This document shows positions 1 to 64,000 of a stretch of DNA of 64,000 nucleotides, in pieces. The position numbers were made by a program, and so were the translations under genes. Source of the DNA: Myxococcota bacterium (lineage in GTDB: Bacteria; Myxococcota_A; UBA9160; UBA6930); assembly GCA_028285625.1 (NCBI GenBank), contig JANQOX010000005.1, positions 789,773 through 853,772 on the forward strand, in the 5' to 3' direction. The notes beneath the pieces are model-generated. The model was not told the origin of the DNA. It did no database searches and was given only the letters and a program-made list of their open reading frames with translations. Position 1 is the stretch's first letter. The number at the start of each line of letters is the position of its first letter.

Positions 1-1317
1 GGTGTGGATCGCATCCATGTTCCCCTCCGCATAGTTGGCGAGGAACAGCACGGCGAAGTTGCCGCCGTCGTTCTCGAGCAGGAAGTCGTAGAGCAGGTCG
101 TCGACCGGCCGGCCCTCCTGCTCGGCGCGCACGCCCAGTCGCTGGTGCTCCTCCGGCTCGTAGTCCATGGGCTGCGTGATCGGGAACATCATTCCCGCCG
201 CCATCTTGAAGAGCATGTAGGCGTTCGCCATCGAGCCCGCCTGGTCCGGCGGGACGTCGGGGTCGGACAGGATGGCGGCCTTCACCTCCGGCTTGCGCAT
301 CTCGCGGATGCGCTCGGGCAGCGGCAGGTGCTCGATTTCGAGGTAGGTCTTGCGCCGCATGAAGAGGTGGTACGTCTTCAGGCTCGTGATGATGCTGACC
401 GGCCGCGAGGCCACCTGCGGGCGTAGGTTGGCTCCTGCCGCGTTGTGCTCGGTGGTGAAGGCCAGCACGCGCTTCCACATGTCCTTCATCGGGGGCGGCT
501 GGGCCGTCGTGAAGGTGACTGGTCGTCCCGACTCCAGGCCGATCTTGCGGATCAGCTCGAGCTCGGTCTCGCACTGCTCGCCTCCCATCCGCTCGACCAT
601 GGGGATGATCTCGAAGACGCCCGAGCCGGCGCGGGCCATCCCCGCCGCCAGGGCCAGCAGTTCGTCCTCGTCGGCGAAGGTGCCGGGGACGGGCACGCCG
701 CTCATCGACCGGTGCCCCAACAGGCGCGAGCTCGAGAAGCCGACGGCGCCGGCGCGCATGGCTTCCTCCACCAGGTCGCGCATGCGCGCGAGGTCGTCGC
801 GGGTCGGGGCCTCGTTCGCCCGGCCGCGCGCGCCCATCACGTAGTTGCGAAGCGCACCGTGCGAGAGCTGGGTGCCGACGTCGAGTGCGAACGCCCGCTG
901 GTCGAGCAGGGACAGGTACTCCGGAAAGGTCTCCCACTCGCCCCACGGCATGCCTTCGTAGAGCGCGGTGCCCGGGATGTCCTCGACGCCCTCCATCAGC
1001 TCGATCAGGTCGCGGTGGCCATCGGGCGGGACGGGCGCGAAGCCCACGCCACAGTTTCCCGTGACTACGGTCGTCACGCCGTGCGAGGCCGAGGGGTCGA
1101 TGGTGTCGTCCCACGTGACCTGCCCGTCGTAGTGGGTGTGGACGTCGACCCAGCCCGGCGCGAGCAGGGCGCCGTCTGCGTCGAGGGTCTCGCGCGCGGT
1201 CTCCTCCACCTGGCCGACGGCGACGATGCGCCCGTCGCGAATGCCGACATCCCCGGTGCGCGGCGGTGCGCCCGTGCCGTCGACGATGGTGGCGGCCTCG
1301 ATCCGGGTATCCAGCAT
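1..1317 (-). CDS. N-acyl-D-amino-acid deacylase-like amidohydrolase (3' end runs off window)
   Basis: Reverse-strand translation from ATG at 1317: [35 protein letters not shown]...[19 protein letters not shown]...[18 protein letters not shown]; HxH metal motif. Missing from the ORF track because it is open at the window edge. Confidence 0.9.
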
Positions 1318-1419
1318 GTCTTCTACCTCGTTCCGGAGAGAGCAAGACGCTAGCACCGGGCTGCCGCCAGCTGCTCTCGTCCCTCGTGGACGGCGATCCG
1401 CGGCCGACGCGGCAGCCGG

Positions 1420-1604
1420 TCAGTAGAGCGCGTTCTCGACCGTGGCGGCCAGGGCCCAGGCGATGGGGGGCACCAGGCCGAACAGGATGATCCGTTGCAG
1501 GTGGGCGCGGACCGGCCACTCGCTCAGGTTGTCGAGCACAGCCAGGTAGCCCAGCAGCTCGGCCCGGTCGTAGCCCCGCGTAGCCCGTTCTGCCGAGCGC
1601 CTTT
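1420..1604 (-). pseudogene. possible truncated or start-less small membrane protein
   Basis: Protein-like C-terminus ...YDRAELLGYLAVLDNLSEWPVRAHLQRIILFGLVPPIAWALAATVENALY* but no ATG/GTG/TTG start between the GST stop and the conserved-looking segment. Confidence 0.35.
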
Positions 1605-2243
1605 CTATCCGCCGAAGGCGGCGGCCTCGGCTTCGAGCAGCGGTGCCACGGCGCCGTGAGCCTTCACCCGCTCGACCAGTCCGGAGAGCTTGGGCCACTT
1701 CGCTGCGTCGATCGTGTATTGGGCATAGCCGGCATTCACGAACGGAGAGGCCAGGGCCAGGTCGGCCACGGTGAGGTCACCGAACAGGAATCCCTCCGCC
1801 GGGACCTGCCCCTCGAGGTAGTCCAGCATGGGCGGCAGCTTCTCGTGGATGATCTTGTCCACGGTCTCTTCGTCGACGGGCTGCTTCATCACCCGGGGCC
1901 GCATGAAGCGATGGAAGAAGAGCCCGGCCGCGCTCTCGGCCAGCACCGTGCCGCCGTACTCCTCGAACCAGTCGGCGCGAGCGCGCTGCTTCGGGTCGGT
2001 GGGGTAGACCGGAATCTCCGGGTAGGCGTCCTCGAGGTAGCGGCAGATCACCTTGGAGTCGGCGATGTTGAGGTCGCCGTCGATCAACGCCGGCACCTTC
2101 TGCAACGGGCTCACCCGGGCCAGCTCTTCGTCGCCCGAGAAGGGCATGGAGGGGATGTGCTCGTAGGGCAGCTGCTTGATGGCCAGGACGGCCATGGTCT
2201 TGCGGACGAACGGGGAGGCGTTGGCGCCGTATAGCTTGATCAC
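1605..2243 (-). CDS. glutathione S-transferase family protein
   Basis: MIKLYGANASPFVRKTMAVLAIKQLPYEHI...VSPLQKVPALIDGDLNIADSKVICRYLEDAYP, GST N-terminal fold motifs. Confidence 0.92.
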   Translation of the reverse strand: MIKLYGANASPFVRKTMAVLAIKQLPYEHIPSMPFSGDEELARVSPLQKVPALIDGDLNIADSKVICRYLEDAYPEIPVYPTDPKQRARADWFEEYGGTVLAESAAGLFFHRFMRPRVMKQPVDEETVDKIIHEKLPPMLDYLEGQVPAEGFLFGDLTVADLALASPFVNAGYAQYTIDAAKWPKLSGLVERVKAHGAVAPLLEAEAAAFGG

Positions 2244-2364
2244 TCGGATTCCTCTGCGGGGATTGGGTCGGAGCGTGGTCGTTCGATCGGGGTCCTGCGA
2301 CCCAGCGGCAGCCCGACGACGAGCAGGACGTTACAACGTCCTCGGCGTTCGTCGCGAAGGCCCC

Positions 2365-2784
2365 CTACGAGGGCACGGCCCCCTCGCGCCGCACGAGCGT
2401 TGCGGCCGCCCAGGCGGTGACGATCGCGGGCAGATAGACGCCGGGCAGGTCGAGCCACACGTGGTGGGCGTCGAGGGCGCCGGTGCTCGTGTCCCAGACG
2501 TGCAGCAGCGCGTGGAGGCCGAGGAAGACCGCCGCGATCGAGACCAGCGGAACGCGGAAGTGGGGTGCGCGTGCGGCCCACACCAGGGCGATGCCCACCG
2601 TCAAGAACGCGCAGCCGATGTCGCGTACGAAGTGTGGATTGAAGGGCCCCGTATGCGGTGCCGTGGTCGGCAGGTCGGTGTACCAGTGCATGGGGCCGAC
2701 CAGCATCCACAGGGCGTTGGCGACGCTCACCGCGCCCATCACCAGGAAGAGCCAGCCGAAGCCGTCGAGGCGTCTCTCGTTCAC
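2365..2784 (-). CDS. hypothetical four-TM membrane protein
   Basis: 139 aa with hydrophobic helices (GWLFLVMGAVSVANALWMLVG, FLTVGIALVWAA, LVSIAAVFLGLHALLHVW). Confidence 0.75.
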   Translation of the reverse strand: MNERRLDGFGWLFLVMGAVSVANALWMLVGPMHWYTDLPTTAPHTGPFNPHFVRDIGCAFLTVGIALVWAARAPHFRVPLVSIAAVFLGLHALLHVWDTSTGALDAHHVWLDLPGVYLPAIVTAWAAATLVRREGAVPS

Positions 2785-2823
2785 GTCTTGCTCCTCCAGG
2801 CGGTCGTGCCTGCCATCACACCG

Positions 2824-5271
2824 TCACTCGAGTGCACCCGCGGCGGCGAGTTCCGCGACGCGCTCCTCGTCGTAGCCCAGGAGCCCGGTCAGGATCTCCC
2901 AGTTGTCCCGGCCTAGCGTAGGGATCCCGTGGCGGATTCGTGCCGGGGTTCGCGACAGCTTCGAGCGCGTGTCTTCGACGATCGTGTAGGCGTCGCCCGA
3001 CTCGATCCGAACGAAGTGTCCGCGCTCGTGGAGCTGCGGGTCGGCACAGGCTGCGGGGCTGTCCTGGACCCGGTGACAAGCGATCCCGCAGTCCTGGAGC
3101 TGCGCCTCGAGGGCCGCGCCCTCGTGCTCTCGGGTGAGGTCGGCGAGGGCGGCATCCAGAGCCTCGGCGTCCTGAAGGCGGTCGTTCGCCGTCGAGAAAC
3201 GCGGATCGTCGCCAAGTGCCTCCTGGCCGAGCACGCGACACAGGTGTCGGAACCCCGGATCGTCCTCCACCGCGATCGCGATCCAGCGATCTTCTCCCAG
3301 AACCGGATAGCAGCCGTGGGGTGCGAAGTGGTCGTCGCGGTTTCCCCGGCGCGTGGGGTCGGCCGCGTCGACCAGAGCCTCGAGCATGGCCGGCGCCAAG
3401 AAGTGAAGGGATGCTTCGGCCTGCGAGAGGTCGAGGTGCATTCCCGTTCCGGTGTGCTGGCGCTTGTCGAGCGCCGCCAGGATGGCCGAGGCCACGAACT
3501 TCGGCGTGACGTAGTCGGTGTAGGCCCCGTAGGGTCCGCAGGCGTTGCGGTCGGGCCAGCCCGTCATCTCGTGGAAGCCCACGATGGCCGCCGAGAGGTT
3601 GCCGTAGCCCGAGAACGTGGCGAGCGGACCGCTCTGTCCCATGAGCGAGGTACTGAGCATCACGAGTTCTGGGTTCGCCTCGCGAAGCACCTCCCAGCCC
3701 AGGCCCATCCGCGCCATCGCGCCCGGCGTGAACGACTCGCACACCACGTCGGCCCAGCGCACGAGGTCGAGCACGACCTCGCGCGCTTCGGGCTTCGAGA
3801 GATCGAGTCCGAGCATCCGCTTGCTGGCGTTGGTGCCGTGGAAGAGCGCGCCGGTCTCCATCCCGAAGCGGCGGTCGACGAAGGGCCGCCCGCCGCGAAT
3901 CGGGTCGTGCTTGTCGGCGGACTCCACGCGCACGACCTCGGCCCCGTAGTCGGCCAGCATGCGCGTGGCCACCGGGCCCGCGAGCGCCCACATGAAGTCG
4001 AGGATCTTGACGTCGGCCAGGGGGAGGCTGGGTGCGTGGGCAGCCGAGGCGCGCCCGCTGGCACCCGCAGGGCTTCTCGTCCGCGCCTCGGCAAGAATCG
4101 TCTCGGTGTGTTCGCCGAGGCGCGGAGATCGCGGTGCGGGCTCGGGAGTCTCGCCCGTCACGCGCACGAAGGGGCCGAGCTGACGCGCCGTGCCCTCGCC
4201 ATCGGGCCGGTCGAGGGGCTGGAAGTAGCGACGCGTCTCGAGTTGGTCGTTCGACGCGACGTCGCGCAGGGTCCACGCCGGAGCGATCAGCAGCCGCCGT
4301 TCCATCGCGATCTCGAGCAGCTCGCCCTTCGACTTCGATGCCGTCCACGCGGCGATGGCGGCCTTGGCGCGGTCGTGGGTCTCTACGGGCTCGACGCCCT
4401 TCGCGATCGAGGATGCGATCGCGATCCAGTCCTTGTCGCGAAGGGCCTCGTCGCAGAAGCCATCCTCGCATACGGCGTGCATCAGTCGGGTCGAGGCGGG
4501 CCCGAACGCCCGGCCGAACAGGTGGGTGATCGAGACGTGTCCGTCGCGCGCGGGGTATTGGAAGCGCAGCGTGAGGGGCCCGATCTTGCCGCCGCCTGCG
4601 ATGCGGGCGCCGCCCGAGGACTGCACGGCCGCCGACACGATGTCCGATTGGGTGGCGAGCGCGACCGCCTGCTGCGCCGACACGTCCACGTGCTGGCCGC
4701 GACCCGAGCGTCGACGCTCATGGAGCGCCACCAGCGTCGCCGCCGCCGCTTCCGCACCCGCATGGAGGAACGTCTGCGGCACCGAGATTCGCACTGGCGG
4801 ACGGTCTTCGTCGCCCATGAGCCAGAGTGCGCCGGAGGCGGCGAGTACCGTGAGGTCGCTGGCCGCCCACTTCGCCTTGGGTCCGGTCTGCCCGAAGGGC
4901 GTGATCGAGACCTGGACGAGCCCGGGGTTGCGGCGGGCCAGCGTCTCGAAGCCGAGGCCCAGCTGCTCCATCTCGCCGGGCGTACGCGACTCGACCAGCA
5001 CGTCCGCGCCGTCGAGGAGGCGAAGCAGGTCCTCGCGGTCGGACGGAGAAGCGGGGTCGAGAACGACGCTGCGGCCGCCCCGCGCGTAGGCCCACCAGAA
5101 CAGCGACCGCTCGGGTCCGGGTCTGCCTCCGGCGAACGGCCCCTGCTGCCGCGACCGCGAGCCGCCGGGAGGCTCGACATGGACGACATCGGCCCCGAGC
5201 TCGCCCAGCACGAAGCCGCAGAGGATCCCTCGATCGTCGGAGAGATCCACCACACGGACGGGACTCGACAT
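2824..5271 (-). CDS. tandem-domain CaiB/BaiF (class III) CoA-transferase, 815 aa
   Basis: Two CaiB repeats: N-terminal VRVVDLSDDRGILCGFVLGELGADVVHVEPPGG... and C-terminal LADVKILDFMWALAGPVATRMLADYGAEVVRVESADKHDPIRG... Confidence 0.93.
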   Translation of the reverse strand: MSSPVRVVDLSDDRGILCGFVLGELGADVVHVEPPGGSRSRQQGPFAGGRPGPERSLFWWAYARGGRSVVLDPASPSDREDLLRLLDGADVLVESRTPGEMEQLGLGFETLARRNPGLVQVSITPFGQTGPKAKWAASDLTVLAASGALWLMGDEDRPPVRISVPQTFLHAGAEAAAATLVALHERRRSGRGQHVDVSAQQAVALATQSDIVSAAVQSSGGARIAGGGKIGPLTLRFQYPARDGHVSITHLFGRAFGPASTRLMHAVCEDGFCDEALRDKDWIAIASSIAKGVEPVETHDRAKAAIAAWTASKSKGELLEIAMERRLLIAPAWTLRDVASNDQLETRRYFQPLDRPDGEGTARQLGPFVRVTGETPEPAPRSPRLGEHTETILAEARTRSPAGASGRASAAHAPSLPLADVKILDFMWALAGPVATRMLADYGAEVVRVESADKHDPIRGGRPFVDRRFGMETGALFHGTNASKRMLGLDLSKPEAREVVLDLVRWADVVCESFTPGAMARMGLGWEVLREANPELVMLSTSLMGQSGPLATFSGYGNLSAAIVGFHEMTGWPDRNACGPYGAYTDYVTPKFVASAILAALDKRQHTGTGMHLDLSQAEASLHFLAPAMLEALVDAADPTRRGNRDDHFAPHGCYPVLGEDRWIAIAVEDDPGFRHLCRVLGQEALGDDPRFSTANDRLQDAEALDAALADLTREHEGAALEAQLQDCGIACHRVQDSPAACADPQLHERGHFVRIESGDAYTIVEDTRSKLSRTPARIRHGIPTLGRDNWEILTGLLGYDEERVAELAAAGALE

Positions 5272-5290
5272 GGGCGCTCCGCGCGTCGGG

Positions 5291-6082
5291 TCAGCGTCCC
5301 TTGAAGACCGCCGTGCGGCGCTCGATGAACGACTGCACGCCTTCCTGGGCGTCTTCGCTGGCCATGAGCCGCTTCTGGGTGGGGCCCATTGCTGCCACGC
5401 AGGCGTCGAAGCCCTCGACCACGAAGCGACGGGACGAGGCCTTCGTCTCCTGGACGGCGAGCGGGGCGAGGGCGGAGATCTCTTCGGCGATCTCGATGGC
5501 GCGATCGAGCTGGGTCCCTGCCGGCACGACCTCCTGGACGAGCCCGATGCGGTAGGCCTCGGCAGCGTCGAACTCGTCCGCGGTCAGCAGGTGGTACATA
5601 GCGTTGCCCCAACCGCCCCGTTCGACGAAGCGGATCGTGGCGCCGCCTGTGGCGTGGATCGCGCGCTTGGGTTCGAGCTGTGAAAACCGGCAGTCGTCGG
5701 CCGCGATCACGATGTCGCCGGCGAGGGCGAGCTCGATGCCGAGGGTGAAGGTGATGCCCTGCACGGCCGTCACGATCGGCTTGCGGCATGCGCGACCGAA
5801 GCCGATCGGGTCGATCGCCTGGCTCTCTTTGCCCCCGCCGCTGCCCCCCTTGGCCATGCGGTCGGTCCACTTCGGCAGGTCGAGGCCAGCCGTGAAGTGG
5901 TCGCCGTGGCCGAAGAGCACGCCGCATCGCAGGTCGTCTTCTTCGTCGAGCCGTGTGATCGCCGCCACCAGCTCGCCGGCCATCTTCGGCGTGTAGCCGT
6001 TGCGCTTGGCCGGGCGGTTGAGCCCGATCAGCAGCAGGTGGCCTCGAGCTTCGACGCTGATGGAGCCTTCGTCTTCGGACAT
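5291..6082 (-). CDS. enoyl-CoA hydratase/isomerase (crotonase) family
   Basis: GHLLLIGLNRPAKRNGYTPKM...FGHGDHFTAGLDL...GITFTLGIELALAGDIVIAADDCRFSQLE. Confidence 0.92.
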   Translation of the reverse strand: MSEDEGSISVEARGHLLLIGLNRPAKRNGYTPKMAGELVAAITRLDEEDDLRCGVLFGHGDHFTAGLDLPKWTDRMAKGGSGGGKESQAIDPIGFGRACRKPIVTAVQGITFTLGIELALAGDIVIAADDCRFSQLEPKRAIHATGGATIRFVERGGWGNAMYHLLTADEFDAAEAYRIGLVQEVVPAGTQLDRAIEIAEEISALAPLAVQETKASSRRFVVEGFDACVAAMGPTQKRLMASEDAQEGVQSFIERRTAVFKGR

Positions 6083-6127
6083 CGTTCGCCTTCTTCGGTG
6101 GTGGGGGTCTCGAGAGGCGGCCCCGGG

Positions 6128-7249
6128 TCAGAGCGCGAGCCGTTCGGCCAACGCTTCCCGGTGGTGGATCGCGTCGCCGAAGAGCAGCTCGCTCGACTTG
6201 GCACGCTTGAAGTAGAGATGGGCGGGGTGCTCCCAGGTGAATCCCATCCCGCCATGGATCTGGATGTTCTCCGCCGCGGCGTGGTAGTACGCCTCGGAGC
6301 AGAACGATTTCGCCATGTGGGCCGCCTCCAAGACGTCGTCCCAAGAGCCGTCGCCCGAGAGCGCTTCGGCTGCGGTCGCGCTCGCGTGGTAGGCGGCGGT
6401 CTTTGCGAACTCGACCTTGACCAGCGTCTCGGCGCACTTGTGCTTGATGGCCTGGTAGGACCCGATCGGGCGACCGAACTGCAGGCGGCTCTTGGCGTAG
6501 TCGACCGCCGTTTCGAGGCACCACTGGGCGCCGCCCACCTGTTCCGACGCCAGGGCCACGAGCGTCAGCGCGAGGGTTCGCTCGAGGCCCTCTGTGGCGT
6601 CGCCCTCGCTGATCAACTGGGCAGGTGTGCTCGCGAACGAGACGCTGGCCAGCTTGCGGGTCAGGTCGAGCTCGGGGATGGGGCTGCGCGACAGGCCTGC
6701 CGCTTCGCCCTCGACGCGGAAGAGCCCGACGCCGCCCGGGGTGCGCGCGGCGACGAGGATCACACCTGCCGTGCCGCCGTCGAGCACGTGATGCTTCGTT
6801 CCGTCGAGGGTGTGCCCGCCGTCCTTCTCCTGGGCCTGCATCGCGATGTCGCCGATGTCCCATCCGGTTTCTGCGTAGGCGAGCGTCGCGCGCGTCGAGC
6901 CTTCGGCGATCCCGGGCAGCAGGGCCTTCTGGGCGTCCGCCGTGGCGCAGTGCAGGAGCGCGTTCGTCGCCATCACGGCCGAAGAGAGGTACGGCGCGCA
7001 GAAGAGGGCGCGCCCCATCTCCTCGGCCACGATGCCGAGCTCGACGTGGCTGCAACCGGCGCCGCCGTGTTCTTCGGGCACGATCAGGCCCGCCACCCCG
7101 ACCTGCTCGGCCAGCTGCTTCCAGACGGCCTCGTCGAAGCCGCGATCGCTGGCCATCTGGGTACGGACCGCCTGTTCGTCGGATTGATCGGTCAGGAACT
7201 GGCGCACGGTGGCGCGGAGTGCTTCGTGCTCTTCGGTGAAAGCCTGCAT
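6128..7249 (-). CDS. acyl-CoA dehydrogenase family protein (373 aa)
   Basis: MQAFTEEHEALRATVRQFLTDQ...VPEEHGGAGCSHVELGIVAEEMGRALF...SRLQFGRPIGSYQAIKHKCAE...IQIHGGMGFTWEHPAHLYFKRAK. Confidence 0.93.
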   Translation of the reverse strand: MQAFTEEHEALRATVRQFLTDQSDEQAVRTQMASDRGFDEAVWKQLAEQVGVAGLIVPEEHGGAGCSHVELGIVAEEMGRALFCAPYLSSAVMATNALLHCATADAQKALLPGIAEGSTRATLAYAETGWDIGDIAMQAQEKDGGHTLDGTKHHVLDGGTAGVILVAARTPGGVGLFRVEGEAAGLSRSPIPELDLTRKLASVSFASTPAQLISEGDATEGLERTLALTLVALASEQVGGAQWCLETAVDYAKSRLQFGRPIGSYQAIKHKCAETLVKVEFAKTAAYHASATAAEALSGDGSWDDVLEAAHMAKSFCSEAYYHAAAENIQIHGGMGFTWEHPAHLYFKRAKSSELLFGDAIHHREALAERLAL

Positions 7250-7338
7250 GGGTGATGTCCTTCGTCTCGTGTCGGTGGCGTTCGGCGCGTTCGATGGCCC
7301 CGTTTCGTCGCGAGCCAGCAAAGGGGAGGGCGGCGCCG

Positions 7339-8565
7339 TCAGCTCCGCGGCACGTCCTTCCAGGCCACGTCCTTGTCGACGCGGGGCTCGCCGGGCAGCC
7401 CGAGCACGCGCTCGCCGAGGATGTTCTTCATGATCTCGCTCGTGCCCCCCTCGATCGAGTTCGCACGCGATCGGAGGAACTGGTACTTGGCGAATGCCTC
7501 GGTGCCTTCGGACATGCCCGCCACCTGGCGCAGCTCGTAGCCCTCTTCGAAGGCCAGCCCCTTGTTGCCGAGCACGTCGATGGCGAGCTCCCACATGCGC
7601 TTGGCGCTCTCGGCCTGGAAGAGCTTGCCCACCGACCCTTCGGGCCCCGGGTTGCCCGACTTCGCGGCGGCCGCGGCCCGCGCGTTGGTGAGGCGCAGCA
7701 GCTCCTGTTCGATCCAGGTGTGGGTCATGCGGTCGCGCAGGATCGCGTTCTGCGCAGGAGACGCCGACGCCGGGTCGCGCTCCTTCCACAGGTCGACGAG
7801 CTTCGAGATCGCGCCGCCCCCCTTCTTCTTGGACCCGGCACCGCCGATCGCCACCCGCTCGTTCATGAGCGTCGTGATCGCCGCGCGCCAGCCCTGACCC
7901 TCCTTGCCGAGCATGTTCTCGGCCGGGATGCGGACGTCGTTGAAGAAGACCTCGTTGAACTCGGCCTCGCCCGTGATCTGGTACAGCGGGCGCACCTCGA
8001 CACCGGGGCTCTCCATGTCGACCACGAAGTAGGACAGGCCGTCGTGCTTGGGCACGTCCGGGTTGGTGCGGGCTACGAGCATGCCCCACTTCGAGAGGTG
8101 GGCGACGGTCGTCCAGACCTTCTGGCCGTTCACGACCCATTCCTGGCCGTCTTGCACGGCGCGGGTCGAGAGCCCCGCGACGTCCGATCCGGCGCTCGGC
8201 TCGCTGAACATCTGGCACCAGATCTCTTCGCCGCTCCAGATCTTCGGCAGCCAGCGGCGCTTTTGGTCGTCGCTCGCATAGGTGAGCACCACCGGCATGC
8301 CCATGCCGATGCCGATGATGCTCGCCGGCGGGTTGTCGTAGAAGATCTTCGAGTGCTGGAGGATCTCGTCGCGGACGACGTAGTTCATCTTCGGTGAGAG
8401 ACCGAGCCCGCCGAAGCCCTCCGGGAACTGCACGAGCGCGAGCCCGTGCTCGTACTGCTTGGCGCGGAAGGTCTGCGAGTCGACCTTCTCGGGGTGGACC
8501 TCGTCGAGTAGCGTGCGAACGCGCGCACGCAGCTCGCTCTCGTCGATGGATGAAAATTCGCTCAT
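7339..8565 (-). CDS. acyl-CoA dehydrogenase family protein (408 aa)
   Basis: QFPEGFGGLGLSPKMNYVVRDEI...MFSEPSAGSDVAGLSTRA...WVVNGQKVWTTVAHLSKWGMLVART...SIEGGTSEIMKNILGERVLGLP. Confidence 0.94.
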   Translation of the reverse strand: MSEFSSIDESELRARVRTLLDEVHPEKVDSQTFRAKQYEHGLALVQFPEGFGGLGLSPKMNYVVRDEILQHSKIFYDNPPASIIGIGMGMPVVLTYASDDQKRRWLPKIWSGEEIWCQMFSEPSAGSDVAGLSTRAVQDGQEWVVNGQKVWTTVAHLSKWGMLVARTNPDVPKHDGLSYFVVDMESPGVEVRPLYQITGEAEFNEVFFNDVRIPAENMLGKEGQGWRAAITTLMNERVAIGGAGSKKKGGGAISKLVDLWKERDPASASPAQNAILRDRMTHTWIEQELLRLTNARAAAAAKSGNPGPEGSVGKLFQAESAKRMWELAIDVLGNKGLAFEEGYELRQVAGMSEGTEAFAKYQFLRSRANSIEGGTSEIMKNILGERVLGLPGEPRVDKDVAWKDVPRS

Positions 8566-8628
8566 CGGGATGGATCTCCTCGGTTCGTCGCCTCGCGGGG
8601 GCGACGGGATGCTGCGTCGTCGATCGGG

Positions 8629-9849
8629 CTAGACGCGCTCGATGATGATGGCGGGCGCCATGCCGCCGCCGGCACACATCGTGATCAGGCCGACCTGCTC
8701 GTCCCGGCGCTCGAGTTCGTCGAGGACCGTACCGATCAGGATGGCGCCGGTGGCGCCGATCGGATGGCCCAAGGCCATGGCACCGCCATTGACGTTGACC
8801 TTGTCGCGATCGAGTTCGAGGTCGCGCTGGTACTTCTCGGCTACGACGGCAAACGCTTCGTTCACCTCGAACAGGTCGATGTCGGCCAGGGTCATGCCCG
8901 CGCGCTTGAGCACCTTGCGGGTCGCGGGCACCGGGGCGTTGAGCATCAACGTCGGGCAGTCGCCCATGTTGGCTGTGGCCACGACGCGTGCACGCGGCTT
9001 CAGGCCGTGATCCTTCGCGTACTGCTCGCTCGCGAACAGGATCGCCGCGGAGCCATCGACCACGCCCGACGAGTTGCCCGCGTGGTGGACGTGCTCGATC
9101 TCGAGATCGGTGTACTTCTGGTTGATCAGCTCGCGGAAGGTCGGGAAGTCCTCGTGCCGGTAGTCGGCGACCTTCGGAAAGCTGGGCGGCAGCTTGGCGA
9201 GGGACTCCGCCGTGGTGCCGGGACGCGGGAACTCCTCGCGATCGAGGGCCAGCGAGCCATCGGGGTTGTGAACGGGAATCAGCGCCCGGTCGAAGCGACC
9301 TTCCTCGATCGCGACGGCGGCCCGACGCTGGGACTCGGCGGCCAGCGCATCGAGAGCTTCGCGCGGGATCCCCTCCAGGGAGGCGATGGCGTCTGCACAT
9401 ACGCCCTGGTGAGACTGGGGGTGCAGCTGCTGAAGGTGCGGGTTTCCCGCGCCCATCGGCATCATGCCCTTCTTGGGCAGCGACATCATCTCGGTGCCGC
9501 CCGCGATCACCAGGTCTTCCATGCCCGCCATGACCGCGGTGGATGCGATGTTGGCGCTGGTGATGCCCGACCCGCAGAACCGGTCGAGCGTGACGCCGCT
9601 GGCCTTGACGTCGTAGTCCGCATCCAGTGCCGACATACGCCCCAGGTCGCCCGACTGCTCGCAGACCTGGGAGCTCGTGCCCCAGACCACGTCGTCGACG
9701 TCGGCGGTTTCGAACCCATTGCGATCCCGCAGCGCGCGGAGAACGGTGGAACCCAGGTGCTGGGGGTGGAGGTGCGCGAGCGCGCCCTTCCCTTGCTTGC
9801 CCACGCCTCGGGGCGTGCGGCAGGCGTCGATGATGAAGGCGTCGGGCAT
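8629..9849 (-). CDS. acetyl-CoA acetyltransferase / thiolase
   Basis: MPDAFIIDACRTPRGVGKQGKG...LDRFCGSGITSANIA...GGTEMMSLP...NVNGGAMALGHPIGATGA...CAGGGMAPAIIIERV. Confidence 0.95.
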   Translation of the reverse strand: MPDAFIIDACRTPRGVGKQGKGALAHLHPQHLGSTVLRALRDRNGFETADVDDVVWGTSSQVCEQSGDLGRMSALDADYDVKASGVTLDRFCGSGITSANIASTAVMAGMEDLVIAGGTEMMSLPKKGMMPMGAGNPHLQQLHPQSHQGVCADAIASLEGIPREALDALAAESQRRAAVAIEEGRFDRALIPVHNPDGSLALDREEFPRPGTTAESLAKLPPSFPKVADYRHEDFPTFRELINQKYTDLEIEHVHHAGNSSGVVDGSAAILFASEQYAKDHGLKPRARVVATANMGDCPTLMLNAPVPATRKVLKRAGMTLADIDLFEVNEAFAVVAEKYQRDLELDRDKVNVNGGAMALGHPIGATGAILIGTVLDELERRDEQVGLITMCAGGGMAPAIIIERV

Positions 9850-9975
9850 GGGGAACTCCTGATTGGCTGCGTGGGAATCGAGGCGGACGGTGGAGAGGAT
9901 GCCTCCAACCAGTTGCGTTTCGCGAATCCCATAAACTAGGATACTAATTACCCGGGCGCGAGGGAGAGCACCGCC

Positions 9976-11157
9976 GTGACGAATGACCAGATCGCCATCT
10001 TCGACGCCGACAACCACTACTACGAGGCGCACGATGCCTTCATCCGGCACGTGCCCCCGAGGATGCGTTCGCGCTGCGTCGAGTGGATCGAGCTGGAGAA
10101 CGGCCGCAAGTATCACGTGATCGGAGGCTGGATCGACCGGGGCAGCAACCCGAGCTTCAACCCGATCTCGAAGCCGGGCGTGCTGCGCCAGTACTTCCGC
10201 GGCAACCCGGAGAACAAGACCAGCGCCGAGCTCGTGCGCTCCGCACTCGAGCCGATGCCGCCGGAGTACATGGACCGCGATGCGCGGATCGCGCGGATGG
10301 ACGAGCAGCAGCTCGAGGCCGCCTGGCTCTTCCCGACCCAGGGCGTGCTCTACGAGGAGCCCCTCAAGAAGGACGTCGAGGCGGTTCGGACGACCTTCAC
10401 CGCGTTCAACCGCTGGCTCGAAGAGGACTGGGGCATCACCTATCAGGATCGCATCTTCACGGCGCCCTACATCTCGCTCGCCGACGTCGATTGGGCCTGT
10501 GCCGAGCTCGAGTGGGCGCTCGAGCGCGACGCGCGCATCGTGGTCATGCGGCCGAGCGCCGTCTTCACGCGCAACGGCCCACGCAACCCCGGCCACACCG
10601 ACTTCGACCCCTTCTGGGCGCGCGTCAACGAGGCCGGGATCACCGTGGTGACCCACATCGGCGCGACCCGGCACGACAACAACGGCTACGACCAGAAGAG
10701 TTTCGACGTCCTGGGGATGCTGCCTCGGCCGACCATCGCCAACTTCCACCGTGCGCGGAACATCAACGACTTTCTCGCCAGCATGGTCTTCGACAAGCTC
10801 TTCGAGCGATTCCCGAATCTCCGGATCGCTTCGGTGGAGAACGGGGCCGACTTCGTCGGCGGGCTCCTCAAGACGCTGGCCGGCACCCACGAGCGGCTGG
10901 GTGGGTACTTCGCAGAGGACCCCGTGGAGAGCTTCCGCGAGCACGTCTGGGTCAACCCGTTCTGGGAGGACGACATCGGCGAGATCGTCGACCTCATGGG
11001 GCCCGACCGCGTGATCCTGGGGTCGGACTGGCCGCACATGGAGGGGCTCGAGCGCCCGCGCGACATCTTCGAGGAGATCACGGAGATCCCCGTCGACGTG
11101 CAGCAGAAGATCCTGCACGCCAACACTGCGGCGCTGAACGAGCGCCGACCGGCCTGA
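9976..11157 (+). CDS. amidohydrolase family (amidohydrolase-2 type metal-dependent hydrolase)
   Basis: IFDADNHYYEAHDAFIRHVPP...THIGATRHDN...VILGSDWPHMEGLERP. Confidence 0.9.
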   Translation: MTNDQIAIFDADNHYYEAHDAFIRHVPPRMRSRCVEWIELENGRKYHVIGGWIDRGSNPSFNPISKPGVLRQYFRGNPENKTSAELVRSALEPMPPEYMDRDARIARMDEQQLEAAWLFPTQGVLYEEPLKKDVEAVRTTFTAFNRWLEEDWGITYQDRIFTAPYISLADVDWACAELEWALERDARIVVMRPSAVFTRNGPRNPGHTDFDPFWARVNEAGITVVTHIGATRHDNNGYDQKSFDVLGMLPRPTIANFHRARNINDFLASMVFDKLFERFPNLRIASVENGADFVGGLLKTLAGTHERLGGYFAEDPVESFREHVWVNPFWEDDIGEIVDLMGPDRVILGSDWPHMEGLERPRDIFEEITEIPVDVQQKILHANTAALNERRPA

Positions 11158-11182
11158 CCGGACGAGACGGAGTGCACGACCC

Positions 11183-12076
11183 ATGGAAACCGCCGACTAC
11201 CAGCACATCCGGTACGAAGTCGAAGACGGCCGTGCGCGCATCACCTTCGCGCGGCCCAAGACCCACAACGCATTGACCTCGCGCCTGCTCGAAGAGCTCG
11301 AGCACGCGCTCTGGGAAGCCGACGACGACCAGAACGTCCACTGCGTGATCGTGCGCGGCGAGGGCAAGTCGTTCTGTTCCGGATACGACCTGACCTCGAT
11401 CGGTCGCGAGAAGCGCGAGGGGTATCGGACGGGCCGGTCGCACGACGACGACATCTGGATGATCGAGCAGAGCAATCGGCGCATCCGCACGCTGATGCAG
11501 GTGCACAAGCCTTCGATCGCCCAGGTGCAGGGCAACTGCCTCGCGGGTGGAACCGACGTCGCGCTCGCCTGCGACATGGTGATCGCGGCCGACGACGCGC
11601 GCATCGGGTTTCCCGCCGCGCGCTCGATGGGGGCGCAGCCCGGAAACCTCTGGATGTACCACTGCGGTCCGCAGTGGGCGAAACGGCTGCAGCTCACCGG
11701 AGACTCGGTGACCGGCGCCGATGCCGAGAAGCTCGGTCTCGTGATGAAGGCCGTCCCTGCCGACGTGCTCGAAGACGAGGTCGAGGGCCTGGCCGACCGC
11801 CTGGCACTGGTCGATGCCGACCTGCTCGCCGCGAACAAGCGCATCACCAACCTCGCCCTCGAACTCATGGGCGCACAGACCCTCCATCGCCTGGCGGGCG
11901 AGAACGATGCACGCGCCCATCGGGCCCGTGCCGTCCGCGACTACGGCCGCAACATCCGGGAGCTGGGCCTGAGGGAGACCCTGCGCCGTCGGGACGAGCC
12001 CTTCGGGGACGGCTTCGCCAAGGTGGGAGAGCCCGAGGGAAGGAACAACCTCGTTCGAGGGGCGCGCGAGGACTGA
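11183..12076 (+). CDS. enoyl-CoA hydratase/isomerase family
   Basis: ITFARPKTHNALTSRLLEELE...VRGEGKSFCSGYDLTSIG...QGNCLAGGTDVALACDMVIAADDARIGFPAA. Confidence 0.93.
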   Translation: METADYQHIRYEVEDGRARITFARPKTHNALTSRLLEELEHALWEADDDQNVHCVIVRGEGKSFCSGYDLTSIGREKREGYRTGRSHDDDIWMIEQSNRRIRTLMQVHKPSIAQVQGNCLAGGTDVALACDMVIAADDARIGFPAARSMGAQPGNLWMYHCGPQWAKRLQLTGDSVTGADAEKLGLVMKAVPADVLEDEVEGLADRLALVDADLLAANKRITNLALELMGAQTLHRLAGENDARAHRARAVRDYGRNIRELGLRETLRRRDEPFGDGFAKVGEPEGRNNLVRGARED

Positions 12077-12112
12077 TCGCGCCACGCCCGGGGCACGGGG
12101 TACCATGGCCCC

Positions 12113-13303
12113 ATGATCGACACGAGCCTCCTGGCCAGCTCACCCGAAGCCGTCGGCATCGACTCCTCCGCACTCGGCGCGCTGTTCGAGCGCGCGGAGA
12201 AGGAGGTCCGCGAGGGCACGTTGCCGTCGGTGCAGATCGCCGTCGCGCGCGAAGGCAAGATCGCCGGCATGCAGACGTTCGGCCGCGCCACTCTCGGTGG
12301 CGTCGAGCGCGAAGCCGACGACGACTCGCTCTACTGCATCTTCTCGTGCACGAAGGCCATCACGTCGGCCGCCGCCTGGCTGTTGATCCAGGAGGGCAAG
12401 CTCTCGATCGACGAGCAGGTCGCAGCGATCGTTCCCGAGTTCGGGAGCCACGGCAAGGACGCGGTCACCGTCGAGCAGCTCTTCACCCACACGGCGGGCT
12501 TCCCGACGGCCCCCTTCGATCCGGCCGCCTTTCTCGATCGCGATCGGCGCCTCGAGTACTTCGCCCGCTGGCGGCTCAACTTCGAGCCGGGAAGCCGCTT
12601 CATCTACCACCCCTCATCGAGCATGTACGTGATCGCCGAGATCATCGAGCGGCGCTCGGGTACGACCTACCACGACTTCGTGCGGCAGCGCATCGCCCTG
12701 CCGCTCGGCCTGCCCGACCTCTTCGTGGGGCTGCCCGATTCCGAGCATGGGCGCGCTGCCGACATCGAGCATCGGGGCGAGGAGCTGACCGCGGCGGACT
12801 ACGAGGAGATGGGGATCCCCCAGCCGCCGGTCACCGAGGTCACCGAAGAGGCGGTCATGCGCTTCAACCGCGCGGACGTGCGGCGTGCCGGCATCCCGGG
12901 CGGTGGCGCCTTCACCAATGCGCACACGCTCGCGCTCTTCTACCAGGGGCTGCTCTCGGGCGGTCGGACTGCAGACGGCGCTCCCATCTGGGAGCCCGAG
13001 ACGATCGCCATGGCGCGCGAGATCCGGAACCCCGAGTTCACCGACATCGTGTTCCGCAAACCTGCGAACCGGGGGCTCGGCCTGATGATCGCCGGCGACC
13101 GTGACCGCACCTACCGCGGGTTCGGTCACACCAACTCGGAGCTCGCGTTCGGCCACGGCGGAGCCGGTGGGCAGATCGGCTGGGCCGACCCGGTGACGGG
13201 CATCTCGATCGGCTACTGCACCAACGGCTTCGACCGCCACGCCATCCGTCAGGCGCGCCGCACCATCGGCATCTCGAGCCGCGCGGCGTCCTGCGCCCTC
13301 TAG
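12113..13303 (+). CDS. serine hydrolase / beta-lactamase class C-like protein
   Basis: DSLYCIFSCTKAITSAAAWLL (SxxK), MYVIAEIIERRSG (YxxxAEII), FGHGGAGGQIGWADP (H-G-G). Confidence 0.9.
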   Translation: MIDTSLLASSPEAVGIDSSALGALFERAEKEVREGTLPSVQIAVAREGKIAGMQTFGRATLGGVEREADDDSLYCIFSCTKAITSAAAWLLIQEGKLSIDEQVAAIVPEFGSHGKDAVTVEQLFTHTAGFPTAPFDPAAFLDRDRRLEYFARWRLNFEPGSRFIYHPSSSMYVIAEIIERRSGTTYHDFVRQRIALPLGLPDLFVGLPDSEHGRAADIEHRGEELTAADYEEMGIPQPPVTEVTEEAVMRFNRADVRRAGIPGGGAFTNAHTLALFYQGLLSGGRTADGAPIWEPETIAMAREIRNPEFTDIVFRKPANRGLGLMIAGDRDRTYRGFGHTNSELAFGHGGAGGQIGWADPVTGISIGYCTNGFDRHAIRQARRTIGISSRAASCAL

Positions 13304-13376
13304 CCGGCCTCGGGTGAGAAGGGAGCCCGCCCCGAGCTGATAGAGTCACGCCCTTCACCGACAAGGAGGGTGTCTC

Positions 13377-13736
13377 TTGATCACGTACCTCTATTGGGCT
13401 GCGGTCGTGCTGCTCGTCGCCCTTGCGATCCTGGGGCTGGGTCTGCACCTGGGCCATTGGAAGGCGGCGATCGGCATTGCTGCCGTTCTGCTCGCGATCG
13501 GCGGCGGGGCCTACTGGTTCCACTTTCAGCAGGTCTTCGTGAAGCGCTGGGGAGGCGTGATGACGATCCGGGTCCCCGAAGGCCAGCGTCACATCACGGC
13601 CACCTGGAAGGGCGACAACCTCTGGATCGAGAACTACGACCCGGCCACGAACACCTGCCACTTCAACGAGTACGCCCGGGGCAACCTGCTCGAGGGCCAG
13701 GTGACCATCAAGGACTGCAACCCGCTGTCGCGCTGA
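13377..13736 (+). CDS. hypothetical membrane protein
   Basis: 119 aa; two N-terminal TM segments MITYLYWAAVVLLVALAILGLGLHLG and AAIGIAAVLLAIGGGAYWF. Confidence 0.7.
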   Translation: MITYLYWAAVVLLVALAILGLGLHLGHWKAAIGIAAVLLAIGGGAYWFHFQQVFVKRWGGVMTIRVPEGQRHITATWKGDNLWIENYDPATNTCHFNEYARGNLLEGQVTIKDCNPLSR

Positions 13737-13772
13737 CGTGACACGGGAGCCCGTCTCGCGCCACGAACAGGC

Positions 13773-14489
13773 ATGGGACGAATTCGTGGCTTGATCCCGT
13801 CATCCCCGTGGGCCCTTCTCCGGGCAGCCGGTCTGTCGCTCGCCCTCGTCGGCTCCCCCGAGTCGGCGCTCGGGCTGCGGGCCGAGCCCGAGACCCAGCG
13901 CTTCGTGGACATCGTGCCCCGCCCGATCAGCCGCGTGTCGGGCGAGGTCGAGATCCTGGGCTTCGACGCCGGGATCCCCGCGGACGGGGTGCTGCTCGAC
14001 GGAAGCGTCGACCCCAGCGATGTGAGCATCCGCTTTCGGACCACGCTCGACCCGGACGCGGACGGCCTCGCGGGCCTCTACGTGCTACTGCGCGGGCGTG
14101 CAGGCAGCGGGCCCGTGGCACCGGTGGCCGCCGGCTTCGTGCCGGGGCCCGACGCAGACGCCACGCAGGCGCTGCTCTCACCGGTCACCGACATCGCCCG
14201 GATGCGCTTCGCAGGCGAGCTGCTGCCGGGGCGTGCGAGCGATGTGTTCTTCGTGAGCTACGACGCCGTCGCGAAGGGCATGGCGATCTCGATCGCTGCG
14301 CTGGCGGCGACCGAGACACCGCCTCCCTTCCGCCCGGTGTTCTTCGTGACACCGGGCGCGCGAATCGTGCCCGAGCCCGCGGGCGTCGCACGCGCGGGGC
14401 TCGCAGCACTCGTCGTGTTCTGCGCGCGCGGGCGAAGCGCGCGCCGCGGAGCCGCTCGCGTCAGGACCCGCTGGCGACGGCGTCGATGA
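13773..14489 (+). CDS. secreted protein with PEP-CTERM-like C-terminus
   Basis: Signal-like N-terminus; C-terminal ARIVPEPAGVARAGLAALVVFCARGRSARRG = PEP motif + hydrophobic stretch + basic cluster. Confidence 0.7.
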   Translation: MGRIRGLIPSSPWALLRAAGLSLALVGSPESALGLRAEPETQRFVDIVPRPISRVSGEVEILGFDAGIPADGVLLDGSVDPSDVSIRFRTTLDPDADGLAGLYVLLRGRAGSGPVAPVAAGFVPGPDADATQALLSPVTDIARMRFAGELLPGRASDVFFVSYDAVAKGMAISIAALAATETPPPFRPVFFVTPGARIVPEPAGVARAGLAALVVFCARGRSARRGAARVRTRWRRRR

Positions 14490-15486
14490 GGCGGCGCATG
14501 CGGCCCATCGCGTCGGCCAGGTGCGGTACGAAGCCCATGTGGCTGCCGGGGTACCAGGCGATGCGCGGCTCGCCCCAGCGCTTCCACATCGCACGCACGG
14601 TGTCGGGCCGGAAGAACCGATCGTCGTCCATCGCGAACAGCTGGATGCGTTCGTGCGGGATCTGCGGCAGCAGCTGCGGCCAGCCGATGCGCTGGGTGAA
14701 CGCGGCGAAGTCGCTCGGCTGCCACCCGAAGCGGGCGAGGTCGGTGCGCATGCCATGCAGGACCGGCGCGTCGGCCACGAGCGCGCCCAGGTCCATGTGG
14801 GCGATGAACGGGGCCGAGAACGCGAAGCGCGGCTCGAGGCAGGTGAGCGCCGCAGCCAGCGCGCCCCCGAGCGAAAGCCCGGCGATGCCGACGGGCTGGT
14901 CCGAGTCGGCCTGCATCCAGCCGAGTAGCGTCCTCGCATCGAGCAGGGTCTGACGCAAGGACTCCATGCTGCGAACCAGGTCGGCCGTCCAGTAGAGGTC
15001 GCCATCCAGGCGTGAAGCGCGCGGCTTGCGGCTGCCATGGTAGGGCGGCTGCAGCTGCACGATCTCCACGTCTAATGCGCGCGCCATGCCGAGCAGCAGC
15101 GTCCACTCCTCGAGGGGCGTCTCGGGCTGCATGTAGCCGTGGATGTAGAGCAGCTTCGGTCGGTCCCGGCCCGAGGCCGGGCGCAGCCGGCGGGCGGTGA
15201 CGCGGTGGATCCGGCGCCGGCGGGCGTGGTAGTGGCGCGCGAATTCGGGTTCGAGCGGGTCGTGCAGCGAGCTGAACGCAAGGTCCTCGCTGACGAGCCC
15301 GGGCAGCCGCCATCGTCGGCTGACCTCGACGTCCGGGATACCTGGCGGAGCGGGGAAGAGCTGCCCGATCTCGAGGCCCTCGTAGGCTGTGAGGCGGTCG
15401 ATCGTGTTGCGCGGGCGTTGGCGAACCACGTCGGCCACCCGCACGAGCAGGCCGGCCAGGTCGTCCGTATGCGGTAGAAGCGGCAT
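14461..15486 (-). CDS. alpha/beta hydrolase family protein
   Basis: KLLYIHGYMQPETPLEEWTLL...VGIAGLSLGGALAAALTCLE (GLSLGG nucleophile elbow)...GSHMGFVPHL. Confidence 0.85.
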   Translation of the reverse strand: MPLLPHTDDLAGLLVRVADVVRQRPRNTIDRLTAYEGLEIGQLFPAPPGIPDVEVSRRWRLPGLVSEDLAFSSLHDPLEPEFARHYHARRRRIHRVTARRLRPASGRDRPKLLYIHGYMQPETPLEEWTLLLGMARALDVEIVQLQPPYHGSRKPRASRLDGDLYWTADLVRSMESLRQTLLDARTLLGWMQADSDQPVGIAGLSLGGALAAALTCLEPRFAFSAPFIAHMDLGALVADAPVLHGMRTDLARFGWQPSDFAAFTQRIGWPQLLPQIPHERIQLFAMDDDRFFRPDTVRAMWKRWGEPRIAWYPGSHMGFVPHLADAMGRMRRLIDAVASGS

Positions 15487-15531
15487 CGCCTACGCGACTC
15501 CCCTCATCGGTCGCCGAAAAGGCGCATCGCT

Positions 15532-16284
15532 TCAACTCGCCTCGGCGCGCCGCGCATACGGCTGCCACGCGCCTTCGGGCAGGGCCACCCGGTCTGCGAC
15601 GATCTCGAAGACCTCGCTGTGAAACCCCATGCCCGTGTGGCTGCAGTGCACCTCGACGTTCTCGCGCAGTGGCCCTTCGTCCTGCAGGCAGCTCTGCCAG
15701 TGAACGATGCCGTCGGTCTTGCTGTAGATCGAGGTGGTGGGTACGTCGAGCGGGCGGCGCAGGGCGGCCCGCAGGTCGTGTGCTTCGTGCAGGGGCTTGC
15801 CCTCGGGTCGCAGCGGGACGAAGCGCGTGGCGTGTGTCGCCGAGATGTCCGCGAACGGTGATCCCATGGTGATCACCTGACGGACCAGCGATGGGTGGGC
15901 CCTCGCCAGCTCGCGTGCGTACAGGCCTCCGAGGCTCCAGCCCACCAGACTCACCTTGCGGTCGTGGCGCTCGGCCAGGTGCGTGAGGCGGTGCTGCAGC
16001 GTTTCGACGACCTTCGGGGTCGGCCCGAGGTTCACGCCGAGGTGCGAACTGCGCGCGTCGTAGCAGAGGTCGCGCAGGAAGTTGCGCAGGGGCGAGGTCG
16101 AGAACTCGGGGGCCAGGAAGCCCGGCATCACCAACACGGGATGCCCGTCGCCGCGGGGCGCGTCGCGCAGCAGTCTGCGGCGCGCGCGGAAGTTGGTGAG
16201 ATCGCCGATCGCTCGGAGCTGCTCCTGCGCGAACAGCGCGAGCGGCGGCGGACCGACTGCGTCCCAATGCGGTTCATTCGCCAT
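15532..16284 (-). CDS. alpha/beta hydrolase / lipase-like protein
   Basis: HPVLVMPGFLAPEFSTSPLRNFLRDLCY...KVSLVGWSLGGLYARELARAHPSLVRQVITMGSPF. Confidence 0.88.
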   Translation of the reverse strand: MANEPHWDAVGPPPLALFAQEQLRAIGDLTNFRARRRLLRDAPRGDGHPVLVMPGFLAPEFSTSPLRNFLRDLCYDARSSHLGVNLGPTPKVVETLQHRLTHLAERHDRKVSLVGWSLGGLYARELARAHPSLVRQVITMGSPFADISATHATRFVPLRPEGKPLHEAHDLRAALRRPLDVPTTSIYSKTDGIVHWQSCLQDEGPLRENVEVHCSHTGMGFHSEVFEIVADRVALPEGAWQPYARRAEAS

Positions 16285-16401
16285 CCCGCAAACGTAAGCA
16301 CCCGGTCCGCGTTGTCACGCGGTGTCCGCCACCCGACTGCTGCTCGGCCCACGCGGAGCCTCCGCGACCGCCGCGCGGCGACCCGTTCTATAGTCGGCGG
16401 C

Positions 16402-19400
16402 GTGAAGGAGGAGACGGGCCCGCCGGTAGCCCCTGGCCGCTTGCGGCGCGCTCTTCGCTGGGTGGCGCGTGCCGCCTCGTTCGTCCTCGTCGCGACCGGG
16501 ATCGCACTGGTGGTGGGCGTGCCCGTGCCCATGGGTGCCTTCCGCGGGACGATCGCCGCGCGCCTCGGCGAGGCCATGGGCGCCGACGTCGAGATCGAGG
16601 CGATCGGACTCCGGATCGGCGTCCAGCCGCGCCTCCGCGTCGAGGGTCTGCGCATCCAATCGAAAGGTCCCGACGGACCCGGCGATCTGGAAGTGAAGGA
16701 GACGGATCTCCAGGTCGGCCTCGCAGCGCTTCTGGGTCGGCGGATCCACGTGGTCCATGCACGGGTGGACGGCGTGTCCGCCCGGCTGTCACCGGCCCCG
16801 CCAGCCGACGAGGTCGGCGACCCGCCGCCGCGGCCCGAGCGCGACGCCGCGGGGGTGTCGGCGGATGCCGGCATCTGGCCGGTGGACGTCGGCGAACTCT
16901 CCGTCACGAACGTCGAGATCGCCTGGGCCGGTGGAGACCAGCCCATCCGGGTTCGTCTGGATGAGCTGCGCGGTTCGCTCGATTGGGAGGACCGCGTCGT
17001 GCTCTCGGCGCGCGCGAGCGCCGAGGAGATTCCGCTCTCACTCGAAATCGAGGGAGCGTCGATGCAGGACCTTCTGAACCGAAGGGAGGCCTGGCCCCTG
17101 TCTCTGCGCGGCGAGGCGGGCCGCAGCCGGATCGAGCTCTCGACGGCGCTCACCCTCGAGCGCGGCCGCCTGCACCTGGGCGACCTGCAGGGGTCGTCGC
17201 GCATGGCTGAGCTGCGCGGTTGGCTCGAAATCGAGATGCGCGGTGAGCGGCCGGGCCTTCGGGGCGTGCTCGACTTCGGCGAGGTCGACCTCGGGCCGGC
17301 GCTGGCCCTGGCCGAAGCGAGTGCGGAAGCGGCAGAGGCCGCCGGCGACGACGAGCCCGAAGCGGACGCGCACCCGGGTGAGTCGCTACCTCCGCCCTCT
17401 GACGGGCCCGGCCCCTTTGCAGCGGCCGTGAAGCTGCTCCAGGACTTCGAGACGGATCTGCAGGTCTCCGTCGAGCGCATCGCCGGAATCGATCTCGTCA
17501 TCGAAGACGTCCACATTGCGGCCACCGTCGTCGACGGCAGCCTCGACTTTCCCATTGGGCTGTCCGTCGCTTCGATTCCCCTGGAAGGCACGCTCGGCAT
17601 CGAAGAGGTCGGCGGGCTTCCGGCGGCACGCTTCGTCCTCGGTGCGAAGCAGTTTCGCATCGAGCCGCTCGGGGCGTTCTTCGCGCCCGAGGCCGAGGTG
17701 CGCGGCGGGTTCGACACGCTCGAGCTGGAGGTCGAGGGTCGGGGAGACGGGCTGCTCGAGTTCTTGACCGCGACGTCGTTGGCGTTGCGCGCTTCGGGCG
17801 CGGCACTCACCTACGGCGCAGACGGCGCCGTGCCATTCGGAGTCGACGAGCTCGAGCTCGGCTTCGAGGCGGGTGGCCCCCTGCGACTCGACGCCGGGGG
17901 AAGCGTGCTGGGCGAGAGCGTCCGCGTGGAGCTCGCCTCGGCGACGGTCGAGGAGCTGCTCGTGGGGCGCAGGCTGCCGATCCAGCTCTCTCTTGCGGGC
18001 GCCGGTGCGTCGCTTGCCCTCGAGGGAGAGATCCAGGGCCACGGCGCCGACCAACCGGGGTCGAACCTCTCGCTGCGCGGCAGCGCCGAGCGGCTTGCAG
18101 ACCTCGAAGCCTGGACGGGGCCATTGCCCGTTGGCGACGTGGGCGCCCGCCTGGGCGCCACGCTCGAGACCCAACCCGGCGCGGCACGGCTCCGCATCGA
18201 CGAGCTGCGGCTCGGGGAGATGAAGCTCACCGGCGACGTCGCCCAGGAGGAGCGCGAGGCCGGTCGCTTCCGCAGCGCCCACTTCGAGATCGAGACGCTC
18301 GACCTGAACCCGCTGCTCGACGCTCAGAGCGAAGCCGACGAGCCCGCGGCCGCCCCATACACCGAGGCGGGCGGGTACAAGGTGGACGTGCCGATCGTGC
18401 CCGGCGGCATCTCGTTCGGGGACGGCGACCTCTCGCTGCGTGTGGGCTCGCTGCTCGTGGGTGCCAGCGAGCTCGAAGACGTGAAGCTCACCGGCTCCTT
18501 CCGCGACCACCAGTTGGTGCGCTCGCCGTTCGGCTTCGTCGTCGAAGGGACGCCGGTCGACGGCGTGATCTCCGCGGACCTGCGTGCGGTGCCCCACGAC
18601 GCCACCTTCGAGCTCGGCGCGCGCGACGTCGACGTCGGGGGGCTGCTCGGGCGGCTCGGTGTGGTCGAGGGCATCGTCGCGTCCGTCTCGGAGCTGGACG
18701 TGGAGCTGGTCGGCCACGGCTCCACGCTGGGCCAGCTGATCTCGAAGCTCGACGTGCGCGCACGCCTGCTGGACGCGCGCACGACGCTCGTCGGCGTCGG
18801 CGACGTGCCCATGGAGGTCGTGCTCGAACGGGGCGAGCTCGTCGCGTCGGGTACCGACGAGCCGGCCACGCTCGAGGCCGTGGGAAGCCTGAAGGGCCTG
18901 CCCATCGAACTCGGCCTGAGCCTCGGCAAGCCTTCTGCGCTGCAGGGTGGGAAGGGACCGGTTCCCCTCGCACTGCGCGTGGAGTTCGTGGGTGCGAGCC
19001 TGGCCCTCGACTCCCAGGTCTCGCTACCCATCGGCTCGGAGCTTCGCTTCGACCTGTCGCTCGACGGCGAGCGCCTCGATGCCATCAGTCCGCTCGTCGG
19101 CTTCGAGTTGCCTCCGCTCGGGCCCTACCACCTGGCCGGGCGGCTCGACCACCGACCCGATCTCGCCGAGCTGTCGGGTCTCGACGTCCGCCTCGGAGAC
19201 AGCCGGCTCGGTGGCGGGGCGATCCTGCGACGCACCGATGATCGACTGCGGCTCGACGTCGATCTCACGGCCCCACTGCTCCAACTCGATGATGTGTTGG
19301 CGAGCGATACAGTCGGCACTGCTGCACCGCGCCAGGAGTCTGCGCCGGAAGACACGCCGAGCGAAGCGCCCCGCATCGGTGAGGAGCAGGCGGTCGACTT

Positions 19401-20241
19401 CTTCACCCCGGAAGGCCTCCGCGAGATGGATGGCAGCCTCTCGCTGAACGTCGAGCGTGTGCTGTCGGGCGACGACGTCCTCGGGCGCGGCGTCCTCGAG
19501 GCTCGCCTCGACGATGGGCACTTCGAGGTCGAGACCCTCGACCTCGCGCTGCCGGGGGGCGACTTCCACCTCGACATGGGGCTCGCCTACCTGGGGGGAG
19601 AGGTCGAGGCGAGGATTCGCGCCGCGACCGAGAAGCTCGACTACGGAATCCTCGCCCGGCGCATCGATCCCGATACGGAGATGTCGGGCTGGATCACGCT
19701 CGACCTCGACATCGCCGGTCGAGCCCCGATCGGTGAGCCCATCCTCGCCCATTCGAGCGGCCGTCTCGACTTCTTCGGAGCACCCGAGAACATCGAGACC
19801 GGCGTCCTCGACCTGTGGGCCGTGAACCTGCTGAGCTTCCTGGTGCCGCGTCTCGACTCGAGCTCGCGTTCGAAGCTGAATTGCCTGGTCGTCCGATTCG
19901 ACCTCGACCGTGGTCTCATGGGCCACGAGGCGCTGCTGCTCGACACCACCACCATGGTGGTGCAGGGGGAGGCGACGATCGACTTCCGCAAGGAGACGAT
20001 CGACGCCGTGCTGGTGCCGAGGCCGAAGCGGCCGCAGATGCTGAGCCTGCAGACCGCCGTCGGCGTGAGCGGCTCATTCGACGACTTCGGCATCGGCGTC
20101 GCCCCGCAGGACCTGCTCGCCACCGTCGTGCGCATGGCTGCGAGTGTCGTGACCGTGCCGCTCCAGTGGGTCTTCGTGGGCACGCTGCCGAGAGACGGCA
20201 TGGCCACCTGCGAGGCCGCCTGGAACGAAAACCGCGAGTAG
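16402..20241 (+). CDS. AsmA-like family protein (approx. 1279 aa)
   Basis: GTG start at 16402 (inference); N-terminal TM FVLVATGIALVVGVPVP then long repetitive beta-rich sequence; C-terminal ...GSFDDFGIGVAPQDLLATVVRMAASVVTVPLQWVFVGTLP typical of AsmA C-terminal regions. Confidence 0.82.
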   Translation: MKEETGPPVAPGRLRRALRWVARAASFVLVATGIALVVGVPVPMGAFRGTIAARLGEAMGADVEIEAIGLRIGVQPRLRVEGLRIQSKGPDGPGDLEVKETDLQVGLAALLGRRIHVVHARVDGVSARLSPAPPADEVGDPPPRPERDAAGVSADAGIWPVDVGELSVTNVEIAWAGGDQPIRVRLDELRGSLDWEDRVVLSARASAEEIPLSLEIEGASMQDLLNRREAWPLSLRGEAGRSRIELSTALTLERGRLHLGDLQGSSRMAELRGWLEIEMRGERPGLRGVLDFGEVDLGPALALAEASAEAAEAAGDDEPEADAHPGESLPPPSDGPGPFAAAVKLLQDFETDLQVSVERIAGIDLVIEDVHIAATVVDGSLDFPIGLSVASIPLEGTLGIEEVGGLPAARFVLGAKQFRIEPLGAFFAPEAEVRGGFDTLELEVEGRGDGLLEFLTATSLALRASGAALTYGADGAVPFGVDELELGFEAGGPLRLDAGGSVLGESVRVELASATVEELLVGRRLPIQLSLAGAGASLALEGEIQGHGADQPGSNLSLRGSAERLADLEAWTGPLPVGDVGARLGATLETQPGAARLRIDELRLGEMKLTGDVAQEEREAGRFRSAHFEIETLDLNPLLDAQSEADEPAAAPYTEAGGYKVDVPIVPGGISFGDGDLSLRVGSLLVGASELEDVKLTGSFRDHQLVRSPFGFVVEGTPVDGVISADLRAVPHDATFELGARDVDVGGLLGRLGVVEGIVASVSELDVELVGHGSTLGQLISKLDVRARLLDARTTLVGVGDVPMEVVLERGELVASGTDEPATLEAVGSLKGLPIELGLSLGKPSALQGGKGPVPLALRVEFVGASLALDSQVSLPIGSELRFDLSLDGERLDAISPLVGFELPPLGPYHLAGRLDHRPDLAELSGLDVRLGDSRLGGGAILRRTDDRLRLDVDLTAPLLQLDDVLASDTVGTAAPRQESAPEDTPSEAPRIGEEQAVDFFTPEGLREMDGSLSLNVERVLSGDDVLGRGVLEARLDDGHFEVETLDLALPGGDFHLDMGLAYLGGEVEARIRAATEKLDYGILARRIDPDTEMSGWITLDLDIAGRAPIGEPILAHSSGRLDFFGAPENIETGVLDLWAVNLLSFLVPRLDSSSRSKLNCLVVRFDLDRGLMGHEALLLDTTTMVVQGEATIDFRKETIDAVLVPRPKRPQMLSLQTAVGVSGSFDDFGIGVAPQDLLATVVRMAASVVTVPLQWVFVGTLPRDGMATCEAAWNENRE

Positions 20242-20282
20242 CGCCCGGCCGCGAGCACGGCGGCGCGCTGACCGTCCCGGCG

Positions 20283-21317
20283 CTACGTGGGATCCGTCTC
20301 CGAGCGCGCTTCGGCCTGTTTGCGGGCGAGTTCGCGCATGTCGGTGACCTCGTCGTGCTCATCGACGATCTCGGCTCCGAGAATCGTCTCGATGACGTCC
20401 TCGAGCGTCACCAGGCCGGCTGTCCCGCCGAACTCGTCCACCACGAACGCGACGTGTGACTGGTCGGCCAGGAGATCACGAAACAGCCGATCGAGTCGCA
20501 TCGTCGAAGGCACCACGGGCGCCTCCTGGACGAAGTCGATGAGGGGACGCTCCCACTCGCCGTGCGCAGCCGCCAACAGGACTCGCTGGCGCAGGACGAA
20601 TCCGCGCAGGTCGTCCAGCGAGTCCCCGGTGAGCGGAATCCGGCTGAACGGCATGTTCGGCGCTTCGTCCAGGGCCTGCCGCACGGTGTAGTCGGCGGAC
20701 CAGCTCGAGATGACGACCCGCGGCGTCATGATGTCTCGCGCCTGCTGGTTGTCCAGGTTCAGCAGGTTGGTGATGACGGCCTCTTCGCGTTCTGCGATTG
20801 CGCCCTCGGCTTCGCCGATGTCTGCGAGCGCGGCCAGCTCGTCGCGCGTGATGACCGCGGTCTCGGCAATCGGCAGCGCCTTCTTCATGAACAGGATCAA
20901 CGCGATCAGGGGCCGCATCACCGAGACCATCAGCGTCAGCGACTTCGCGGCGAGCGGGCCCATCTCCTTCCAGTAGGCCGCTCCCAGCGTCTTCGGCAGG
21001 ATCTCGGACAGGAGCAGGATGGCGATGGTCAGCACCGCCGAGGCAATCGCCACGGTGTATTCGCCCGGAAACGCGGCGGCGACCTCCACGCCGACGCCCA
21101 GCGCCCCGACCGTGTGCGCGATGGTGTTCAACGTCAGGATCGCCGTGAGCGGTCGGACGGCGTCGTGGTCCTTGAGCGTGAGCCACAGCTTGCCACTCGG
21201 GTCGCCGTCGCGATCCAGCAGGTGGGCGTGGCTGTGCGTCGTCGACAGCAGCACGCTCTCGAGCAGCGAACAGATGAACGAGACGCCGAGCGCGAGGAGG
21301 AGGTAGAGGGTCAGCAC
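20283..21317 (-). CDS. hemolysin C/CorC/CNNM family protein with CBS domains
   Basis: SFICSLLESVLLSTTHSHAHLL...ALADIGEAEGAIAEREEAVITNLLNLDNQQARDIMTPRVVISSW...VAFVVDEFGGTAGLVTLEDVIETILGAEIVDEHDE. Confidence 0.94.
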   Translation of the reverse strand: MLTLYLLLALGVSFICSLLESVLLSTTHSHAHLLDRDGDPSGKLWLTLKDHDAVRPLTAILTLNTIAHTVGALGVGVEVAAAFPGEYTVAIASAVLTIAILLLSEILPKTLGAAYWKEMGPLAAKSLTLMVSVMRPLIALILFMKKALPIAETAVITRDELAALADIGEAEGAIAEREEAVITNLLNLDNQQARDIMTPRVVISSWSADYTVRQALDEAPNMPFSRIPLTGDSLDDLRGFVLRQRVLLAAAHGEWERPLIDFVQEAPVVPSTMRLDRLFRDLLADQSHVAFVVDEFGGTAGLVTLEDVIETILGAEIVDEHDEVTDMRELARKQAEARSETDPT

Positions 21318-21381
21318 CGCCTGATCATGAGCCGCACCAGGCCAAACGTCAAAGCGCTTGCTGAGGTGCCGTGCGGATGCG

Positions 21382-22002
21382 CTAGGGGCTCGGCAGGGCC
21401 TCGTCCGGACACGGATCGAGCCGCAGGGCGACCGTGGTCTCGCGCGCTTCGCGCGGATACAGGCCGATGGCGGCGGCCGCGCGAGCCACCGCGTACTTCT
21501 CGACCTTCATCGTGTGGATCGCGGACGTGGTCGGGCGGTCCTCGTGGAGTGCCGGGACCACGCATCGCATCTCGCCCCCACGGAGCATCTCGAGTCGCGC
21601 GCCATCGAGGGCGTGCTCGACGGCCTTCTGGCGCGGCATCCCCACCCACGCGCCGTCGTCGCGATCGACGATCCAGAGTCGCAGGTCGGCCGGCTGCCCC
21701 GCAGAATCGGTCGCGTAGAGCGAGATCGTCTCTTCGAGTTCGGCCATGGTGACGTAGAGGCCGAAGAAGAACAGCACGGGACTCGCCGCCAGGGCCAACC
21801 AACGCAGCACCCGCGGCGCGGCGGGCCAGAGCAGCACGCCGCCGAGCACGATCGCACCAAGGCCCCCGAGGAGGGTGCCGCCGGTCGGCGCGGCATAGGC
21901 GCCCGCGTGCAGCAGCCGGACCGCGAAGATGGCGACGCCGAGCGCCAGCAGTCCCCAGCCGGCTGCCGTCGCGAGCTTCGAAGGCGCCTTGGTCTCGCTC
22001 AC
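21382..22002 (-). CDS. hypothetical membrane protein
   Basis: GTG start VSETKAPSKLATAAGWGLLALGVAIFAVRLLHAG...; several TM segments. Confidence 0.65.
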   Translation of the reverse strand: MSETKAPSKLATAAGWGLLALGVAIFAVRLLHAGAYAAPTGGTLLGGLGAIVLGGVLLWPAAPRVLRWLALAASPVLFFFGLYVTMAELEETISLYATDSAGQPADLRLWIVDRDDGAWVGMPRQKAVEHALDGARLEMLRGGEMRCVVPALHEDRPTTSAIHTMKVEKYAVARAAAAIGLYPREARETTVALRLDPCPDEALPSP

Positions 22003-22139
22003 GGCGGGTCTCCTGCCGACGTCCTCGCACAGGAGGTCACGGCGGCAACCCACGGTACCATAGGCACCCGCTTGGAAGGCATCCGAGCGATTGCTGCCTG
22101 CGCTACGCGTGCCGCCCCAAAGCCGGACAGGAGACCCCC

Positions 22140-23171
22140 ATGAGCAAGCTCGCAGACGACCCCCGGATCGACCCGCGCATCAAGACGATCATGGGCATGA
22201 TGCCCTCGGCGCCGCAGCCGGACGTCGCGAGTCGCGAAGCGCTCCTCGCCGAAGCGAACTCGCCGGAGGGCCTGGCCGCGCGCGCGCAGCTCGAGCAGTT
22301 CATGGACCTGGTCGACAACGAGGACATCGCACCCTCGACGGGCCTCGAAATCTCGACGCGCGAGTTCACGAGTGAGCCGGACGGCAACACGGTCAAGATC
22401 CAACTCATCCGGCCGGAGTCGGACGAGCCGCTTCCGTGCGTCTACTACATCCACGGCGGCGGCATGCAGGTCATGTCCTGCTTCGACGGCATGTATCGGG
22501 CGTGGGGGCGCATCATCGCGCAGCAGGGCGTCGCCGTGGCGATGGTCGACTTCCGCAACTGCCTCATGCCGTCGTCCGCGCCGGAGGTGCTGCCGTTTCC
22601 GGCGGGGCTGAACGACTGCGTGAGCGGGGTGGAGTGGGTCTCGAAGAACGCGAGCGAGCTGGGGGTCGATGCAGAGCGGATCATCGTCGCCGGCGAGAGC
22701 GGGGGCGGGAACCTCACCCTCGCCACGGGCTTGAAGCTGAAGCGCGACGGCAAGCTGGGGTTGATCCGAGGCCTGTATGCGCTGTGTCCCTACATCGCTG
22801 GCCAGTGGCCGCAAGAGCGGCTGCCGTCGAGCGTCGAGAACGAGGGCATCCTGCTTCACCTGCACAACAACCGCGGAGCCATGGCCTACGGCATCGAGGA
22901 GCTCGAGCGGGGCAACCCCTTGGCCTGGCCGCTCTTTGCCACCGAGGAAGACGTCGCCGGGCTGCCACTGACGATCATCAGCGTGAACGAGTGCGACCCG
23001 CTTCGCGACGAGGGTCTCGAGTTCTACCGCCTGCTGCTGCGCGCCGGCGTGCCCACGCGCTGTCGCCAGGTGATGGGCACCGTCCACGGGACCGAGATCT
23101 TCGCCGTGACGTGCCCCGACGTGAGTCGCGAGACCGCGAGCAGCATCGCTCACTTCTGCCGCGAGGCCTGA
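22140..23171 (+). CDS. alpha/beta hydrolase fold-3 (HSL-like) esterase
   Basis: PCVYYIHGGGMQVMSC (HGGG), IIVAGESGGGNLTLATGLKL (GESGG). Confidence 0.93.
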   Translation: MSKLADDPRIDPRIKTIMGMMPSAPQPDVASREALLAEANSPEGLAARAQLEQFMDLVDNEDIAPSTGLEISTREFTSEPDGNTVKIQLIRPESDEPLPCVYYIHGGGMQVMSCFDGMYRAWGRIIAQQGVAVAMVDFRNCLMPSSAPEVLPFPAGLNDCVSGVEWVSKNASELGVDAERIIVAGESGGGNLTLATGLKLKRDGKLGLIRGLYALCPYIAGQWPQERLPSSVENEGILLHLHNNRGAMAYGIEELERGNPLAWPLFATEEDVAGLPLTIISVNECDPLRDEGLEFYRLLLRAGVPTRCRQVMGTVHGTEIFAVTCPDVSRETASSIAHFCREA

Positions 23172-23180
23172 GCCCGGCGC

Positions 23181-24794
23181 TCAGGCCAGCTCGAGTTCGA
23201 AGGCCGGCGCGACGGTGAGGTTCGCGGGCGCCGTGTAGTCCGGTGGGCATCCGAAGATGCGGACCGTTGCGCTGCCGCGGTCGAAGTCCATCACGGTGAA
23301 ACCGTTGCGCTCTTCGAGGTCGAGCAACGACTCCGCGCCGATGGCGTCTGGTGTGCGAGCGCTCACGCCCCGGGCTCGTGACGGCCACCCGACGTCGCCG
23401 ACGCCCACCGGGCCGGAGAGGATCGCGTGCACCGGATTGGCCTCGAGATCGAGTCCGCCGCTCCGATCGATTCGCGCGGCGCCCAGGGCGTGCAGGTCGC
23501 CGGAAACGACGAGCGCCTTGCGGCGGCTCTGGGAGGCGAGCGCCTCGAGCAGCGCCTGGTGTTGCCGCCACCAACCCTGCTGCCAAAGGTACTTTCCGCC
23601 GGCCTCGTCTTGCAGGACCGGAGCGACGGCGGCGCCCGTGCTGTCGAGCTGGTCCGGGTACCACTCGCGCCACTTACCGGCCGTCCAGCCCATGGGGTGG
23701 GACGGGATGTGCGCGAGGTGCAAGGTGTCTTCGTTGCGGGTCCGGTCGAGCAGCCAGGCCTCCACCGAGCGGGGGACCAGGCGCGCTTCGGCGCCGAGGC
23801 TCAGGAACCCGCCGCAGTCGTAGAGGAGCCCCTCGAAGAGATCGCCGTAGCGGATCTCGCCGAAGTGGGTGGAGAGCGCTGCGCGCCCGCCGTCGAGGCG
23901 TCCGGGCAGCGTGGTCGGCAGATCGTCCGCGATGAACTCGGGAAAGTAGAGGCGCTGGAGGGTGTCGCGCAGCGCGGCGTGGAATGGGGAGGGGGGCAGG
24001 GTGGTGCCCTCCAGGGTGGCATCGTCGTTCACGAAGTAGTCGTGATCGTCGGTGACGAAGAAGATCGGTGTGGATCGGAAACGCACGCCATAGATGCTTG
24101 CGATCTGGTCGTCGCCCACCATCGTGAGAGCGGTCTCGTTGGCCGTCCCCAGCACCGCCAGTGTCGGGTCGAACCGTGCCTTTGCGCCGTCGACGAAGGG
24201 CAGGATGAGTCGACCCAGGGTCGAGTCCCGAAGGGCATCCATCTGAGGAAGGTCGAAGTAGACGTGGTCGCCGTTGGCGATCACGAGGTCGGGCTCTCCT
24301 GCGAGCATCAGGTCGAAGAGGCGTCGGCGCCACGCAGCAGGCTTGAACGCGTGGAACACGCTCGGCGGCGTCGGAAGATTGGCTCCGCCAGCACAGGTGA
24401 ACGACGCGATACGAAGCCGCGAGGGCTGTGCGTCGCGCGCCGGCAAGGTGCGCAGCGGCCATGGATCGCAGAGCGGCTCCTGGCCGTGCGCGAGCTCCAA
24501 CCGGTACTCGGTATCTGGAGCGAGCCCACCCACTCGGAAGGCCCAGAATCGACCGGCGGAGTCCAGCCGCTCCCCGGTCCGCGTCTGCCCTCCGACGCTC
24601 AGCCGTGGGGGGGCGGAGAGGGGTGCGACCAACGAGAGCTTCAGGTGGAGAGAACGGCCGGACGCGGTGGGGAGCAGGTGTCGTACCGGACCACGATTCC
24701 ATCCGTCCGAGGAATCCGCGCCATCGCAACCGAGTAGCGCCGAGCCCGGGAGGGCCAGAGCGAGTGCGAGCACCTCTCGGCGCGAGAGCCCCAT
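23181..24794 (-). CDS. PhoD-like metallophosphatase with lipoprotein/Tat-like N-terminus
   Basis: MGLSRREVLALALALPGSALLGCDGADS...PDLVIANGDHVYFD...FVTDDHDYFVNDD...ALVVSGDLHALGAARI. Confidence 0.85.
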   Translation of the reverse strand: MGLSRREVLALALALPGSALLGCDGADSSDGWNRGPVRHLLPTASGRSLHLKLSLVAPLSAPPRLSVGGQTRTGERLDSAGRFWAFRVGGLAPDTEYRLELAHGQEPLCDPWPLRTLPARDAQPSRLRIASFTCAGGANLPTPPSVFHAFKPAAWRRRLFDLMLAGEPDLVIANGDHVYFDLPQMDALRDSTLGRLILPFVDGAKARFDPTLAVLGTANETALTMVGDDQIASIYGVRFRSTPIFFVTDDHDYFVNDDATLEGTTLPPSPFHAALRDTLQRLYFPEFIADDLPTTLPGRLDGGRAALSTHFGEIRYGDLFEGLLYDCGGFLSLGAEARLVPRSVEAWLLDRTRNEDTLHLAHIPSHPMGWTAGKWREWYPDQLDSTGAAVAPVLQDEAGGKYLWQQGWWRQHQALLEALASQSRRKALVVSGDLHALGAARIDRSGGLDLEANPVHAILSGPVGVGDVGWPSRARGVSARTPDAIGAESLLDLEERNGFTVMDFDRGSATVRIFGCPPDYTAPANLTVAPAFELELA

Positions 24795-24829
24795 GCGCTG
24801 GACTCTACCGCCTCTGCGGGTGCCCGGGG

Positions 24830-25264
24830 CTAGATCTGCTCCGCTTCGGCCCGGACGTGCGCGAGGAACGAGCGGATCGTCTCCTGTTCCCGCTCGTCGA
24901 ATGGCGCGAGCAGCGCCGCGTTCAGATGCTTCGTCTGAGACCGGGTTCGCGCGACGAGCGCGCGCCCGGCCCGAGTTAGATGCAGGAGATGCACCCGGCC
25001 ATCTACGTTGGAGACCCGGCGCTCGACGAGGCCTTCTGCTTCCAGCTTGTCGACGAGACCGGTCAGCCGCGACCGGGTGTGACCCGCGCGCCGGGCGATC
25101 TCCGAACTCGGCAGGCCGTCCTCGGCCGCGAGTGTGAAGAGGATGACCTGGTGGGCCGTCGCAATCCCCTCGGCGTCGCGCAGTCGTCGGTCGATCGCGC
25201 GGAACAGCGCGCCGTGCGCGAGATGCAGCAGGTGGAAGACTCGAGGCGGTCGGGCGTTTGACAT
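24830..25264 (-). CDS. MarR family transcriptional regulator
   Basis: VILFTLAAEDGLPSSEIARRAGHTRSRLTGLVDKLEAEGLVERRVSNVDGRVHLLHLTRAGRALV winged-helix pattern. Confidence 0.93.
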   Translation of the reverse strand: MSNARPPRVFHLLHLAHGALFRAIDRRLRDAEGIATAHQVILFTLAAEDGLPSSEIARRAGHTRSRLTGLVDKLEAEGLVERRVSNVDGRVHLLHLTRAGRALVARTRSQTKHLNAALLAPFDEREQETIRSFLAHVRAEAEQI

Positions 25265-25275
25265 GGATTGAGCCG

Positions 25276-25305
25276 TGAACTAAATGATTCAATGTTGAAC
25301 TAAAT
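25276..25305. promoter_or_regulatory. candidate MarR operator: direct repeats TGAACTAAAT (20-bp phased) plus inverted repeat TTCAA-TG-TTGAA
   Basis: TGAACTAAAT at 25276..25285 and 25296..25305; TTCAATGTTGAA at 25288..25299; between divergent MarR and membrane protein genes. Confidence 0.6.
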
Positions 25306-25362
25306 TGCTCCAAGGACCGGCCTGCCGCAACCGCCTGGCCGAGAAGCACCGGAGGGCCTCTC

Positions 25363-25821
25363 GTGATCGCCCAGATCGCCTACGTCGTCGCGCTCGGCGC
25401 CAGCCTCGTGTGGTTCGCGATGGGATTCCGGTACTTCAGCTTCAAGTCCGAGGCCGCCGCCCGGGTGATGGTTGCGAGATCTCAACGAGACTCCCCGATC
25501 TTCGAGACGTATGCGGCGGGCGTGCGATTCCTCGGCGGGTTCAATGCCGCCTTCGCGCTGATGTCGCTGGTGCTCCTCGCCCTCGCGGTGAGCGGTAGCG
25601 CGCTCTTCGCCGAGCCCGCCGAACGCGCGATCGTGCTGTTCATTCTCGCTGCGGCCCACTTCTCGCAGTTCTACTTCAACGTGCCGGTGCTGTTGAACGG
25701 AGAGCGCCAGGGGGAGGCCTACTGGCCGGTTCTGTCCGGCCCCATGCTGACGATCTTCGTCGTCGACGCGCTCGAGGCGCTGTTCCATGTGGGCGCAGGG
25801 CTGCTCCAGCTCGCCGCCTGA
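25363..25821 (+). CDS. hypothetical four-TM membrane protein, divergent from marR-type gene
   Basis: 152 aa, TM segments QIAYVVALGASLVWFAMGF, LGGFNAAFALMSLVLLALAVSGSALF etc. Confidence 0.78.
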   Translation: MIAQIAYVVALGASLVWFAMGFRYFSFKSEAAARVMVARSQRDSPIFETYAAGVRFLGGFNAAFALMSLVLLALAVSGSALFAEPAERAIVLFILAAAHFSQFYFNVPVLLNGERQGEAYWPVLSGPMLTIFVVDALEALFHVGAGLLQLAA

Positions 25822-25861
25822 TCTGCGCCCGATCCAGGCGGTCCCTCGGTTCCGAAGGGTT

Positions 25862-25900
25862 GACCGAATGACTGATTCGGATAATCTAGTCATTCCGGTC
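25862..25900. promoter_or_regulatory. inverted repeat GACCGAATGACT-N14-AGTCATTCcGGTC, candidate TetR operator
   Basis: Left arm 25862..25873, right arm 25888..25900 (one-nt insertion), directly upstream of P450-TetR operon. Confidence 0.6.
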
Positions 25901-25915
25901 GGAAGGAGCCTTCTC

Positions 25916-27163
25916 ATGTCCGCCGTCGCCATTCAGCCCTCATTCGACGCGAGCAAGCCCATCCATCTGAGCAGCCCGGGGTTCTCCGAGCACAAGTACG
26001 CGTGGTACCGCTGGATGCTCGAAGAGGCGCCGGTGGCGGTAGGCAAGATCACCGTGTTCAAGCTCTACCTGGTGGCGCGCTACGACGATTGCCGGATGGT
26101 GCTCACCGACGAGCGCTTCTGCCGCAACCGCAGCCGAGCGACCGGCCGAGGCAAGCAGACGAGCCCGCTTCCGTTCCCGCTTCCGAAGAGCATCGCCCTG
26201 CTCGCGGGCAGCATGATCCAGCAGGACGACCCGGAGCATCGAAGGCTGCGAAATCTCGTGAACAAGGCCTTCACGAGGCGTGCGGTGGGGCTGCTCGAGG
26301 CGCGCGTCGAATCGCTTTCCCACGACCTGCTCGACCAACTCGAGCCCCAGCGCGAAGTCGACCTGCTGGAGGCCTACGGCCGCCAGATCCCGACGCGGGT
26401 GATCGCCGAGATGCTCGGCATGACGAAGGCCGACATGCAGCCGTTCACGCACTGCCTGCGCGTGCTCACCGAGGGTTTCACGGGCCTGGGCGTCGTACGG
26501 ACGCTGCTCTGGGACCTACGGCGCGCCACCCGGCTGGTGCGCGAGATGGTCGACCGCAAGCGCAAGACGCCGGGCGACGACATCCTGACCGCGCTCATCG
26601 AGGCCGAGCACGAGGGCGATCGACTCAGCGAAGACGAACTCGTGGGCATGGTCTTCCTGCTCGTGGTCGCCGGCTACGAGACGACGATGCACCTGATCGG
26701 AAACTCGGTGCGCGCGCTCGTCGAACATCCGGAGGTGCTCGAGCAGCTCCGCAAGGAGCCCGCGCTCTGGGACGGGGCAGTCGAGGAGCTGTTGCGCCAT
26801 CGCGGACCCGTACATGGCACCAAGATGCAGTGGGCCAAGGAGGACGTGACGCTCCATGGCGTGACGATCCCGAAGGGGTCGGGCGTGATGCCGCTGCTCG
26901 GCGCCGCGAACCAAGACCCGCGGGTCTTCGAGAACCCGGACGAGATCGACATCACGCGTTCGCCCAACCCGCACCTGGGCTTCGGATTCGGCGAGCACTT
27001 CTGCCTGGGCGCACAGCTCGCCCGCATGGAGACGCGCGTGGCGCTGCGCAACCTCTTCGAGCGAAACCCGGAGCTGCGGCTCGCGGTGTCGCCGGATGCG
27101 CTCGAGATCGTGCCCGTGCCGGGCTGGCATCGGCACGCGGCGCTCCCCGTGGTGCTCCGCTAG
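25916..27163 (+). CDS. cytochrome P450
   Basis: VVAGYETTMHLIGNSVRALVEHP (I-helix), EELLRHRGP (ExxR region), HLGFGFGEHFCLGAQLARME (heme-Cys signature). Confidence 0.95.
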   Translation: MSAVAIQPSFDASKPIHLSSPGFSEHKYAWYRWMLEEAPVAVGKITVFKLYLVARYDDCRMVLTDERFCRNRSRATGRGKQTSPLPFPLPKSIALLAGSMIQQDDPEHRRLRNLVNKAFTRRAVGLLEARVESLSHDLLDQLEPQREVDLLEAYGRQIPTRVIAEMLGMTKADMQPFTHCLRVLTEGFTGLGVVRTLLWDLRRATRLVREMVDRKRKTPGDDILTALIEAEHEGDRLSEDELVGMVFLLVVAGYETTMHLIGNSVRALVEHPEVLEQLRKEPALWDGAVEELLRHRGPVHGTKMQWAKEDVTLHGVTIPKGSGVMPLLGAANQDPRVFENPDEIDITRSPNPHLGFGFGEHFCLGAQLARMETRVALRNLFERNPELRLAVSPDALEIVPVPGWHRHAALPVVLR

Positions 27164-27843
27164 TGCCCGCTCCGACCGACCGGAACGCGGGGCTCGAAGC
27201 GGTGGGCCCCCAGCTCGAGGCCTTCCTCTACCCCGACACGGACCCCCGCCAGGCACGCAGGCGCGAGGCGATCCTACGCGCGGCGACCGAGCTGTTCATC
27301 GCCTACGGCTACAAGAAGACGACGGTCGACGACGTGGCGGCTGCGGCCGGTGTGGCCAAGGGCACGGTCTACCTCTACTACCAGAACAAGGCCGAGCTCT
27401 TCGTGCACGCGATCGCCCTTCAGAAGCAGCAGTACCTCGAGGAGATGGCGCCGGTATTCGACCCCGCACGTCCGCCCAAGGAGCGGTTGTACGACCTGAT
27501 CGTGCTCAGCGTCGAACTCAGTCAGCGCATGCCGCTGCTCGCCGCGTTCGTGAACGGGGACGAGCAGATCGCGCAGGTGCTCGACGAGGTCGACGACGAA
27601 ACGCTCGATGCCACCACGACCGCCCGCCTCGAGTTCGCAGCGGGGCTCATCGACGAGGCCACGGGCGGCGGCTGGCCGCGCGAGGCGCTCATGCGCCGTG
27701 CCGAGCTGCTCATGGATCTCGTCTTCGCGGCCGTGCATGGCGGACGCCTGCTCCGCGGCGGGGTCCCCCCCGCCGAGTACGCACGAGAGCTCGCCCTCGT
27801 CATCACCGGCGGCATCACGAGCGAGCCGGGCTCGGACGGCTGA
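27163..27843 (+). CDS. TetR family transcriptional regulator
   Basis: GTG start overlaps P450 stop (TAGTG); RREAILRAATELFIAYGYKKTTVDDVAAAAGVAKGTVYLYYQNKAELF. Confidence 0.92.
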   Translation: MPAPTDRNAGLEAVGPQLEAFLYPDTDPRQARRREAILRAATELFIAYGYKKTTVDDVAAAAGVAKGTVYLYYQNKAELFVHAIALQKQQYLEEMAPVFDPARPPKERLYDLIVLSVELSQRMPLLAAFVNGDEQIAQVLDEVDDETLDATTTARLEFAAGLIDEATGGGWPREALMRRAELLMDLVFAAVHGGRLLRGGVPPAEYARELALVITGGITSEPGSDG

Positions 27844-27886
27844 ATCGGCCTGGCGCCCGCGGACGCACGCGAGGGCGCGATCGGAG

Positions 27887-28864
27887 CTAGTCGATCTGCT
27901 TCGACGAGCGGTGGAAGCGCCGCACGATGTCGGGATCGGGATGGAGCGATGTGGCCGCCTCGCCCTTCGACTCGTAGGGAAGAAGGCTGAGCACGTAGCG
28001 CATGCTCTCGAGGCGGGCCTTCTTCTTGCTGTTCGCGCGCACCATGATCCACGGGCTGAAGGTGGTATGCGTGCGGCTGAACATCTCCTGCTTGTAGTGC
28101 GTGTAGAGGTCCCAGTGCTCCTGGGCCTTCTCGTCCACGGGGCTGATCTTCCACTGCTTGAGCGGGTTGTGCCGCCGCGACTCGAAGCGTTTGGCCTGCT
28201 CCTCCTTGGAGATCGAGAACCAGAACTTGATCAGCTCGACCCCGTCCTCGTAGAGCATGTGCTCGAACTCGGGAACCTGCTGCAGGAACTGGCTGTACTG
28301 CGAGTCGTTGCAGAATCCCATCACGGGCTCCACCACGGCGCGGTTGTACCAGGATCGGTCGAAGAAGCAGATCTCGCCGGGATTCGGCAGGGCCGAGATG
28401 TAGCGCTGGAAGTACCACTGCCCCTGCTGCACCTCGGTGGGTTTCGGCAAGGCGATGACGCGCGCGGTGCGAGGGTTCAGGTGTTCGATGAAGCGGCGGA
28501 TCGTCCCACCTTTGCCAGCGGCGTCTCGCCCCTCGAAGATGATCGCCACGCGGCGCCCCTCGAGCTGGATGGTCCGCTGGAGCCTCACCAGTTCGACCTG
28601 GAGCCTCTCGAGTTCCGCCTCGTACCGGAGCGTGTACAGCGCCTTCTTGGTACCGAAGCCCTTCTGGCGGAGAAGCTGAACCAGCCCGCGGTTGCTGTTG
28701 ATCTGCGCGAGGTCGTGCTCGGTCAACCGGGAGGGCAGCTCGGGCGGCTCCTCGGCGTCTGCGATGGGCGGCCGCTGCTCGACCTCCGCGAGCGCGGCCT
28801 CCTCTGCCGCTTCGGCGTCCCTCTCGTCTTCCCCGGCGTGGGGAACCTGCTGTGCTTCGGCCAA
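27887..28864 (-). CDS. ppk2: polyphosphate kinase 2 (PPK2) family protein
   Basis: VAIIFEGRDAAGKGGTIRRFIEHLNPRTARVIALPKPTEVQQGQWYFQRYISALPNPGEICFFDRSWYNRAVVEPVMGF. Confidence 0.96.
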   Translation of the reverse strand: MAEAQQVPHAGEDERDAEAAEEAALAEVEQRPPIADAEEPPELPSRLTEHDLAQINSNRGLVQLLRQKGFGTKKALYTLRYEAELERLQVELVRLQRTIQLEGRRVAIIFEGRDAAGKGGTIRRFIEHLNPRTARVIALPKPTEVQQGQWYFQRYISALPNPGEICFFDRSWYNRAVVEPVMGFCNDSQYSQFLQQVPEFEHMLYEDGVELIKFWFSISKEEQAKRFESRRHNPLKQWKISPVDEKAQEHWDLYTHYKQEMFSRTHTTFSPWIMVRANSKKKARLESMRYVLSLLPYESKGEAATSLHPDPDIVRRFHRSSKQID

Positions 28865-29031
28865 GGCGATGATCCTCCCGCCACCCGTCTATCGGCAATC
28901 GTTCCGGCCTACGCAAGTATGAGGCGCAACGCCCCATTCGGAGTCGCCGATCGTCACGAACCGGATGCTAGGCCTGGCGAACTCGCGCAGGCGCAGAGCG
29001 CAACGCGGACTCGCCGGGAGTGGCGCGCCGC

Positions 29032-29739
29032 TCAGCCGCGGGCGAGGAAGACCCAGTTGGTCTCCTGGGATTCGCTCACCGGGTTGAAGAACGCGAGAGG
29101 GCGGGCCTCGACCTCTGCAAAGACCGAGCGCAGCGCCGCGACGAACGGCTCGCACGCGTGGTAGGACCAGACTCCGAGCACGCCGCCCTCGGCGAGTTGC
29201 TCGCGCGCCTGCGCCACCCCCGCTTCGCTGTGAAAGGCGTCGTTCGGTGCTCCGAGGGCCTCGTCCGGGGCGTGGTCGACGTCGATCAGGATCAGGTCGT
29301 GCCTGGCCTGTGGCGCGTTCCGAAGCTCTGCGTAGACGTCGCCCTGGCGGATGCGAAGCCGTCCGCCGGGGGTGGACGCCCGGCAGATCTCCGGCGACAG
29401 CGGCATCAGACCGTCGCGCATCCAGGCGATCACCGGCTCTGCCAGTTCGACCACCTCGACGCGACCGACCCGGTCCGAGGCCAGCGCCTCGTGGGCCGTA
29501 TAGCCGAGGCCGAGCCCGCCGACGAGCACGCGGAGGTCTTGCCCTCCGTGCCAGTCGATCGCCAGGCTCGAGAGCGCTCGCTCGGAGAAGGTGTTGCGGC
29601 TGCTCATCAAGAACTGATGATCGAGCGCGATCTCCACGATCGCTTCCTCGGGCTCGGTCGCGATCTCGCGCTGGCGCAGCATGATCATGCCGAGCGGACA
29701 GGGCTCTGCCGCGATGATCTCAAAGTCGAGCGGGCTCAC
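29032..29739 (-). CDS. spermidine synthase-like SAM-dependent protein
   Basis: LRVLVGGLGLGYTAHEAL...RVEVVELAEPVIAWMR...RIRQGDVYAELRNAPQARHDLILIDVDHAP. Confidence 0.82.
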   Translation of the reverse strand: MSPLDFEIIAAEPCPLGMIMLRQREIATEPEEAIVEIALDHQFLMSSRNTFSERALSSLAIDWHGGQDLRVLVGGLGLGYTAHEALASDRVGRVEVVELAEPVIAWMRDGLMPLSPEICRASTPGGRLRIRQGDVYAELRNAPQARHDLILIDVDHAPDEALGAPNDAFHSEAGVAQAREQLAEGGVLGVWSYHACEPFVAALRSVFAEVEARPLAFFNPVSESQETNWVFLARG

Positions 29740-29928
29740 GGGGATCCTCCGGGTGGCGGTCAGCAGTTGAGGAAGCGCTGCCGGAACGGATTCTGACGTC
29801 TCGCGTCGGGTGCGCCAGGGTCGAGGGCGCAGACCATGGGCGTGCTACGTCTACTGGCCGAACCAGGGACACGACATGAGTCCCGGAGTGCCGCAGGGCG
29901 CGCCTGGAGCCCGAACAGGAGAAACGCG

Positions 29929-31311
29929 TTGACGACCGTCTTGGAGACCGACTACCTCGTCGTCGGAGCGGGCGCCATGGGGATGGCGTTCACCGACGTG
30001 CTGATGACCGAGAGCGATGCGACCGCCGTGCTCGTCGACCGCCACCATCAGCCCGGCGGGCACTGGAACGACGCGTACCCCTTCGTCCGCCTGCACCAGC
30101 CGTCCGCGTTCTACGGCGTGAACTCGCGCAAGCTCGGTAGTGACGCGATCGACGCGACCGGCTGGAACCAGGGGCTCCACGAACTCGCGACGAGTGGCGA
30201 GGTCTGCGCGTACTTCGACCAGGTCATGCAGCAGCAGTTCCTGGCGTCGGGACGCGTGCAGTACTTTCCGATGTGCGAGTACACCGGCGACCGCCGCTTC
30301 CGCTCGCGGATCGGCGACGAGGAGTACGAAGTCCGGTGCCGGAAGGTCGTGGATGCGACCTACATGAACGTGCGCGTGCCTCAGGTGACGCCGCCCGCGT
30401 ACCAGGTCGCGGAGGGCGAGACCTGCGTGCCGCTCAACGCGCTCCCGCAGGTAGGAGCCGATTTCGAGCGCTACGCCGTCATCGGCGCGGGCAAGACGGG
30501 GATGGATGCCTGCTTGTTCCTGCTGCGCAACGGTGTCGATCCGGACGCGGTCACCTGGGTGATGCCGCGCGACTCGTGGATCCTGGATCGCGCCCAGATC
30601 CAGCCGGGCAAGGGGGCCGACGACGTGCTCGCGCGCTCGTTCGGTCGCCAGCTCCAGGTGATCGCCGCGGCGGAGTCGATGGACGACATGTTCGAGCGGC
30701 TCGACGAGGAGGGGCTGCTGCTCCGCATCGACCGCTCGGTGAGGCCTCTGATGTACCGCTGCGCGACGGTGACCGGGCTCGAACTCGAACAGTTGCGCCG
30801 GATCCGCGACGTCGTTCGCATGGGCCGCGTGAAGCGCATCGAGGAGGGGCGCCTGGAACTGGAGCAGGGCTCGCGCGAAGTGCCGCCGGGTACGCTCTTC
30901 GTCGACTGTACGGCCGACGGCCTCGCCGAGCGGCCGGCGAAGCCGGTCTTCGACGGCGACCACCTCACGCTGCAGGCCGTGCGCGTCTGCCAGCAGGTCT
31001 TCAGTGCGGCCTTCATCTCGCACGTCGAGTTCTCCTACGACGACGAGGCGCACAAGAACGACCTGTGCACGCCGGTTCCGCACCCGAACACCCACCTCGA
31101 CTTCTTGCGGACGACGCTCCAGAACGGCGCGAACCAGGCGAAGTGGGCAGCGGATCCCGAACTGATGGACTGGCTGCACGCGTCTCGTCTCGACGGCTTC
31201 ACGCCGGCGCGCGCCGCCGACCCGACCGGCCCGGAGGCGGAGGCGATCCGCCAGGCCTCGGAGGCCGCGGCCGGCAAGGTGATGGCCTGGCTCGCGCAGG
31301 AGCAGGGCTGA
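29929..31311 (+). CDS. FAD/NAD(P)-binding oxidoreductase (flavin monooxygenase-like)
   Basis: TTG start preceded by AGGAGA; TDYLVVGAGAMGMAFTDVL...AVLVDRHHQPGGHWNDAYPFVRLHQPSAFYG; second Rossmann YAVIGAGKTGMDACLFLL. Confidence 0.88.
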   Translation: MTTVLETDYLVVGAGAMGMAFTDVLMTESDATAVLVDRHHQPGGHWNDAYPFVRLHQPSAFYGVNSRKLGSDAIDATGWNQGLHELATSGEVCAYFDQVMQQQFLASGRVQYFPMCEYTGDRRFRSRIGDEEYEVRCRKVVDATYMNVRVPQVTPPAYQVAEGETCVPLNALPQVGADFERYAVIGAGKTGMDACLFLLRNGVDPDAVTWVMPRDSWILDRAQIQPGKGADDVLARSFGRQLQVIAAAESMDDMFERLDEEGLLLRIDRSVRPLMYRCATVTGLELEQLRRIRDVVRMGRVKRIEEGRLELEQGSREVPPGTLFVDCTADGLAERPAKPVFDGDHLTLQAVRVCQQVFSAAFISHVEFSYDDEAHKNDLCTPVPHPNTHLDFLRTTLQNGANQAKWAADPELMDWLHASRLDGFTPARAADPTGPEAEAIRQASEAAAGKVMAWLAQEQG

Positions 31312-31371
31312 GCGGACGGGCCTCGGGGCCCGCAGGGATCGATCCGACCCTACGGGTGCCGCCACCGGTTG

Positions 31372-33243
31372 CTACTGCGGCGAGCAGGCGACCTTGCGGA
31401 ACACGCGGAACTGGAACTGCGGCTCGATGCCGCGGTGGTCGGCGACCGGTTCGAAGCGGGTCTCGTCTTCCAGCAACGCGATGGCATCCGCGCGTTCGCT
31501 GTTGTGGACGCGGTAGCCCGAGAAGACCAGCAGCGGGCGCCCCTGGGACACGGCGTCCTGGCAGAGGCGCTCGATGTCCTCGGTCGAGTCCGCGTAGTAG
31601 AGGGTAGGGTGATAGACGCGCATGACGCCTGCGCCGAAGCCGAGTCCGGCGACCAGGGCGTCTGGCTCGCGCCGAAGCGTCTGATCCACGTCGCGCAGCG
31701 GTGCGTAGGGCCGCGTCAGAAGCATGGCGAGTTGGGGTTCTGTGATCCCTAGCCAGGCGACCAGCGTCGCGGCCAAGGCGGCGCCTGCGGCCGTTCGTCC
31801 GCGCGCGCCCGGCCAGCGGCGCGCGAGAGCGCTCATCAGCCGCTCGAGGGCGACGGCCGCCAGGATCACCACCAGGGGCAGCATGAAGATCAGGAATCGC
31901 GGGTAGAAGTGGCGGCCGGTCAGGTGCGTGACCAGCAATGCGAGGACGGCGGCCGCGAGCCATCCGGACACGATGGCCCGCGACGTGGCGCCGTGCCGCG
32001 CGATGGCACGCAACCCGAAGAACAGCGCGAGGGGAATGGCCCCAAGCGTGAACGCCGCCACCCAGGTCGAGGTCGTGAGGCGCTGCGCGAGGTCTGGCAG
32101 GTCCGGCGCCTCGGCCGCGCTGCCGAAGAGCATGCCCGTGGTGAGGCCGGAGCCCAGGCGCGCCAGCTGTGGGAACACCTCTCCCGTGTACACCCCCCAC
32201 GTGCCGATCATGGTCAGGTTGGGGGCGAACACCAGGACGAAGCCCATGCCTGCGAGCACGTGGGCGACGACCAGTCGCGCCAGCAGCCGCGTGCGTTCGG
32301 CGCGGTCTCGCGACGATCGCAGCGCGAAGAGCGCTGCGCTCGCGCCCAGCCCCGCCGTCACGAAGGCCGCGTACGACCACGTCCAGAGCAGGAAGACCTG
32401 GCTCGCCGCGTAGAGCAGCAGGTCGCGCCAGCGCTCCCCGCGCAGGAATCGTGCGAGGGCCCAGACGCCGACTACGGTGAAGAGCATCACGAACCCGTAG
32501 CCGCGGCCCTCGGCGCCGTAGCGGATCGCCCATGGGTGGAGCGCGAATAGCCACGCGGCCAGCGGGCCAGCATGCGGGAATCCGAGTTCGGCGCACAGGA
32601 GGGCGATGCCGATGATCGAGAGCATCGCGGCAAGCAGGGCGGGGGTGCGAAACGCGACCTCGGAGAACCGGTGCGGTGGGCCGGGATTCAGCGCGCGCCA
32701 GGCCTCGGTCGTGGTCCAGGCCGCCACGCTGTAGAGCGCGTGATTGGTGGGCTTGCGGGCGTACCAGAGCGCGCGCACGAGGCTGCCTTCGTGGAAGTCC
32801 TCGGCATTCGCGGTCCCCTCGGCGCCGCGGTACCGGCCCACCACCACCTGGCGGATCGTCCAGGCCTCGTCCCACCACAGGCTCTTGGTCGCGAGCGGCA
32901 GGCGCATTCCGACGCCGGCGATGCCTGCAGACAACGTCGCGGCCACCAGCAGAGGCGAAAGGCCTCTCTTCACCAGGACACCGGCTGGTGCGGGGGTCGC
33001 CCACCAGCGCGCGCTCGCCGCCAGCAAGACGCAGAGCAGCAGGTTCGCGGCAGCAGCCCACCAGAGACCGATCCAGACGTTGGCGTGGAGCAGACGGCTG
33101 CCATCCGCGTCGAAGAAGCCCGGGCCTCCCTCGACCTCGGTGGGTGACGGCGCGATCAGCAGGAACGCCGCAAGCGCGAGCGCGGCGAACCCGAGTGCGG
33201 CGAGCGCGATCCGTCGCGGGTTCGTATGGCCCTCAGCGCTCAC
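31372..33243 (-). CDS. glycosyltransferase family 39-like integral membrane protein
   Basis: Multi-TM protein: LWWDEAWTIRQVVVGRY (ArnT/PMT-like D-E motif), HPWAIRYGAEGRGYGFVMLFTVVGVWAL. Confidence 0.8.
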   Translation of the reverse strand: MSAEGHTNPRRIALAALGFAALALAAFLLIAPSPTEVEGGPGFFDADGSRLLHANVWIGLWWAAAANLLLCVLLAASARWWATPAPAGVLVKRGLSPLLVAATLSAGIAGVGMRLPLATKSLWWDEAWTIRQVVVGRYRGAEGTANAEDFHEGSLVRALWYARKPTNHALYSVAAWTTTEAWRALNPGPPHRFSEVAFRTPALLAAMLSIIGIALLCAELGFPHAGPLAAWLFALHPWAIRYGAEGRGYGFVMLFTVVGVWALARFLRGERWRDLLLYAASQVFLLWTWSYAAFVTAGLGASAALFALRSSRDRAERTRLLARLVVAHVLAGMGFVLVFAPNLTMIGTWGVYTGEVFPQLARLGSGLTTGMLFGSAAEAPDLPDLAQRLTTSTWVAAFTLGAIPLALFFGLRAIARHGATSRAIVSGWLAAAVLALLVTHLTGRHFYPRFLIFMLPLVVILAAVALERLMSALARRWPGARGRTAAGAALAATLVAWLGITEPQLAMLLTRPYAPLRDVDQTLRREPDALVAGLGFGAGVMRVYHPTLYYADSTEDIERLCQDAVSQGRPLLVFSGYRVHNSERADAIALLEDETRFEPVADHRGIEPQFQFRVFRKVACSPQ

Positions 33244-33385
33244 GCGGCGACGATATCGGAAGCCATGCTGGGAGGCCGGCCGGTCCCCGGGCCCATGCAG
33301 CTGCCGGCATCGACCCGGGCCGTCGCTTCGGCTAACCCCTCGCCATCCGTTGCGAGGCTTCGAACGGCCGCCAAGAGGAGTTGGG

Positions 33386-33955
33386 ATGCTCAGATCGACC
33401 TTCGTCTTCGCCCTGGCACTCGGGCTCGTCGCGTGCGCCACGACCCGATCGAGCTACGTCGCGAGTTCGACCCAACGCGGCGGCTTCATCGACGCGAGCT
33501 TCGTGGCGGCGTCGGGAGAGTGGCGCTTCCTGTTCCCGGCCACGCAGGAGTGCCGCTCCATTCTCGCGCCCGAGGCTCCGATCACCTACTCGCCCGGTGG
33601 CATGTGGGGTCGATTCCGCAGCCCCGGCGATGTCGTCTGCGATCCCGCGGGAGTCGGCAACCTCCATCGCTGGCGACGCTCCCGCGTCGAGGGAGAGATG
33701 GCACCGTCGAGCGCCGCCCGCTGGGAGATCGAGTACCAGGACGACGAGGTGTTCCTGCTTCGGGGTCGCTTCGCGGTTGCGACTCGCGTCGGCTTCGCGG
33801 GCACCCACGACATCGTGGCGATGGTGGCCAACGACGACGTGTGCCGACCCGTCGCGGAGTCCGGCAATGCAACGCTCGTCTTCCGCCCGTCGGGCTCGCG
33901 TGCGTTCACGCTCGGCCGCTGCGAGGTCCTCGCGTTCGCGCGACCCGTCTCCTGA
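33386..33955 (+). CDS. putative lipoprotein
   Basis: MLRSTFVFALALGLVACATTRSS lipobox. Confidence 0.75.
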   Translation: MLRSTFVFALALGLVACATTRSSYVASSTQRGGFIDASFVAASGEWRFLFPATQECRSILAPEAPITYSPGGMWGRFRSPGDVVCDPAGVGNLHRWRRSRVEGEMAPSSAARWEIEYQDDEVFLLRGRFAVATRVGFAGTHDIVAMVANDDVCRPVAESGNATLVFRPSGSRAFTLGRCEVLAFARPVS

Positions 33956-34007
33956 CGGTCCCCGAGCTCCGCGAACGCAGCCTGCGCGCGCTCTGGTCGC
34001 TGCCTCG

Positions 34008-34616
34008 TCACGCCGCGAACGCCTCGGCGCAGGCGGGTCGGGCAAGCAGCCTTTCGGTGTAGGCCTTCAGGTTCGGCATCTCGTCGGTCACCAGGCCGAG
34101 GCGGTTGGCCATGATGCAGGAGTGGCCGAGCATGCAGTCCGCGGCAGAGAACTCGCCGGCGAGGTACTCCTTGCCTTCGAGGGCCTCCTCCACGGGCCCC
34201 AGCGCCTTCGCGAGGAGCCGCTTGGCCTGCTCGAGGGCCGTCGGGTCGCGCCGGTCCGGCGGCAGCAGGATCGTATGGACGACGATCGTGTTGATCGGAG
34301 GCATCACCATGCCCTCGCAGTAGTGGAACCACTGCAGATAGGCCGGGAAGTCCGGGCTGTCGGTGGCGGGCTTGAGCCGGCCCGGGGCGTGTCGCGCGAG
34401 GATGTACTCGACGATGGCGCCGGACTCGAAGATCCGCACGTCGCCGTCGTCGAGCACCGGCACCCGGCCGAGCGGGTGGCGCGCGCGGTGTGCGTCGGAC
34501 TTCAGGTCCTTGGGGTGGAAGTCCATGCGGTTCAGCTCGAAGGGAAGGTCGAGCTCCTTGAGCAGCCAGTAGATGCGGCTGGCCCGCGAGTTGGGTGCGA
34601 AGTGAAGGGTCAGCAT
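34008..34616 (-). CDS. glutathione S-transferase family protein
   Basis: MLTLHFAPNSRASRIYWLLKELDLPFELNRMDF...RVPVLDDGDVRIFESGAIVEYILARHAP. Confidence 0.93.
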   Translation of the reverse strand: MLTLHFAPNSRASRIYWLLKELDLPFELNRMDFHPKDLKSDAHRARHPLGRVPVLDDGDVRIFESGAIVEYILARHAPGRLKPATDSPDFPAYLQWFHYCEGMVMPPINTIVVHTILLPPDRRDPTALEQAKRLLAKALGPVEEALEGKEYLAGEFSAADCMLGHSCIMANRLGLVTDEMPNLKAYTERLLARPACAEAFAA

Positions 34617-34695
34617 GGGTCGGACTCCTGTTGGGTGCTCTGGGCCCAGAACGGCCGGTCGATGGGAAGGTTCGCGTCCTCGCGGGGCGACGCGT

Positions 34696-35214
34696 TCAAC
34701 TGCGAGGGGCCAGCTCGTAGAGCCAGAGGTAGCCCGAGGACACCGCCTCCGGCGGAATCTCCGAGCCGCCCACATACTTGCGGCTGAGTTCCGCGAGGAG
34801 CGGTGCGACCACGGGTCCCCCTTCGACACGGACGAGCTCGCGTTCGTAGAGCGCGTCACCGATCCGGAGGAGGATGCGCGGGTCCTTCTCGGCCTCGTGG
34901 GGCCACTGCTTCCAGATCTTGCCCCACCAGGTCGTCATGTAGCCCGACGGGATGTAGGCCTTGCCCTCGTGTTCGAGGATCCATGTGGTCCGCGAGCGCG
35001 CCGGGTCGAGCAGCTGGAACTCGACCTCCTGCAGGTCGTGGACGAAGGACCAATCGGGCTCCGGTCCACTGACGAGTTCACCCGTCCGGAAGGGCCCACC
35101 CGCCACGATGGCCAGCGGCCCGTCCGCGAAACGTGCGCCCAGGAGCAGTCCTGCGATGAGCAGGACGAGCAGGGCGGCGAGGCCGCCGCCGACGCGCAGT
35201 GCCTTCTTCAACAT
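34696..35214 (-). CDS. hypothetical membrane-anchored protein
   Basis: 172 aa; N-terminal TM LKKALRVGGGLAALLVLLIAGLLLGARFA; starts 10 bp after the redoxin gene stop. Confidence 0.72.
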   Translation of the reverse strand: MLKKALRVGGGLAALLVLLIAGLLLGARFADGPLAIVAGGPFRTGELVSGPEPDWSFVHDLQEVEFQLLDPARSRTTWILEHEGKAYIPSGYMTTWWGKIWKQWPHEAEKDPRILLRIGDALYERELVRVEGGPVVAPLLAELSRKYVGGSEIPPEAVSSGYLWLYELAPRS

Positions 35215-35224
35215 CGACGACTCC

Positions 35225-35983
35225 TCAGTCGAGGTGCTCCTCGAGTGCCGCAAGCACGACCTGGGGATCCGTGCGCCGCTGATAGTTGTCGGAGACGTCC
35301 ATCCACAGCACGGTGCCGTCGGCGCCCACGAGCAAGGAGGTCGGCACCGGCAGCGCCTCGATCTCGTCCCTGGGGTTGCCCGAGTGAGCGCCCTGATTGC
35401 GCAGCCCGAACGCGTCGGTCACCGCGAGCGTACGGTCCGAGAGCATGATCGCCTGCAGTCCGTGGACGCGTCGGCCCTCTCGGATTTCCTCGGGACGGTC
35501 GGTGCTGACCGTGAGCACCTGCACGCCCCGTTCGTCGAACTCGGCCCGGAGTTCTTCCCATCGCCGCAACTCGGCGACACAGTAGGGTCACCAGTGGGCT
35601 CGGAAGAACTTGATGAGGACGGGTTTGCCGAGCAGGACCGCCGAGTCGAAGATCTCTCCTCGCTCGTCCGGTGCGCTGAAGGCTGGAACCTTGTCGCCCA
35701 CCTGAATCGCGTTCGGCGGCAGGATCTGCTCGCTGATGCTGACGGTGAAGGGCAGGAACAGGCCCACGGCGATGCCCGGGAGCGCCGCGATGCGGCCGAT
35801 CCACCCCGCCTTCACCAGTGCTGCCATGCCGAGAGCTGCGGCGCCGAGCCAGACGCCCACGAAGAGCGTCCGGTTCTCGGGGAGGTCCACGGCCCGGGCC
35901 TGGCTGAACCACAGCATGGCGCAGCCGATGGCGATGACGGGCGCGGCCACACCGATCCCGTTCCATAGCTTCTTGGAGTTCAT
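35225..35983 (-). CDS. candidate selenoprotein: membrane-anchored AhpC/TSA-type redoxin with in-frame UGA (Sec132) in an HW-U-PYC motif
   Basis: Continuous reading frame through TGA at 35588..35590: MNSKKLWNGIGVAAPVIAIGCAMLWFSQ...AFSAPDERGEIFDSAVLLGKPVLIKFFRAHW-U-PYCVAELRRWEELRAEFDERGVQVLTVSTDRPEEI...LPVPTSLLVGADGTVLWMDVSDN...EEHLD. Both halves carry redoxin-fold sequence in the same frame; the ORF track splits them into the tail of 35588..37228 and 35225..35569. Confidence 0.85.
35559..35579 (-). promoter_or_regulatory. candidate bacterial SECIS (bSECIS) hairpin
   Basis: Coding strand UGUCGCCG-AGUUG-CGGCGAUG: 8 pairs (6 Watson-Crick, 2 wobble), 5-nt loop with G at position 2, loop begins 16 nt after the UGA. 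Confidence 0.65.
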
Positions 35984-36036
35984 GTCGCGTCTTCCTTCAA
36001 TCGGTGCTTCCGGAGCATAGGTCCGGTCGCGGGCGT

Positions 36037-38406
36037 TCAGACACCCCGGCTGCGGCCCGCTTCGCGAAGTACCTCGAGCGTCGCGTCGAGGGTGAGCAGC
36101 TCGGGGAGGAGCTCCGGCGCCCTGTCGGGGTCGGCGGGGTAGACGACGTACATCGGGACGCCCGCGCGGCCCCACTCTGCGAGCTCGAGGGTGATCGCGT
36201 CGTCCCGTGTCGTCCAGTCGGCCTTGAACGACGCATAGCCCCACTTCTCGAGCTCGTCGCGCACGGCGCCCTGCGAGAGCACCACGGCTTCGTTCACCTT
36301 GCAGGTGATGCACCAGTCGGCCGTGAACTCGACGAAGACGGGGCGACCGGCGGCTCGCTCGCGAGCCACCGCAGTGGGATCGAAGGCCTTCCACGGGATG
36401 CCGTCGGGCGAAGTGGCGAGGACCCCGGGCGTGTCGCCGCCGGGCGGGGGATCGGAGGGCGCAACCGCGAGGGCGCCGACGACGAAGGCGAGGGTCACGG
36501 CGGTCAGCCCTCGTGCGAGCCCGGTGCGCGCCGTCGCCTGGGCGAGTCCGAGGGCCCAAACGAGGAGCGCGACGACGAGGAGGTACGCGATGAGCAGCGA
36601 CTGCGCGTCGACGCCAAGTGCGCGCCCTGCGACCCACGCCAGCCAGACCACGGTCGCCAGCAGCGCAAAGGCGAGAGCCTGTCGAACGCGCAGCATCCAG
36701 GGGCCGGGGCGCGGGACGAACCGCGCCCAGCCGGGGACGAGGGCCACGAGCACGAAGGGAGCAGCGAGCCCGACGCCGATGGCGGTGAACACGCCGAAGA
36801 TCACCAGGCCAGAGCTCGCAAAGGCGAACCCGACGGCCGTCCCGAGGAAGGGTGCCGTGCACGGCGTCGCCAGCGCGACGGCGAGCGTGCCCTCGAAGAA
36901 GCTGCGCGACGGGTGGGAGGGGCCGGCCGAGTGTCCGAGGTCGGGACCCGAGGGTTGGAGCGTGATCTCGAACGCACCGAAGAGGTTCAGCGCGAACACG
37001 ACCAGGATCGTGCAGATCGCAGCCAGGAAGATCGGGTCCTGAAGCTGGAATCCCCAGCCGACCGCGGAGCCCGCGGCGCGCAGTGCGACGACGACGGCGG
37101 CGAGCGCCCACATCGAAGCCACCACGCCCGCGAGATAGGCCAGGCCGTGCCGTACGACCTGCTCGCGCTCGGCCTGGGCGAGGTCGGTGATCGCGAAGAT
37201 CTTGATCGCGAGGACCGGAAGCACGCATGGCATGAGGTTGAGGATCAGCCCTCCGAGGAGCGCGAGCATCAGGGCGAGGGCGAGCGTGGGGGTGGCCGGC
37301 CTCGCGCCCGACGAACCCGCACGCTCCTCGTCGTCGGGGGCCGAGGGGAGGGCGGCGATCACTTCGAAGGCGGCCGAAGAACCGCCCTTCGGATCCACGG
37401 CGATCGGCACGTCCACTACGAGGTGCGCCGGGCCGTCGGCTCGCGCGAGCGGAACCACACCGCGCAGGCGCTGCCCTGCGAGTTGCGACTCGTTCTCGAA
37501 GGCATGCGCGCTCAGGACGAGGGAGAAGCCGCGCCCCGAGTCGGTTGCAGCGGTCGGTGCATGCGAGAGGCCGAGTGCGGAGAGGCGCAGGTCGGACCGC
37601 TCCGGGATGAAGGCGTCACTCGCATCGGTGGCGTCGAGCGTCCAAGGACGGCAGTCCCGACCTCGCTCGTGGCACGAAGTGATCTCCAGAACGAGCGCGA
37701 AGTCGTCCCCCGCCGAGGCCGCATCCCGAGAGGCGCGCGCTACGACGGATGCTCCGAGCGCCTCGGGCGTTCGAGGAAGACGCGAAGCGGCCAGCTCGAA
37801 CCGATCGCGAATCGGAGGCGCCGCGGGAGCGTGCGTCTCTCCCACCGGGATCGAGCTGGCGAGCTGGATGCGCCCGGGGATGCACTCGATCAGACAGGCG
37901 ACGAAGTCGACGTCCACCTCGAGGCTCCATGAACCCGTCGCGGCCTTCGCGACGACGGCCTGCTGGGCCAGCAAGACGTCGCCCTCGTACCCGAAGGTCG
38001 TCAACAGCCCTTCGGCCTCACGGAACACTCGAGGAGCCGGCCACCGAATGGGGCCGATCTCGCTCCCGGGCGCGCGCCACGTCAGCTCGGTGGCCGCACC
38101 GGAGTCGCCGGGATGCTTCCAGTACACGTGCCAGCCCGGCTCGAGTTCCAGCAGCACGCCGATCCGAACGGAGTCGCCCGGGGCAACCCGGGCCGCGTCG
38201 ACCAACAGTTCGGCACGGACCCGTGCGTCGCTCCCGCCGAGCGCGGTCTCGCCACGCGGGCCAGGTGCCGCGAGTGCCGAGGGAGCGCTCAGGACGAGCA
38301 GCCCGAGCATGGCCATGCCGATCATGGCTCCCCGCCGCGTCGAGCGGCGCCGTCGGCGGTAGACGGGTGCCGATCCAGGCGATGTGGCGGCGGTTTCATG
38401 GGGCAT
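36037..38406 (-). CDS. dsbD: thiol:disulfide interchange protein DsbD/ScsB-like
   Basis: LMLALLGGLILNLMPCVLPVLAIKIF, ALATPCTAPFLGTAVGFAF (TM Cys pair) and C-terminal thioredoxin motif VFVEFTADWCITCKVNE. Confidence 0.95.
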   Translation of the reverse strand: MPHETAATSPGSAPVYRRRRRSTRRGAMIGMAMLGLLVLSAPSALAAPGPRGETALGGSDARVRAELLVDAARVAPGDSVRIGVLLELEPGWHVYWKHPGDSGAATELTWRAPGSEIGPIRWPAPRVFREAEGLLTTFGYEGDVLLAQQAVVAKAATGSWSLEVDVDFVACLIECIPGRIQLASSIPVGETHAPAAPPIRDRFELAASRLPRTPEALGASVVARASRDAASAGDDFALVLEITSCHERGRDCRPWTLDATDASDAFIPERSDLRLSALGLSHAPTAATDSGRGFSLVLSAHAFENESQLAGQRLRGVVPLARADGPAHLVVDVPIAVDPKGGSSAAFEVIAALPSAPDDEERAGSSGARPATPTLALALMLALLGGLILNLMPCVLPVLAIKIFAITDLAQAEREQVVRHGLAYLAGVVASMWALAAVVVALRAAGSAVGWGFQLQDPIFLAAICTILVVFALNLFGAFEITLQPSGPDLGHSAGPSHPSRSFFEGTLAVALATPCTAPFLGTAVGFAFASSGLVIFGVFTAIGVGLAAPFVLVALVPGWARFVPRPGPWMLRVRQALAFALLATVVWLAWVAGRALGVDAQSLLIAYLLVVALLVWALGLAQATARTGLARGLTAVTLAFVVGALAVAPSDPPPGGDTPGVLATSPDGIPWKAFDPTAVARERAAGRPVFVEFTADWCITCKVNEAVVLSQGAVRDELEKWGYASFKADWTTRDDAITLELAEWGRAGVPMYVVYPADPDRAPELLPELLTLDATLEVLREAGRSRGV

Positions 38407-38501
38407 GCGTGCTGGCCTTGCTGGCGCGCGGGTCGAGACGCGTGTCCGGTGCCATGAGATCGGAAGGGGCGTCCGCGGATCCGATCCGGTTGACTCTACC
38501 G

Positions 38502-38544
38502 AATGAGAGTGCGAGTCTCATCCCGAATGAGACGCATGGTCTCA
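38502..38544. promoter_or_regulatory. two tandem palindromic operator-like sites (TGAGA...TCTCA and TGAGAC-N5-GTCTCA)
   Basis: AATGAGAgtgcgagTCTCATcccgAATGAGACgcatgGTCTCA in the divergent dsbD / tetR-type intergenic region. Confidence 0.7.
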
Positions 38545-38562
38545 GAACGGACCGGGTGATCC

Positions 38563-39213
38563 ATGGAGGGCATCGCCGATCCCCGTCGGGAGGCTTCGAG
38601 CATGGCCGAGGCGGGAGCGCCCGCGCCCCAAGGCTTCCAGGGCAGTCCGGCGGCCGCGCGCAGGCGGGTTCGTGCATTGGACGCCTTCATCGACCTCGTC
38701 CTCGAGGGCCACCTGCCGCCCACGGTCGAGCAGGTGGCCGAGCGTGCGGGCATCTCCAAGGCCACCTTCTTTCGCTACTTCGAGAGCCTGAAGGCGATGC
38801 GGTACGACGCAGGCGCGCGCATGCTCGAGCGCTTTCCCCTCCTCCATGTGGAGAACCCCGGCCAAGGGCCCCTGCGCGAACGCATCGAGCGCTTCGTTTC
38901 GCTTCGCGTCGAACTCTGGGAGAAGGTGCACCTTCTCGCACAGCTGCAGAGGAGCCGGGTGCTGCAGGATCCCTACGCCGCTCGCATGGTCGATCGCGTG
39001 CGTGAGACAATGGTGGATCAGGTCCGCGACCACTTCGCGCCAGAGCTGCGAGAGCGTTCCGCCGCCCAACGCGACGATGTGGCGCTGCTGATCGCGATGA
39101 CCACGTCCGTCGAGTCGTGGGAGCAGTTCCGCAAGACCCATGGGCGTAGCCCGCTGCAGACACGACGCGCGTGGATGCAGGTGATCGAAGCGCTGCTGGG
39201 TACGTCGACGTGA
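38563..39213 (+). CDS. TetR family transcriptional regulator
   Basis: RRVRALDAFIDLVLEGHLPPTVEQVAERAGISKATFFRYFESLKAMRY. Confidence 0.92.
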   Translation: MEGIADPRREASSMAEAGAPAPQGFQGSPAAARRRVRALDAFIDLVLEGHLPPTVEQVAERAGISKATFFRYFESLKAMRYDAGARMLERFPLLHVENPGQGPLRERIERFVSLRVELWEKVHLLAQLQRSRVLQDPYAARMVDRVRETMVDQVRDHFAPELRERSAAQRDDVALLIAMTTSVESWEQFRKTHGRSPLQTRRAWMQVIEALLGTST

Positions 39214-39291
39214 TCGAGGTACCCCAGCCAGGGGACTCCCAGACGATCGAGCAGGAAACCCTGAACAGCTAGGCGGATCGAGGTACGCATC

Positions 39292-40656
39292 ATGCTCGAG
39301 CCCGAGAACAACCCGAATCCCGGCCTCGTGGTCGACCCGCCGGGTTGGCTACGCGCGCTCATCAGCCGGCGGCTCCTTGGCCCCCAGGCCGACCTGCGCG
39401 TGATCCGGGCGCGTCGAGAGAAGGCCGAGGCGCGGCGCCGCCGTCGGGGTGAGCCCCACGTCGTCGAGTACTTCCATCAGCTGGACGATCCCTACTCGCA
39501 CCTTGCAGCCCAGGTGCTCGCGACGTTCGCCGCGCGCTACGACATCGTGGTGAGGCCCCACCTGATCCGCGCTACGGGCGGGGCGAGCCAGCCCGAGCTC
39601 GAGAAGCTGGCGGTCTGGGCGAGACGGGACGCCGGGCTCATCGCACCCCATCTCGGCCTCTCGTTCCCTGCAGACGCGGGCACGGTGCCCCTGCAGGACC
39701 ATCAGGTGCTCGCGGGTCGCGCGCTCCTCGCAGGCACGGACGCTGCTCGGATCGCCCGCATCGCGTCCGTCTCCGAAGCCCTCTGGGCGGGCGACGAAGC
39801 CACGCTCACCAGCCTGGCGAAAGAGGGAACGAGCGCCACCGAGCTCGACGCCGCGCTGGACGAAGGGGCCGCCCGTCTGTCCAGGCTCGGGCACTACTCC
39901 GGCGCCATGTTCTTCTACGGCGGCGAGTGGTACTGGGGGGTCGACCGCCTCTATCACCTCGAGCATCGGCTGCGCGAACTCGGCGCGTGCACGGAGCCTG
40001 AAGCCGGGTTGATCGCGCCGCGCCCGACCCCCGACGTCACGGGCATCGACGCGAGCCGGCTGCGGCTCGACTTCTACCCGTCGCTGAACTCACCCTACAC
40101 GGCGATCGTGTTCGACCGGACGATCGCCCTGAAGGACGCATGCGGCATCGAGTTCCACCACAAACCGGTACTGCCCATGGTCATGCGCGGCATCCCCGCG
40201 CCGAGGCCCAAGGCCCGGTACATCGTATTCGACACCAAGCGAGAGGGAGACGCGGAGGGCGTGCCGTTCGGCGAGCTGATCATGCCCATCGGTACGCCGA
40301 CGCGACGCGCCTACTCGCTGCTTCCCTGGGCGATGGAACAGGGCAGGGACGAGGCGTTGATGAGTTCGTTGCTCCGGCACGCGTTCGCGCTCGGGGTCGG
40401 GCTGCACACCCCGGCCGGCATGCAGAAGGCCGTGGAGGCCGCGGGCCTCGACTGGGCCGAGGCGCAGAAGGTGATCGGCGACGAGGGCTGGAAGCCCATG
40501 GTGGAGCAGCACCAGGACGAGATGGTCGATGGGCTCGGGCTGTGGGGCGTGCCGAGCTTCCGCCTCTCGGGCCCCGACGGCGAGCCCGATCTGGCCGTGT
40601 GGGGTCAGGACCGGCTCTGGCTCGTCGCCGCCGAGATCCGACGGCGGGCCGGGTGA
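39292..40656 (+). CDS. tandem DsbA-like / 2-hydroxychromene-2-carboxylate isomerase-type thioredoxin-fold protein
   Basis: Two repeats: VVEYFHQLDDPYSHLAAQVLATFA and LRLDFYPSLNSPYTAIVFDRTIAL; both lack CxxC. C-terminal MVDGLGLWGVPSFRLSGPDGEPDLAVWGQDRLWLV. Confidence 0.82.
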   Translation: MLEPENNPNPGLVVDPPGWLRALISRRLLGPQADLRVIRARREKAEARRRRRGEPHVVEYFHQLDDPYSHLAAQVLATFAARYDIVVRPHLIRATGGASQPELEKLAVWARRDAGLIAPHLGLSFPADAGTVPLQDHQVLAGRALLAGTDAARIARIASVSEALWAGDEATLTSLAKEGTSATELDAALDEGAARLSRLGHYSGAMFFYGGEWYWGVDRLYHLEHRLRELGACTEPEAGLIAPRPTPDVTGIDASRLRLDFYPSLNSPYTAIVFDRTIALKDACGIEFHHKPVLPMVMRGIPAPRPKARYIVFDTKREGDAEGVPFGELIMPIGTPTRRAYSLLPWAMEQGRDEALMSSLLRHAFALGVGLHTPAGMQKAVEAAGLDWAEAQKVIGDEGWKPMVEQHQDEMVDGLGLWGVPSFRLSGPDGEPDLAVWGQDRLWLVAAEIRRRAG

Positions 40657-40689
40657 TCGAGGCCGAGATCGGGCCGAACCAGACGCTTC

Positions 40690-41886
40690 TCAGGACCAGA
40701 CGGCGGGAAGGGCCTCGGGGCCGCGCAGCAGGATGCCCCGCGGCGCATGCCGCTCCGGCTCGATCAGCCGCAGCCCGGGCAGTCGCTCGGTCAGCACCCT
40801 CAGCGCGACCCGGAGGTTCTTCTGCGCGAGGTGCATTCCGGGACAGGTCCGCAGCCCCGGCCCGAAGGTCAGTAGATTCTCGGGCCTTCGCTCGATGTCG
40901 AAGCGATCCGGGTCGGGGTAGATGGCCGGATCGCGATTCGCGGCGGCGATTCCGAAGAGCACCGACGAGCTCGGCGGCATGACGCAGCCCTCGAACACGA
41001 TCTCGGCATCGGGTCGGCTGAAGCGCGGCTGTGCGACGACCGGCGGACACCAACGCAGCAGCTCCTGCACGGCGTCGTCGATGCGGGCCGGCTCTTCGAT
41101 GCAGGCATGCCATTCGTCGGGGTGGGTTCCGAGCGCGAAGATCAGGTTGCCGAGCGCGTCCGAGGTGGTGGTCGCTCCGGCCGTGAACACCAGGCGGATG
41201 TGCGCCAGCAGCGCATCGTAGGAGAGCGGCACCCCGTCGACCTCGGTCGCGAGCCAGCTGCTGATGACGTCGCCCGTCGGCTCGCGTCGCCGCGCCTCGA
41301 TGACGGGCTCGACGTAGCGCGTGAGCAGGGCGTCGGCCTTCCGGCTCTTGTCCAGATCGCGGCCACCGAACATCAGATCCATCGACCAGTCGTAGAAGTC
41401 CTGCTCCCGGTCTCGGGGCAGCCCGAGTTGGCGGCAGATGATCGCGAAGGCGAAGAGTCGACTGAAGGTCGCCACGAGATCGGCCTCGCCGTCGGCCTCG
41501 ATGCGGTCGACCAGCTCGTGACCGATCGGCAGCAGCTCGGTCTCTTCGAGGCGGTCGATTTCGGAGCGACGGAAGGCCGGCGTCATGGCCGGGCGCCAGA
41601 CGCGATGCTGCGGCGCATCCATCGACATGAAGGTCTCGCCGATGAAGGGCTGCGAGATGATCTGATACGCGTGGCCGGGCGGGAACCGCTCGCCATCACG
41701 GAAGGCTCGCGCGAGGGCTTCGTAGCCGACGATGTAGTGGACGGGCAGGGCGCCGCCCAGCGCCCGCACGGGGACGACGGGGGCTGCGGCGCGCAGTCCG
41801 TGCAGGGCCTCGGCGAACGCGGGGCCGGGCATCTCGTCGTAGTACCAGTCCGCCTCGGGCGGGCGCGGTGAGGCCGCGTCCGGCAC
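40690..41886 (-). CDS. cytochrome P450
   Basis: GTG start at 41886 (inference); VFTAGATTTSDALGNLIFAL, LLTFGPGLRTCPGMHLAQKNLRVAL heme signature. Confidence 0.94.
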   Translation of the reverse strand: MPDAASPRPPEADWYYDEMPGPAFAEALHGLRAAAPVVPVRALGGALPVHYIVGYEALARAFRDGERFPPGHAYQIISQPFIGETFMSMDAPQHRVWRPAMTPAFRRSEIDRLEETELLPIGHELVDRIEADGEADLVATFSRLFAFAIICRQLGLPRDREQDFYDWSMDLMFGGRDLDKSRKADALLTRYVEPVIEARRREPTGDVISSWLATEVDGVPLSYDALLAHIRLVFTAGATTTSDALGNLIFALGTHPDEWHACIEEPARIDDAVQELLRWCPPVVAQPRFSRPDAEIVFEGCVMPPSSSVLFGIAAANRDPAIYPDPDRFDIERRPENLLTFGPGLRTCPGMHLAQKNLRVALRVLTERLPGLRLIEPERHAPRGILLRGPEALPAVWS

Positions 41887-42124
41887 GCTCGCTCTCCCTC
41901 TCCCCAGCTCGATCTCGTCGCCGTCTGATCCGGGTCGATGACCGATGACACCGTCGCAGTTCGCGCCGATTCGGGTTCCCGCCCGCCGGGACGCGTGATG
42001 CGTCGCGCGAGGGTACTCCACGGTGGCAAGGCGACCATGCGCCTGGTCGCGCCGACCCGTTCGGCTCCGTTGCCCGCTGCTCCCAACCGGCACGGTGTCC
42101 GAGCCGGGTCGCTCCGTGAGCGCG

Positions 42125-43033
42125 CTAGGCAGCCCGCCGGACGGCCGAGAGCCCCACGAGCGCGAGCAGCACGAGTGCGGAGGTGGCGGGCTCGGGAACC
42201 GCAGCGCCCCACAGGTTGCCGACGATGCCGCCGTCGGCCGAGTCGACCGTCCCGGTGAAGCCGGCCGGGAGCGTGAAGACCGGCCCGCCCTCGACGAACG
42301 AGAGCGTGCTCAGGAAGTCCGTCTTCGCCTCCCCGGAGTTCGGCCAGGGACCGCCGCCGCCCGCGGACGCGGTTGCCTGGAGGTCGAGCACGATCATGAC
42401 CGGCGTGTTGACGGGCACCGTGACGAGCCCCGTGGTCAAGGTCGTGCTCACGCCGCCCAGGCCGTCGGCGAGTCCGGCCAGGAGCCCGCTCTTGTTCGCG
42501 GAGCCGTCCTTGAATGCGGCGTAGGAGCCCGAGAAGCTGGAGGCCCCGATGCCGAGACCGACGTCGATCTTCGAGCTCAGGCTGCTCGGCCGCGACGGGT
42601 CTACGAAGAAGTCGCCGGACAGGTGCACGTTGAGCGCGACCTGGATCGGGTCCGTCCCCGAGGAGGAGAAGACCACGTCGTCCAGCGTCAGGATTCCGCG
42701 GCCTGCAGCCCCTTGCCCCACGGCTGCGAACTGGCCGTAGTGGCGCGCGTGGGCGGATGCGCCGACGGTTCCCGCGCCGACGGTCGCGTGGGCTTCGAGC
42801 AGCTCTCCCGTTCCCCCGCCGGTGAATCGCGAGTGGAGGGATGCCGGGGCGGCGTAGGTTCCGGCGGCGCCGCTCACCATGTGGTTGGCGCAGAAGCTGG
42901 GGGTGATCGGGTTCCCCATCCCGCAGCTCACGCTGTAGGTCGTGGCTGCGGAGGGAGCGGCCGCCAGCAGCAGCCAGGCGAGGCCCAGGGTCGCCAGACA
43001 GGCGGATCGGTGCGGCAGGGTGGAGCAGGGCAC
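42125..43033 (-). CDS. PEP-CTERM sorting domain-containing secreted protein
   Basis: Signal peptide ACLATLGLAWLLLAAAPSAA; C-terminal VPEPATSALVLLALVGLSAVRRAA. Confidence 0.93.
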   Translation of the reverse strand: MPCSTLPHRSACLATLGLAWLLLAAAPSAATTYSVSCGMGNPITPSFCANHMVSGAAGTYAAPASLHSRFTGGGTGELLEAHATVGAGTVGASAHARHYGQFAAVGQGAAGRGILTLDDVVFSSSGTDPIQVALNVHLSGDFFVDPSRPSSLSSKIDVGLGIGASSFSGSYAAFKDGSANKSGLLAGLADGLGGVSTTLTTGLVTVPVNTPVMIVLDLQATASAGGGGPWPNSGEAKTDFLSTLSFVEGGPVFTLPAGFTGTVDSADGGIVGNLWGAAVPEPATSALVLLALVGLSAVRRAA

Positions 43034-43206
43034 AGGTCTTTCCTCGGTGTCCGGAGCGGGGGGATCCCGCCCCTACATCCGGAGGCGCCACGTTTGACGT
43101 GGCATCGCCACGCCGGGGGCCTGGCGGCCGCGGGAGACGGCCCAGGCCGAGCCGCTGAAGCAGCGAACGAGCGTGTTCGGCGCTCGCAGCCCGACCGGGT
43201 TCGGGG

Positions 43207-43590
43207 CTAGGCGCCGATCGACCCCTGGCCCGTGATCTGGTCGACGTACGTGTTCACGCGCGCGATGACCTCGTAGACGTCGTCTTCGTCGAAGCCCTGA
43301 TCCTTCAGCGTCTCGAGCAGGTGCTCGACGAAGCGCGCGAAGTGGCGGATCTCGATGCCGCGGCCGGCGTGCGCCGCCACCAGAGAGCGCCCGCCGTAGC
43401 GGATCGGGCCGTCGAGGGCCGCGCCGAAGAACTCGCGCTGCATGTTGCGCAGGTGGTCCATGGAGCTGTTTTCGAAGAACGGGGCCAGCTCCGGGTCGCC
43501 CAGCACGCGCCCGTAGAACGCCTGCATCAAGCGGTCCAACGCTTCGGTGCCGCCGATGCGGTCGTAGAGGGATCTCGGGTCGTCGGACAT
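43207..43590 (-). CDS. truncated hemoglobin (group I-like)
   Basis: SLYDRIGGTEALDRLMQAFYGRVLGDPELAPFFENSSMDHLRNMQREFFGAALDG...HFARFVEHLLETL. Confidence 0.93.
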   Translation of the reverse strand: MSDDPRSLYDRIGGTEALDRLMQAFYGRVLGDPELAPFFENSSMDHLRNMQREFFGAALDGPIRYGGRSLVAAHAGRGIEIRHFARFVEHLLETLKDQGFDEDDVYEVIARVNTYVDQITGQGSIGA

Positions 43591-43720
43591 GCCGTCAGGG
43601 TATCCGCACCGACGGCGCCGGCCACCAGTGGCAGTCTCGGTCCGCGCAGAGCACCATCACCCGGGCGAGGCCGACGCGGACGACCATCATCACCACGAGA
43701 ACTGACGGCCGGGTTCGAGG

Positions 43721-44413
43721 TCACGCCGAGGCGAGCCACCCCCGCCACGCCATCCCGACGTAGAAGACCTCGCAATCGCGGAAGCCGGCCTCCTCGAGGA
43801 GCGACGCGTTGCGCTCCGGCGAAACCAGCCCCGGATTCGCCTGTAGCTGGGCCCTTGCCTTTCCGACGACCTCCGCGTCCACGCCCGAGGCGCGGGCGTA
43901 GGCGGCGTATCGGTCGAGCCGGCTCTCGAAGTCGGGCGCCGAACGGTCGAGGCACTGGTCGATCAGCACGAAGGGCGCCCCGGGGCGGAGACGCCGGCGG
44001 GTTTCGGCAAGGGTCGAGCTCTTCGTTCCGTCGTCCGCGAGGAGTCCGAGGACCAGCACACAGGTGGCCGCATCGAACGGGCCTTCCGGTGCCGCCTCGA
44101 TCGTGCCCTCGATCAGCTCCACCCGCTCGGCGAGTTCGGCCCCGATGACGGTTCGCGCGAGCTCGAGCATGGGGGGCGCCGGGTCCACTCCGACGAAGCG
44201 GAAGCGGGGCTCGGCGAGCGCGAGGGCCCGCGTGTCGAGGCCGCCACCAGCACCCACGACCAGCACCCGTGCATCCGCGGGTGCACGCTCCCGAAGCAGC
44301 ACGCCGACCATCTGGAGCACGCCCGCGTGGCCGGGCATGAAGGCGGGCGGTCCCTGCCGGGTGTAGCCATCCACGAACGCGGCATCCCGGTAGTTTCGCT
44401 GGAATTCGGTCAC
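43721..44413 (-). CDS. class I SAM-dependent methyltransferase
   Basis: GTG start; RVLVVGAGGGLDTRALALAEPRFRFVGVDPAPPMLELA... Confidence 0.88.
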   Translation of the reverse strand: MTEFQRNYRDAAFVDGYTRQGPPAFMPGHAGVLQMVGVLLRERAPADARVLVVGAGGGLDTRALALAEPRFRFVGVDPAPPMLELARTVIGAELAERVELIEGTIEAAPEGPFDAATCVLVLGLLADDGTKSSTLAETRRRLRPGAPFVLIDQCLDRSAPDFESRLDRYAAYARASGVDAEVVGKARAQLQANPGLVSPERNASLLEEAGFRDCEVFYVGMAWRGWLASA

Positions 44414-44541
44414 GCGGTCCCTCCATCCTCTCCGGATGGACCTTGCCCGTCGAGGCGCCAGACGACGGCCATGGTCATCAGGAAAACGTGGTCCAGCCAC
44501 ATCCGGCGATTCGAAGCGTGGAGACGGCCATCGGGCCCTCC

Positions 44542-45849
44542 TCAACCGGTGCTGGCCCGACGCCTCGCGTCCCGCCCCTGGCCGCGACCGGGGCCGCTCC
44601 GCACGAGCCGCGCCGGGGCCCCTGCGCCCTGGCGCCGCCGAGCCTGAACCTGCTGGGCCACGGCCGCGATCCGCTCCCCCGCGCGCTGCGCGCCCGCGAG
44701 GTTCCGCGAGACGGGCCCGAGCTCGAGCTCCGCGAGCGGGCCGGTCACGAGCAGGCGCGGGTGCCAGCGCAGGCCGCGGTCGACGATCGGGTAGCCGCAG
44801 GCGGCACGGGGCAGCCCGAGTTCGTCGAGCCACCCACCGCCCGGGCGACGACTCGGGTAGCCCGTCGCGAGCACGACGCGATCCGCGCGGAGCCAGCGAC
44901 CCCCCACATCGAGCGAGACCTCGCCAGCCGAGAGTCTCGCCGACGCGACCTCCGCCTCCTCTACGAGCTCGATCGTTCCGTCGGCACATGCGTGATGCAG
45001 CGCCGTGTGCACGTCCGGCGGCATCGAGCCCCGGTTCCGCGCGGCTCGGATTCGGGCCCGCCGGTCGTCGGGATCGCGCACTCGCGCGAAGCGCGCCATG
45101 TGCTTCGGGCCCAGCCAACCGGGGTCGCTGTCGAACTGCTCGACACGCAGCGCATGACGCGAGACGAGGATCACGCGTCGTCCGTCCCTGGCCAGCCGGA
45201 GCGCTACCTGCGCTCCGGTGATGCCCGCTCCAATCACCGCAACGGCCGAGTCGGTGCCGTCGTCGGCGAGCTCGAAGCCCGGATCGAAGACGTGACGAAT
45301 CCGCTCGCGCGACACCGCCCCCTCTTCCGTCTCTGCAACCGCGCGTCGCGCCCAGTCGGGCCACTCCGGCTCGAGGGGCGCGCCGATGGCCAGCACCACG
45401 CGCCGCGCCTCGACCGCCCCGGATCGCCCGCCCGGAGCCGGATCCTCGAACTCCACGCGCACACGTGGGGTCGTCACGTCGAGCCGGGTCGCGCGCCCGC
45501 GCAGGTGGAGGTCGTCGAGCCGGTGCCGCCCCACCACGTCCCGGCAATGGAGGTTGAAGAGATCGAGCGAGGGGCGGAAGTACGGCCGCACGAAGGGCCG
45601 GTCCACGCAGCGCCCCCCGGCCTTCGCGAAGTCTTGCAGCGAGGACGGGGCCAGGTCGATGTTGTGGACGCTCGGCGAACGCAGGTACTGCATGCCGGTG
45701 TTGCGCGTCGAGCGGAGCCACCGTGCGAGTAGCTGCTGCTCGTCGTCGAGGATGCGGACGGCGTCGTGCGGCACGCCGGCCTCGGCGACGAGGCGGGTGG
45801 CCGCATGGACGCCGTGCGGCCCTCCGCCGATCACGAGCCAGTCGAGCAT
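44542..45849 (-). CDS. FAD/NAD(P)-binding protein (flavin monooxygenase-like)
   Basis: MLDWLVIGGGPHGVHAATRLV...GMQYLRSPSVHNIDLAPSSL...VAVIGAGITGAQVALRLARDGRRVILVSRH; ATGA overlap with upstream gene. Confidence 0.88.
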   Translation of the reverse strand: MLDWLVIGGGPHGVHAATRLVAEAGVPHDAVRILDDEQQLLARWLRSTRNTGMQYLRSPSVHNIDLAPSSLQDFAKAGGRCVDRPFVRPYFRPSLDLFNLHCRDVVGRHRLDDLHLRGRATRLDVTTPRVRVEFEDPAPGGRSGAVEARRVVLAIGAPLEPEWPDWARRAVAETEEGAVSRERIRHVFDPGFELADDGTDSAVAVIGAGITGAQVALRLARDGRRVILVSRHALRVEQFDSDPGWLGPKHMARFARVRDPDDRRARIRAARNRGSMPPDVHTALHHACADGTIELVEEAEVASARLSAGEVSLDVGGRWLRADRVVLATGYPSRRPGGGWLDELGLPRAACGYPIVDRGLRWHPRLLVTGPLAELELGPVSRNLAGAQRAGERIAAVAQQVQARRRQGAGAPARLVRSGPGRGQGRDARRRASTG

Positions 45850-46895
45850 CAGTGAAGGTCGGTCCGCGGCGTCGCGGGCGCACCCGAGCCCTGGGCCCAG
45901 GGCGCCGGCGGCACGTCGTGGATCGCGTCCTCCGACACGAGGCAGGCGTCGAGACCCGCCGCCAGCCGATCGGGCTCCAGGTCCACGCCGGCGAACGCGA
46001 TCTCCTGGCGGCGGTCGCCGAAGCGGGGATGCCAACGCGAGAGCAGCCGACGCCGCCCCGAGGCGCACTCCGGCCACGCGCCGTCCGTCCGGCTCGCCCA
46101 CCACCGACCGGACGGGAACAGGCGATGGACGGACCCGGCGCACGAGTAGCCGAAGCTCTGGTCCGGGTCGTTCGCGAGCCAGACGTTCCCCTTGCCTCGC
46201 AGGAGATCTCGGGGCGGGTCCCGGAGCCAGAGCCCGAATCGCTCCGGATCGAAGGGACGCGTGCGCCGGTAGACGAAGAGGTCGGGCCCGGGCGGCGCAT
46301 CGCCCTCGGCCTGGAGAGCTTCGAGCCACGGCGGCGCCACGCGCGCGCACGGCGCCGCCGAGAGATCGAGCCCGCCGGATTCGCAGCCGAGGGTCACGCG
46401 CGTCGCTGTGGGGTTGAGGACGCCGAGGCTTCGGCCGCGCGAGGGGCAGACCGGCGTCCCGCCGACGAGCGCGAGATGCGTTGCCGACTCGATCTGGCCG
46501 ACCACGATGTCTGCGACGGTGCGCCGGTCGAGGTGGCTCCGGCCCCAGCCGCGCTGCGAGAGGGGAACGGCCGAGGCCAGGTGGTCGGCTACGTGATCGA
46601 CGTCCACGACGGTCGTGACGCTCGCAATGTGCGCCGGACGCCCGAAGCGGAGCGGCAGGAAGTCACATCCCTCCCAGCTCTCGACGAGCATGGACGGCTC
46701 CACGAAGGGAGGGAGCAGGACGCCGAGCCGGGTCTCGCGATCGGCGCAGACACCCGCCAGCGCATCGAGCGGCACGACCGGCATCACCTCGCCCAGCCGC
46801 TCGAAGCCCCACTGGACCCCGTCCGTCGGAAGACCCCCGATCAGATGGACGCCCAGAGAACGGCCGCCCCCACGAACGCGTATGGACTCAGGCAT
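45849..46895 (-). CDS. CobW-family (G3E) protein with degenerate GTPase motifs
   Basis: CobW_C-like region GKGNVWLANDPDQSFGYSCAGSVHRLFPSGRWWAS...RWHPRFGDRRQEIAFAGVDLEPDRLAAGLDACLV; N-terminus LGVHLIGGLPTDGVQWGFERL lacks GxxGxGK[T/S]. Start could be as far upstream as 46979. Confidence 0.75.
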   Translation of the reverse strand: MPESIRVRGGGRSLGVHLIGGLPTDGVQWGFERLGEVMPVVPLDALAGVCADRETRLGVLLPPFVEPSMLVESWEGCDFLPLRFGRPAHIASVTTVVDVDHVADHLASAVPLSQRGWGRSHLDRRTVADIVVGQIESATHLALVGGTPVCPSRGRSLGVLNPTATRVTLGCESGGLDLSAAPCARVAPPWLEALQAEGDAPPGPDLFVYRRTRPFDPERFGLWLRDPPRDLLRGKGNVWLANDPDQSFGYSCAGSVHRLFPSGRWWASRTDGAWPECASGRRRLLSRWHPRFGDRRQEIAFAGVDLEPDRLAAGLDACLVSEDAIHDVPPAPWAQGSGAPATPRTDLH

Positions 46896-47013
46896 CACTC
46901 TCATGAGAGGTGCCAGCGGCAACGCCTGAGTTCCCGATCGGTCGAGATTGCCCTTCGGCGGGAGGGGGTCCTCGCGCAACGACGATCGGGCGTGGCGACG
47001 GTCTTCCTAGAGA

Positions 47014-47031
47014 TGTAACGTAACCGTTACA
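47014..47031. promoter_or_regulatory. perfect inverted repeat TGTAACG-TAAC-CGTTACA, candidate operator
   Basis: 7-bp perfect arms with 4-bp spacer in divergent CobW-like / Coq4-like intergenic region. Confidence 0.7.
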
Positions 47032-47096
47032 ACTAATGCAGCCGCCCTTGCCTGCGTTTCTGGGGCGTGGCGGTGCGGCAGCTGGAGGAGCCCCCG

Positions 47097-47822
47097 ATGG
47101 TCGCGACAGCGAACGCCGAGAAACCGACGCTCCACCCCGAGTTCGTCAAGAACATGGTGCGGACCTTCAACGACTCCGACGAGCACGGCGTGCACCTGCT
47201 GTTCAATGAGTGGTGGCAGTACGCACCCGAAGTGACCGTCGAGCGCTACCTCGAGAACTTTCGATCGACCCCGGGAGCGAAGGACTTCCTCGCGGAGCGC
47301 TACTTCGCGGACCCCTTCGAGCTCGGTGACCTTGGATCCATGCCCGAGGGCTCCGTGGGCCGTGGTTACCACCGGTTCTTGACCGAGAACGGACTCGAGA
47401 AGAACCTCGCAACCAACTACAAGATGCTGCACGACTACATGGCGAAGTCGGGTCAGCTCGACCGAATGCCTGAGGACCTCAAGTACGCGATCATCCGCGG
47501 CTTCCAGATCCACGACATCCTGCACGTGATCACCGGATACTCTCCCGATGGTCTGCACGAGCTCGCGCTGCAGGCGTTCTGCCTCGCGCAGCTGCAGTTT
47601 CCCTACTTCGGCATGTGGATGGCGACGACCACGTCGCGAATGACCTTCTTGCAGCCCGACGGGATCGTGCCCGTGATGGATGCCATCAGCTCGGGTTGGC
47701 GTCTCGGTCGCGGGGTTTCGAACCTTCAGTTCGAGAAGTGGGAGGAGCTGTTCGAAGAGCCCCTGGCCGAGGTGCGTCCTCGCTACGGCGTCGAGCCCGC
47801 CGGCGTACTGGCTTCGGCGTAG
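47097..47822 (+). CDS. Coq4 family protein
   Basis: GFQIHDILHVITGYSPDGLHELALQAFCLAQ (HDxxH-type motif); ATG with GGAGGAG upstream. Confidence 0.85.
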   Translation: MVATANAEKPTLHPEFVKNMVRTFNDSDEHGVHLLFNEWWQYAPEVTVERYLENFRSTPGAKDFLAERYFADPFELGDLGSMPEGSVGRGYHRFLTENGLEKNLATNYKMLHDYMAKSGQLDRMPEDLKYAIIRGFQIHDILHVITGYSPDGLHELALQAFCLAQLQFPYFGMWMATTTSRMTFLQPDGIVPVMDAISSGWRLGRGVSNLQFEKWEELFEEPLAEVRPRYGVEPAGVLASA

Positions 47823-47847
47823 GGTCTCACAAGAGAGGCGATTCGAA

Positions 47848-48441
47848 GTGGCTTCGGCTCGCAGACGCAAGAGACTCAACCGTGAGGAGCGCGAGGCGAG
47901 TCTCCTGGCCGCCGCCTCGAAGATCGTCGCGGACGACGGCGTAGAAGCGCTGACGATGGAAGGAGTCGCGGCGGGGGCGGGTGTCAACAAGGCGCTTCCC
48001 TACCGCTTCTTCGCCAACAGGGATGCCGTGCTGCTAGCGCTTTGGGATCGCGAAACGGCTGCGTTCGATGCGCAGGTGGAAGCCGCGCTGGACGGCAAGA
48101 GGCGACTCGAGGAGAAACTCCGCGCGATCCTCGGCGTTTGGCTCGATTCCGTCGAAGCCGGTGGGGGTACGCTCGGTCGGCTCGAGGCAGCCGGTGCGGG
48201 CCCGCCGGAGTTGGAGCAGCGTCGCCAGGCACGAACGGCAGGAATCCTCGAATTCTTCGCCACCCTGTTTCGCGCAGAATTCTCGATGACTCAGCAGGAA
48301 GCCGTGACGGCTGCTGCAGTTCTGGGGGCAGGTGCTCCTGGACTTGCCGCCCTTCAGGCATACACCGGCTGGTCCCGTCGACGACTGACCGACACGTTCG
48401 TACGAATGTGCGTCGGAGCTTTGGAGGCGATCGATGGCTGA
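47848..48441 (+). CDS. TetR family transcriptional regulator
   Basis: REASLLAAASKIVADDGVEALTMEGVAAGAGVNKALPYRFFANRDAVLLALWDRE; GTG start. Confidence 0.88.
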   Translation: MASARRRKRLNREEREASLLAAASKIVADDGVEALTMEGVAAGAGVNKALPYRFFANRDAVLLALWDRETAAFDAQVEAALDGKRRLEEKLRAILGVWLDSVEAGGGTLGRLEAAGAGPPELEQRRQARTAGILEFFATLFRAEFSMTQQEAVTAAAVLGAGAPGLAALQAYTGWSRRRLTDTFVRMCVGALEAIDG

Positions 48442-48471
48442 GCGGTGCGCGACCCTGCGCCGATCAGTCCA

Positions 48472-49782
48472 TCACGGCCCGTGGCGGGAGTGCGGTCGCC
48501 GAGCGGCCGGGAAGCGGCGCATCAGCAACGCGATCCCCAGGCCGAACAGCGCGGGGTAGGCGAAGAGGACGAGGCGGATGCTCTCGGCTGAGCCCAGGCC
48601 GTCCGGATCCCTGGGATCGAAGCCCAGGAAGGACAGCGAGTAGAGGCCCAGTCCCACGGCGAGCGCCATCCCCGACTTGTAGGTCGCGGTCAGCAGCGCG
48701 AAGTAGGCCGCTTCGTGGCGCCCCGCGCCGCGCGCTTCGCTCTCGTCGATGATCTCCGTGAGGATCGAGCGTGGCAGGAACTGCAGCGGGCCTCCGGCGA
48801 GTCCGACGAACACCATGGCGACTGCGGCCAGCGCGAAGTTCTCGGCGGGCACGAGCAGGAACAGCGCGTGCGCTGCGACGGCGTATAGGCCGGCAGCGGC
48901 GAAGGTCCGATTCTTTCCGAACCTGCCGGCCACGAAGATCCAAAGTGGGATGAAGACCAGGTTGCTCGCGAAGCTGATCAGGATGAGGAGGCTGCCTCGC
49001 GCTCCCAGCTTGAGGGTATGCGTCGCGTAGAAGAGGATGAGCGAGGCGGCCAGGCCGATCATGAGGCCGGCGAGCAGGTCGGAGGCCACGAGGCGTCGGA
49101 GCGCGGTGCTCTCCCACATCAGGCGGAGCGTCGTGCCGAGGTGGAAGTCGGGTCCGGGAGGCGCCGGTCGCTCGGGAACGAGCCGAAGCGCTGCCGCGAC
49201 GGCCAACGGCAGGAGTCCGACGACGCACCACGCCATCGTCTCGGCCCGGGCCGTAGCGTCGCCCCCGCTGGCGCCGTCGGCGAGGGCGGCGACCACCATG
49301 ATGCCGATCATGCCCCCCGCGTTGGCCATCTGGACGCTGCCCATCACGCGCGAGCGCTGGTGGGAGTCCTGCGAAAGCTCGGAGGCCCAAGCGAGGAGTG
49401 AGAGAAAGATGATGGTCCACCCGAGGTAGAAGACCACGAGCCAGAACAGCAGGTAGAACGGCCCGACACCGTCGGGCGGAACGAAGATCCGGTAGACGGC
49501 GAACAGCAGGATCGGGGTCGACAGCACGATCCAGGGCTTGCGCTTTCCGAACGGCAGCCTGACGGACTCGGCCACGTAGCCGAACAGCGGGTCGCTCAGC
49601 ATGTCCCAGAGCTTCGCCACCATGAACAGCGTCGCGACGAGGCTCAGCTCGAGGCCGACGTGCTCCGTGTACAGGGCGGGCATGAAGACGACCGTCGGCA
49701 TCATCAGCCCGAAGAGCGGAACCGCGGGAAGCGAGATCCCCAGCAGCTGAAGGCGCGAGACCCGGCCCTGATCGCGTTCCAT
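48472..49782 (-). CDS. MFS transporter, GPH (glycoside-pentoside-hexuronide:cation symporter)-like
   Basis: MVAKLWDMLSDPLFGYVAESVRLPFGKRKPWIVLSTPILLFAVYRIFVPP; 12-TM pattern. Confidence 0.9.
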   Translation of the reverse strand: MERDQGRVSRLQLLGISLPAVPLFGLMMPTVVFMPALYTEHVGLELSLVATLFMVAKLWDMLSDPLFGYVAESVRLPFGKRKPWIVLSTPILLFAVYRIFVPPDGVGPFYLLFWLVVFYLGWTIIFLSLLAWASELSQDSHQRSRVMGSVQMANAGGMIGIMVVAALADGASGGDATARAETMAWCVVGLLPLAVAAALRLVPERPAPPGPDFHLGTTLRLMWESTALRRLVASDLLAGLMIGLAASLILFYATHTLKLGARGSLLILISFASNLVFIPLWIFVAGRFGKNRTFAAAGLYAVAAHALFLLVPAENFALAAVAMVFVGLAGGPLQFLPRSILTEIIDESEARGAGRHEAAYFALLTATYKSGMALAVGLGLYSLSFLGFDPRDPDGLGSAESIRLVLFAYPALFGLGIALLMRRFPAARRPHSRHGP

Positions 49783-49821
49783 CGGGTTCCTCGTGATTCG
49801 AAGGAACTCGTGGTTTCGCAC

Positions 49822-49862
49822 CATATTGTACAGTCGTCAATATTGAAAACTGTAAAATATTG
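49822..49862. promoter_or_regulatory. imperfect inverted repeat CATATTGTACAGT...ACTGTAAAATATTG, candidate TetR operator
   Basis: Perfect core TACAGT (49829..49834) / ACTGTA (49849..49854), between divergent MFS and TetR genes. Confidence 0.6.
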
Positions 49863-49876
49863 GATAAGCTCTCCCC

Positions 49877-50494
49877 ATGTCCCGAGAGCCCCTCGAGGCC
49901 CCCCGAACGCGGGGCCATCGCAAGAAGGAGAAGACCCGTCGCCAGCTGCTCGCTGCAGGGCTCCGGGTGCTGAACCAGAAGGGCGAGTCGCTGACCGCGC
50001 GCGACGTCACCGCCGAGGCCGACGTGTCGAGCGGGACCTTCTACAACTACTTCGCCGATCCCGACGCGCTGATCGACGCCGTGATGCGCGAGGAGCTGCT
50101 CGGCATCTCGGCCACTGCGGAGCGCGAGTCCGTTCCGGACCCCGCTCTCCGGATCGCGGTCGCCGCGACCCGCATCGTGCAGCGTGCCATGGCCGACCCG
50201 CAGTGGGGGCGACTCGTGCTGCGCCTCGTCTACCGCCCAAGCGAACGAATGCAGCTGAACCGGTACTTGCGCGACGACCTCGTCGAGGGGCTCGAGCAAG
50301 GTCGCTTCACCCGCGGTGCGGACGACGCCACGCTCGATCAGACGACGGGCCTTCTCATCTTGACCATTCGGCGGATCGTTGCGGACGAGGCGGAGTCCGA
50401 AGTCGTGCCACGGATGGTCGAGCGACTGCTGGAGACGCTCGGAGTTCCCGAGAGCGACGCGAAGCAGCTTGCTGCGATCGCGGCTTCCCTTTGA
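49877..50494 (+). CDS. TetR family transcriptional regulator
   Basis: KKEKTRRQLLAAGLRVLNQKGESLTARDVTAEADVSSGTFYNYFADPDALIDAV. Confidence 0.92.
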   Translation: MSREPLEAPRTRGHRKKEKTRRQLLAAGLRVLNQKGESLTARDVTAEADVSSGTFYNYFADPDALIDAVMREELLGISATAERESVPDPALRIAVAATRIVQRAMADPQWGRLVLRLVYRPSERMQLNRYLRDDLVEGLEQGRFTRGADDATLDQTTGLLILTIRRIVADEAESEVVPRMVERLLETLGVPESDAKQLAAIAASL

Positions 50495-50514
50495 CCGTCA
50501 AGGAGAGAGAGACC

Positions 50515-51858
50515 GTGCAAGACCAAGCCACGGAATCGAAGGCCCCGTTCTGGTTGACGGGAAACTGGGCGCCGACGCAGACCGAGACCACTGAGACGAA
50601 GCTCGAGGTCGAGGGGAGCATCCCGCCCGAGCTCGAGGGTCGCTACCTCCGGATCGGGCCGAACCCGGCCAGTGGCACCTCGGCCCACGCGTTCCTCGGA
50701 GACGGCATGGTCCACGGCGTGAGGCTCTCGGGCGGGCGAGCGGATTGGTACCGGAACCGCTTCGTTCGCACACCTCACCAGGCAGATCCGAACTCCAACT
50801 ACTTCGAAAACTTCGGCGCGCTCGAGAACAGCCTGGCCAACACGCACGTGATCGGCCATGCGGGTCGCATTCTCGCGCTCGAAGAGCTGCATCTTCCCTA
50901 CGAACTCGACGGCGATCTCGAAACGGTCGGGCCGCACGATTTCGGAGGAAAGCTCGCGGGCTCGATGACGGCGCACCCCAAGGTCTGTCCCGAGACCGGG
51001 GAGCTGCTCTTCTTCGGCTACGCACTGTCGCCGCCCTACCTGACGTACCACCGCGTGAGCCGCGACGGCGTCCTCCTGCAGTCGGAGCCCATCACGGTAA
51101 AGGGCGCGACGATGATGCACGACTTCAACATCACGCAGAACCACGTGATCTTCATGGATCTCCCCGCGGTGTGGGGCGGGGGCCTGGAGAACGGCCTGCC
51201 CGTCAACTGGAGTGAAGAGTACGGGGCCAGGCTCGGCGTGATGCCTCGCACCGGGTCCGACGCCGACGTCACCTGGTACGACATCGAGCCGTGTTACGTC
51301 TTCCATCCGGTCAACGCATACGAGTCCGGCGACGACCTCGTGATCGACGTCTGCCGGTCCGCCCACAAGTTCAAGGCCGGTGCTCCGCAAGCGAGGCCGA
51401 AGCTCCACCGCTGGTCGATCGGCACCCGCTCCGGGAACGTCAAGGAGACGCCGCTCGACGATCGAGCCATCGAGTTTCCCCGGGTTCCCGACGAGCGGGT
51501 AGGGCGCCCGTATCGCTACGGGTACGCGATCGAATTCGACGACGACGAAACGCTCGTCGCGAAGCGCTATGTGAAGTTCGACTTCCGATCGGGGACTTCG
51601 GTCTCCCACGACCTCCGCGGCTGCCTCGGTGGGGAACCCGTGTTCGTGCCGGCCGCCGGCGCCAGCGCGGAGGACGACGGCTACCTCCTCGCCTTCGTGC
51701 GGAATCCGGGGTCGAAGACCTCGGAGTTCATCATCCTCGATGCAAGCCAGCCCGAGAAGGATGCGATCGCAAGGGTGAAGATCCCCGTTCGAGTGCCGTT
51801 CGGGTTCCACGGAAGCTGGATAGGCGACTCGAACCAGACGAGGGAGCGGTGGGCGTGA
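50515..51858 (+). CDS. carotenoid oxygenase (CCD/apocarotenoid or stilbene dioxygenase) family
   Basis: GTG start with AGGAGAG upstream; IPPELEGRYLRIGPNPASG...FLGDGMVHGVRL...MTAHPKVCPETGELLFFGYAL...MMHDFNITQNHVIFMDLP...FGFHGSW. Confidence 0.93.
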   Translation: MQDQATESKAPFWLTGNWAPTQTETTETKLEVEGSIPPELEGRYLRIGPNPASGTSAHAFLGDGMVHGVRLSGGRADWYRNRFVRTPHQADPNSNYFENFGALENSLANTHVIGHAGRILALEELHLPYELDGDLETVGPHDFGGKLAGSMTAHPKVCPETGELLFFGYALSPPYLTYHRVSRDGVLLQSEPITVKGATMMHDFNITQNHVIFMDLPAVWGGGLENGLPVNWSEEYGARLGVMPRTGSDADVTWYDIEPCYVFHPVNAYESGDDLVIDVCRSAHKFKAGAPQARPKLHRWSIGTRSGNVKETPLDDRAIEFPRVPDERVGRPYRYGYAIEFDDDETLVAKRYVKFDFRSGTSVSHDLRGCLGGEPVFVPAAGASAEDDGYLLAFVRNPGSKTSEFIILDASQPEKDAIARVKIPVRVPFGFHGSWIGDSNQTRERWA

Positions 51859-52286
51859 CCACGCCGACCGACGGCCCGAATCGCCCCCAGCATGTCGGTG
51901 GATCCCCGCCGGCCGCAATCGCGCTCCTCTGCATCGCGTTCGGAATGGCGCTGTTCACTGCTCTGGTTCCGACGGGCGAACACCTCAGCGACGAGGCGTG
52001 GACCGCGCACCAGAAGTTCCACGCGTTTCGCGAGCTCTTTCTGGCGTCGCTGTTCTCGATCGCCGGGATCGTGCTCTGCCTGGGGCCGCTGCGAAGGGGC
52101 GAGCGGCATGCGCTATCGGCAGTGGGGCTGCTCGGCGTCGGCGTCGTCGCCGGCTTCTGGGTGGGGCTGCCCATCACGGGGATCGGCAAGGGCGGGATCG
52201 AGCCGTTCGCCAACCACGGGATCCAGGCGATCGCGCTGGGGATGGGGTACGGGATCGCGCGCTCTCACGCTCGATCCAAACGCTGA
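51855..52286 (+). CDS. hypothetical four-TM membrane protein
   Basis: GTGA overlap with carotenoid oxygenase stop; PPAAIALLCIAFGMALFTALVPTGEHLSDEAWTAHQKFHAFRELFLASLFSIAGIVLCLG. Confidence 0.8.
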   Translation: MTTPTDGPNRPQHVGGSPPAAIALLCIAFGMALFTALVPTGEHLSDEAWTAHQKFHAFRELFLASLFSIAGIVLCLGPLRRGERHALSAVGLLGVGVVAGFWVGLPITGIGKGGIEPFANHGIQAIALGMGYGIARSHARSKR

Positions 52287-52338
52287 CGCTCGAGGCATCC
52301 CCGAACGCGATACCCGGCCGACCCTCAGGTTCGACACC

Positions 52339-53751
52339 TCAGGTTCGAAGCCTGGCCGCTGCGTAGGCGTCGACGCGCTTCCAGACATCGAGGTGGCGCT
52401 CGGCCAGTTCGCACATCGTGGTGTCGGAGAAGCCGACCACCGCGGGCCTGACCCGGTCGTTGAGCGGCGCGGCGAAGCCGGCATCGAAGCGGGAACGCCC
52501 CGCCGCAGCCCCGACGATCGAGCCGACCGTCGCCCCGTTGCAGTCCGTATCGAGCCCGGCCATGACGGCGATCGTCGTCGAGAGTCTCGTGTCCATGCGA
52601 CCGTAGAAGAGCGAGATCACACAGATGAGAGCGTTGTTGATCGTGTGCACGGGGCTCATCATCGGGAACCGATCTTCGAGCCGGTCCATGCAGCTCTCCC
52701 AGTCGTCGCACGCCTCGATCCAGTCGAGGCACTCGCGGACCGCGAGGGCGAGACGGCACTCCGCGGGAATCTGCGAGAGGCCGATCTCGACGAGCCGCCG
52801 GGGATCCTGCTCGACGAACGCGGCGGCTTGCATCGCGGCGCAGAACATGGCGCCGTAGATGCCGTTGCGGGTGTGGGTCCAATGGGCGTCGCGGTGGGCG
52901 AACTCCGCGGCGAGGCCGGGTTTGCCGGCACACGCCCAGGCCCATCCGTCGGAGCGGATCTGGGCGCCGATCCACTCGCGGTACGGGTTCCGGTACATCC
53001 GGGTCGTTTCGGGTCCGATGTCGACGTTGTCGCGCTGGAAGTAGCGCGCCGAGTGGTTCCAGAAGTTGAGCACGGCCTGGGTCTCCGCCGTGCAGATTGC
53101 GCCGTAGGGAATTCGGAAGGTCCATGCGAGGGCGACGTGCTTCCAGCGGAAGTTCGGCCCCACGTCCTCGAGGACGGCGAGCCCCACGAGCGAGTAGTGG
53201 ATGTCGTCGTCCGGCTCCATGTAGGCGATCTGCTCGCGGGTGGACTCGGGACAAGGCACTTCCTGGTCTCCGGAGCGCGCCGGGATGTACCCCTCGAGCG
53301 GCCACGCGTCGCCGCCCTGCAGGTAGGCCTTGATCGTTCGGCGGCCGGCCAACGCACCGTTTTCGATCCGCATCCCCATGACCTCGACGGGCTTGCCCGC
53401 GGCGCACCCGCAGCAGCGTCCCGTCCAGGCTCCGTGGAGGCGGTCGAGCAGCTCCGCTTCCGAGAGAGGGAAGGGGAGGGCGTCGACGGGATCGCGCCGC
53501 AGCGCGCGGATCTCGTCGAGCTCGTTCGGCTCGCGGGCCTCGAGGTCGGGATCTGCTGGGAGCGCCAGCAGCTCCTCGTACAGTGCGTCGATCCGCTCGG
53601 TGTCCCAGCGGTCCTCGTGGTCCAGCGCGTCGATCCGCGAGGAGAGGCTCGCGGGGATCGAGCAGCCCTCGTCGATGCGCTGCCTGCGTTCCTCGCGCAG
53701 AAGAACCAGGTCCGTCGCCCAGCCGGCCATCGCGAGCCTCCCGATCACCAA
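52339..53751 (-). CDS. ADP-ribosylglycohydrolase family protein
   Basis: GAWTGRCCGCAAGKPVE...YMEPDDDIHYSLVGLAVLED...TINNALICVISLFYG...VMAGLDTDCNGATVGSIVGAAAG. Confidence 0.92.
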   Translation of the reverse strand: MVIGRLAMAGWATDLVLLREERRQRIDEGCSIPASLSSRIDALDHEDRWDTERIDALYEELLALPADPDLEAREPNELDEIRALRRDPVDALPFPLSEAELLDRLHGAWTGRCCGCAAGKPVEVMGMRIENGALAGRRTIKAYLQGGDAWPLEGYIPARSGDQEVPCPESTREQIAYMEPDDDIHYSLVGLAVLEDVGPNFRWKHVALAWTFRIPYGAICTAETQAVLNFWNHSARYFQRDNVDIGPETTRMYRNPYREWIGAQIRSDGWAWACAGKPGLAAEFAHRDAHWTHTRNGIYGAMFCAAMQAAAFVEQDPRRLVEIGLSQIPAECRLALAVRECLDWIEACDDWESCMDRLEDRFPMMSPVHTINNALICVISLFYGRMDTRLSTTIAVMAGLDTDCNGATVGSIVGAAAGRSRFDAGFAAPLNDRVRPAVVGFSDTTMCELAERHLDVWKRVDAYAAARLRT

Positions 53752-53804
53752 CGGTGACGCGGTAGCGTAGCCGCTTCCCTCGAGGAGACTCCATCCTCAC
53801 GAGG

Positions 53805-53885
53805 TCACAGCTCGTAGACCCGCGACGCCGTGCCGCGGAACAGCTGGTCCTTCTCGTCTTCGGACGCATCGGTACGCTCGAAGGC
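53805..53885 (-). pseudogene. possible 3' remnant of an amidohydrolase gene
   Basis: AFERTDASEDEKDQLFRGTASRVYEL* resembles amidohydrolase-2 C-termini; no upstream body (the upstream region codes a methyltransferase in another frame). Confidence 0.45.
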
Positions 53886-53893
53886 CAAGGCCC

Positions 53894-54778
53894 CTATTCC
53901 GGCTTGCGGAAGCGCAGCGTCATCCGATGGCTCTCGCCGATCTCGTCGACCGCCGCCCGCTTCGACGCATCGTCGCCCGCGCCCGAGTACGAAGGCGGCA
54001 GCCGCCACACGAAGTCGTCGGCGGTCGGGCGGTCCTTGGGGTTCGCGTTGACGTCGCTCTCGCCCACCAGCTCGAACCCGGCCCCCTCGAGGCGCTCGAC
54101 GACGAACGCGCGCTTCAGGTAGCCGTTCGACCCGCTCGCCCACGCGTCCGGCATCTCGGGTCGGGCCTCGTGCTGCACCACGCCGACCACGCCCCCCGGC
54201 TTGAGCACGCGGTGCGCGTCCGCCAACGCGGCGTCGAAGTAACCGCCCTCCTCGTCGATGCGTGCCAGGTTGTGCAATGCGCGCACGAAGAGCACGACGT
54301 CGACCTGGCTGTCGAGTTCCGCGGGAAGCGTCCCGAGGGTCGCGGCCGAGACGGTGGCGCTGGTCTCGTCGCGCCACTTCTCGGCATCGGCGGCCCAGGT
54401 CTCGGGCCAACGCTTGCGAGCGGCCAACGCATCGCCCTCGAGGAAGCCGAGCTTCTCGATCATCGGGAAGGCGTAGTCGGCGCCGACGACGCGCCCGTCG
54501 GCGCCCAGCGCCCCGAGCAGGATGCGCGTGTACCAGCCGCCGCCGGGGAGCACCTCGACCACGGTCATGCCGGGCTCGAGGCCGAAGAACGCGAGCGTCT
54601 CGGCCGGGTGTCGCGCGGCGTCGCGCGCGCGGTCCTCGTCGCCGCGGGCCGCGAGCACCGCGTCGAGGGTGCGAGTGGCCTCGCCTTCAGCCGTGTGGCC
54701 CTCCTTCGGGAAGGCGGCTTGAGAGACGACGATCGCCGCGACCGCGGCCATGAGAGCGGGAATCCACCTGGGGTGCAT
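53894..54778 (-). CDS. secreted/periplasmic SAM methyltransferase-like protein
   Basis: Signal peptide MHPRWIPALMAAVAAIVVSQAAFP; GLEPGMTVVEVLPGGGWYTRILLGALGADGRVVGAD...HRVLKPGGVVGVVQH. Confidence 0.88.
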   Translation of the reverse strand: MHPRWIPALMAAVAAIVVSQAAFPKEGHTAEGEATRTLDAVLAARGDEDRARDAARHPAETLAFFGLEPGMTVVEVLPGGGWYTRILLGALGADGRVVGADYAFPMIEKLGFLEGDALAARKRWPETWAADAEKWRDETSATVSAATLGTLPAELDSQVDVVLFVRALHNLARIDEEGGYFDAALADAHRVLKPGGVVGVVQHEARPEMPDAWASGSNGYLKRAFVVERLEGAGFELVGESDVNANPKDRPTADDFVWRLPPSYSGAGDDASKRAAVDEIGESHRMTLRFRKPE

Positions 54779-54911
54779 CGGTTCTCCTCGGTGTGATGGG
54801 GCGCGTGGCTCACGGAGCGTCTCCGCCACCGGGACCACGTTCTCGATCGCGGAGCGTCGCCTCAGGCTCGCGCCTCCTGGGGCCCGCGGAGGGAGTGCCA
54901 CAAGCGTGAAC

Positions 54912-56801
54912 CTACCGGTCGATCGTCGGAAGCTCGCCGATTCTCAGGTTCGTCGCTCCATAGGGAATCAGCTCCACCTCCTCGACCTCCTCGGAGGCAT
55001 CGGGGGCGTCGACAGGCAGGGCAGTCGTCGAGCCGCCGTGAAGGGTCCACCCCGCGACGCGCCGTGCCTGGGCCGTCGCGCGGACGGGCGCGCCCTCGGG
55101 TGAGAAGGGAAGGTCGCCGACCCTTCCTCGTTCGAATCGGACGCGGGGCGTTCCGTCGTTCGGATCGACGCACAGCGCGTAGTTCCACGGCGTGGTTGCG
55201 CGCACCTCCCAGTCCGCATGAGGCGGCTCGCGGTGGGGCGCCTCGCGGTTCACGCGCTGCCAGTCTTCGCCGATCCGAAGCGCATACAGGAGCGGCCCGC
55301 GGTGGATCGCCACGCCACCGCTGGGGCGGCGCTCCAATCGCGCCTCCATCGGAAGCCGCAGGTCCAGCGAGTCGCCGTGTTCCCACCGGCGTCGAACCAC
55401 GTGGTACGTGCCCGGCTGGGGCTCGGCCGCTTCACCGGCAAGCACCAAGGTGGCTCCGTCCGCCCAGCCCGGAATGCGGAGATGCAGCGCGAACTCGCTG
55501 GGCCGCTCGGGCCGCACGACGACGCGGATCGTCTCGTCGAAGGGGTAGTCGGTTTCGACCTCCACTTCGACGTGGGTTCCCGCCACTTCGGCCGCGACGA
55601 TGCAGGGCGCCCAGGCCAGGGACACGAGCCCGTCTGCGCTTCGCGCCCACAGATGGGTTGCGAGCTTGGGCCACCCTTGACTCAGGTTCGCCGTGCAGCA
55701 CCCGAAGAAGGGCTCGAGGCCGTACATGTTCGCGTCGGGGCCGTTGCTGTTCCAGGGAGGCTCTTCCATGTGGCCCGCGAAGACCTGGTTCACCTGCTGG
55801 TCGTACTGGTGGGCCCACATGTCGGGCGAGAACGTCGCCGGGAGCGCGTTGTACGCCACGCGCTCGAGCCGATCGCCCCAGTGGGGTCGGCCCGTCGTCG
55901 CGGCCAGCCACTCGAGCGAGTACATCGCCTCGACGACGGCGCAGAGCTCCGTCCCCTGGCGTGGATCGGTTCCGTGGAGGCACTCGTCTCCGGTGAATAC
56001 GCCCGTGGCGGTGCCGTGGTACCGATCGAGGAGCTCCGCCATCCGCTCCGCCCCGTGCAGCTCGGCGTCGTCCCCCGTCAGTCGCCACCACAGGGCTCCC
56101 TCGCGCAGCGCCATCGCGTTGTTGACGACGTGGCTGAGGAATCCCCACCGCCCCTTGGCGACGGGCTTTGTCAGGGGCCAGCGCTCGAACCAACCCCGCC
56201 AATCGACTCCCTGGACGCGGAGCTTCACCGCGAGGTCGAGCAGCCATCTTCCGGGGCGCCGCTCGTGGAGCCACCAGATCGCGATCAAGGCTTCGAACCA
56301 ACGCGCTTGCCCCCAACCGAACAGCGGCAGCACGTCGACGTGGCGTTCGATCTTTCGTAGGCAGCGCTCGACCGCCGGCTCCACGCGCTCGTCCCCCGTC
56401 GCCTCGTGGAACTGGACGAGCACCTTGAGGGCCAGAAAGAGCGCCCAGAGGTCGTACTCGGCTCGCTGCTCGACACCCGTCGCGTGGGCATTCCTCGGTC
56501 CCAGCCACCCGTCCTCTTGTTGCCGGTCGAGGATCTGCCCGACGCGCGCCGACGCTCGCGTCTTCAGCCCCTCGTCTCCCAGGGCCCATGCGAGAGGCAG
56601 GAACCCGTCGAGCCAGTAGGGCGCACGCTCCCAGCCCTCCGCTTCGCCGCCGAACCACCGGCTGTCCGCCACGTCGGGCCAGAACTCGTCGAGGTGGCCG
56701 CTGAGTCCGTCGGCCTGGATCCTCAGCTGCCTCGCGAGCCAGCCACGGGCCCGAATGGCGCCGAGGGGCAGGGGGCGGGCGAAGGGCTCGTGCAGCGGCA
56801 T
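54912..56801 (-). CDS. GH127 / beta-L-arabinofuranosidase-like (DUF1680) protein
   Basis: GHLDEFWPDVADSRWFGGEAEGWERAPYWLDGFLPLAW...GTELCAVVEAMYSLEWLAATTG...NMYGLEPFFGCCTANLSQGWPK. Confidence 0.9.
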   Translation of the reverse strand: MPLHEPFARPLPLGAIRARGWLARQLRIQADGLSGHLDEFWPDVADSRWFGGEAEGWERAPYWLDGFLPLAWALGDEGLKTRASARVGQILDRQQEDGWLGPRNAHATGVEQRAEYDLWALFLALKVLVQFHEATGDERVEPAVERCLRKIERHVDVLPLFGWGQARWFEALIAIWWLHERRPGRWLLDLAVKLRVQGVDWRGWFERWPLTKPVAKGRWGFLSHVVNNAMALREGALWWRLTGDDAELHGAERMAELLDRYHGTATGVFTGDECLHGTDPRQGTELCAVVEAMYSLEWLAATTGRPHWGDRLERVAYNALPATFSPDMWAHQYDQQVNQVFAGHMEEPPWNSNGPDANMYGLEPFFGCCTANLSQGWPKLATHLWARSADGLVSLAWAPCIVAAEVAGTHVEVEVETDYPFDETIRVVVRPERPSEFALHLRIPGWADGATLVLAGEAAEPQPGTYHVVRRRWEHGDSLDLRLPMEARLERRPSGGVAIHRGPLLYALRIGEDWQRVNREAPHREPPHADWEVRATTPWNYALCVDPNDGTPRVRFERGRVGDLPFSPEGAPVRATAQARRVAGWTLHGGSTTALPVDAPDASEEVEEVELIPYGATNLRIGELPTIDR

Positions 56802-56815
56802 TCGATACCGCTAGC

Positions 56816-56868
56816 ACGCCGGGAGGGATTCGAACCCCCGACCCCCAGGTTCGAAGCCTGGTCCAAGA
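56816..56868 (-). tRNA. 3' half of a tRNA-Arg(TCG)-like gene (anticodon arm, variable loop, T arm, 3' acceptor strand); 5' half absent
   Basis: CCAGG-CTTCGAA-CCTGG / GGGTC / GGGGG-TTCGAAT-CCCTC / CCGGCGTG; no matching 5' acceptor strand or D arm upstream. Confidence 0.65.
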
Positions 56869-57043
56869 AGAAGAAGTGACGCGGACTTACGTCTCCTTGC
56901 GGTGCAGGGGAGTGCATTAGGGCGCAGGGAGGTGTCGTTTCGACGGCACCGAATAACCGAACGGCACTTGACGGCGCCGCTCGGGAGAGCCTCGCGTCGG
57001 GCTCCGCACCGCCTGTCAGCCACGGGCGCTGCCGAATCAGAGC

Positions 57044-57493
57044 TCAGGAAACGGCCGCACCTCTCGACGTGTGCATGTAGCTCTTTTCCTCGGACCGCCT
57101 CCGAATCCGCCAACCCCCTTCGGTTCGCACGAGCTCATCGAGGTACCAGAACCCGCAGAACAAGACCTGCGAGGGAGTGCCCGCGGGAACACGCAGCTCC
57201 ATGGGGTTGTGGCACATCGTCCTGGCCTCGGCGGTGTCTCCGTTCAGCACCACCGCGCTATTCGAGATCATGTGCTGGCTGCTGCGGAACAATGCCATGG
57301 CCTTCGTCAGAAACTCCTTGATCTCTGGGAGAGTCCCGCGAGGGCCACCGGTGGCCGTGTAGTCGATCACCGCATCGGCGCTGAAGACGTCGTCGAGCCC
57401 ATCGAAGTCGCCCGTATCGATGCAGTAGGCGTAGCGAACGAAGAGGTCGTTGATCTCCAAGCGGTCGGATAGCTCATGTACCGAGAGCGGCAT
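57044..57493 (-). CDS. SnoaL-like (NTF2 fold) protein
   Basis: LSDRLEINDLFVRYAYCIDTGDFDGLDDVFSADAVIDYTATGGPRGTLPEIKEFL. Confidence 0.9.
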   Translation of the reverse strand: MPLSVHELSDRLEINDLFVRYAYCIDTGDFDGLDDVFSADAVIDYTATGGPRGTLPEIKEFLTKAMALFRSSQHMISNSAVVLNGDTAEARTMCHNPMELRVPAGTPSQVLFCGFWYLDELVRTEGGWRIRRRSEEKSYMHTSRGAAVS

Positions 57494-57562
57494 GCTCTGC
57501 TCCTCGTGCTGGGGTTCGCTCCGACACTGCCCTCGCCTGCGCACGGGGGCAGGCCGCGTCGC

Positions 57563-58243
57563 CTACCGCCAGCGAAACTCGCTGAAGCCCCCGGTCGTCG
57601 CCAGGGCGAAGTCGTAGAACGTGGGCAGGTGCTCCATGACTCGCGCGACGTGGTCCTTATCGCCGAAGTAGAGCTCTCCGTCGAGAAAGTGCTCGAGGCT
57701 CGGGAATCGCTCGTTCACGATGCCCAGGTAGGCCGGGGCACCTGGCGTCAGCGCCCGCGCGACGGCATTCCGGACGTACGATTCGCGGTGGGGATGCAGA
57801 CCGAAGGAGAGCTCCGAGTGGACGGCCCACTCCCGGTAGAAGTCCTCGAGCGCGACGGCAGCTGGCTTGCCCACCGTCGCCCACTGCGTGATCCCGGGCA
57901 CTCGCGCCCCGTCGGTGACATCGTGTGGACAGGGGTCGATCGTCGACTCGGTGACGAGGTAGCCCCACAGCGTGTCGGCTCGTGTCGTGAGCGCCTCCTC
58001 GACGGGCGCCCGGCCGTCCATGGAGGGGAGCCAGAGTTCCAGAACGGCGGAAACCCGGTCGAACTCACCCCCGATTCGGATGGGAGAGCGCTCACGGATC
58101 TCATCAACCTGATCGGGTACGAGCAGCACGATCCGTTCACCGCCCACGGCGCGCGCAGCCGGGACCGCGTGTTCGGCGATGCGCTCGTGGCGATCGTCGA
58201 CCCGATCTGCGGAGTCGACGAGAACGTAGATGAGCTTCTCCAT
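57563..58243 (-). CDS. EthD-domain-like protein
   Basis: MEKLIYVLVDSADR...HRESYVRNAVARALTPGAPAYLGIVNERFPSLEHF. Confidence 0.75.
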   Translation of the reverse strand: MEKLIYVLVDSADRVDDRHERIAEHAVPAARAVGGERIVLLVPDQVDEIRERSPIRIGGEFDRVSAVLELWLPSMDGRAPVEEALTTRADTLWGYLVTESTIDPCPHDVTDGARVPGITQWATVGKPAAVALEDFYREWAVHSELSFGLHPHRESYVRNAVARALTPGAPAYLGIVNERFPSLEHFLDGELYFGDKDHVARVMEHLPTFYDFALATTGGFSEFRWR

Positions 58244-58250
58244 CGCGACC

Positions 58251-59213
58251 TCAGACCGCGAGATGCCTGTCGAGGAACTCCATCACCTCTCGATCGAGGT
58301 CCTTGCCTTCCACGGGGGCCATCAACTGGAACCCGTGCCACATCGCATCGTAGACGTGGAGATCGGCCGGGATTCCGGCAGCGCGCAGGGCGCGGTGAAG
58401 GCGGACGGTGCAGCTGAGGAGGAGGTCGCGCGTGCCTGTGGAGAGCAGAGACGGCGGGAACCCCTTCGAGAATTCACCGTACACGGGCGAGAGAAGGGGG
58501 TGATCCAGCGGCTCCCCATCAGCGTAGGCGGTCGCCGCGTCTCGCAGCATCTCATAGGTGGATAGGGTCGGATCGACCCCGTCGTTCGTCTCATAGCTGT
58601 CACCGATCTTCGCCAGGTCGGCCCACGGCGTGTGCATGACGGCGGCCGCGGGGAGCGGCAGGCCCTGGTCTCTCGCAGCCAGGATCACGGACGCAGCCAG
58701 AGCGCCGCCGGCCGAGGCTCCGAACATGGCGATCTGTCGAGCGTCGGCCGTCTCGAGCAGATGGCGGTAGACGGCCACGCCGTCGTCGACTGCCGCGGGG
58801 AAGGGGTGGTGCGGCGGCATGCGATAGTCGACCGCGACGACCCGGTAGCCCGCGGAAGCCGGCCCCACGGCCTCCAGCACGCTCAGGTCGCCCCCGAACA
58901 TGGTGAAGCCGCCCCCGTGGAAGTTGAGCAGGACGCGGTCCCTCTTCAGGTCGGCGTCGTTCTCGGGGACGACCTCCCGCACCGTGACCCCGGCCATCGT
59001 CGACTTGGCAACGACGACTGGGGCCTTCTCGACGGACTCTCGTACGAGCGCCTCGAACATCCCGTTGCTCTCCGCGATCTGCGCCTCCCACTCCTCCGCG
59101 GACGTAGGCGATGGGCGATCGGCGGCACTCGTATCCACGGGGAGGGAGAGGAACGCCTTGGCTTCCGCGCTGACGTTTTCGGGAGCCGGGAATCGGGGGT
59201 TGGGGCCGGTCAC
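58251..59213 (-). CDS. alpha/beta hydrolase (HSL-like)
   Basis: VLLNFHGGGFTMFGGDLS, IAMFGASAGGALAASVIL, GTRDLLLSCTVRLHRAL. Confidence 0.93.
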   Translation of the reverse strand: MTGPNPRFPAPENVSAEAKAFLSLPVDTSAADRPSPTSAEEWEAQIAESNGMFEALVRESVEKAPVVVAKSTMAGVTVREVVPENDADLKRDRVLLNFHGGGFTMFGGDLSVLEAVGPASAGYRVVAVDYRMPPHHPFPAAVDDGVAVYRHLLETADARQIAMFGASAGGALAASVILAARDQGLPLPAAAVMHTPWADLAKIGDSYETNDGVDPTLSTYEMLRDAATAYADGEPLDHPLLSPVYGEFSKGFPPSLLSTGTRDLLLSCTVRLHRALRAAGIPADLHVYDAMWHGFQLMAPVEGKDLDREVMEFLDRHLAV

Positions 59214-59313
59214 TCTTCTCTGTTCTCCCTTCGGCTGGATGGGCCTGCGGTCTGGATGGCGGGTAGCGCAGTCTAGCTCCGGGCCGTCCGGAAACGCGAC
59301 TCATCGAGACAAG

Positions 59314-59570
59314 TCAGGGCTTCAGCGAGTTGAACTCTTCAACGACGTAGCCGACGAGGACCTTGTTCACCTTCCATCCCTCGGCAGTTCGAGTCACGCC
59401 GTGCGTGTAGTTGACCCATCGGTATCCGCGTAGCATCCCGCCGCTCTCAGCGAATTCTCCGGCAGGGGCGTTCTCGAGCGCGATGACACCTTTGCTGAAG
59501 ACCGTCGCGTTGTCCGGGTCGTCGATCGGGTACGCGAGCCCGTCTCAGTTCAGCAGGGAGTTCACATGCC
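59314..59570 (-). pseudogene. 5'-truncated remnant of an NTF2/SnoaL-like gene with in-frame stop
   Basis: ...VNSLLN*DGLAYPIDDPDNATVFSKGVIALENAPAGEFAESGGMLRGYRWVNYTHGVTRTAEGWKVNKVLVGYVVEEFNSLKP*. Confidence 0.55.
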
Positions 59571-59654
59571 GCGTAGAACGCCCAGCCCAGGCGAGCACCA
59601 CGCCATGACGGTGCCCAACCAACGAGTGGGGCCGAACGCACGAGCGTCAGGGGG

Positions 59655-60359
59655 CTAGCCCTCACTCGCTTCGTCGACGAGACCTCGCAGCATCAAGCGG
59701 CAATAGTCGAAGATGGAGGTCTCGAAGTCGCTCCGGACGGCATCGAACTCCTTGCGCCTCATGATTCTCTTGATGGCGGGTGAGGATGCCGCGCCCGGCC
59801 AGGAGCCCGCGATCGCCGCGTACAGGAAGCGCATGAAGAGCGCCATCTGCTGGGAGGTCAGTTCGGGAACGGCCTTCCGGACGCCGTCCACGGTCTCGAA
59901 CGCCGCCCCGTTGAATCGCCGCTTGAACTGCAGGACGCCGTCCGCGCTGACGTTCCGCTCGAGCACCGAGGACAATGCACTCGACAGCATGCAGAAGCGC
60001 GGGCGTGCCGCGGTCGCCTTCGCGTAGACCCTTGCTACCCCCTCCAGATCTCGCGATCCGGCGAGCGGCTCCAGCTCCGTCACGATCTCGGCCGCCCACG
60101 CGCGGACTTCCTCGACGGCCACCTCGAGCAGGATGGCCTCCCGACTCTCGAAGTAGCGGTAGCAGCTCGCCTTGGAGACCCCCGACGCCCGTCCGATCTC
60201 CGAGATCGTGGTGTCGTCGAGGCCTCTCTCGTCGAGCAGCGCCTTCGCGGCAGAAAGAATCGCCTCCCTGCGTGCGGCCTTCTCTTCGGGTCTCCGCGCT
60301 CGCTGCCAATCCTCGCGGTGGGGCTCCGGGGCACCCGCTTGATCGCGATCCTCGCTCAT
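59655..60359 (-). CDS. TetR family transcriptional regulator
   Basis: RREAILSAAKALLDERGLDDTTISEIGRASGVSKASCYRYFESREAILLEVA. Confidence 0.93.
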   Translation of the reverse strand: MSEDRDQAGAPEPHREDWQRARRPEEKAARREAILSAAKALLDERGLDDTTISEIGRASGVSKASCYRYFESREAILLEVAVEEVRAWAAEIVTELEPLAGSRDLEGVARVYAKATAARPRFCMLSSALSSVLERNVSADGVLQFKRRFNGAAFETVDGVRKAVPELTSQQMALFMRFLYAAIAGSWPGAASSPAIKRIMRRKEFDAVRSDFETSIFDYCRLMLRGLVDEASEG

Positions 60360-60390
60360 CGGGCTCAGGATAATCCGAACGTTGACAGCA

Positions 60391-60401
60391 GACCAGTGGT
60401 C
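60391..60401. promoter_or_regulatory. palindrome GACCA-G-TGGTC, weak candidate TetR operator
   Basis: Perfect 5-bp arms around one nt between divergent TetR and AKR genes, next to AT-rich ATAATAAAAAACTATT. Confidence 0.4.
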
Positions 60402-60462
60402 CGATAATAAAAAACTATTGGTTTGTTAAATCTCACGGCGCCCGCCAGTGGAGAAGTCCACG

Positions 60463-61497
60463 ATGAAGTACGCACCCCTCGGAAACACCGGCCTCTACGT
60501 CTCCCAGCTCACGCTGGGAGCGATGACCTTCGACGAGCAAGACGGCATGTTCGGGCAACTCGTCGGAGGGACCGGACAGGACCTCGCCACCCGCATGGTC
60601 GACCTGTCCATGGAAGCCGGCATCAATCTGTTCGACACCGCCAACATCTACGGCATGGGCGTGTCCGAGACGATGCTCGGCAAGGCGCTCGGACCCCGAC
60701 GCGGCGACGTCGTCATCGCCACCAAGTTCAACAATCCGATGGGTGGCGGGCCGAATGCGGGTGGCAGTAGTCGGCTGTCCACGATCCGCGAGTGCGAGAA
60801 CAGCCTGCAGCGCCTCGGGACGGAGTGGATCGATCTCTACCAGGTTCACAGCTTCGACGACACGACACCGCTCGAAGAGACGCTCCGCGCTCTCGACATG
60901 CTCGTCCAGCAGGGCAAGGTGCGGTACGTCGGCCTGTCGAACTACGCCGCATGGCAGATCGCCAAGGCCGATGGGATCTCGCGCCGGCTGGGCCTCGAAC
61001 GCTTCTGCTCGGTGCAGGCCTACTACTCGCTGGTCGGCAGAGAGCTCGAGCGAGAGATCATCCCGGCCGCGCTCGACCTGGGCCTCGGCATACTCGTCTG
61101 GAGCCCGCTGGCGAGTGGGTTCCTGAGCGGCAAGTACACCCGAGAAGCCGCGGGCGAGGGCCGACGCGCGAAGATCCAGGTCCCGCCGGTCGACGAAGAG
61201 CGCGGCTACGACATCGTGGATGTCGCCCGAGAGGTCGCCGAGCGACACGACGCCTCGGTGGCGCAGGTCGCCCTGGCGTGGCTGCTCCACAAGCCCGGCG
61301 TCACGAGCGTGATCGTCGGTGCCCGCAAGGAGGAGCAGCTGATCGACAACCTGGGGGCGGCAGACGTCGCGCTCTCCGCCGAAGACATGTCCCGGCTCGA
61401 CGAGGTGAGCAAGCTCAACCGCGAGTATCCGGAGTGGACGCCTCGTTCGGTCCAGCGCGGGCAAGACATGGCGAGCCGGCTCGCCGAGATGGGCTAG
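60463..61497 (+). CDS. aldo/keto reductase
   Basis: MKYAPLGNTGLYVSQLTLGAMTFDEQ...INLFDTANIYGMGVSETMLGKAL...LQRLGTEWIDLYQVHSFDD. Confidence 0.96.
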   Translation: MKYAPLGNTGLYVSQLTLGAMTFDEQDGMFGQLVGGTGQDLATRMVDLSMEAGINLFDTANIYGMGVSETMLGKALGPRRGDVVIATKFNNPMGGGPNAGGSSRLSTIRECENSLQRLGTEWIDLYQVHSFDDTTPLEETLRALDMLVQQGKVRYVGLSNYAAWQIAKADGISRRLGLERFCSVQAYYSLVGRELEREIIPAALDLGLGILVWSPLASGFLSGKYTREAAGEGRRAKIQVPPVDEERGYDIVDVAREVAERHDASVAQVALAWLLHKPGVTSVIVGARKEEQLIDNLGAADVALSAEDMSRLDEVSKLNREYPEWTPRSVQRGQDMASRLAEMG

Positions 61498-61503
61498 AGA
61501 GCC

Positions 61504-62019
61504 ATGCTGAACAGGCGGGCCCCGCTGCTGGGAGTCGTGATCGCCGCGCTTGCGGTCGCCGGGTGCAAGTCAGTCGATGCCCAACTCACGATCCCCGCGT
61601 CACCCGAAGAGATCTGGTCGATCCTCATGGACGGCGAGAACTACGGCGAATGGAATCCAGTTCTCGTGAAGGTCGAGGGGGAGTTCCGGGAAGGAGCGCG
61701 GCTCACCTACCAGATGATGACCGAGTCTGGTGAAGCGGCGGAGGTCGAGGCGCGCGTCGTCAAGCTCGATCCGGGGCGAGAGCTCAACCAGGCAGGCGGC
61801 TACTGGGGGATCCTGACCTTCGATCACCACTGGATCCTCGAGCCCGTCGAAGGCGGCACGCGGGTCACGCAGCACGAGGACTACACTGGAATCGGCGTGC
61901 TGTTCTTCGATCCGAGCTGGTTCGAATCTGCGTACGGGCTCGGAAATCGCAATCTTCGAGACCGCGTCCTCGCGGATTCGGGCCTCGAGAGCACTCCAGA
62001 TGGGGAGCGATCACGTTGA
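61504..62019 (+). CDS. SRPBCC-family putative lipoprotein
   Basis: Lipobox ALAVAGCKS; LTIPASPEEIWSILMDGENYGEWNPVLVKVEGEFREGARLTYQM. Confidence 0.83.
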   Translation: MLNRRAPLLGVVIAALAVAGCKSVDAQLTIPASPEEIWSILMDGENYGEWNPVLVKVEGEFREGARLTYQMMTESGEAAEVEARVVKLDPGRELNQAGGYWGILTFDHHWILEPVEGGTRVTQHEDYTGIGVLFFDPSWFESAYGLGNRNLRDRVLADSGLESTPDGERSR

Positions 62020-62816
62020 GCAAGCCGATCGTTGGGTTCATTGGCCTCGGAGCGATGGGAGAACCGATGGCGGGACACCTGCTCTCGGGCGGATTCCGGG
62101 TGTCTAGTTGTGCGAATCGAAGCCGGGATGCGATCGAGAGGCTGGCCGCCGCGGGGTTGGAAGAGCGGGAGAACGCCGCGGCCGTCGGGGCGGATGCAGA
62201 CATTCTCATGACGATCGTCTTCGATGAGGCCCAGAGCGATCAGGTGCTCAGAGGCGATGAGGGAGCACTCTCCACGATGCGGGCGGGCTCGGTCGTCGTC
62301 GTCATGAGCACGGTGTCGCCTAGCTACTGCCGGACGCTCCGCGAGGAAGCTGCAACGCGACAAGTCGAGGTGATCGACTGCCCTGTGAGCGGACTGCCCG
62401 CGGGCGCGAAAGCCGGCACGCTGTCGCTCATGGTTGGCGGGGATGCTGCCGCGATCGAGAAGTGCCGCGAAGCGCTCGAGACCATGGGTACGGTCATGCC
62501 GTGCGGCGAGATCGGGATGGGCCAGATCGTCAAGCTTGCGAACAACGCCGTCTCGATCGGCACGCTGGGGCTACTGCTCGAGGTGCGTGAGCTCGTTCAG
62601 GGGCACGGCATGGACTTCGAGGACTTCAAGGCGATCTTGAACCAGTCGACCGGTCGCAGCTTCGTCTCCGAGAGCATGCCGATGCCGCCTCGCGCGACGA
62701 TCTCGATGGCCATGCCGAGCAAGGACCTGTCCATCTGCCTCAGCGCCGCCGAAGAGTGCGGCGCCGCCATGCCGATGGTGCGCCGCTGCTACGAGCACAC
62801 CCTTCGCAACGGGTAG
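62016..62816 (+). CDS. NAD(P)-dependent 3-hydroxyisobutyrate dehydrogenase-like oxidoreductase
   Basis: PIVGFIGLGAMGEPMAGHLLSGGFRVSSCANRSRD...VIDCPVSGLPAGAKAGTLSLMVGG...GQIVKLANNAVS. Confidence 0.93.
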   Translation: MSKPIVGFIGLGAMGEPMAGHLLSGGFRVSSCANRSRDAIERLAAAGLEERENAAAVGADADILMTIVFDEAQSDQVLRGDEGALSTMRAGSVVVVMSTVSPSYCRTLREEAATRQVEVIDCPVSGLPAGAKAGTLSLMVGGDAAAIEKCREALETMGTVMPCGEIGMGQIVKLANNAVSIGTLGLLLEVRELVQGHGMDFEDFKAILNQSTGRSFVSESMPMPPRATISMAMPSKDLSICLSAAEECGAAMPMVRRCYEHTLRNG

Positions 62817-62820
62817 TTCA

Positions 62821-63597
62821 GTGGCGGATCGCGAAGCGTTCTGGATCCCGCATGCGCTCGGCCCAGCCCATTACCGCCTCGCCGCATCGGACGCCGCCTG
62901 CATCGGGATTCCAGGGCGTCGTGCGCCCATGGGCGGGGTGACCACCGCTGCGGCGATCCACGCGATGGAACACCACACGGGGAAGCTGCTGATCTGGGCG
63001 AGCGCGCAGTTCGTGAGCGCGGCGCCGACCGACACGGACTTCGACATCCGCGTCGAGATCCTTGGCGGCAGCGAGCGGCGTCCGCAAGCCAGGGCAACAC
63101 TCGCGCACGAAGGCCGACCCATCGTGGTCGTGAGCGGTGCGCTCGGGCCCCAAGAGGGTACCGAGCAGGGCTTTCTCACCGCGGACTCCGTTCCTCGTCC
63201 CTCGGCTTGCCGGCCGCTCGCTGTTCCTGCTCGGATCGCTGAAGGAGGACTGTTGGAGCAGTTCGAGAGGCGCCTCGCGATCCAGGACGACGACGCGGGT
63301 CGACAGTCCGTGTGGTTCCGATCGGTGGACGGTCACCTTACTTCGGCCGGTCTCCTCGCGGTCATCACCGACTTCGTGGCGGGTGCCCACCCGGATACGA
63401 GGGGAAGCATCGGCCTCGACAACACGATGCGGATGGTCTCGCGGCCGCAGTCGGATTGGATCCTCGCCGACATCCGCATCGATCACATCGGAGAGCGGAC
63501 CTTTCACGGTGGGATGAGGCTGTTCTCCGAGGCCGGGCAACTCATGGCGCTCTCGAGCCTCTCTGCGGTGCGTCCCCGCAGGCCGCGATCCGGTTAG
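62821..63597 (+). CDS. acyl-CoA thioesterase family (TesB/hotdog-like) protein
   Basis: GGVTTAAAIHAMEHHTGKLLIWASAQFVSAAPTDTDFDIRVEILGG...GSIGLDNTMRMVSRPQSDWILADIRIDHIGERTFHGGMRLFSEAGQLMALSSLS. Confidence 0.8.
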   Translation: MADREAFWIPHALGPAHYRLAASDAACIGIPGRRAPMGGVTTAAAIHAMEHHTGKLLIWASAQFVSAAPTDTDFDIRVEILGGSERRPQARATLAHEGRPIVVVSGALGPQEGTEQGFLTADSVPRPSACRPLAVPARIAEGGLLEQFERRLAIQDDDAGRQSVWFRSVDGHLTSAGLLAVITDFVAGAHPDTRGSIGLDNTMRMVSRPQSDWILADIRIDHIGERTFHGGMRLFSEAGQLMALSSLSAVRPRRPRSG

Positions 63598-63619
63598 CTG
63601 ACCCCGACGGCGGGTGCCG

Positions 63620-63769
63620 TCACCATCGCCACCCCTGTTGGCGCAACTCACCGGGAACATTCCGCTTGCAGGCCGAGAGCGTTTGCTCGACCTGGGAGCG
63701 ATCTTCGGGCGACAGGGCGTCGTAGGCCTTCTGCGCCCGATCGAGAAGCACGCCTCCCTCTCGTCGCAC
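63620..63769 (-). CDS. small hypothetical protein (49 aa)
   Basis: GTG start: VRREGGVLLDRAQKAYDALSPEDRSQVEQTLSACKRNVPGELRQQGWRW*; protein-like helix composition. Confidence 0.4.
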   Translation of the reverse strand: MRREGGVLLDRAQKAYDALSPEDRSQVEQTLSACKRNVPGELRQQGWRW

Positions 63770-63928
63770 CGGCGATCTTCGCAACAGAGAACTCGAACGA
63801 TGTCCCTTCGGCCACGACACCCGCCATCGGCCACGAGCACATCGCGCCGGAATCAAATGACATATCTAACGCCAAGACTCACTCTCGTAGTCGGCAGCGC
63901 GAAAAATCAGCGAACCTGGAGATTCTCG

Positions 63929-64000
63929 ATGAAGGTACTTCGAACCCCGGACGAACGTTTCGACGATCTCGACGGCTACCCGTTCGAGCCGCACTACCTC
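63929..64000 (+). CDS. haloalkane dehalogenase-like protein, N-terminus only
   Basis: MKVLRTPDERFDDLDGYPFEPHYL... matches the haloalkane dehalogenase N-terminal signature (xVLRTPDxRFxxLxxYPFxPHY). Confidence 0.8.
   Translation, partial: MKVLRTPDERFDDLDGYPFEPHYL

Follow-up and report, generated by a model that had tools for sequence, protein, structure and literature searches.

The 64,000-nucleotide stretch of Myxococcota DNA analysed here (the window) carries, on its minus strand, a gene whose product is, by sequence comparison, a genuine selenoprotein: a membrane-anchored variant of the Prx-like/redoxin UxxC kind already known. The in-frame UGA at codon 132 is almost certainly read as selenocysteine (Sec) by the genome's own SelA, SelB, SelD and tRNA-Sec, directed by an RNA hairpin immediately 3′ of the codon. 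The gene and its parts lie as follows.

35225–35983, minus strand: selenoprotein gene, 252 aa with Sec132; ATG start, TGA stop at 35225–35227
35588–35590, minus strand: in-frame UGA codon for Sec132, motif HW-U-PYC; TGA in 60 of 60 close homologs
35579–35581, minus strand: Cys135, which completes the UxxC pair; conserved in 81 of 82 aligned family members
35303–35701, minus strand: redoxin (AhpC-TSA) domain, residues 95–227, from Pfam; thioredoxin-like strand/helix order in the predicted model
35342–35344, minus strand: Pro214, at the cis-Pro position (Arg in peroxiredoxins); Pro in 82 of 82 family members
35735–35959, minus strand: membrane anchor of three hydrophobic segments, residues 9–27, 39–57 and 65–83, from hydrophobicity peaks

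The reading frame across the TGA

Codon 132 of the minus-strand frame is TGA, in the context FFRAHW-U-PYC, and the next 120 codons are open up to the terminal TGA. One Pfam AhpC-TSA/Redoxin domain runs across the codon (residues 95–227; 87 bits, E = 1e-24). The re-read frame and this domain agree with the preliminary description, which had placed a TGA at codon 132 inside an open redoxin frame, as part of a UxxC motif (Sec132 and Cys135) and behind three N-terminal transmembrane helices that coincide with the hydrophobicity peaks. Its expectation that ordinary annotation would mis-split the gene also proved correct: open reading frame (ORF) calling with table 11 yields an N-terminal piece ending at 35588 and a 114-aa C-terminal piece beginning with a TTG at 35569. 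Compared with locus L026, the post-TGA codons have 7 changes at first, 6 at second and 37 at third positions, a pattern of purifying selection on the sequence after the TGA.

Selenocysteine decoding

The window's genome encodes a tRNA-Sec (68 bits, anticodon TCA) together with selA, selB and selD, each above its curated cut-off. A search of 98 related genomes returned 60 matches at E ≤ 2e-35, spread over 48 genomes, and every one of the 60 contains exactly one internal stop, a TGA at the aligned codon. selA was found in 47 of these 48 genomes, the exception (G001) being 85% complete. The distant homologs L092, L093 and L105 have Cys at the Sec position, and L093 comes from a 99%-complete genome that lacks selA. 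Together with the covarying hairpin described below, the machinery and the 60 TGA homologs uphold the earlier claim that the gene encodes a selenoprotein. Three of the checks proposed along with that claim were positive: tRNA-Sec, selA, selB and selD are present in the source genome, homologs extend across the TGA with either TGA (60 close homologs) or Cys (some distant ones), and a hairpin just 3′ of the UGA fits the bacterial SECIS model.

An in-frame stop, taken alone, speaks for a broken gene or for a sequencing error at the TGA that would leave two unrelated fragments, but the probability of either is negligible: both are refuted by the same TGA in 60 homologs, by selection on the part 3′ of it and by the covarying SECIS element. 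The occurrence of the same TGA 60 times in 48 genomes excludes a read error, and because it is present in 60 of 60 close homologs and is followed by codons under purifying selection, it did not arise by chance. Decoding of the UGA as Trp or Gly was likewise ruled out by the Cys residues of the distant homologs, the presence of tRNA-Sec and the single internal TGA in each close homolog. Because UGA decoding in general competes with termination, it could also be supposed that UGA132 mainly terminates and that the 131-residue membrane piece is a regulated product too, which would make the codon a selenium-dependent switch between a short and a full form; the N-terminal part does hold residues conserved in the family alignment (W25, V32 and R38). 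We consider such a switch very improbable, as there is no sign here of a separate function for the short piece and divergence from L026 is faster in the N-terminal part (29 amino acid changes) than in the C-terminal part (9). On sequence grounds, the Sec assignment could hardly be firmer.

A conserved and covarying bSECIS hairpin

35560–35578, minus strand: bSECIS hairpin GUCGCCG-AGUUG-CGGCGAU; 7-bp stem and a 5-nt loop beginning 16 nt past the UGA

Published limits for bacterial SECIS (bSECIS) elements are a loop of 3–9 nt, a stem of 4–16 bp, a G in the first two loop positions, a distance of 16–37 nt from the UGA and at most −7.5 kcal/mol (PMC13188914). The window hairpin lies within them, with a 5-nt loop, 7–8 bp, a loop start of AG (G at position 2), a distance of 16 nt and −10.1 kcal/mol. 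Because 11% of all TGAs in the GC-rich window satisfy the model by chance, a passing hairpin is weak evidence by itself and conservation carries the argument; when the 51 nt from the TGA were folded as a single sequence, the z-score was only −0.47, so that thermodynamics alone proves nothing, whereas conservation and covariation do. Synonymous sites in the element are nearly frozen (Val GTC 59/59, Glu GAG 61/61, Arg CGG 58/58, Arg CGA 59/60 and Leu TTR 60/61), and the effective codon number is 1.18 at the SECIS codons, compared with 2.16 for 61 conserved codons elsewhere. In two stem pairs both partners have changed with pairing preserved (U-A, G-C or C-G at one; C-G or U-A at the other), and this covariation exceeds that of all 500 shuffles and of every slid control. 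The hairpin was looked for in the anchored Cys homologs L092, L093 and L105 and is absent from all three. An Rfam search of the window gave no match, so no Rfam RNA family marks the hairpin.

L105 (G372:C30) is nested among Sec homologs in the tree and looks like a Sec-to-Cys reversal. Related families with a UPFC motif have hairpins of their own, whose stems and loops differ from those of the window family. One such sister family (L112–L115, L118 and L120), also with three hydrophobic segments, has the SECIS UCGAGCUG-GUC-CAGCUCGA or close to it, with the loop 21 nt past the UGA.

Thiol:disulfide oxidoreductase or peroxidase

Peroxiredoxins are diagnosed by an Arg where thioredoxin-like proteins have a cis-Pro (PMC2757866). 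In alignments made with a profile of 43 family members, ResA (62 bits) and peroxiredoxins of the bacterioferritin comigratory protein kind (65 bits) scored about equally. Sec132 aligns with the first, nucleophilic Cys of the thioredoxin/ResA CxxC and with the Thr/Ser of the peroxiredoxin TxxC, Cys135 aligns with the peroxidatic Cys, and Pro214, invariant in the family, aligns with the ResA cis-Pro. Of the marks of a catalytic peroxiredoxin, the TxxC motif has Sec at its Thr position and Cys135 at its peroxidatic Cys, and the conserved Arg is replaced by Pro214; the CxxC-type motif and cis-Pro of ResA/TlpA/CcmG-like proteins are found as U132-P-Y-C135 and Pro214. The location of Sec132 on the first Cys of CxxC, with Pro214 in place of the peroxiredoxin Arg, points to a disulfide reductase or exchange enzyme instead of a classical peroxidase, and the protein is fairly likely to be better read as a thiol:disulfide oxidoreductase. 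The preliminary description had assigned Sec to the first, 'peroxidatic/redox' Cys; the first Cys of CxxC stands, and 'peroxidatic' has to be dropped, since Cys135 occupies that position and Pro214 replaces the Arg.

No NCBIfam model reached its cut-off with the window protein, every score being far below. The best match was a thiol peroxidase model (59 bits versus a cut-off of 140); ResA scored 40 bits (cut-off 170), DsbE 19 (123) and TlpA 20 (230), and the selenoprotein models PrxU 23 (270), SelL-related NF040769 26.8 (120) and WAxxUGC NF041054 29.5 (300). A structure model, whose quality was limited by an input of the window protein and two related loci (pLDDT 64), has helices at residues 3–32, 38–58 and 61–80, a thioredoxin-like order of strands and helices, and a helix that starts at residue 133, directly after Sec132. 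Foldseek searches with this model of modest quality found peroxiredoxins and ResA equally well, and the neighbours were mostly peroxiredoxins.

These neighbours would suit a membrane-tethered selenoperoxidase of the peroxiredoxin clan, in which Sec132 or Cys135 attacks peroxides and DsbD or thioredoxin is the reductant, as would the Pfam AhpC-TSA and Redoxin matches in 43 of 43 members scanned (both peroxiredoxin-type families) and the conservation of Arg128 and Arg237 in the family alignment. The arrangement would also have a precedent in the Caulobacter ScsB-TlpA-PprX pathway, where a DsbD-like transporter feeds envelope redoxins, a peroxiredoxin among them, in peroxide defence (PMC5403849). 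We nevertheless regard a selenoperoxidase as rather unlikely, given that Sec lies off the peroxidatic position and replaces the Thr of TxxC, that an invariant Pro replaces the peroxiredoxin Arg and that ResA scores as well as the peroxiredoxins.

Membrane anchor and topology

The three-helix anchor had initially been described as an uncommon architecture. Within the lineage, three N-terminal hydrophobic segments are present in 71 of the 80 homologs that are long enough, and such a predicted anchor is normal for the window family. Topology was predicted by the positive-inside rule (charge counts) alone. The charge bias puts the redoxin domain outside in all 11 members of the window clade (17- and 19-residue segments) and inside in 40 of 44 core members outside that clade. 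With 21-residue segments and raw K+R counts, three window-clade members are non-supporting (two ties and one reversed); otherwise the bias holds at three lengths. The outside-biased core genes, one tie included, form exactly one clade of 17, which also appears in the tree of the redoxin domain only (support 0.99). Both kinds of orientation occur in eight genomes, including that of the window (the window gene and C12:521197, 52% identical); one of the eight is counted through L036, a partial gene whose placement is by sequence only.

By these charge counts, the redoxin domain of the window clade is quite likely to be on the periplasmic face. Were it to face the cytoplasm instead, it would act on cytoplasmic or membrane disulfides or hand DsbD electrons from inside, and the dsbD linkage described below would not reflect periplasmic supply; the cytoplasmic bias of 40 of the 44 other core members is in keeping with this arrangement, but the reverse bias in 11 of 11 window-clade members makes it improbable. 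The anchor charge bias changes direction a single time in the family, so that paralogs of the same cell may be oriented towards different sides of the membrane. Tentatively, the family may have inverted in the membrane: an ancestral three-helix Sec redoxin would have been cytoplasmic, one clade would have flipped its anchor charges to face the periplasm and then paired with dsbD, and several genomes would have kept both forms. If so, matching selenoenzymes would operate on both sides of one membrane. The family lends itself to testing topology inversion of membrane proteins within an enzyme family.

Linkage to dsbD and proposed mechanism

36037–38406, minus strand: dsbD-family gene (DsbD_N, DsbD_TM and C-terminal Trx domain), 53 nt upstream; likely electron donor
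34696–35214, minus strand: 172-aa protein with one N-terminal hydrophobic segment, directly downstream of the selenoprotein gene; no Pfam or NCBIfam match

The window dsbD is full length, and each of its three redox modules has a Cys pair. dsbD lies directly upstream in 9 of the 12 close relatives that could be assessed; these nine genomes represent 7 genera and 3 families, and the rest of the neighbourhood changes among them; in the close relatives G059, G001 and G016, which have enough sequence, dsbD is not upstream. The direct linkage in 9 of 12 suggests a DsbD-fed periplasmic enzyme, and DsbD is somewhat more probable than not to be the electron donor of the selenoprotein. Support for the dsbD clade is 0.95 in the full-length tree and only 0.35 with the redoxin domain alone; the linkage is therefore stated here as gene order, with no claim that it was gained once. 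The neighbour clusters also contained spurious six-frame ORFs, and the genes identified in them are limited to dsbD, recognized by search, and selB, serS and nuoN, recognized by eye.

Taken as a whole, the protein is plausibly best explained, with function and membrane face drawn from the comparisons above, as a Sec-containing membrane-tethered reductase of the ResA/TlpA/CcmG type that is re-reduced by DsbD. The three N-terminal helices would tether the redoxin domain to the inner membrane, in the window clade on its periplasmic face. The selenol of Sec132 would attack disulfides of the substrate (or other oxidised thiols), Cys135 would resolve the selenyl-sulfide, and the oxidised U-C pair would be re-reduced by the co-encoded DsbD carrying electrons from cytoplasmic thioredoxin. 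Such a selenoprotein would link selenium to the DsbD envelope-reducing pathway.

The 172-aa downstream gene is a possible operon member; it was not found beside the homologs and was seen only in the window's genome. A polyphosphate kinase 2-like gene (GRDAAGKGGTIRRFIEHLNPR) was recognized by eye only at 27887–28864 of the window, minus strand. In one genus, from another branch of the family, the family genes L070, L071, L072, L077 and L078 lie tail-to-tail with selB, and in three of the five a seryl-tRNA synthetase gene lies beyond it, both identified by eye from their translations; nuoN-like genes, again by eye, are directly upstream of L071 and L072.

Comparison with known systems and distribution

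The ResA/TlpA/CcmG (DsbE) oxidoreductases have a membrane tether and a DsbD/CcdA-type donor. The window protein has a predicted tether and a likely donor of these kinds, and shares with them a CxxC-type motif (here UxxC) at a helix start and a PT(S/T) cis-Pro motif, but it has Sec for Cys and three helices versus one, and scores under every NCBIfam cut-off. PrxU, the bacterial Sec peroxiredoxin (TxxU), has the same clan and domain, with Sec at the opposite end of the motif from that in the window protein. The SelL-related NF040769 and ResA-like WAxxUGC NF041054 families are also Sec redoxins (NCBI curated list), of which the window protein is not a member.

Known UxxC redoxins include the Prx-like thiol:disulfide oxidoreductase (PF00578, UxxC/UxxU) and the Redoxin family selenoprotein (PF08534, UxxC) in Table 1 of PMC13188914, and Prx-like 1 and Prx-like 3 selenoproteins are known from the GOS survey (PMC2398784). 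The AhpC-TSA/Redoxin domain, the UxxC motif and a bacterial SECIS directly 3′ of the UGA are common to these and the window family, which adds the three-helix anchor, the dsbD linkage and the charge reversal, a distinction drawn from the papers' texts (PMC13188914, PMC2398784). The text of neither paper mentions a transmembrane form, and no description of the membrane-anchored variant was found in the papers that we examined. In the Caulobacter ScsB-TlpA-PprX system, no selenocysteine is reported and the redoxin roles are split over separate proteins (PMC5403849).

Close homologs occur in two named records, a Myxococcota MAG (L023, 85%) and a Deltaproteobacteria MAG (L024, 79%). A search of 379 genomes of the phylum gave matches at E ≤ 1e-25 in 56, of which 48 belong to the same class as the window, and TGA was present in all but one among the matches listed. 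With no NCBIfam model at cut-off and a gene that ORF calling splits, a selenoenzyme family that is widespread in these uncultured bacteria could be overlooked. The family also gives a clean data set for SECIS covariation.

Other traces of Sec redoxins are present in the window's genome. L057 (G000:C18:341777-341857, minus strand), a 27-codon remnant of a family gene that reads DRGEVFDSARLRGNPVLIKFFRAR and then TAG, is approximately 80% identical to residues 104–129 and represents a decayed copy, interrupted at the active site. L056 (G000:C16:116518-116976) is a Sec redoxin with the motif VFYRSAVW-U-PPCW, apparently without the three-helix anchor, and is accompanied by a separate SECIS-like hairpin, GCAGCU-CGGUG-AGCUGC. 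L061 (G000:C12:475299-475580), a peroxiredoxin with an in-frame TGA in a TPT-U motif (TxxU type), is apparently a Sec peroxiredoxin.
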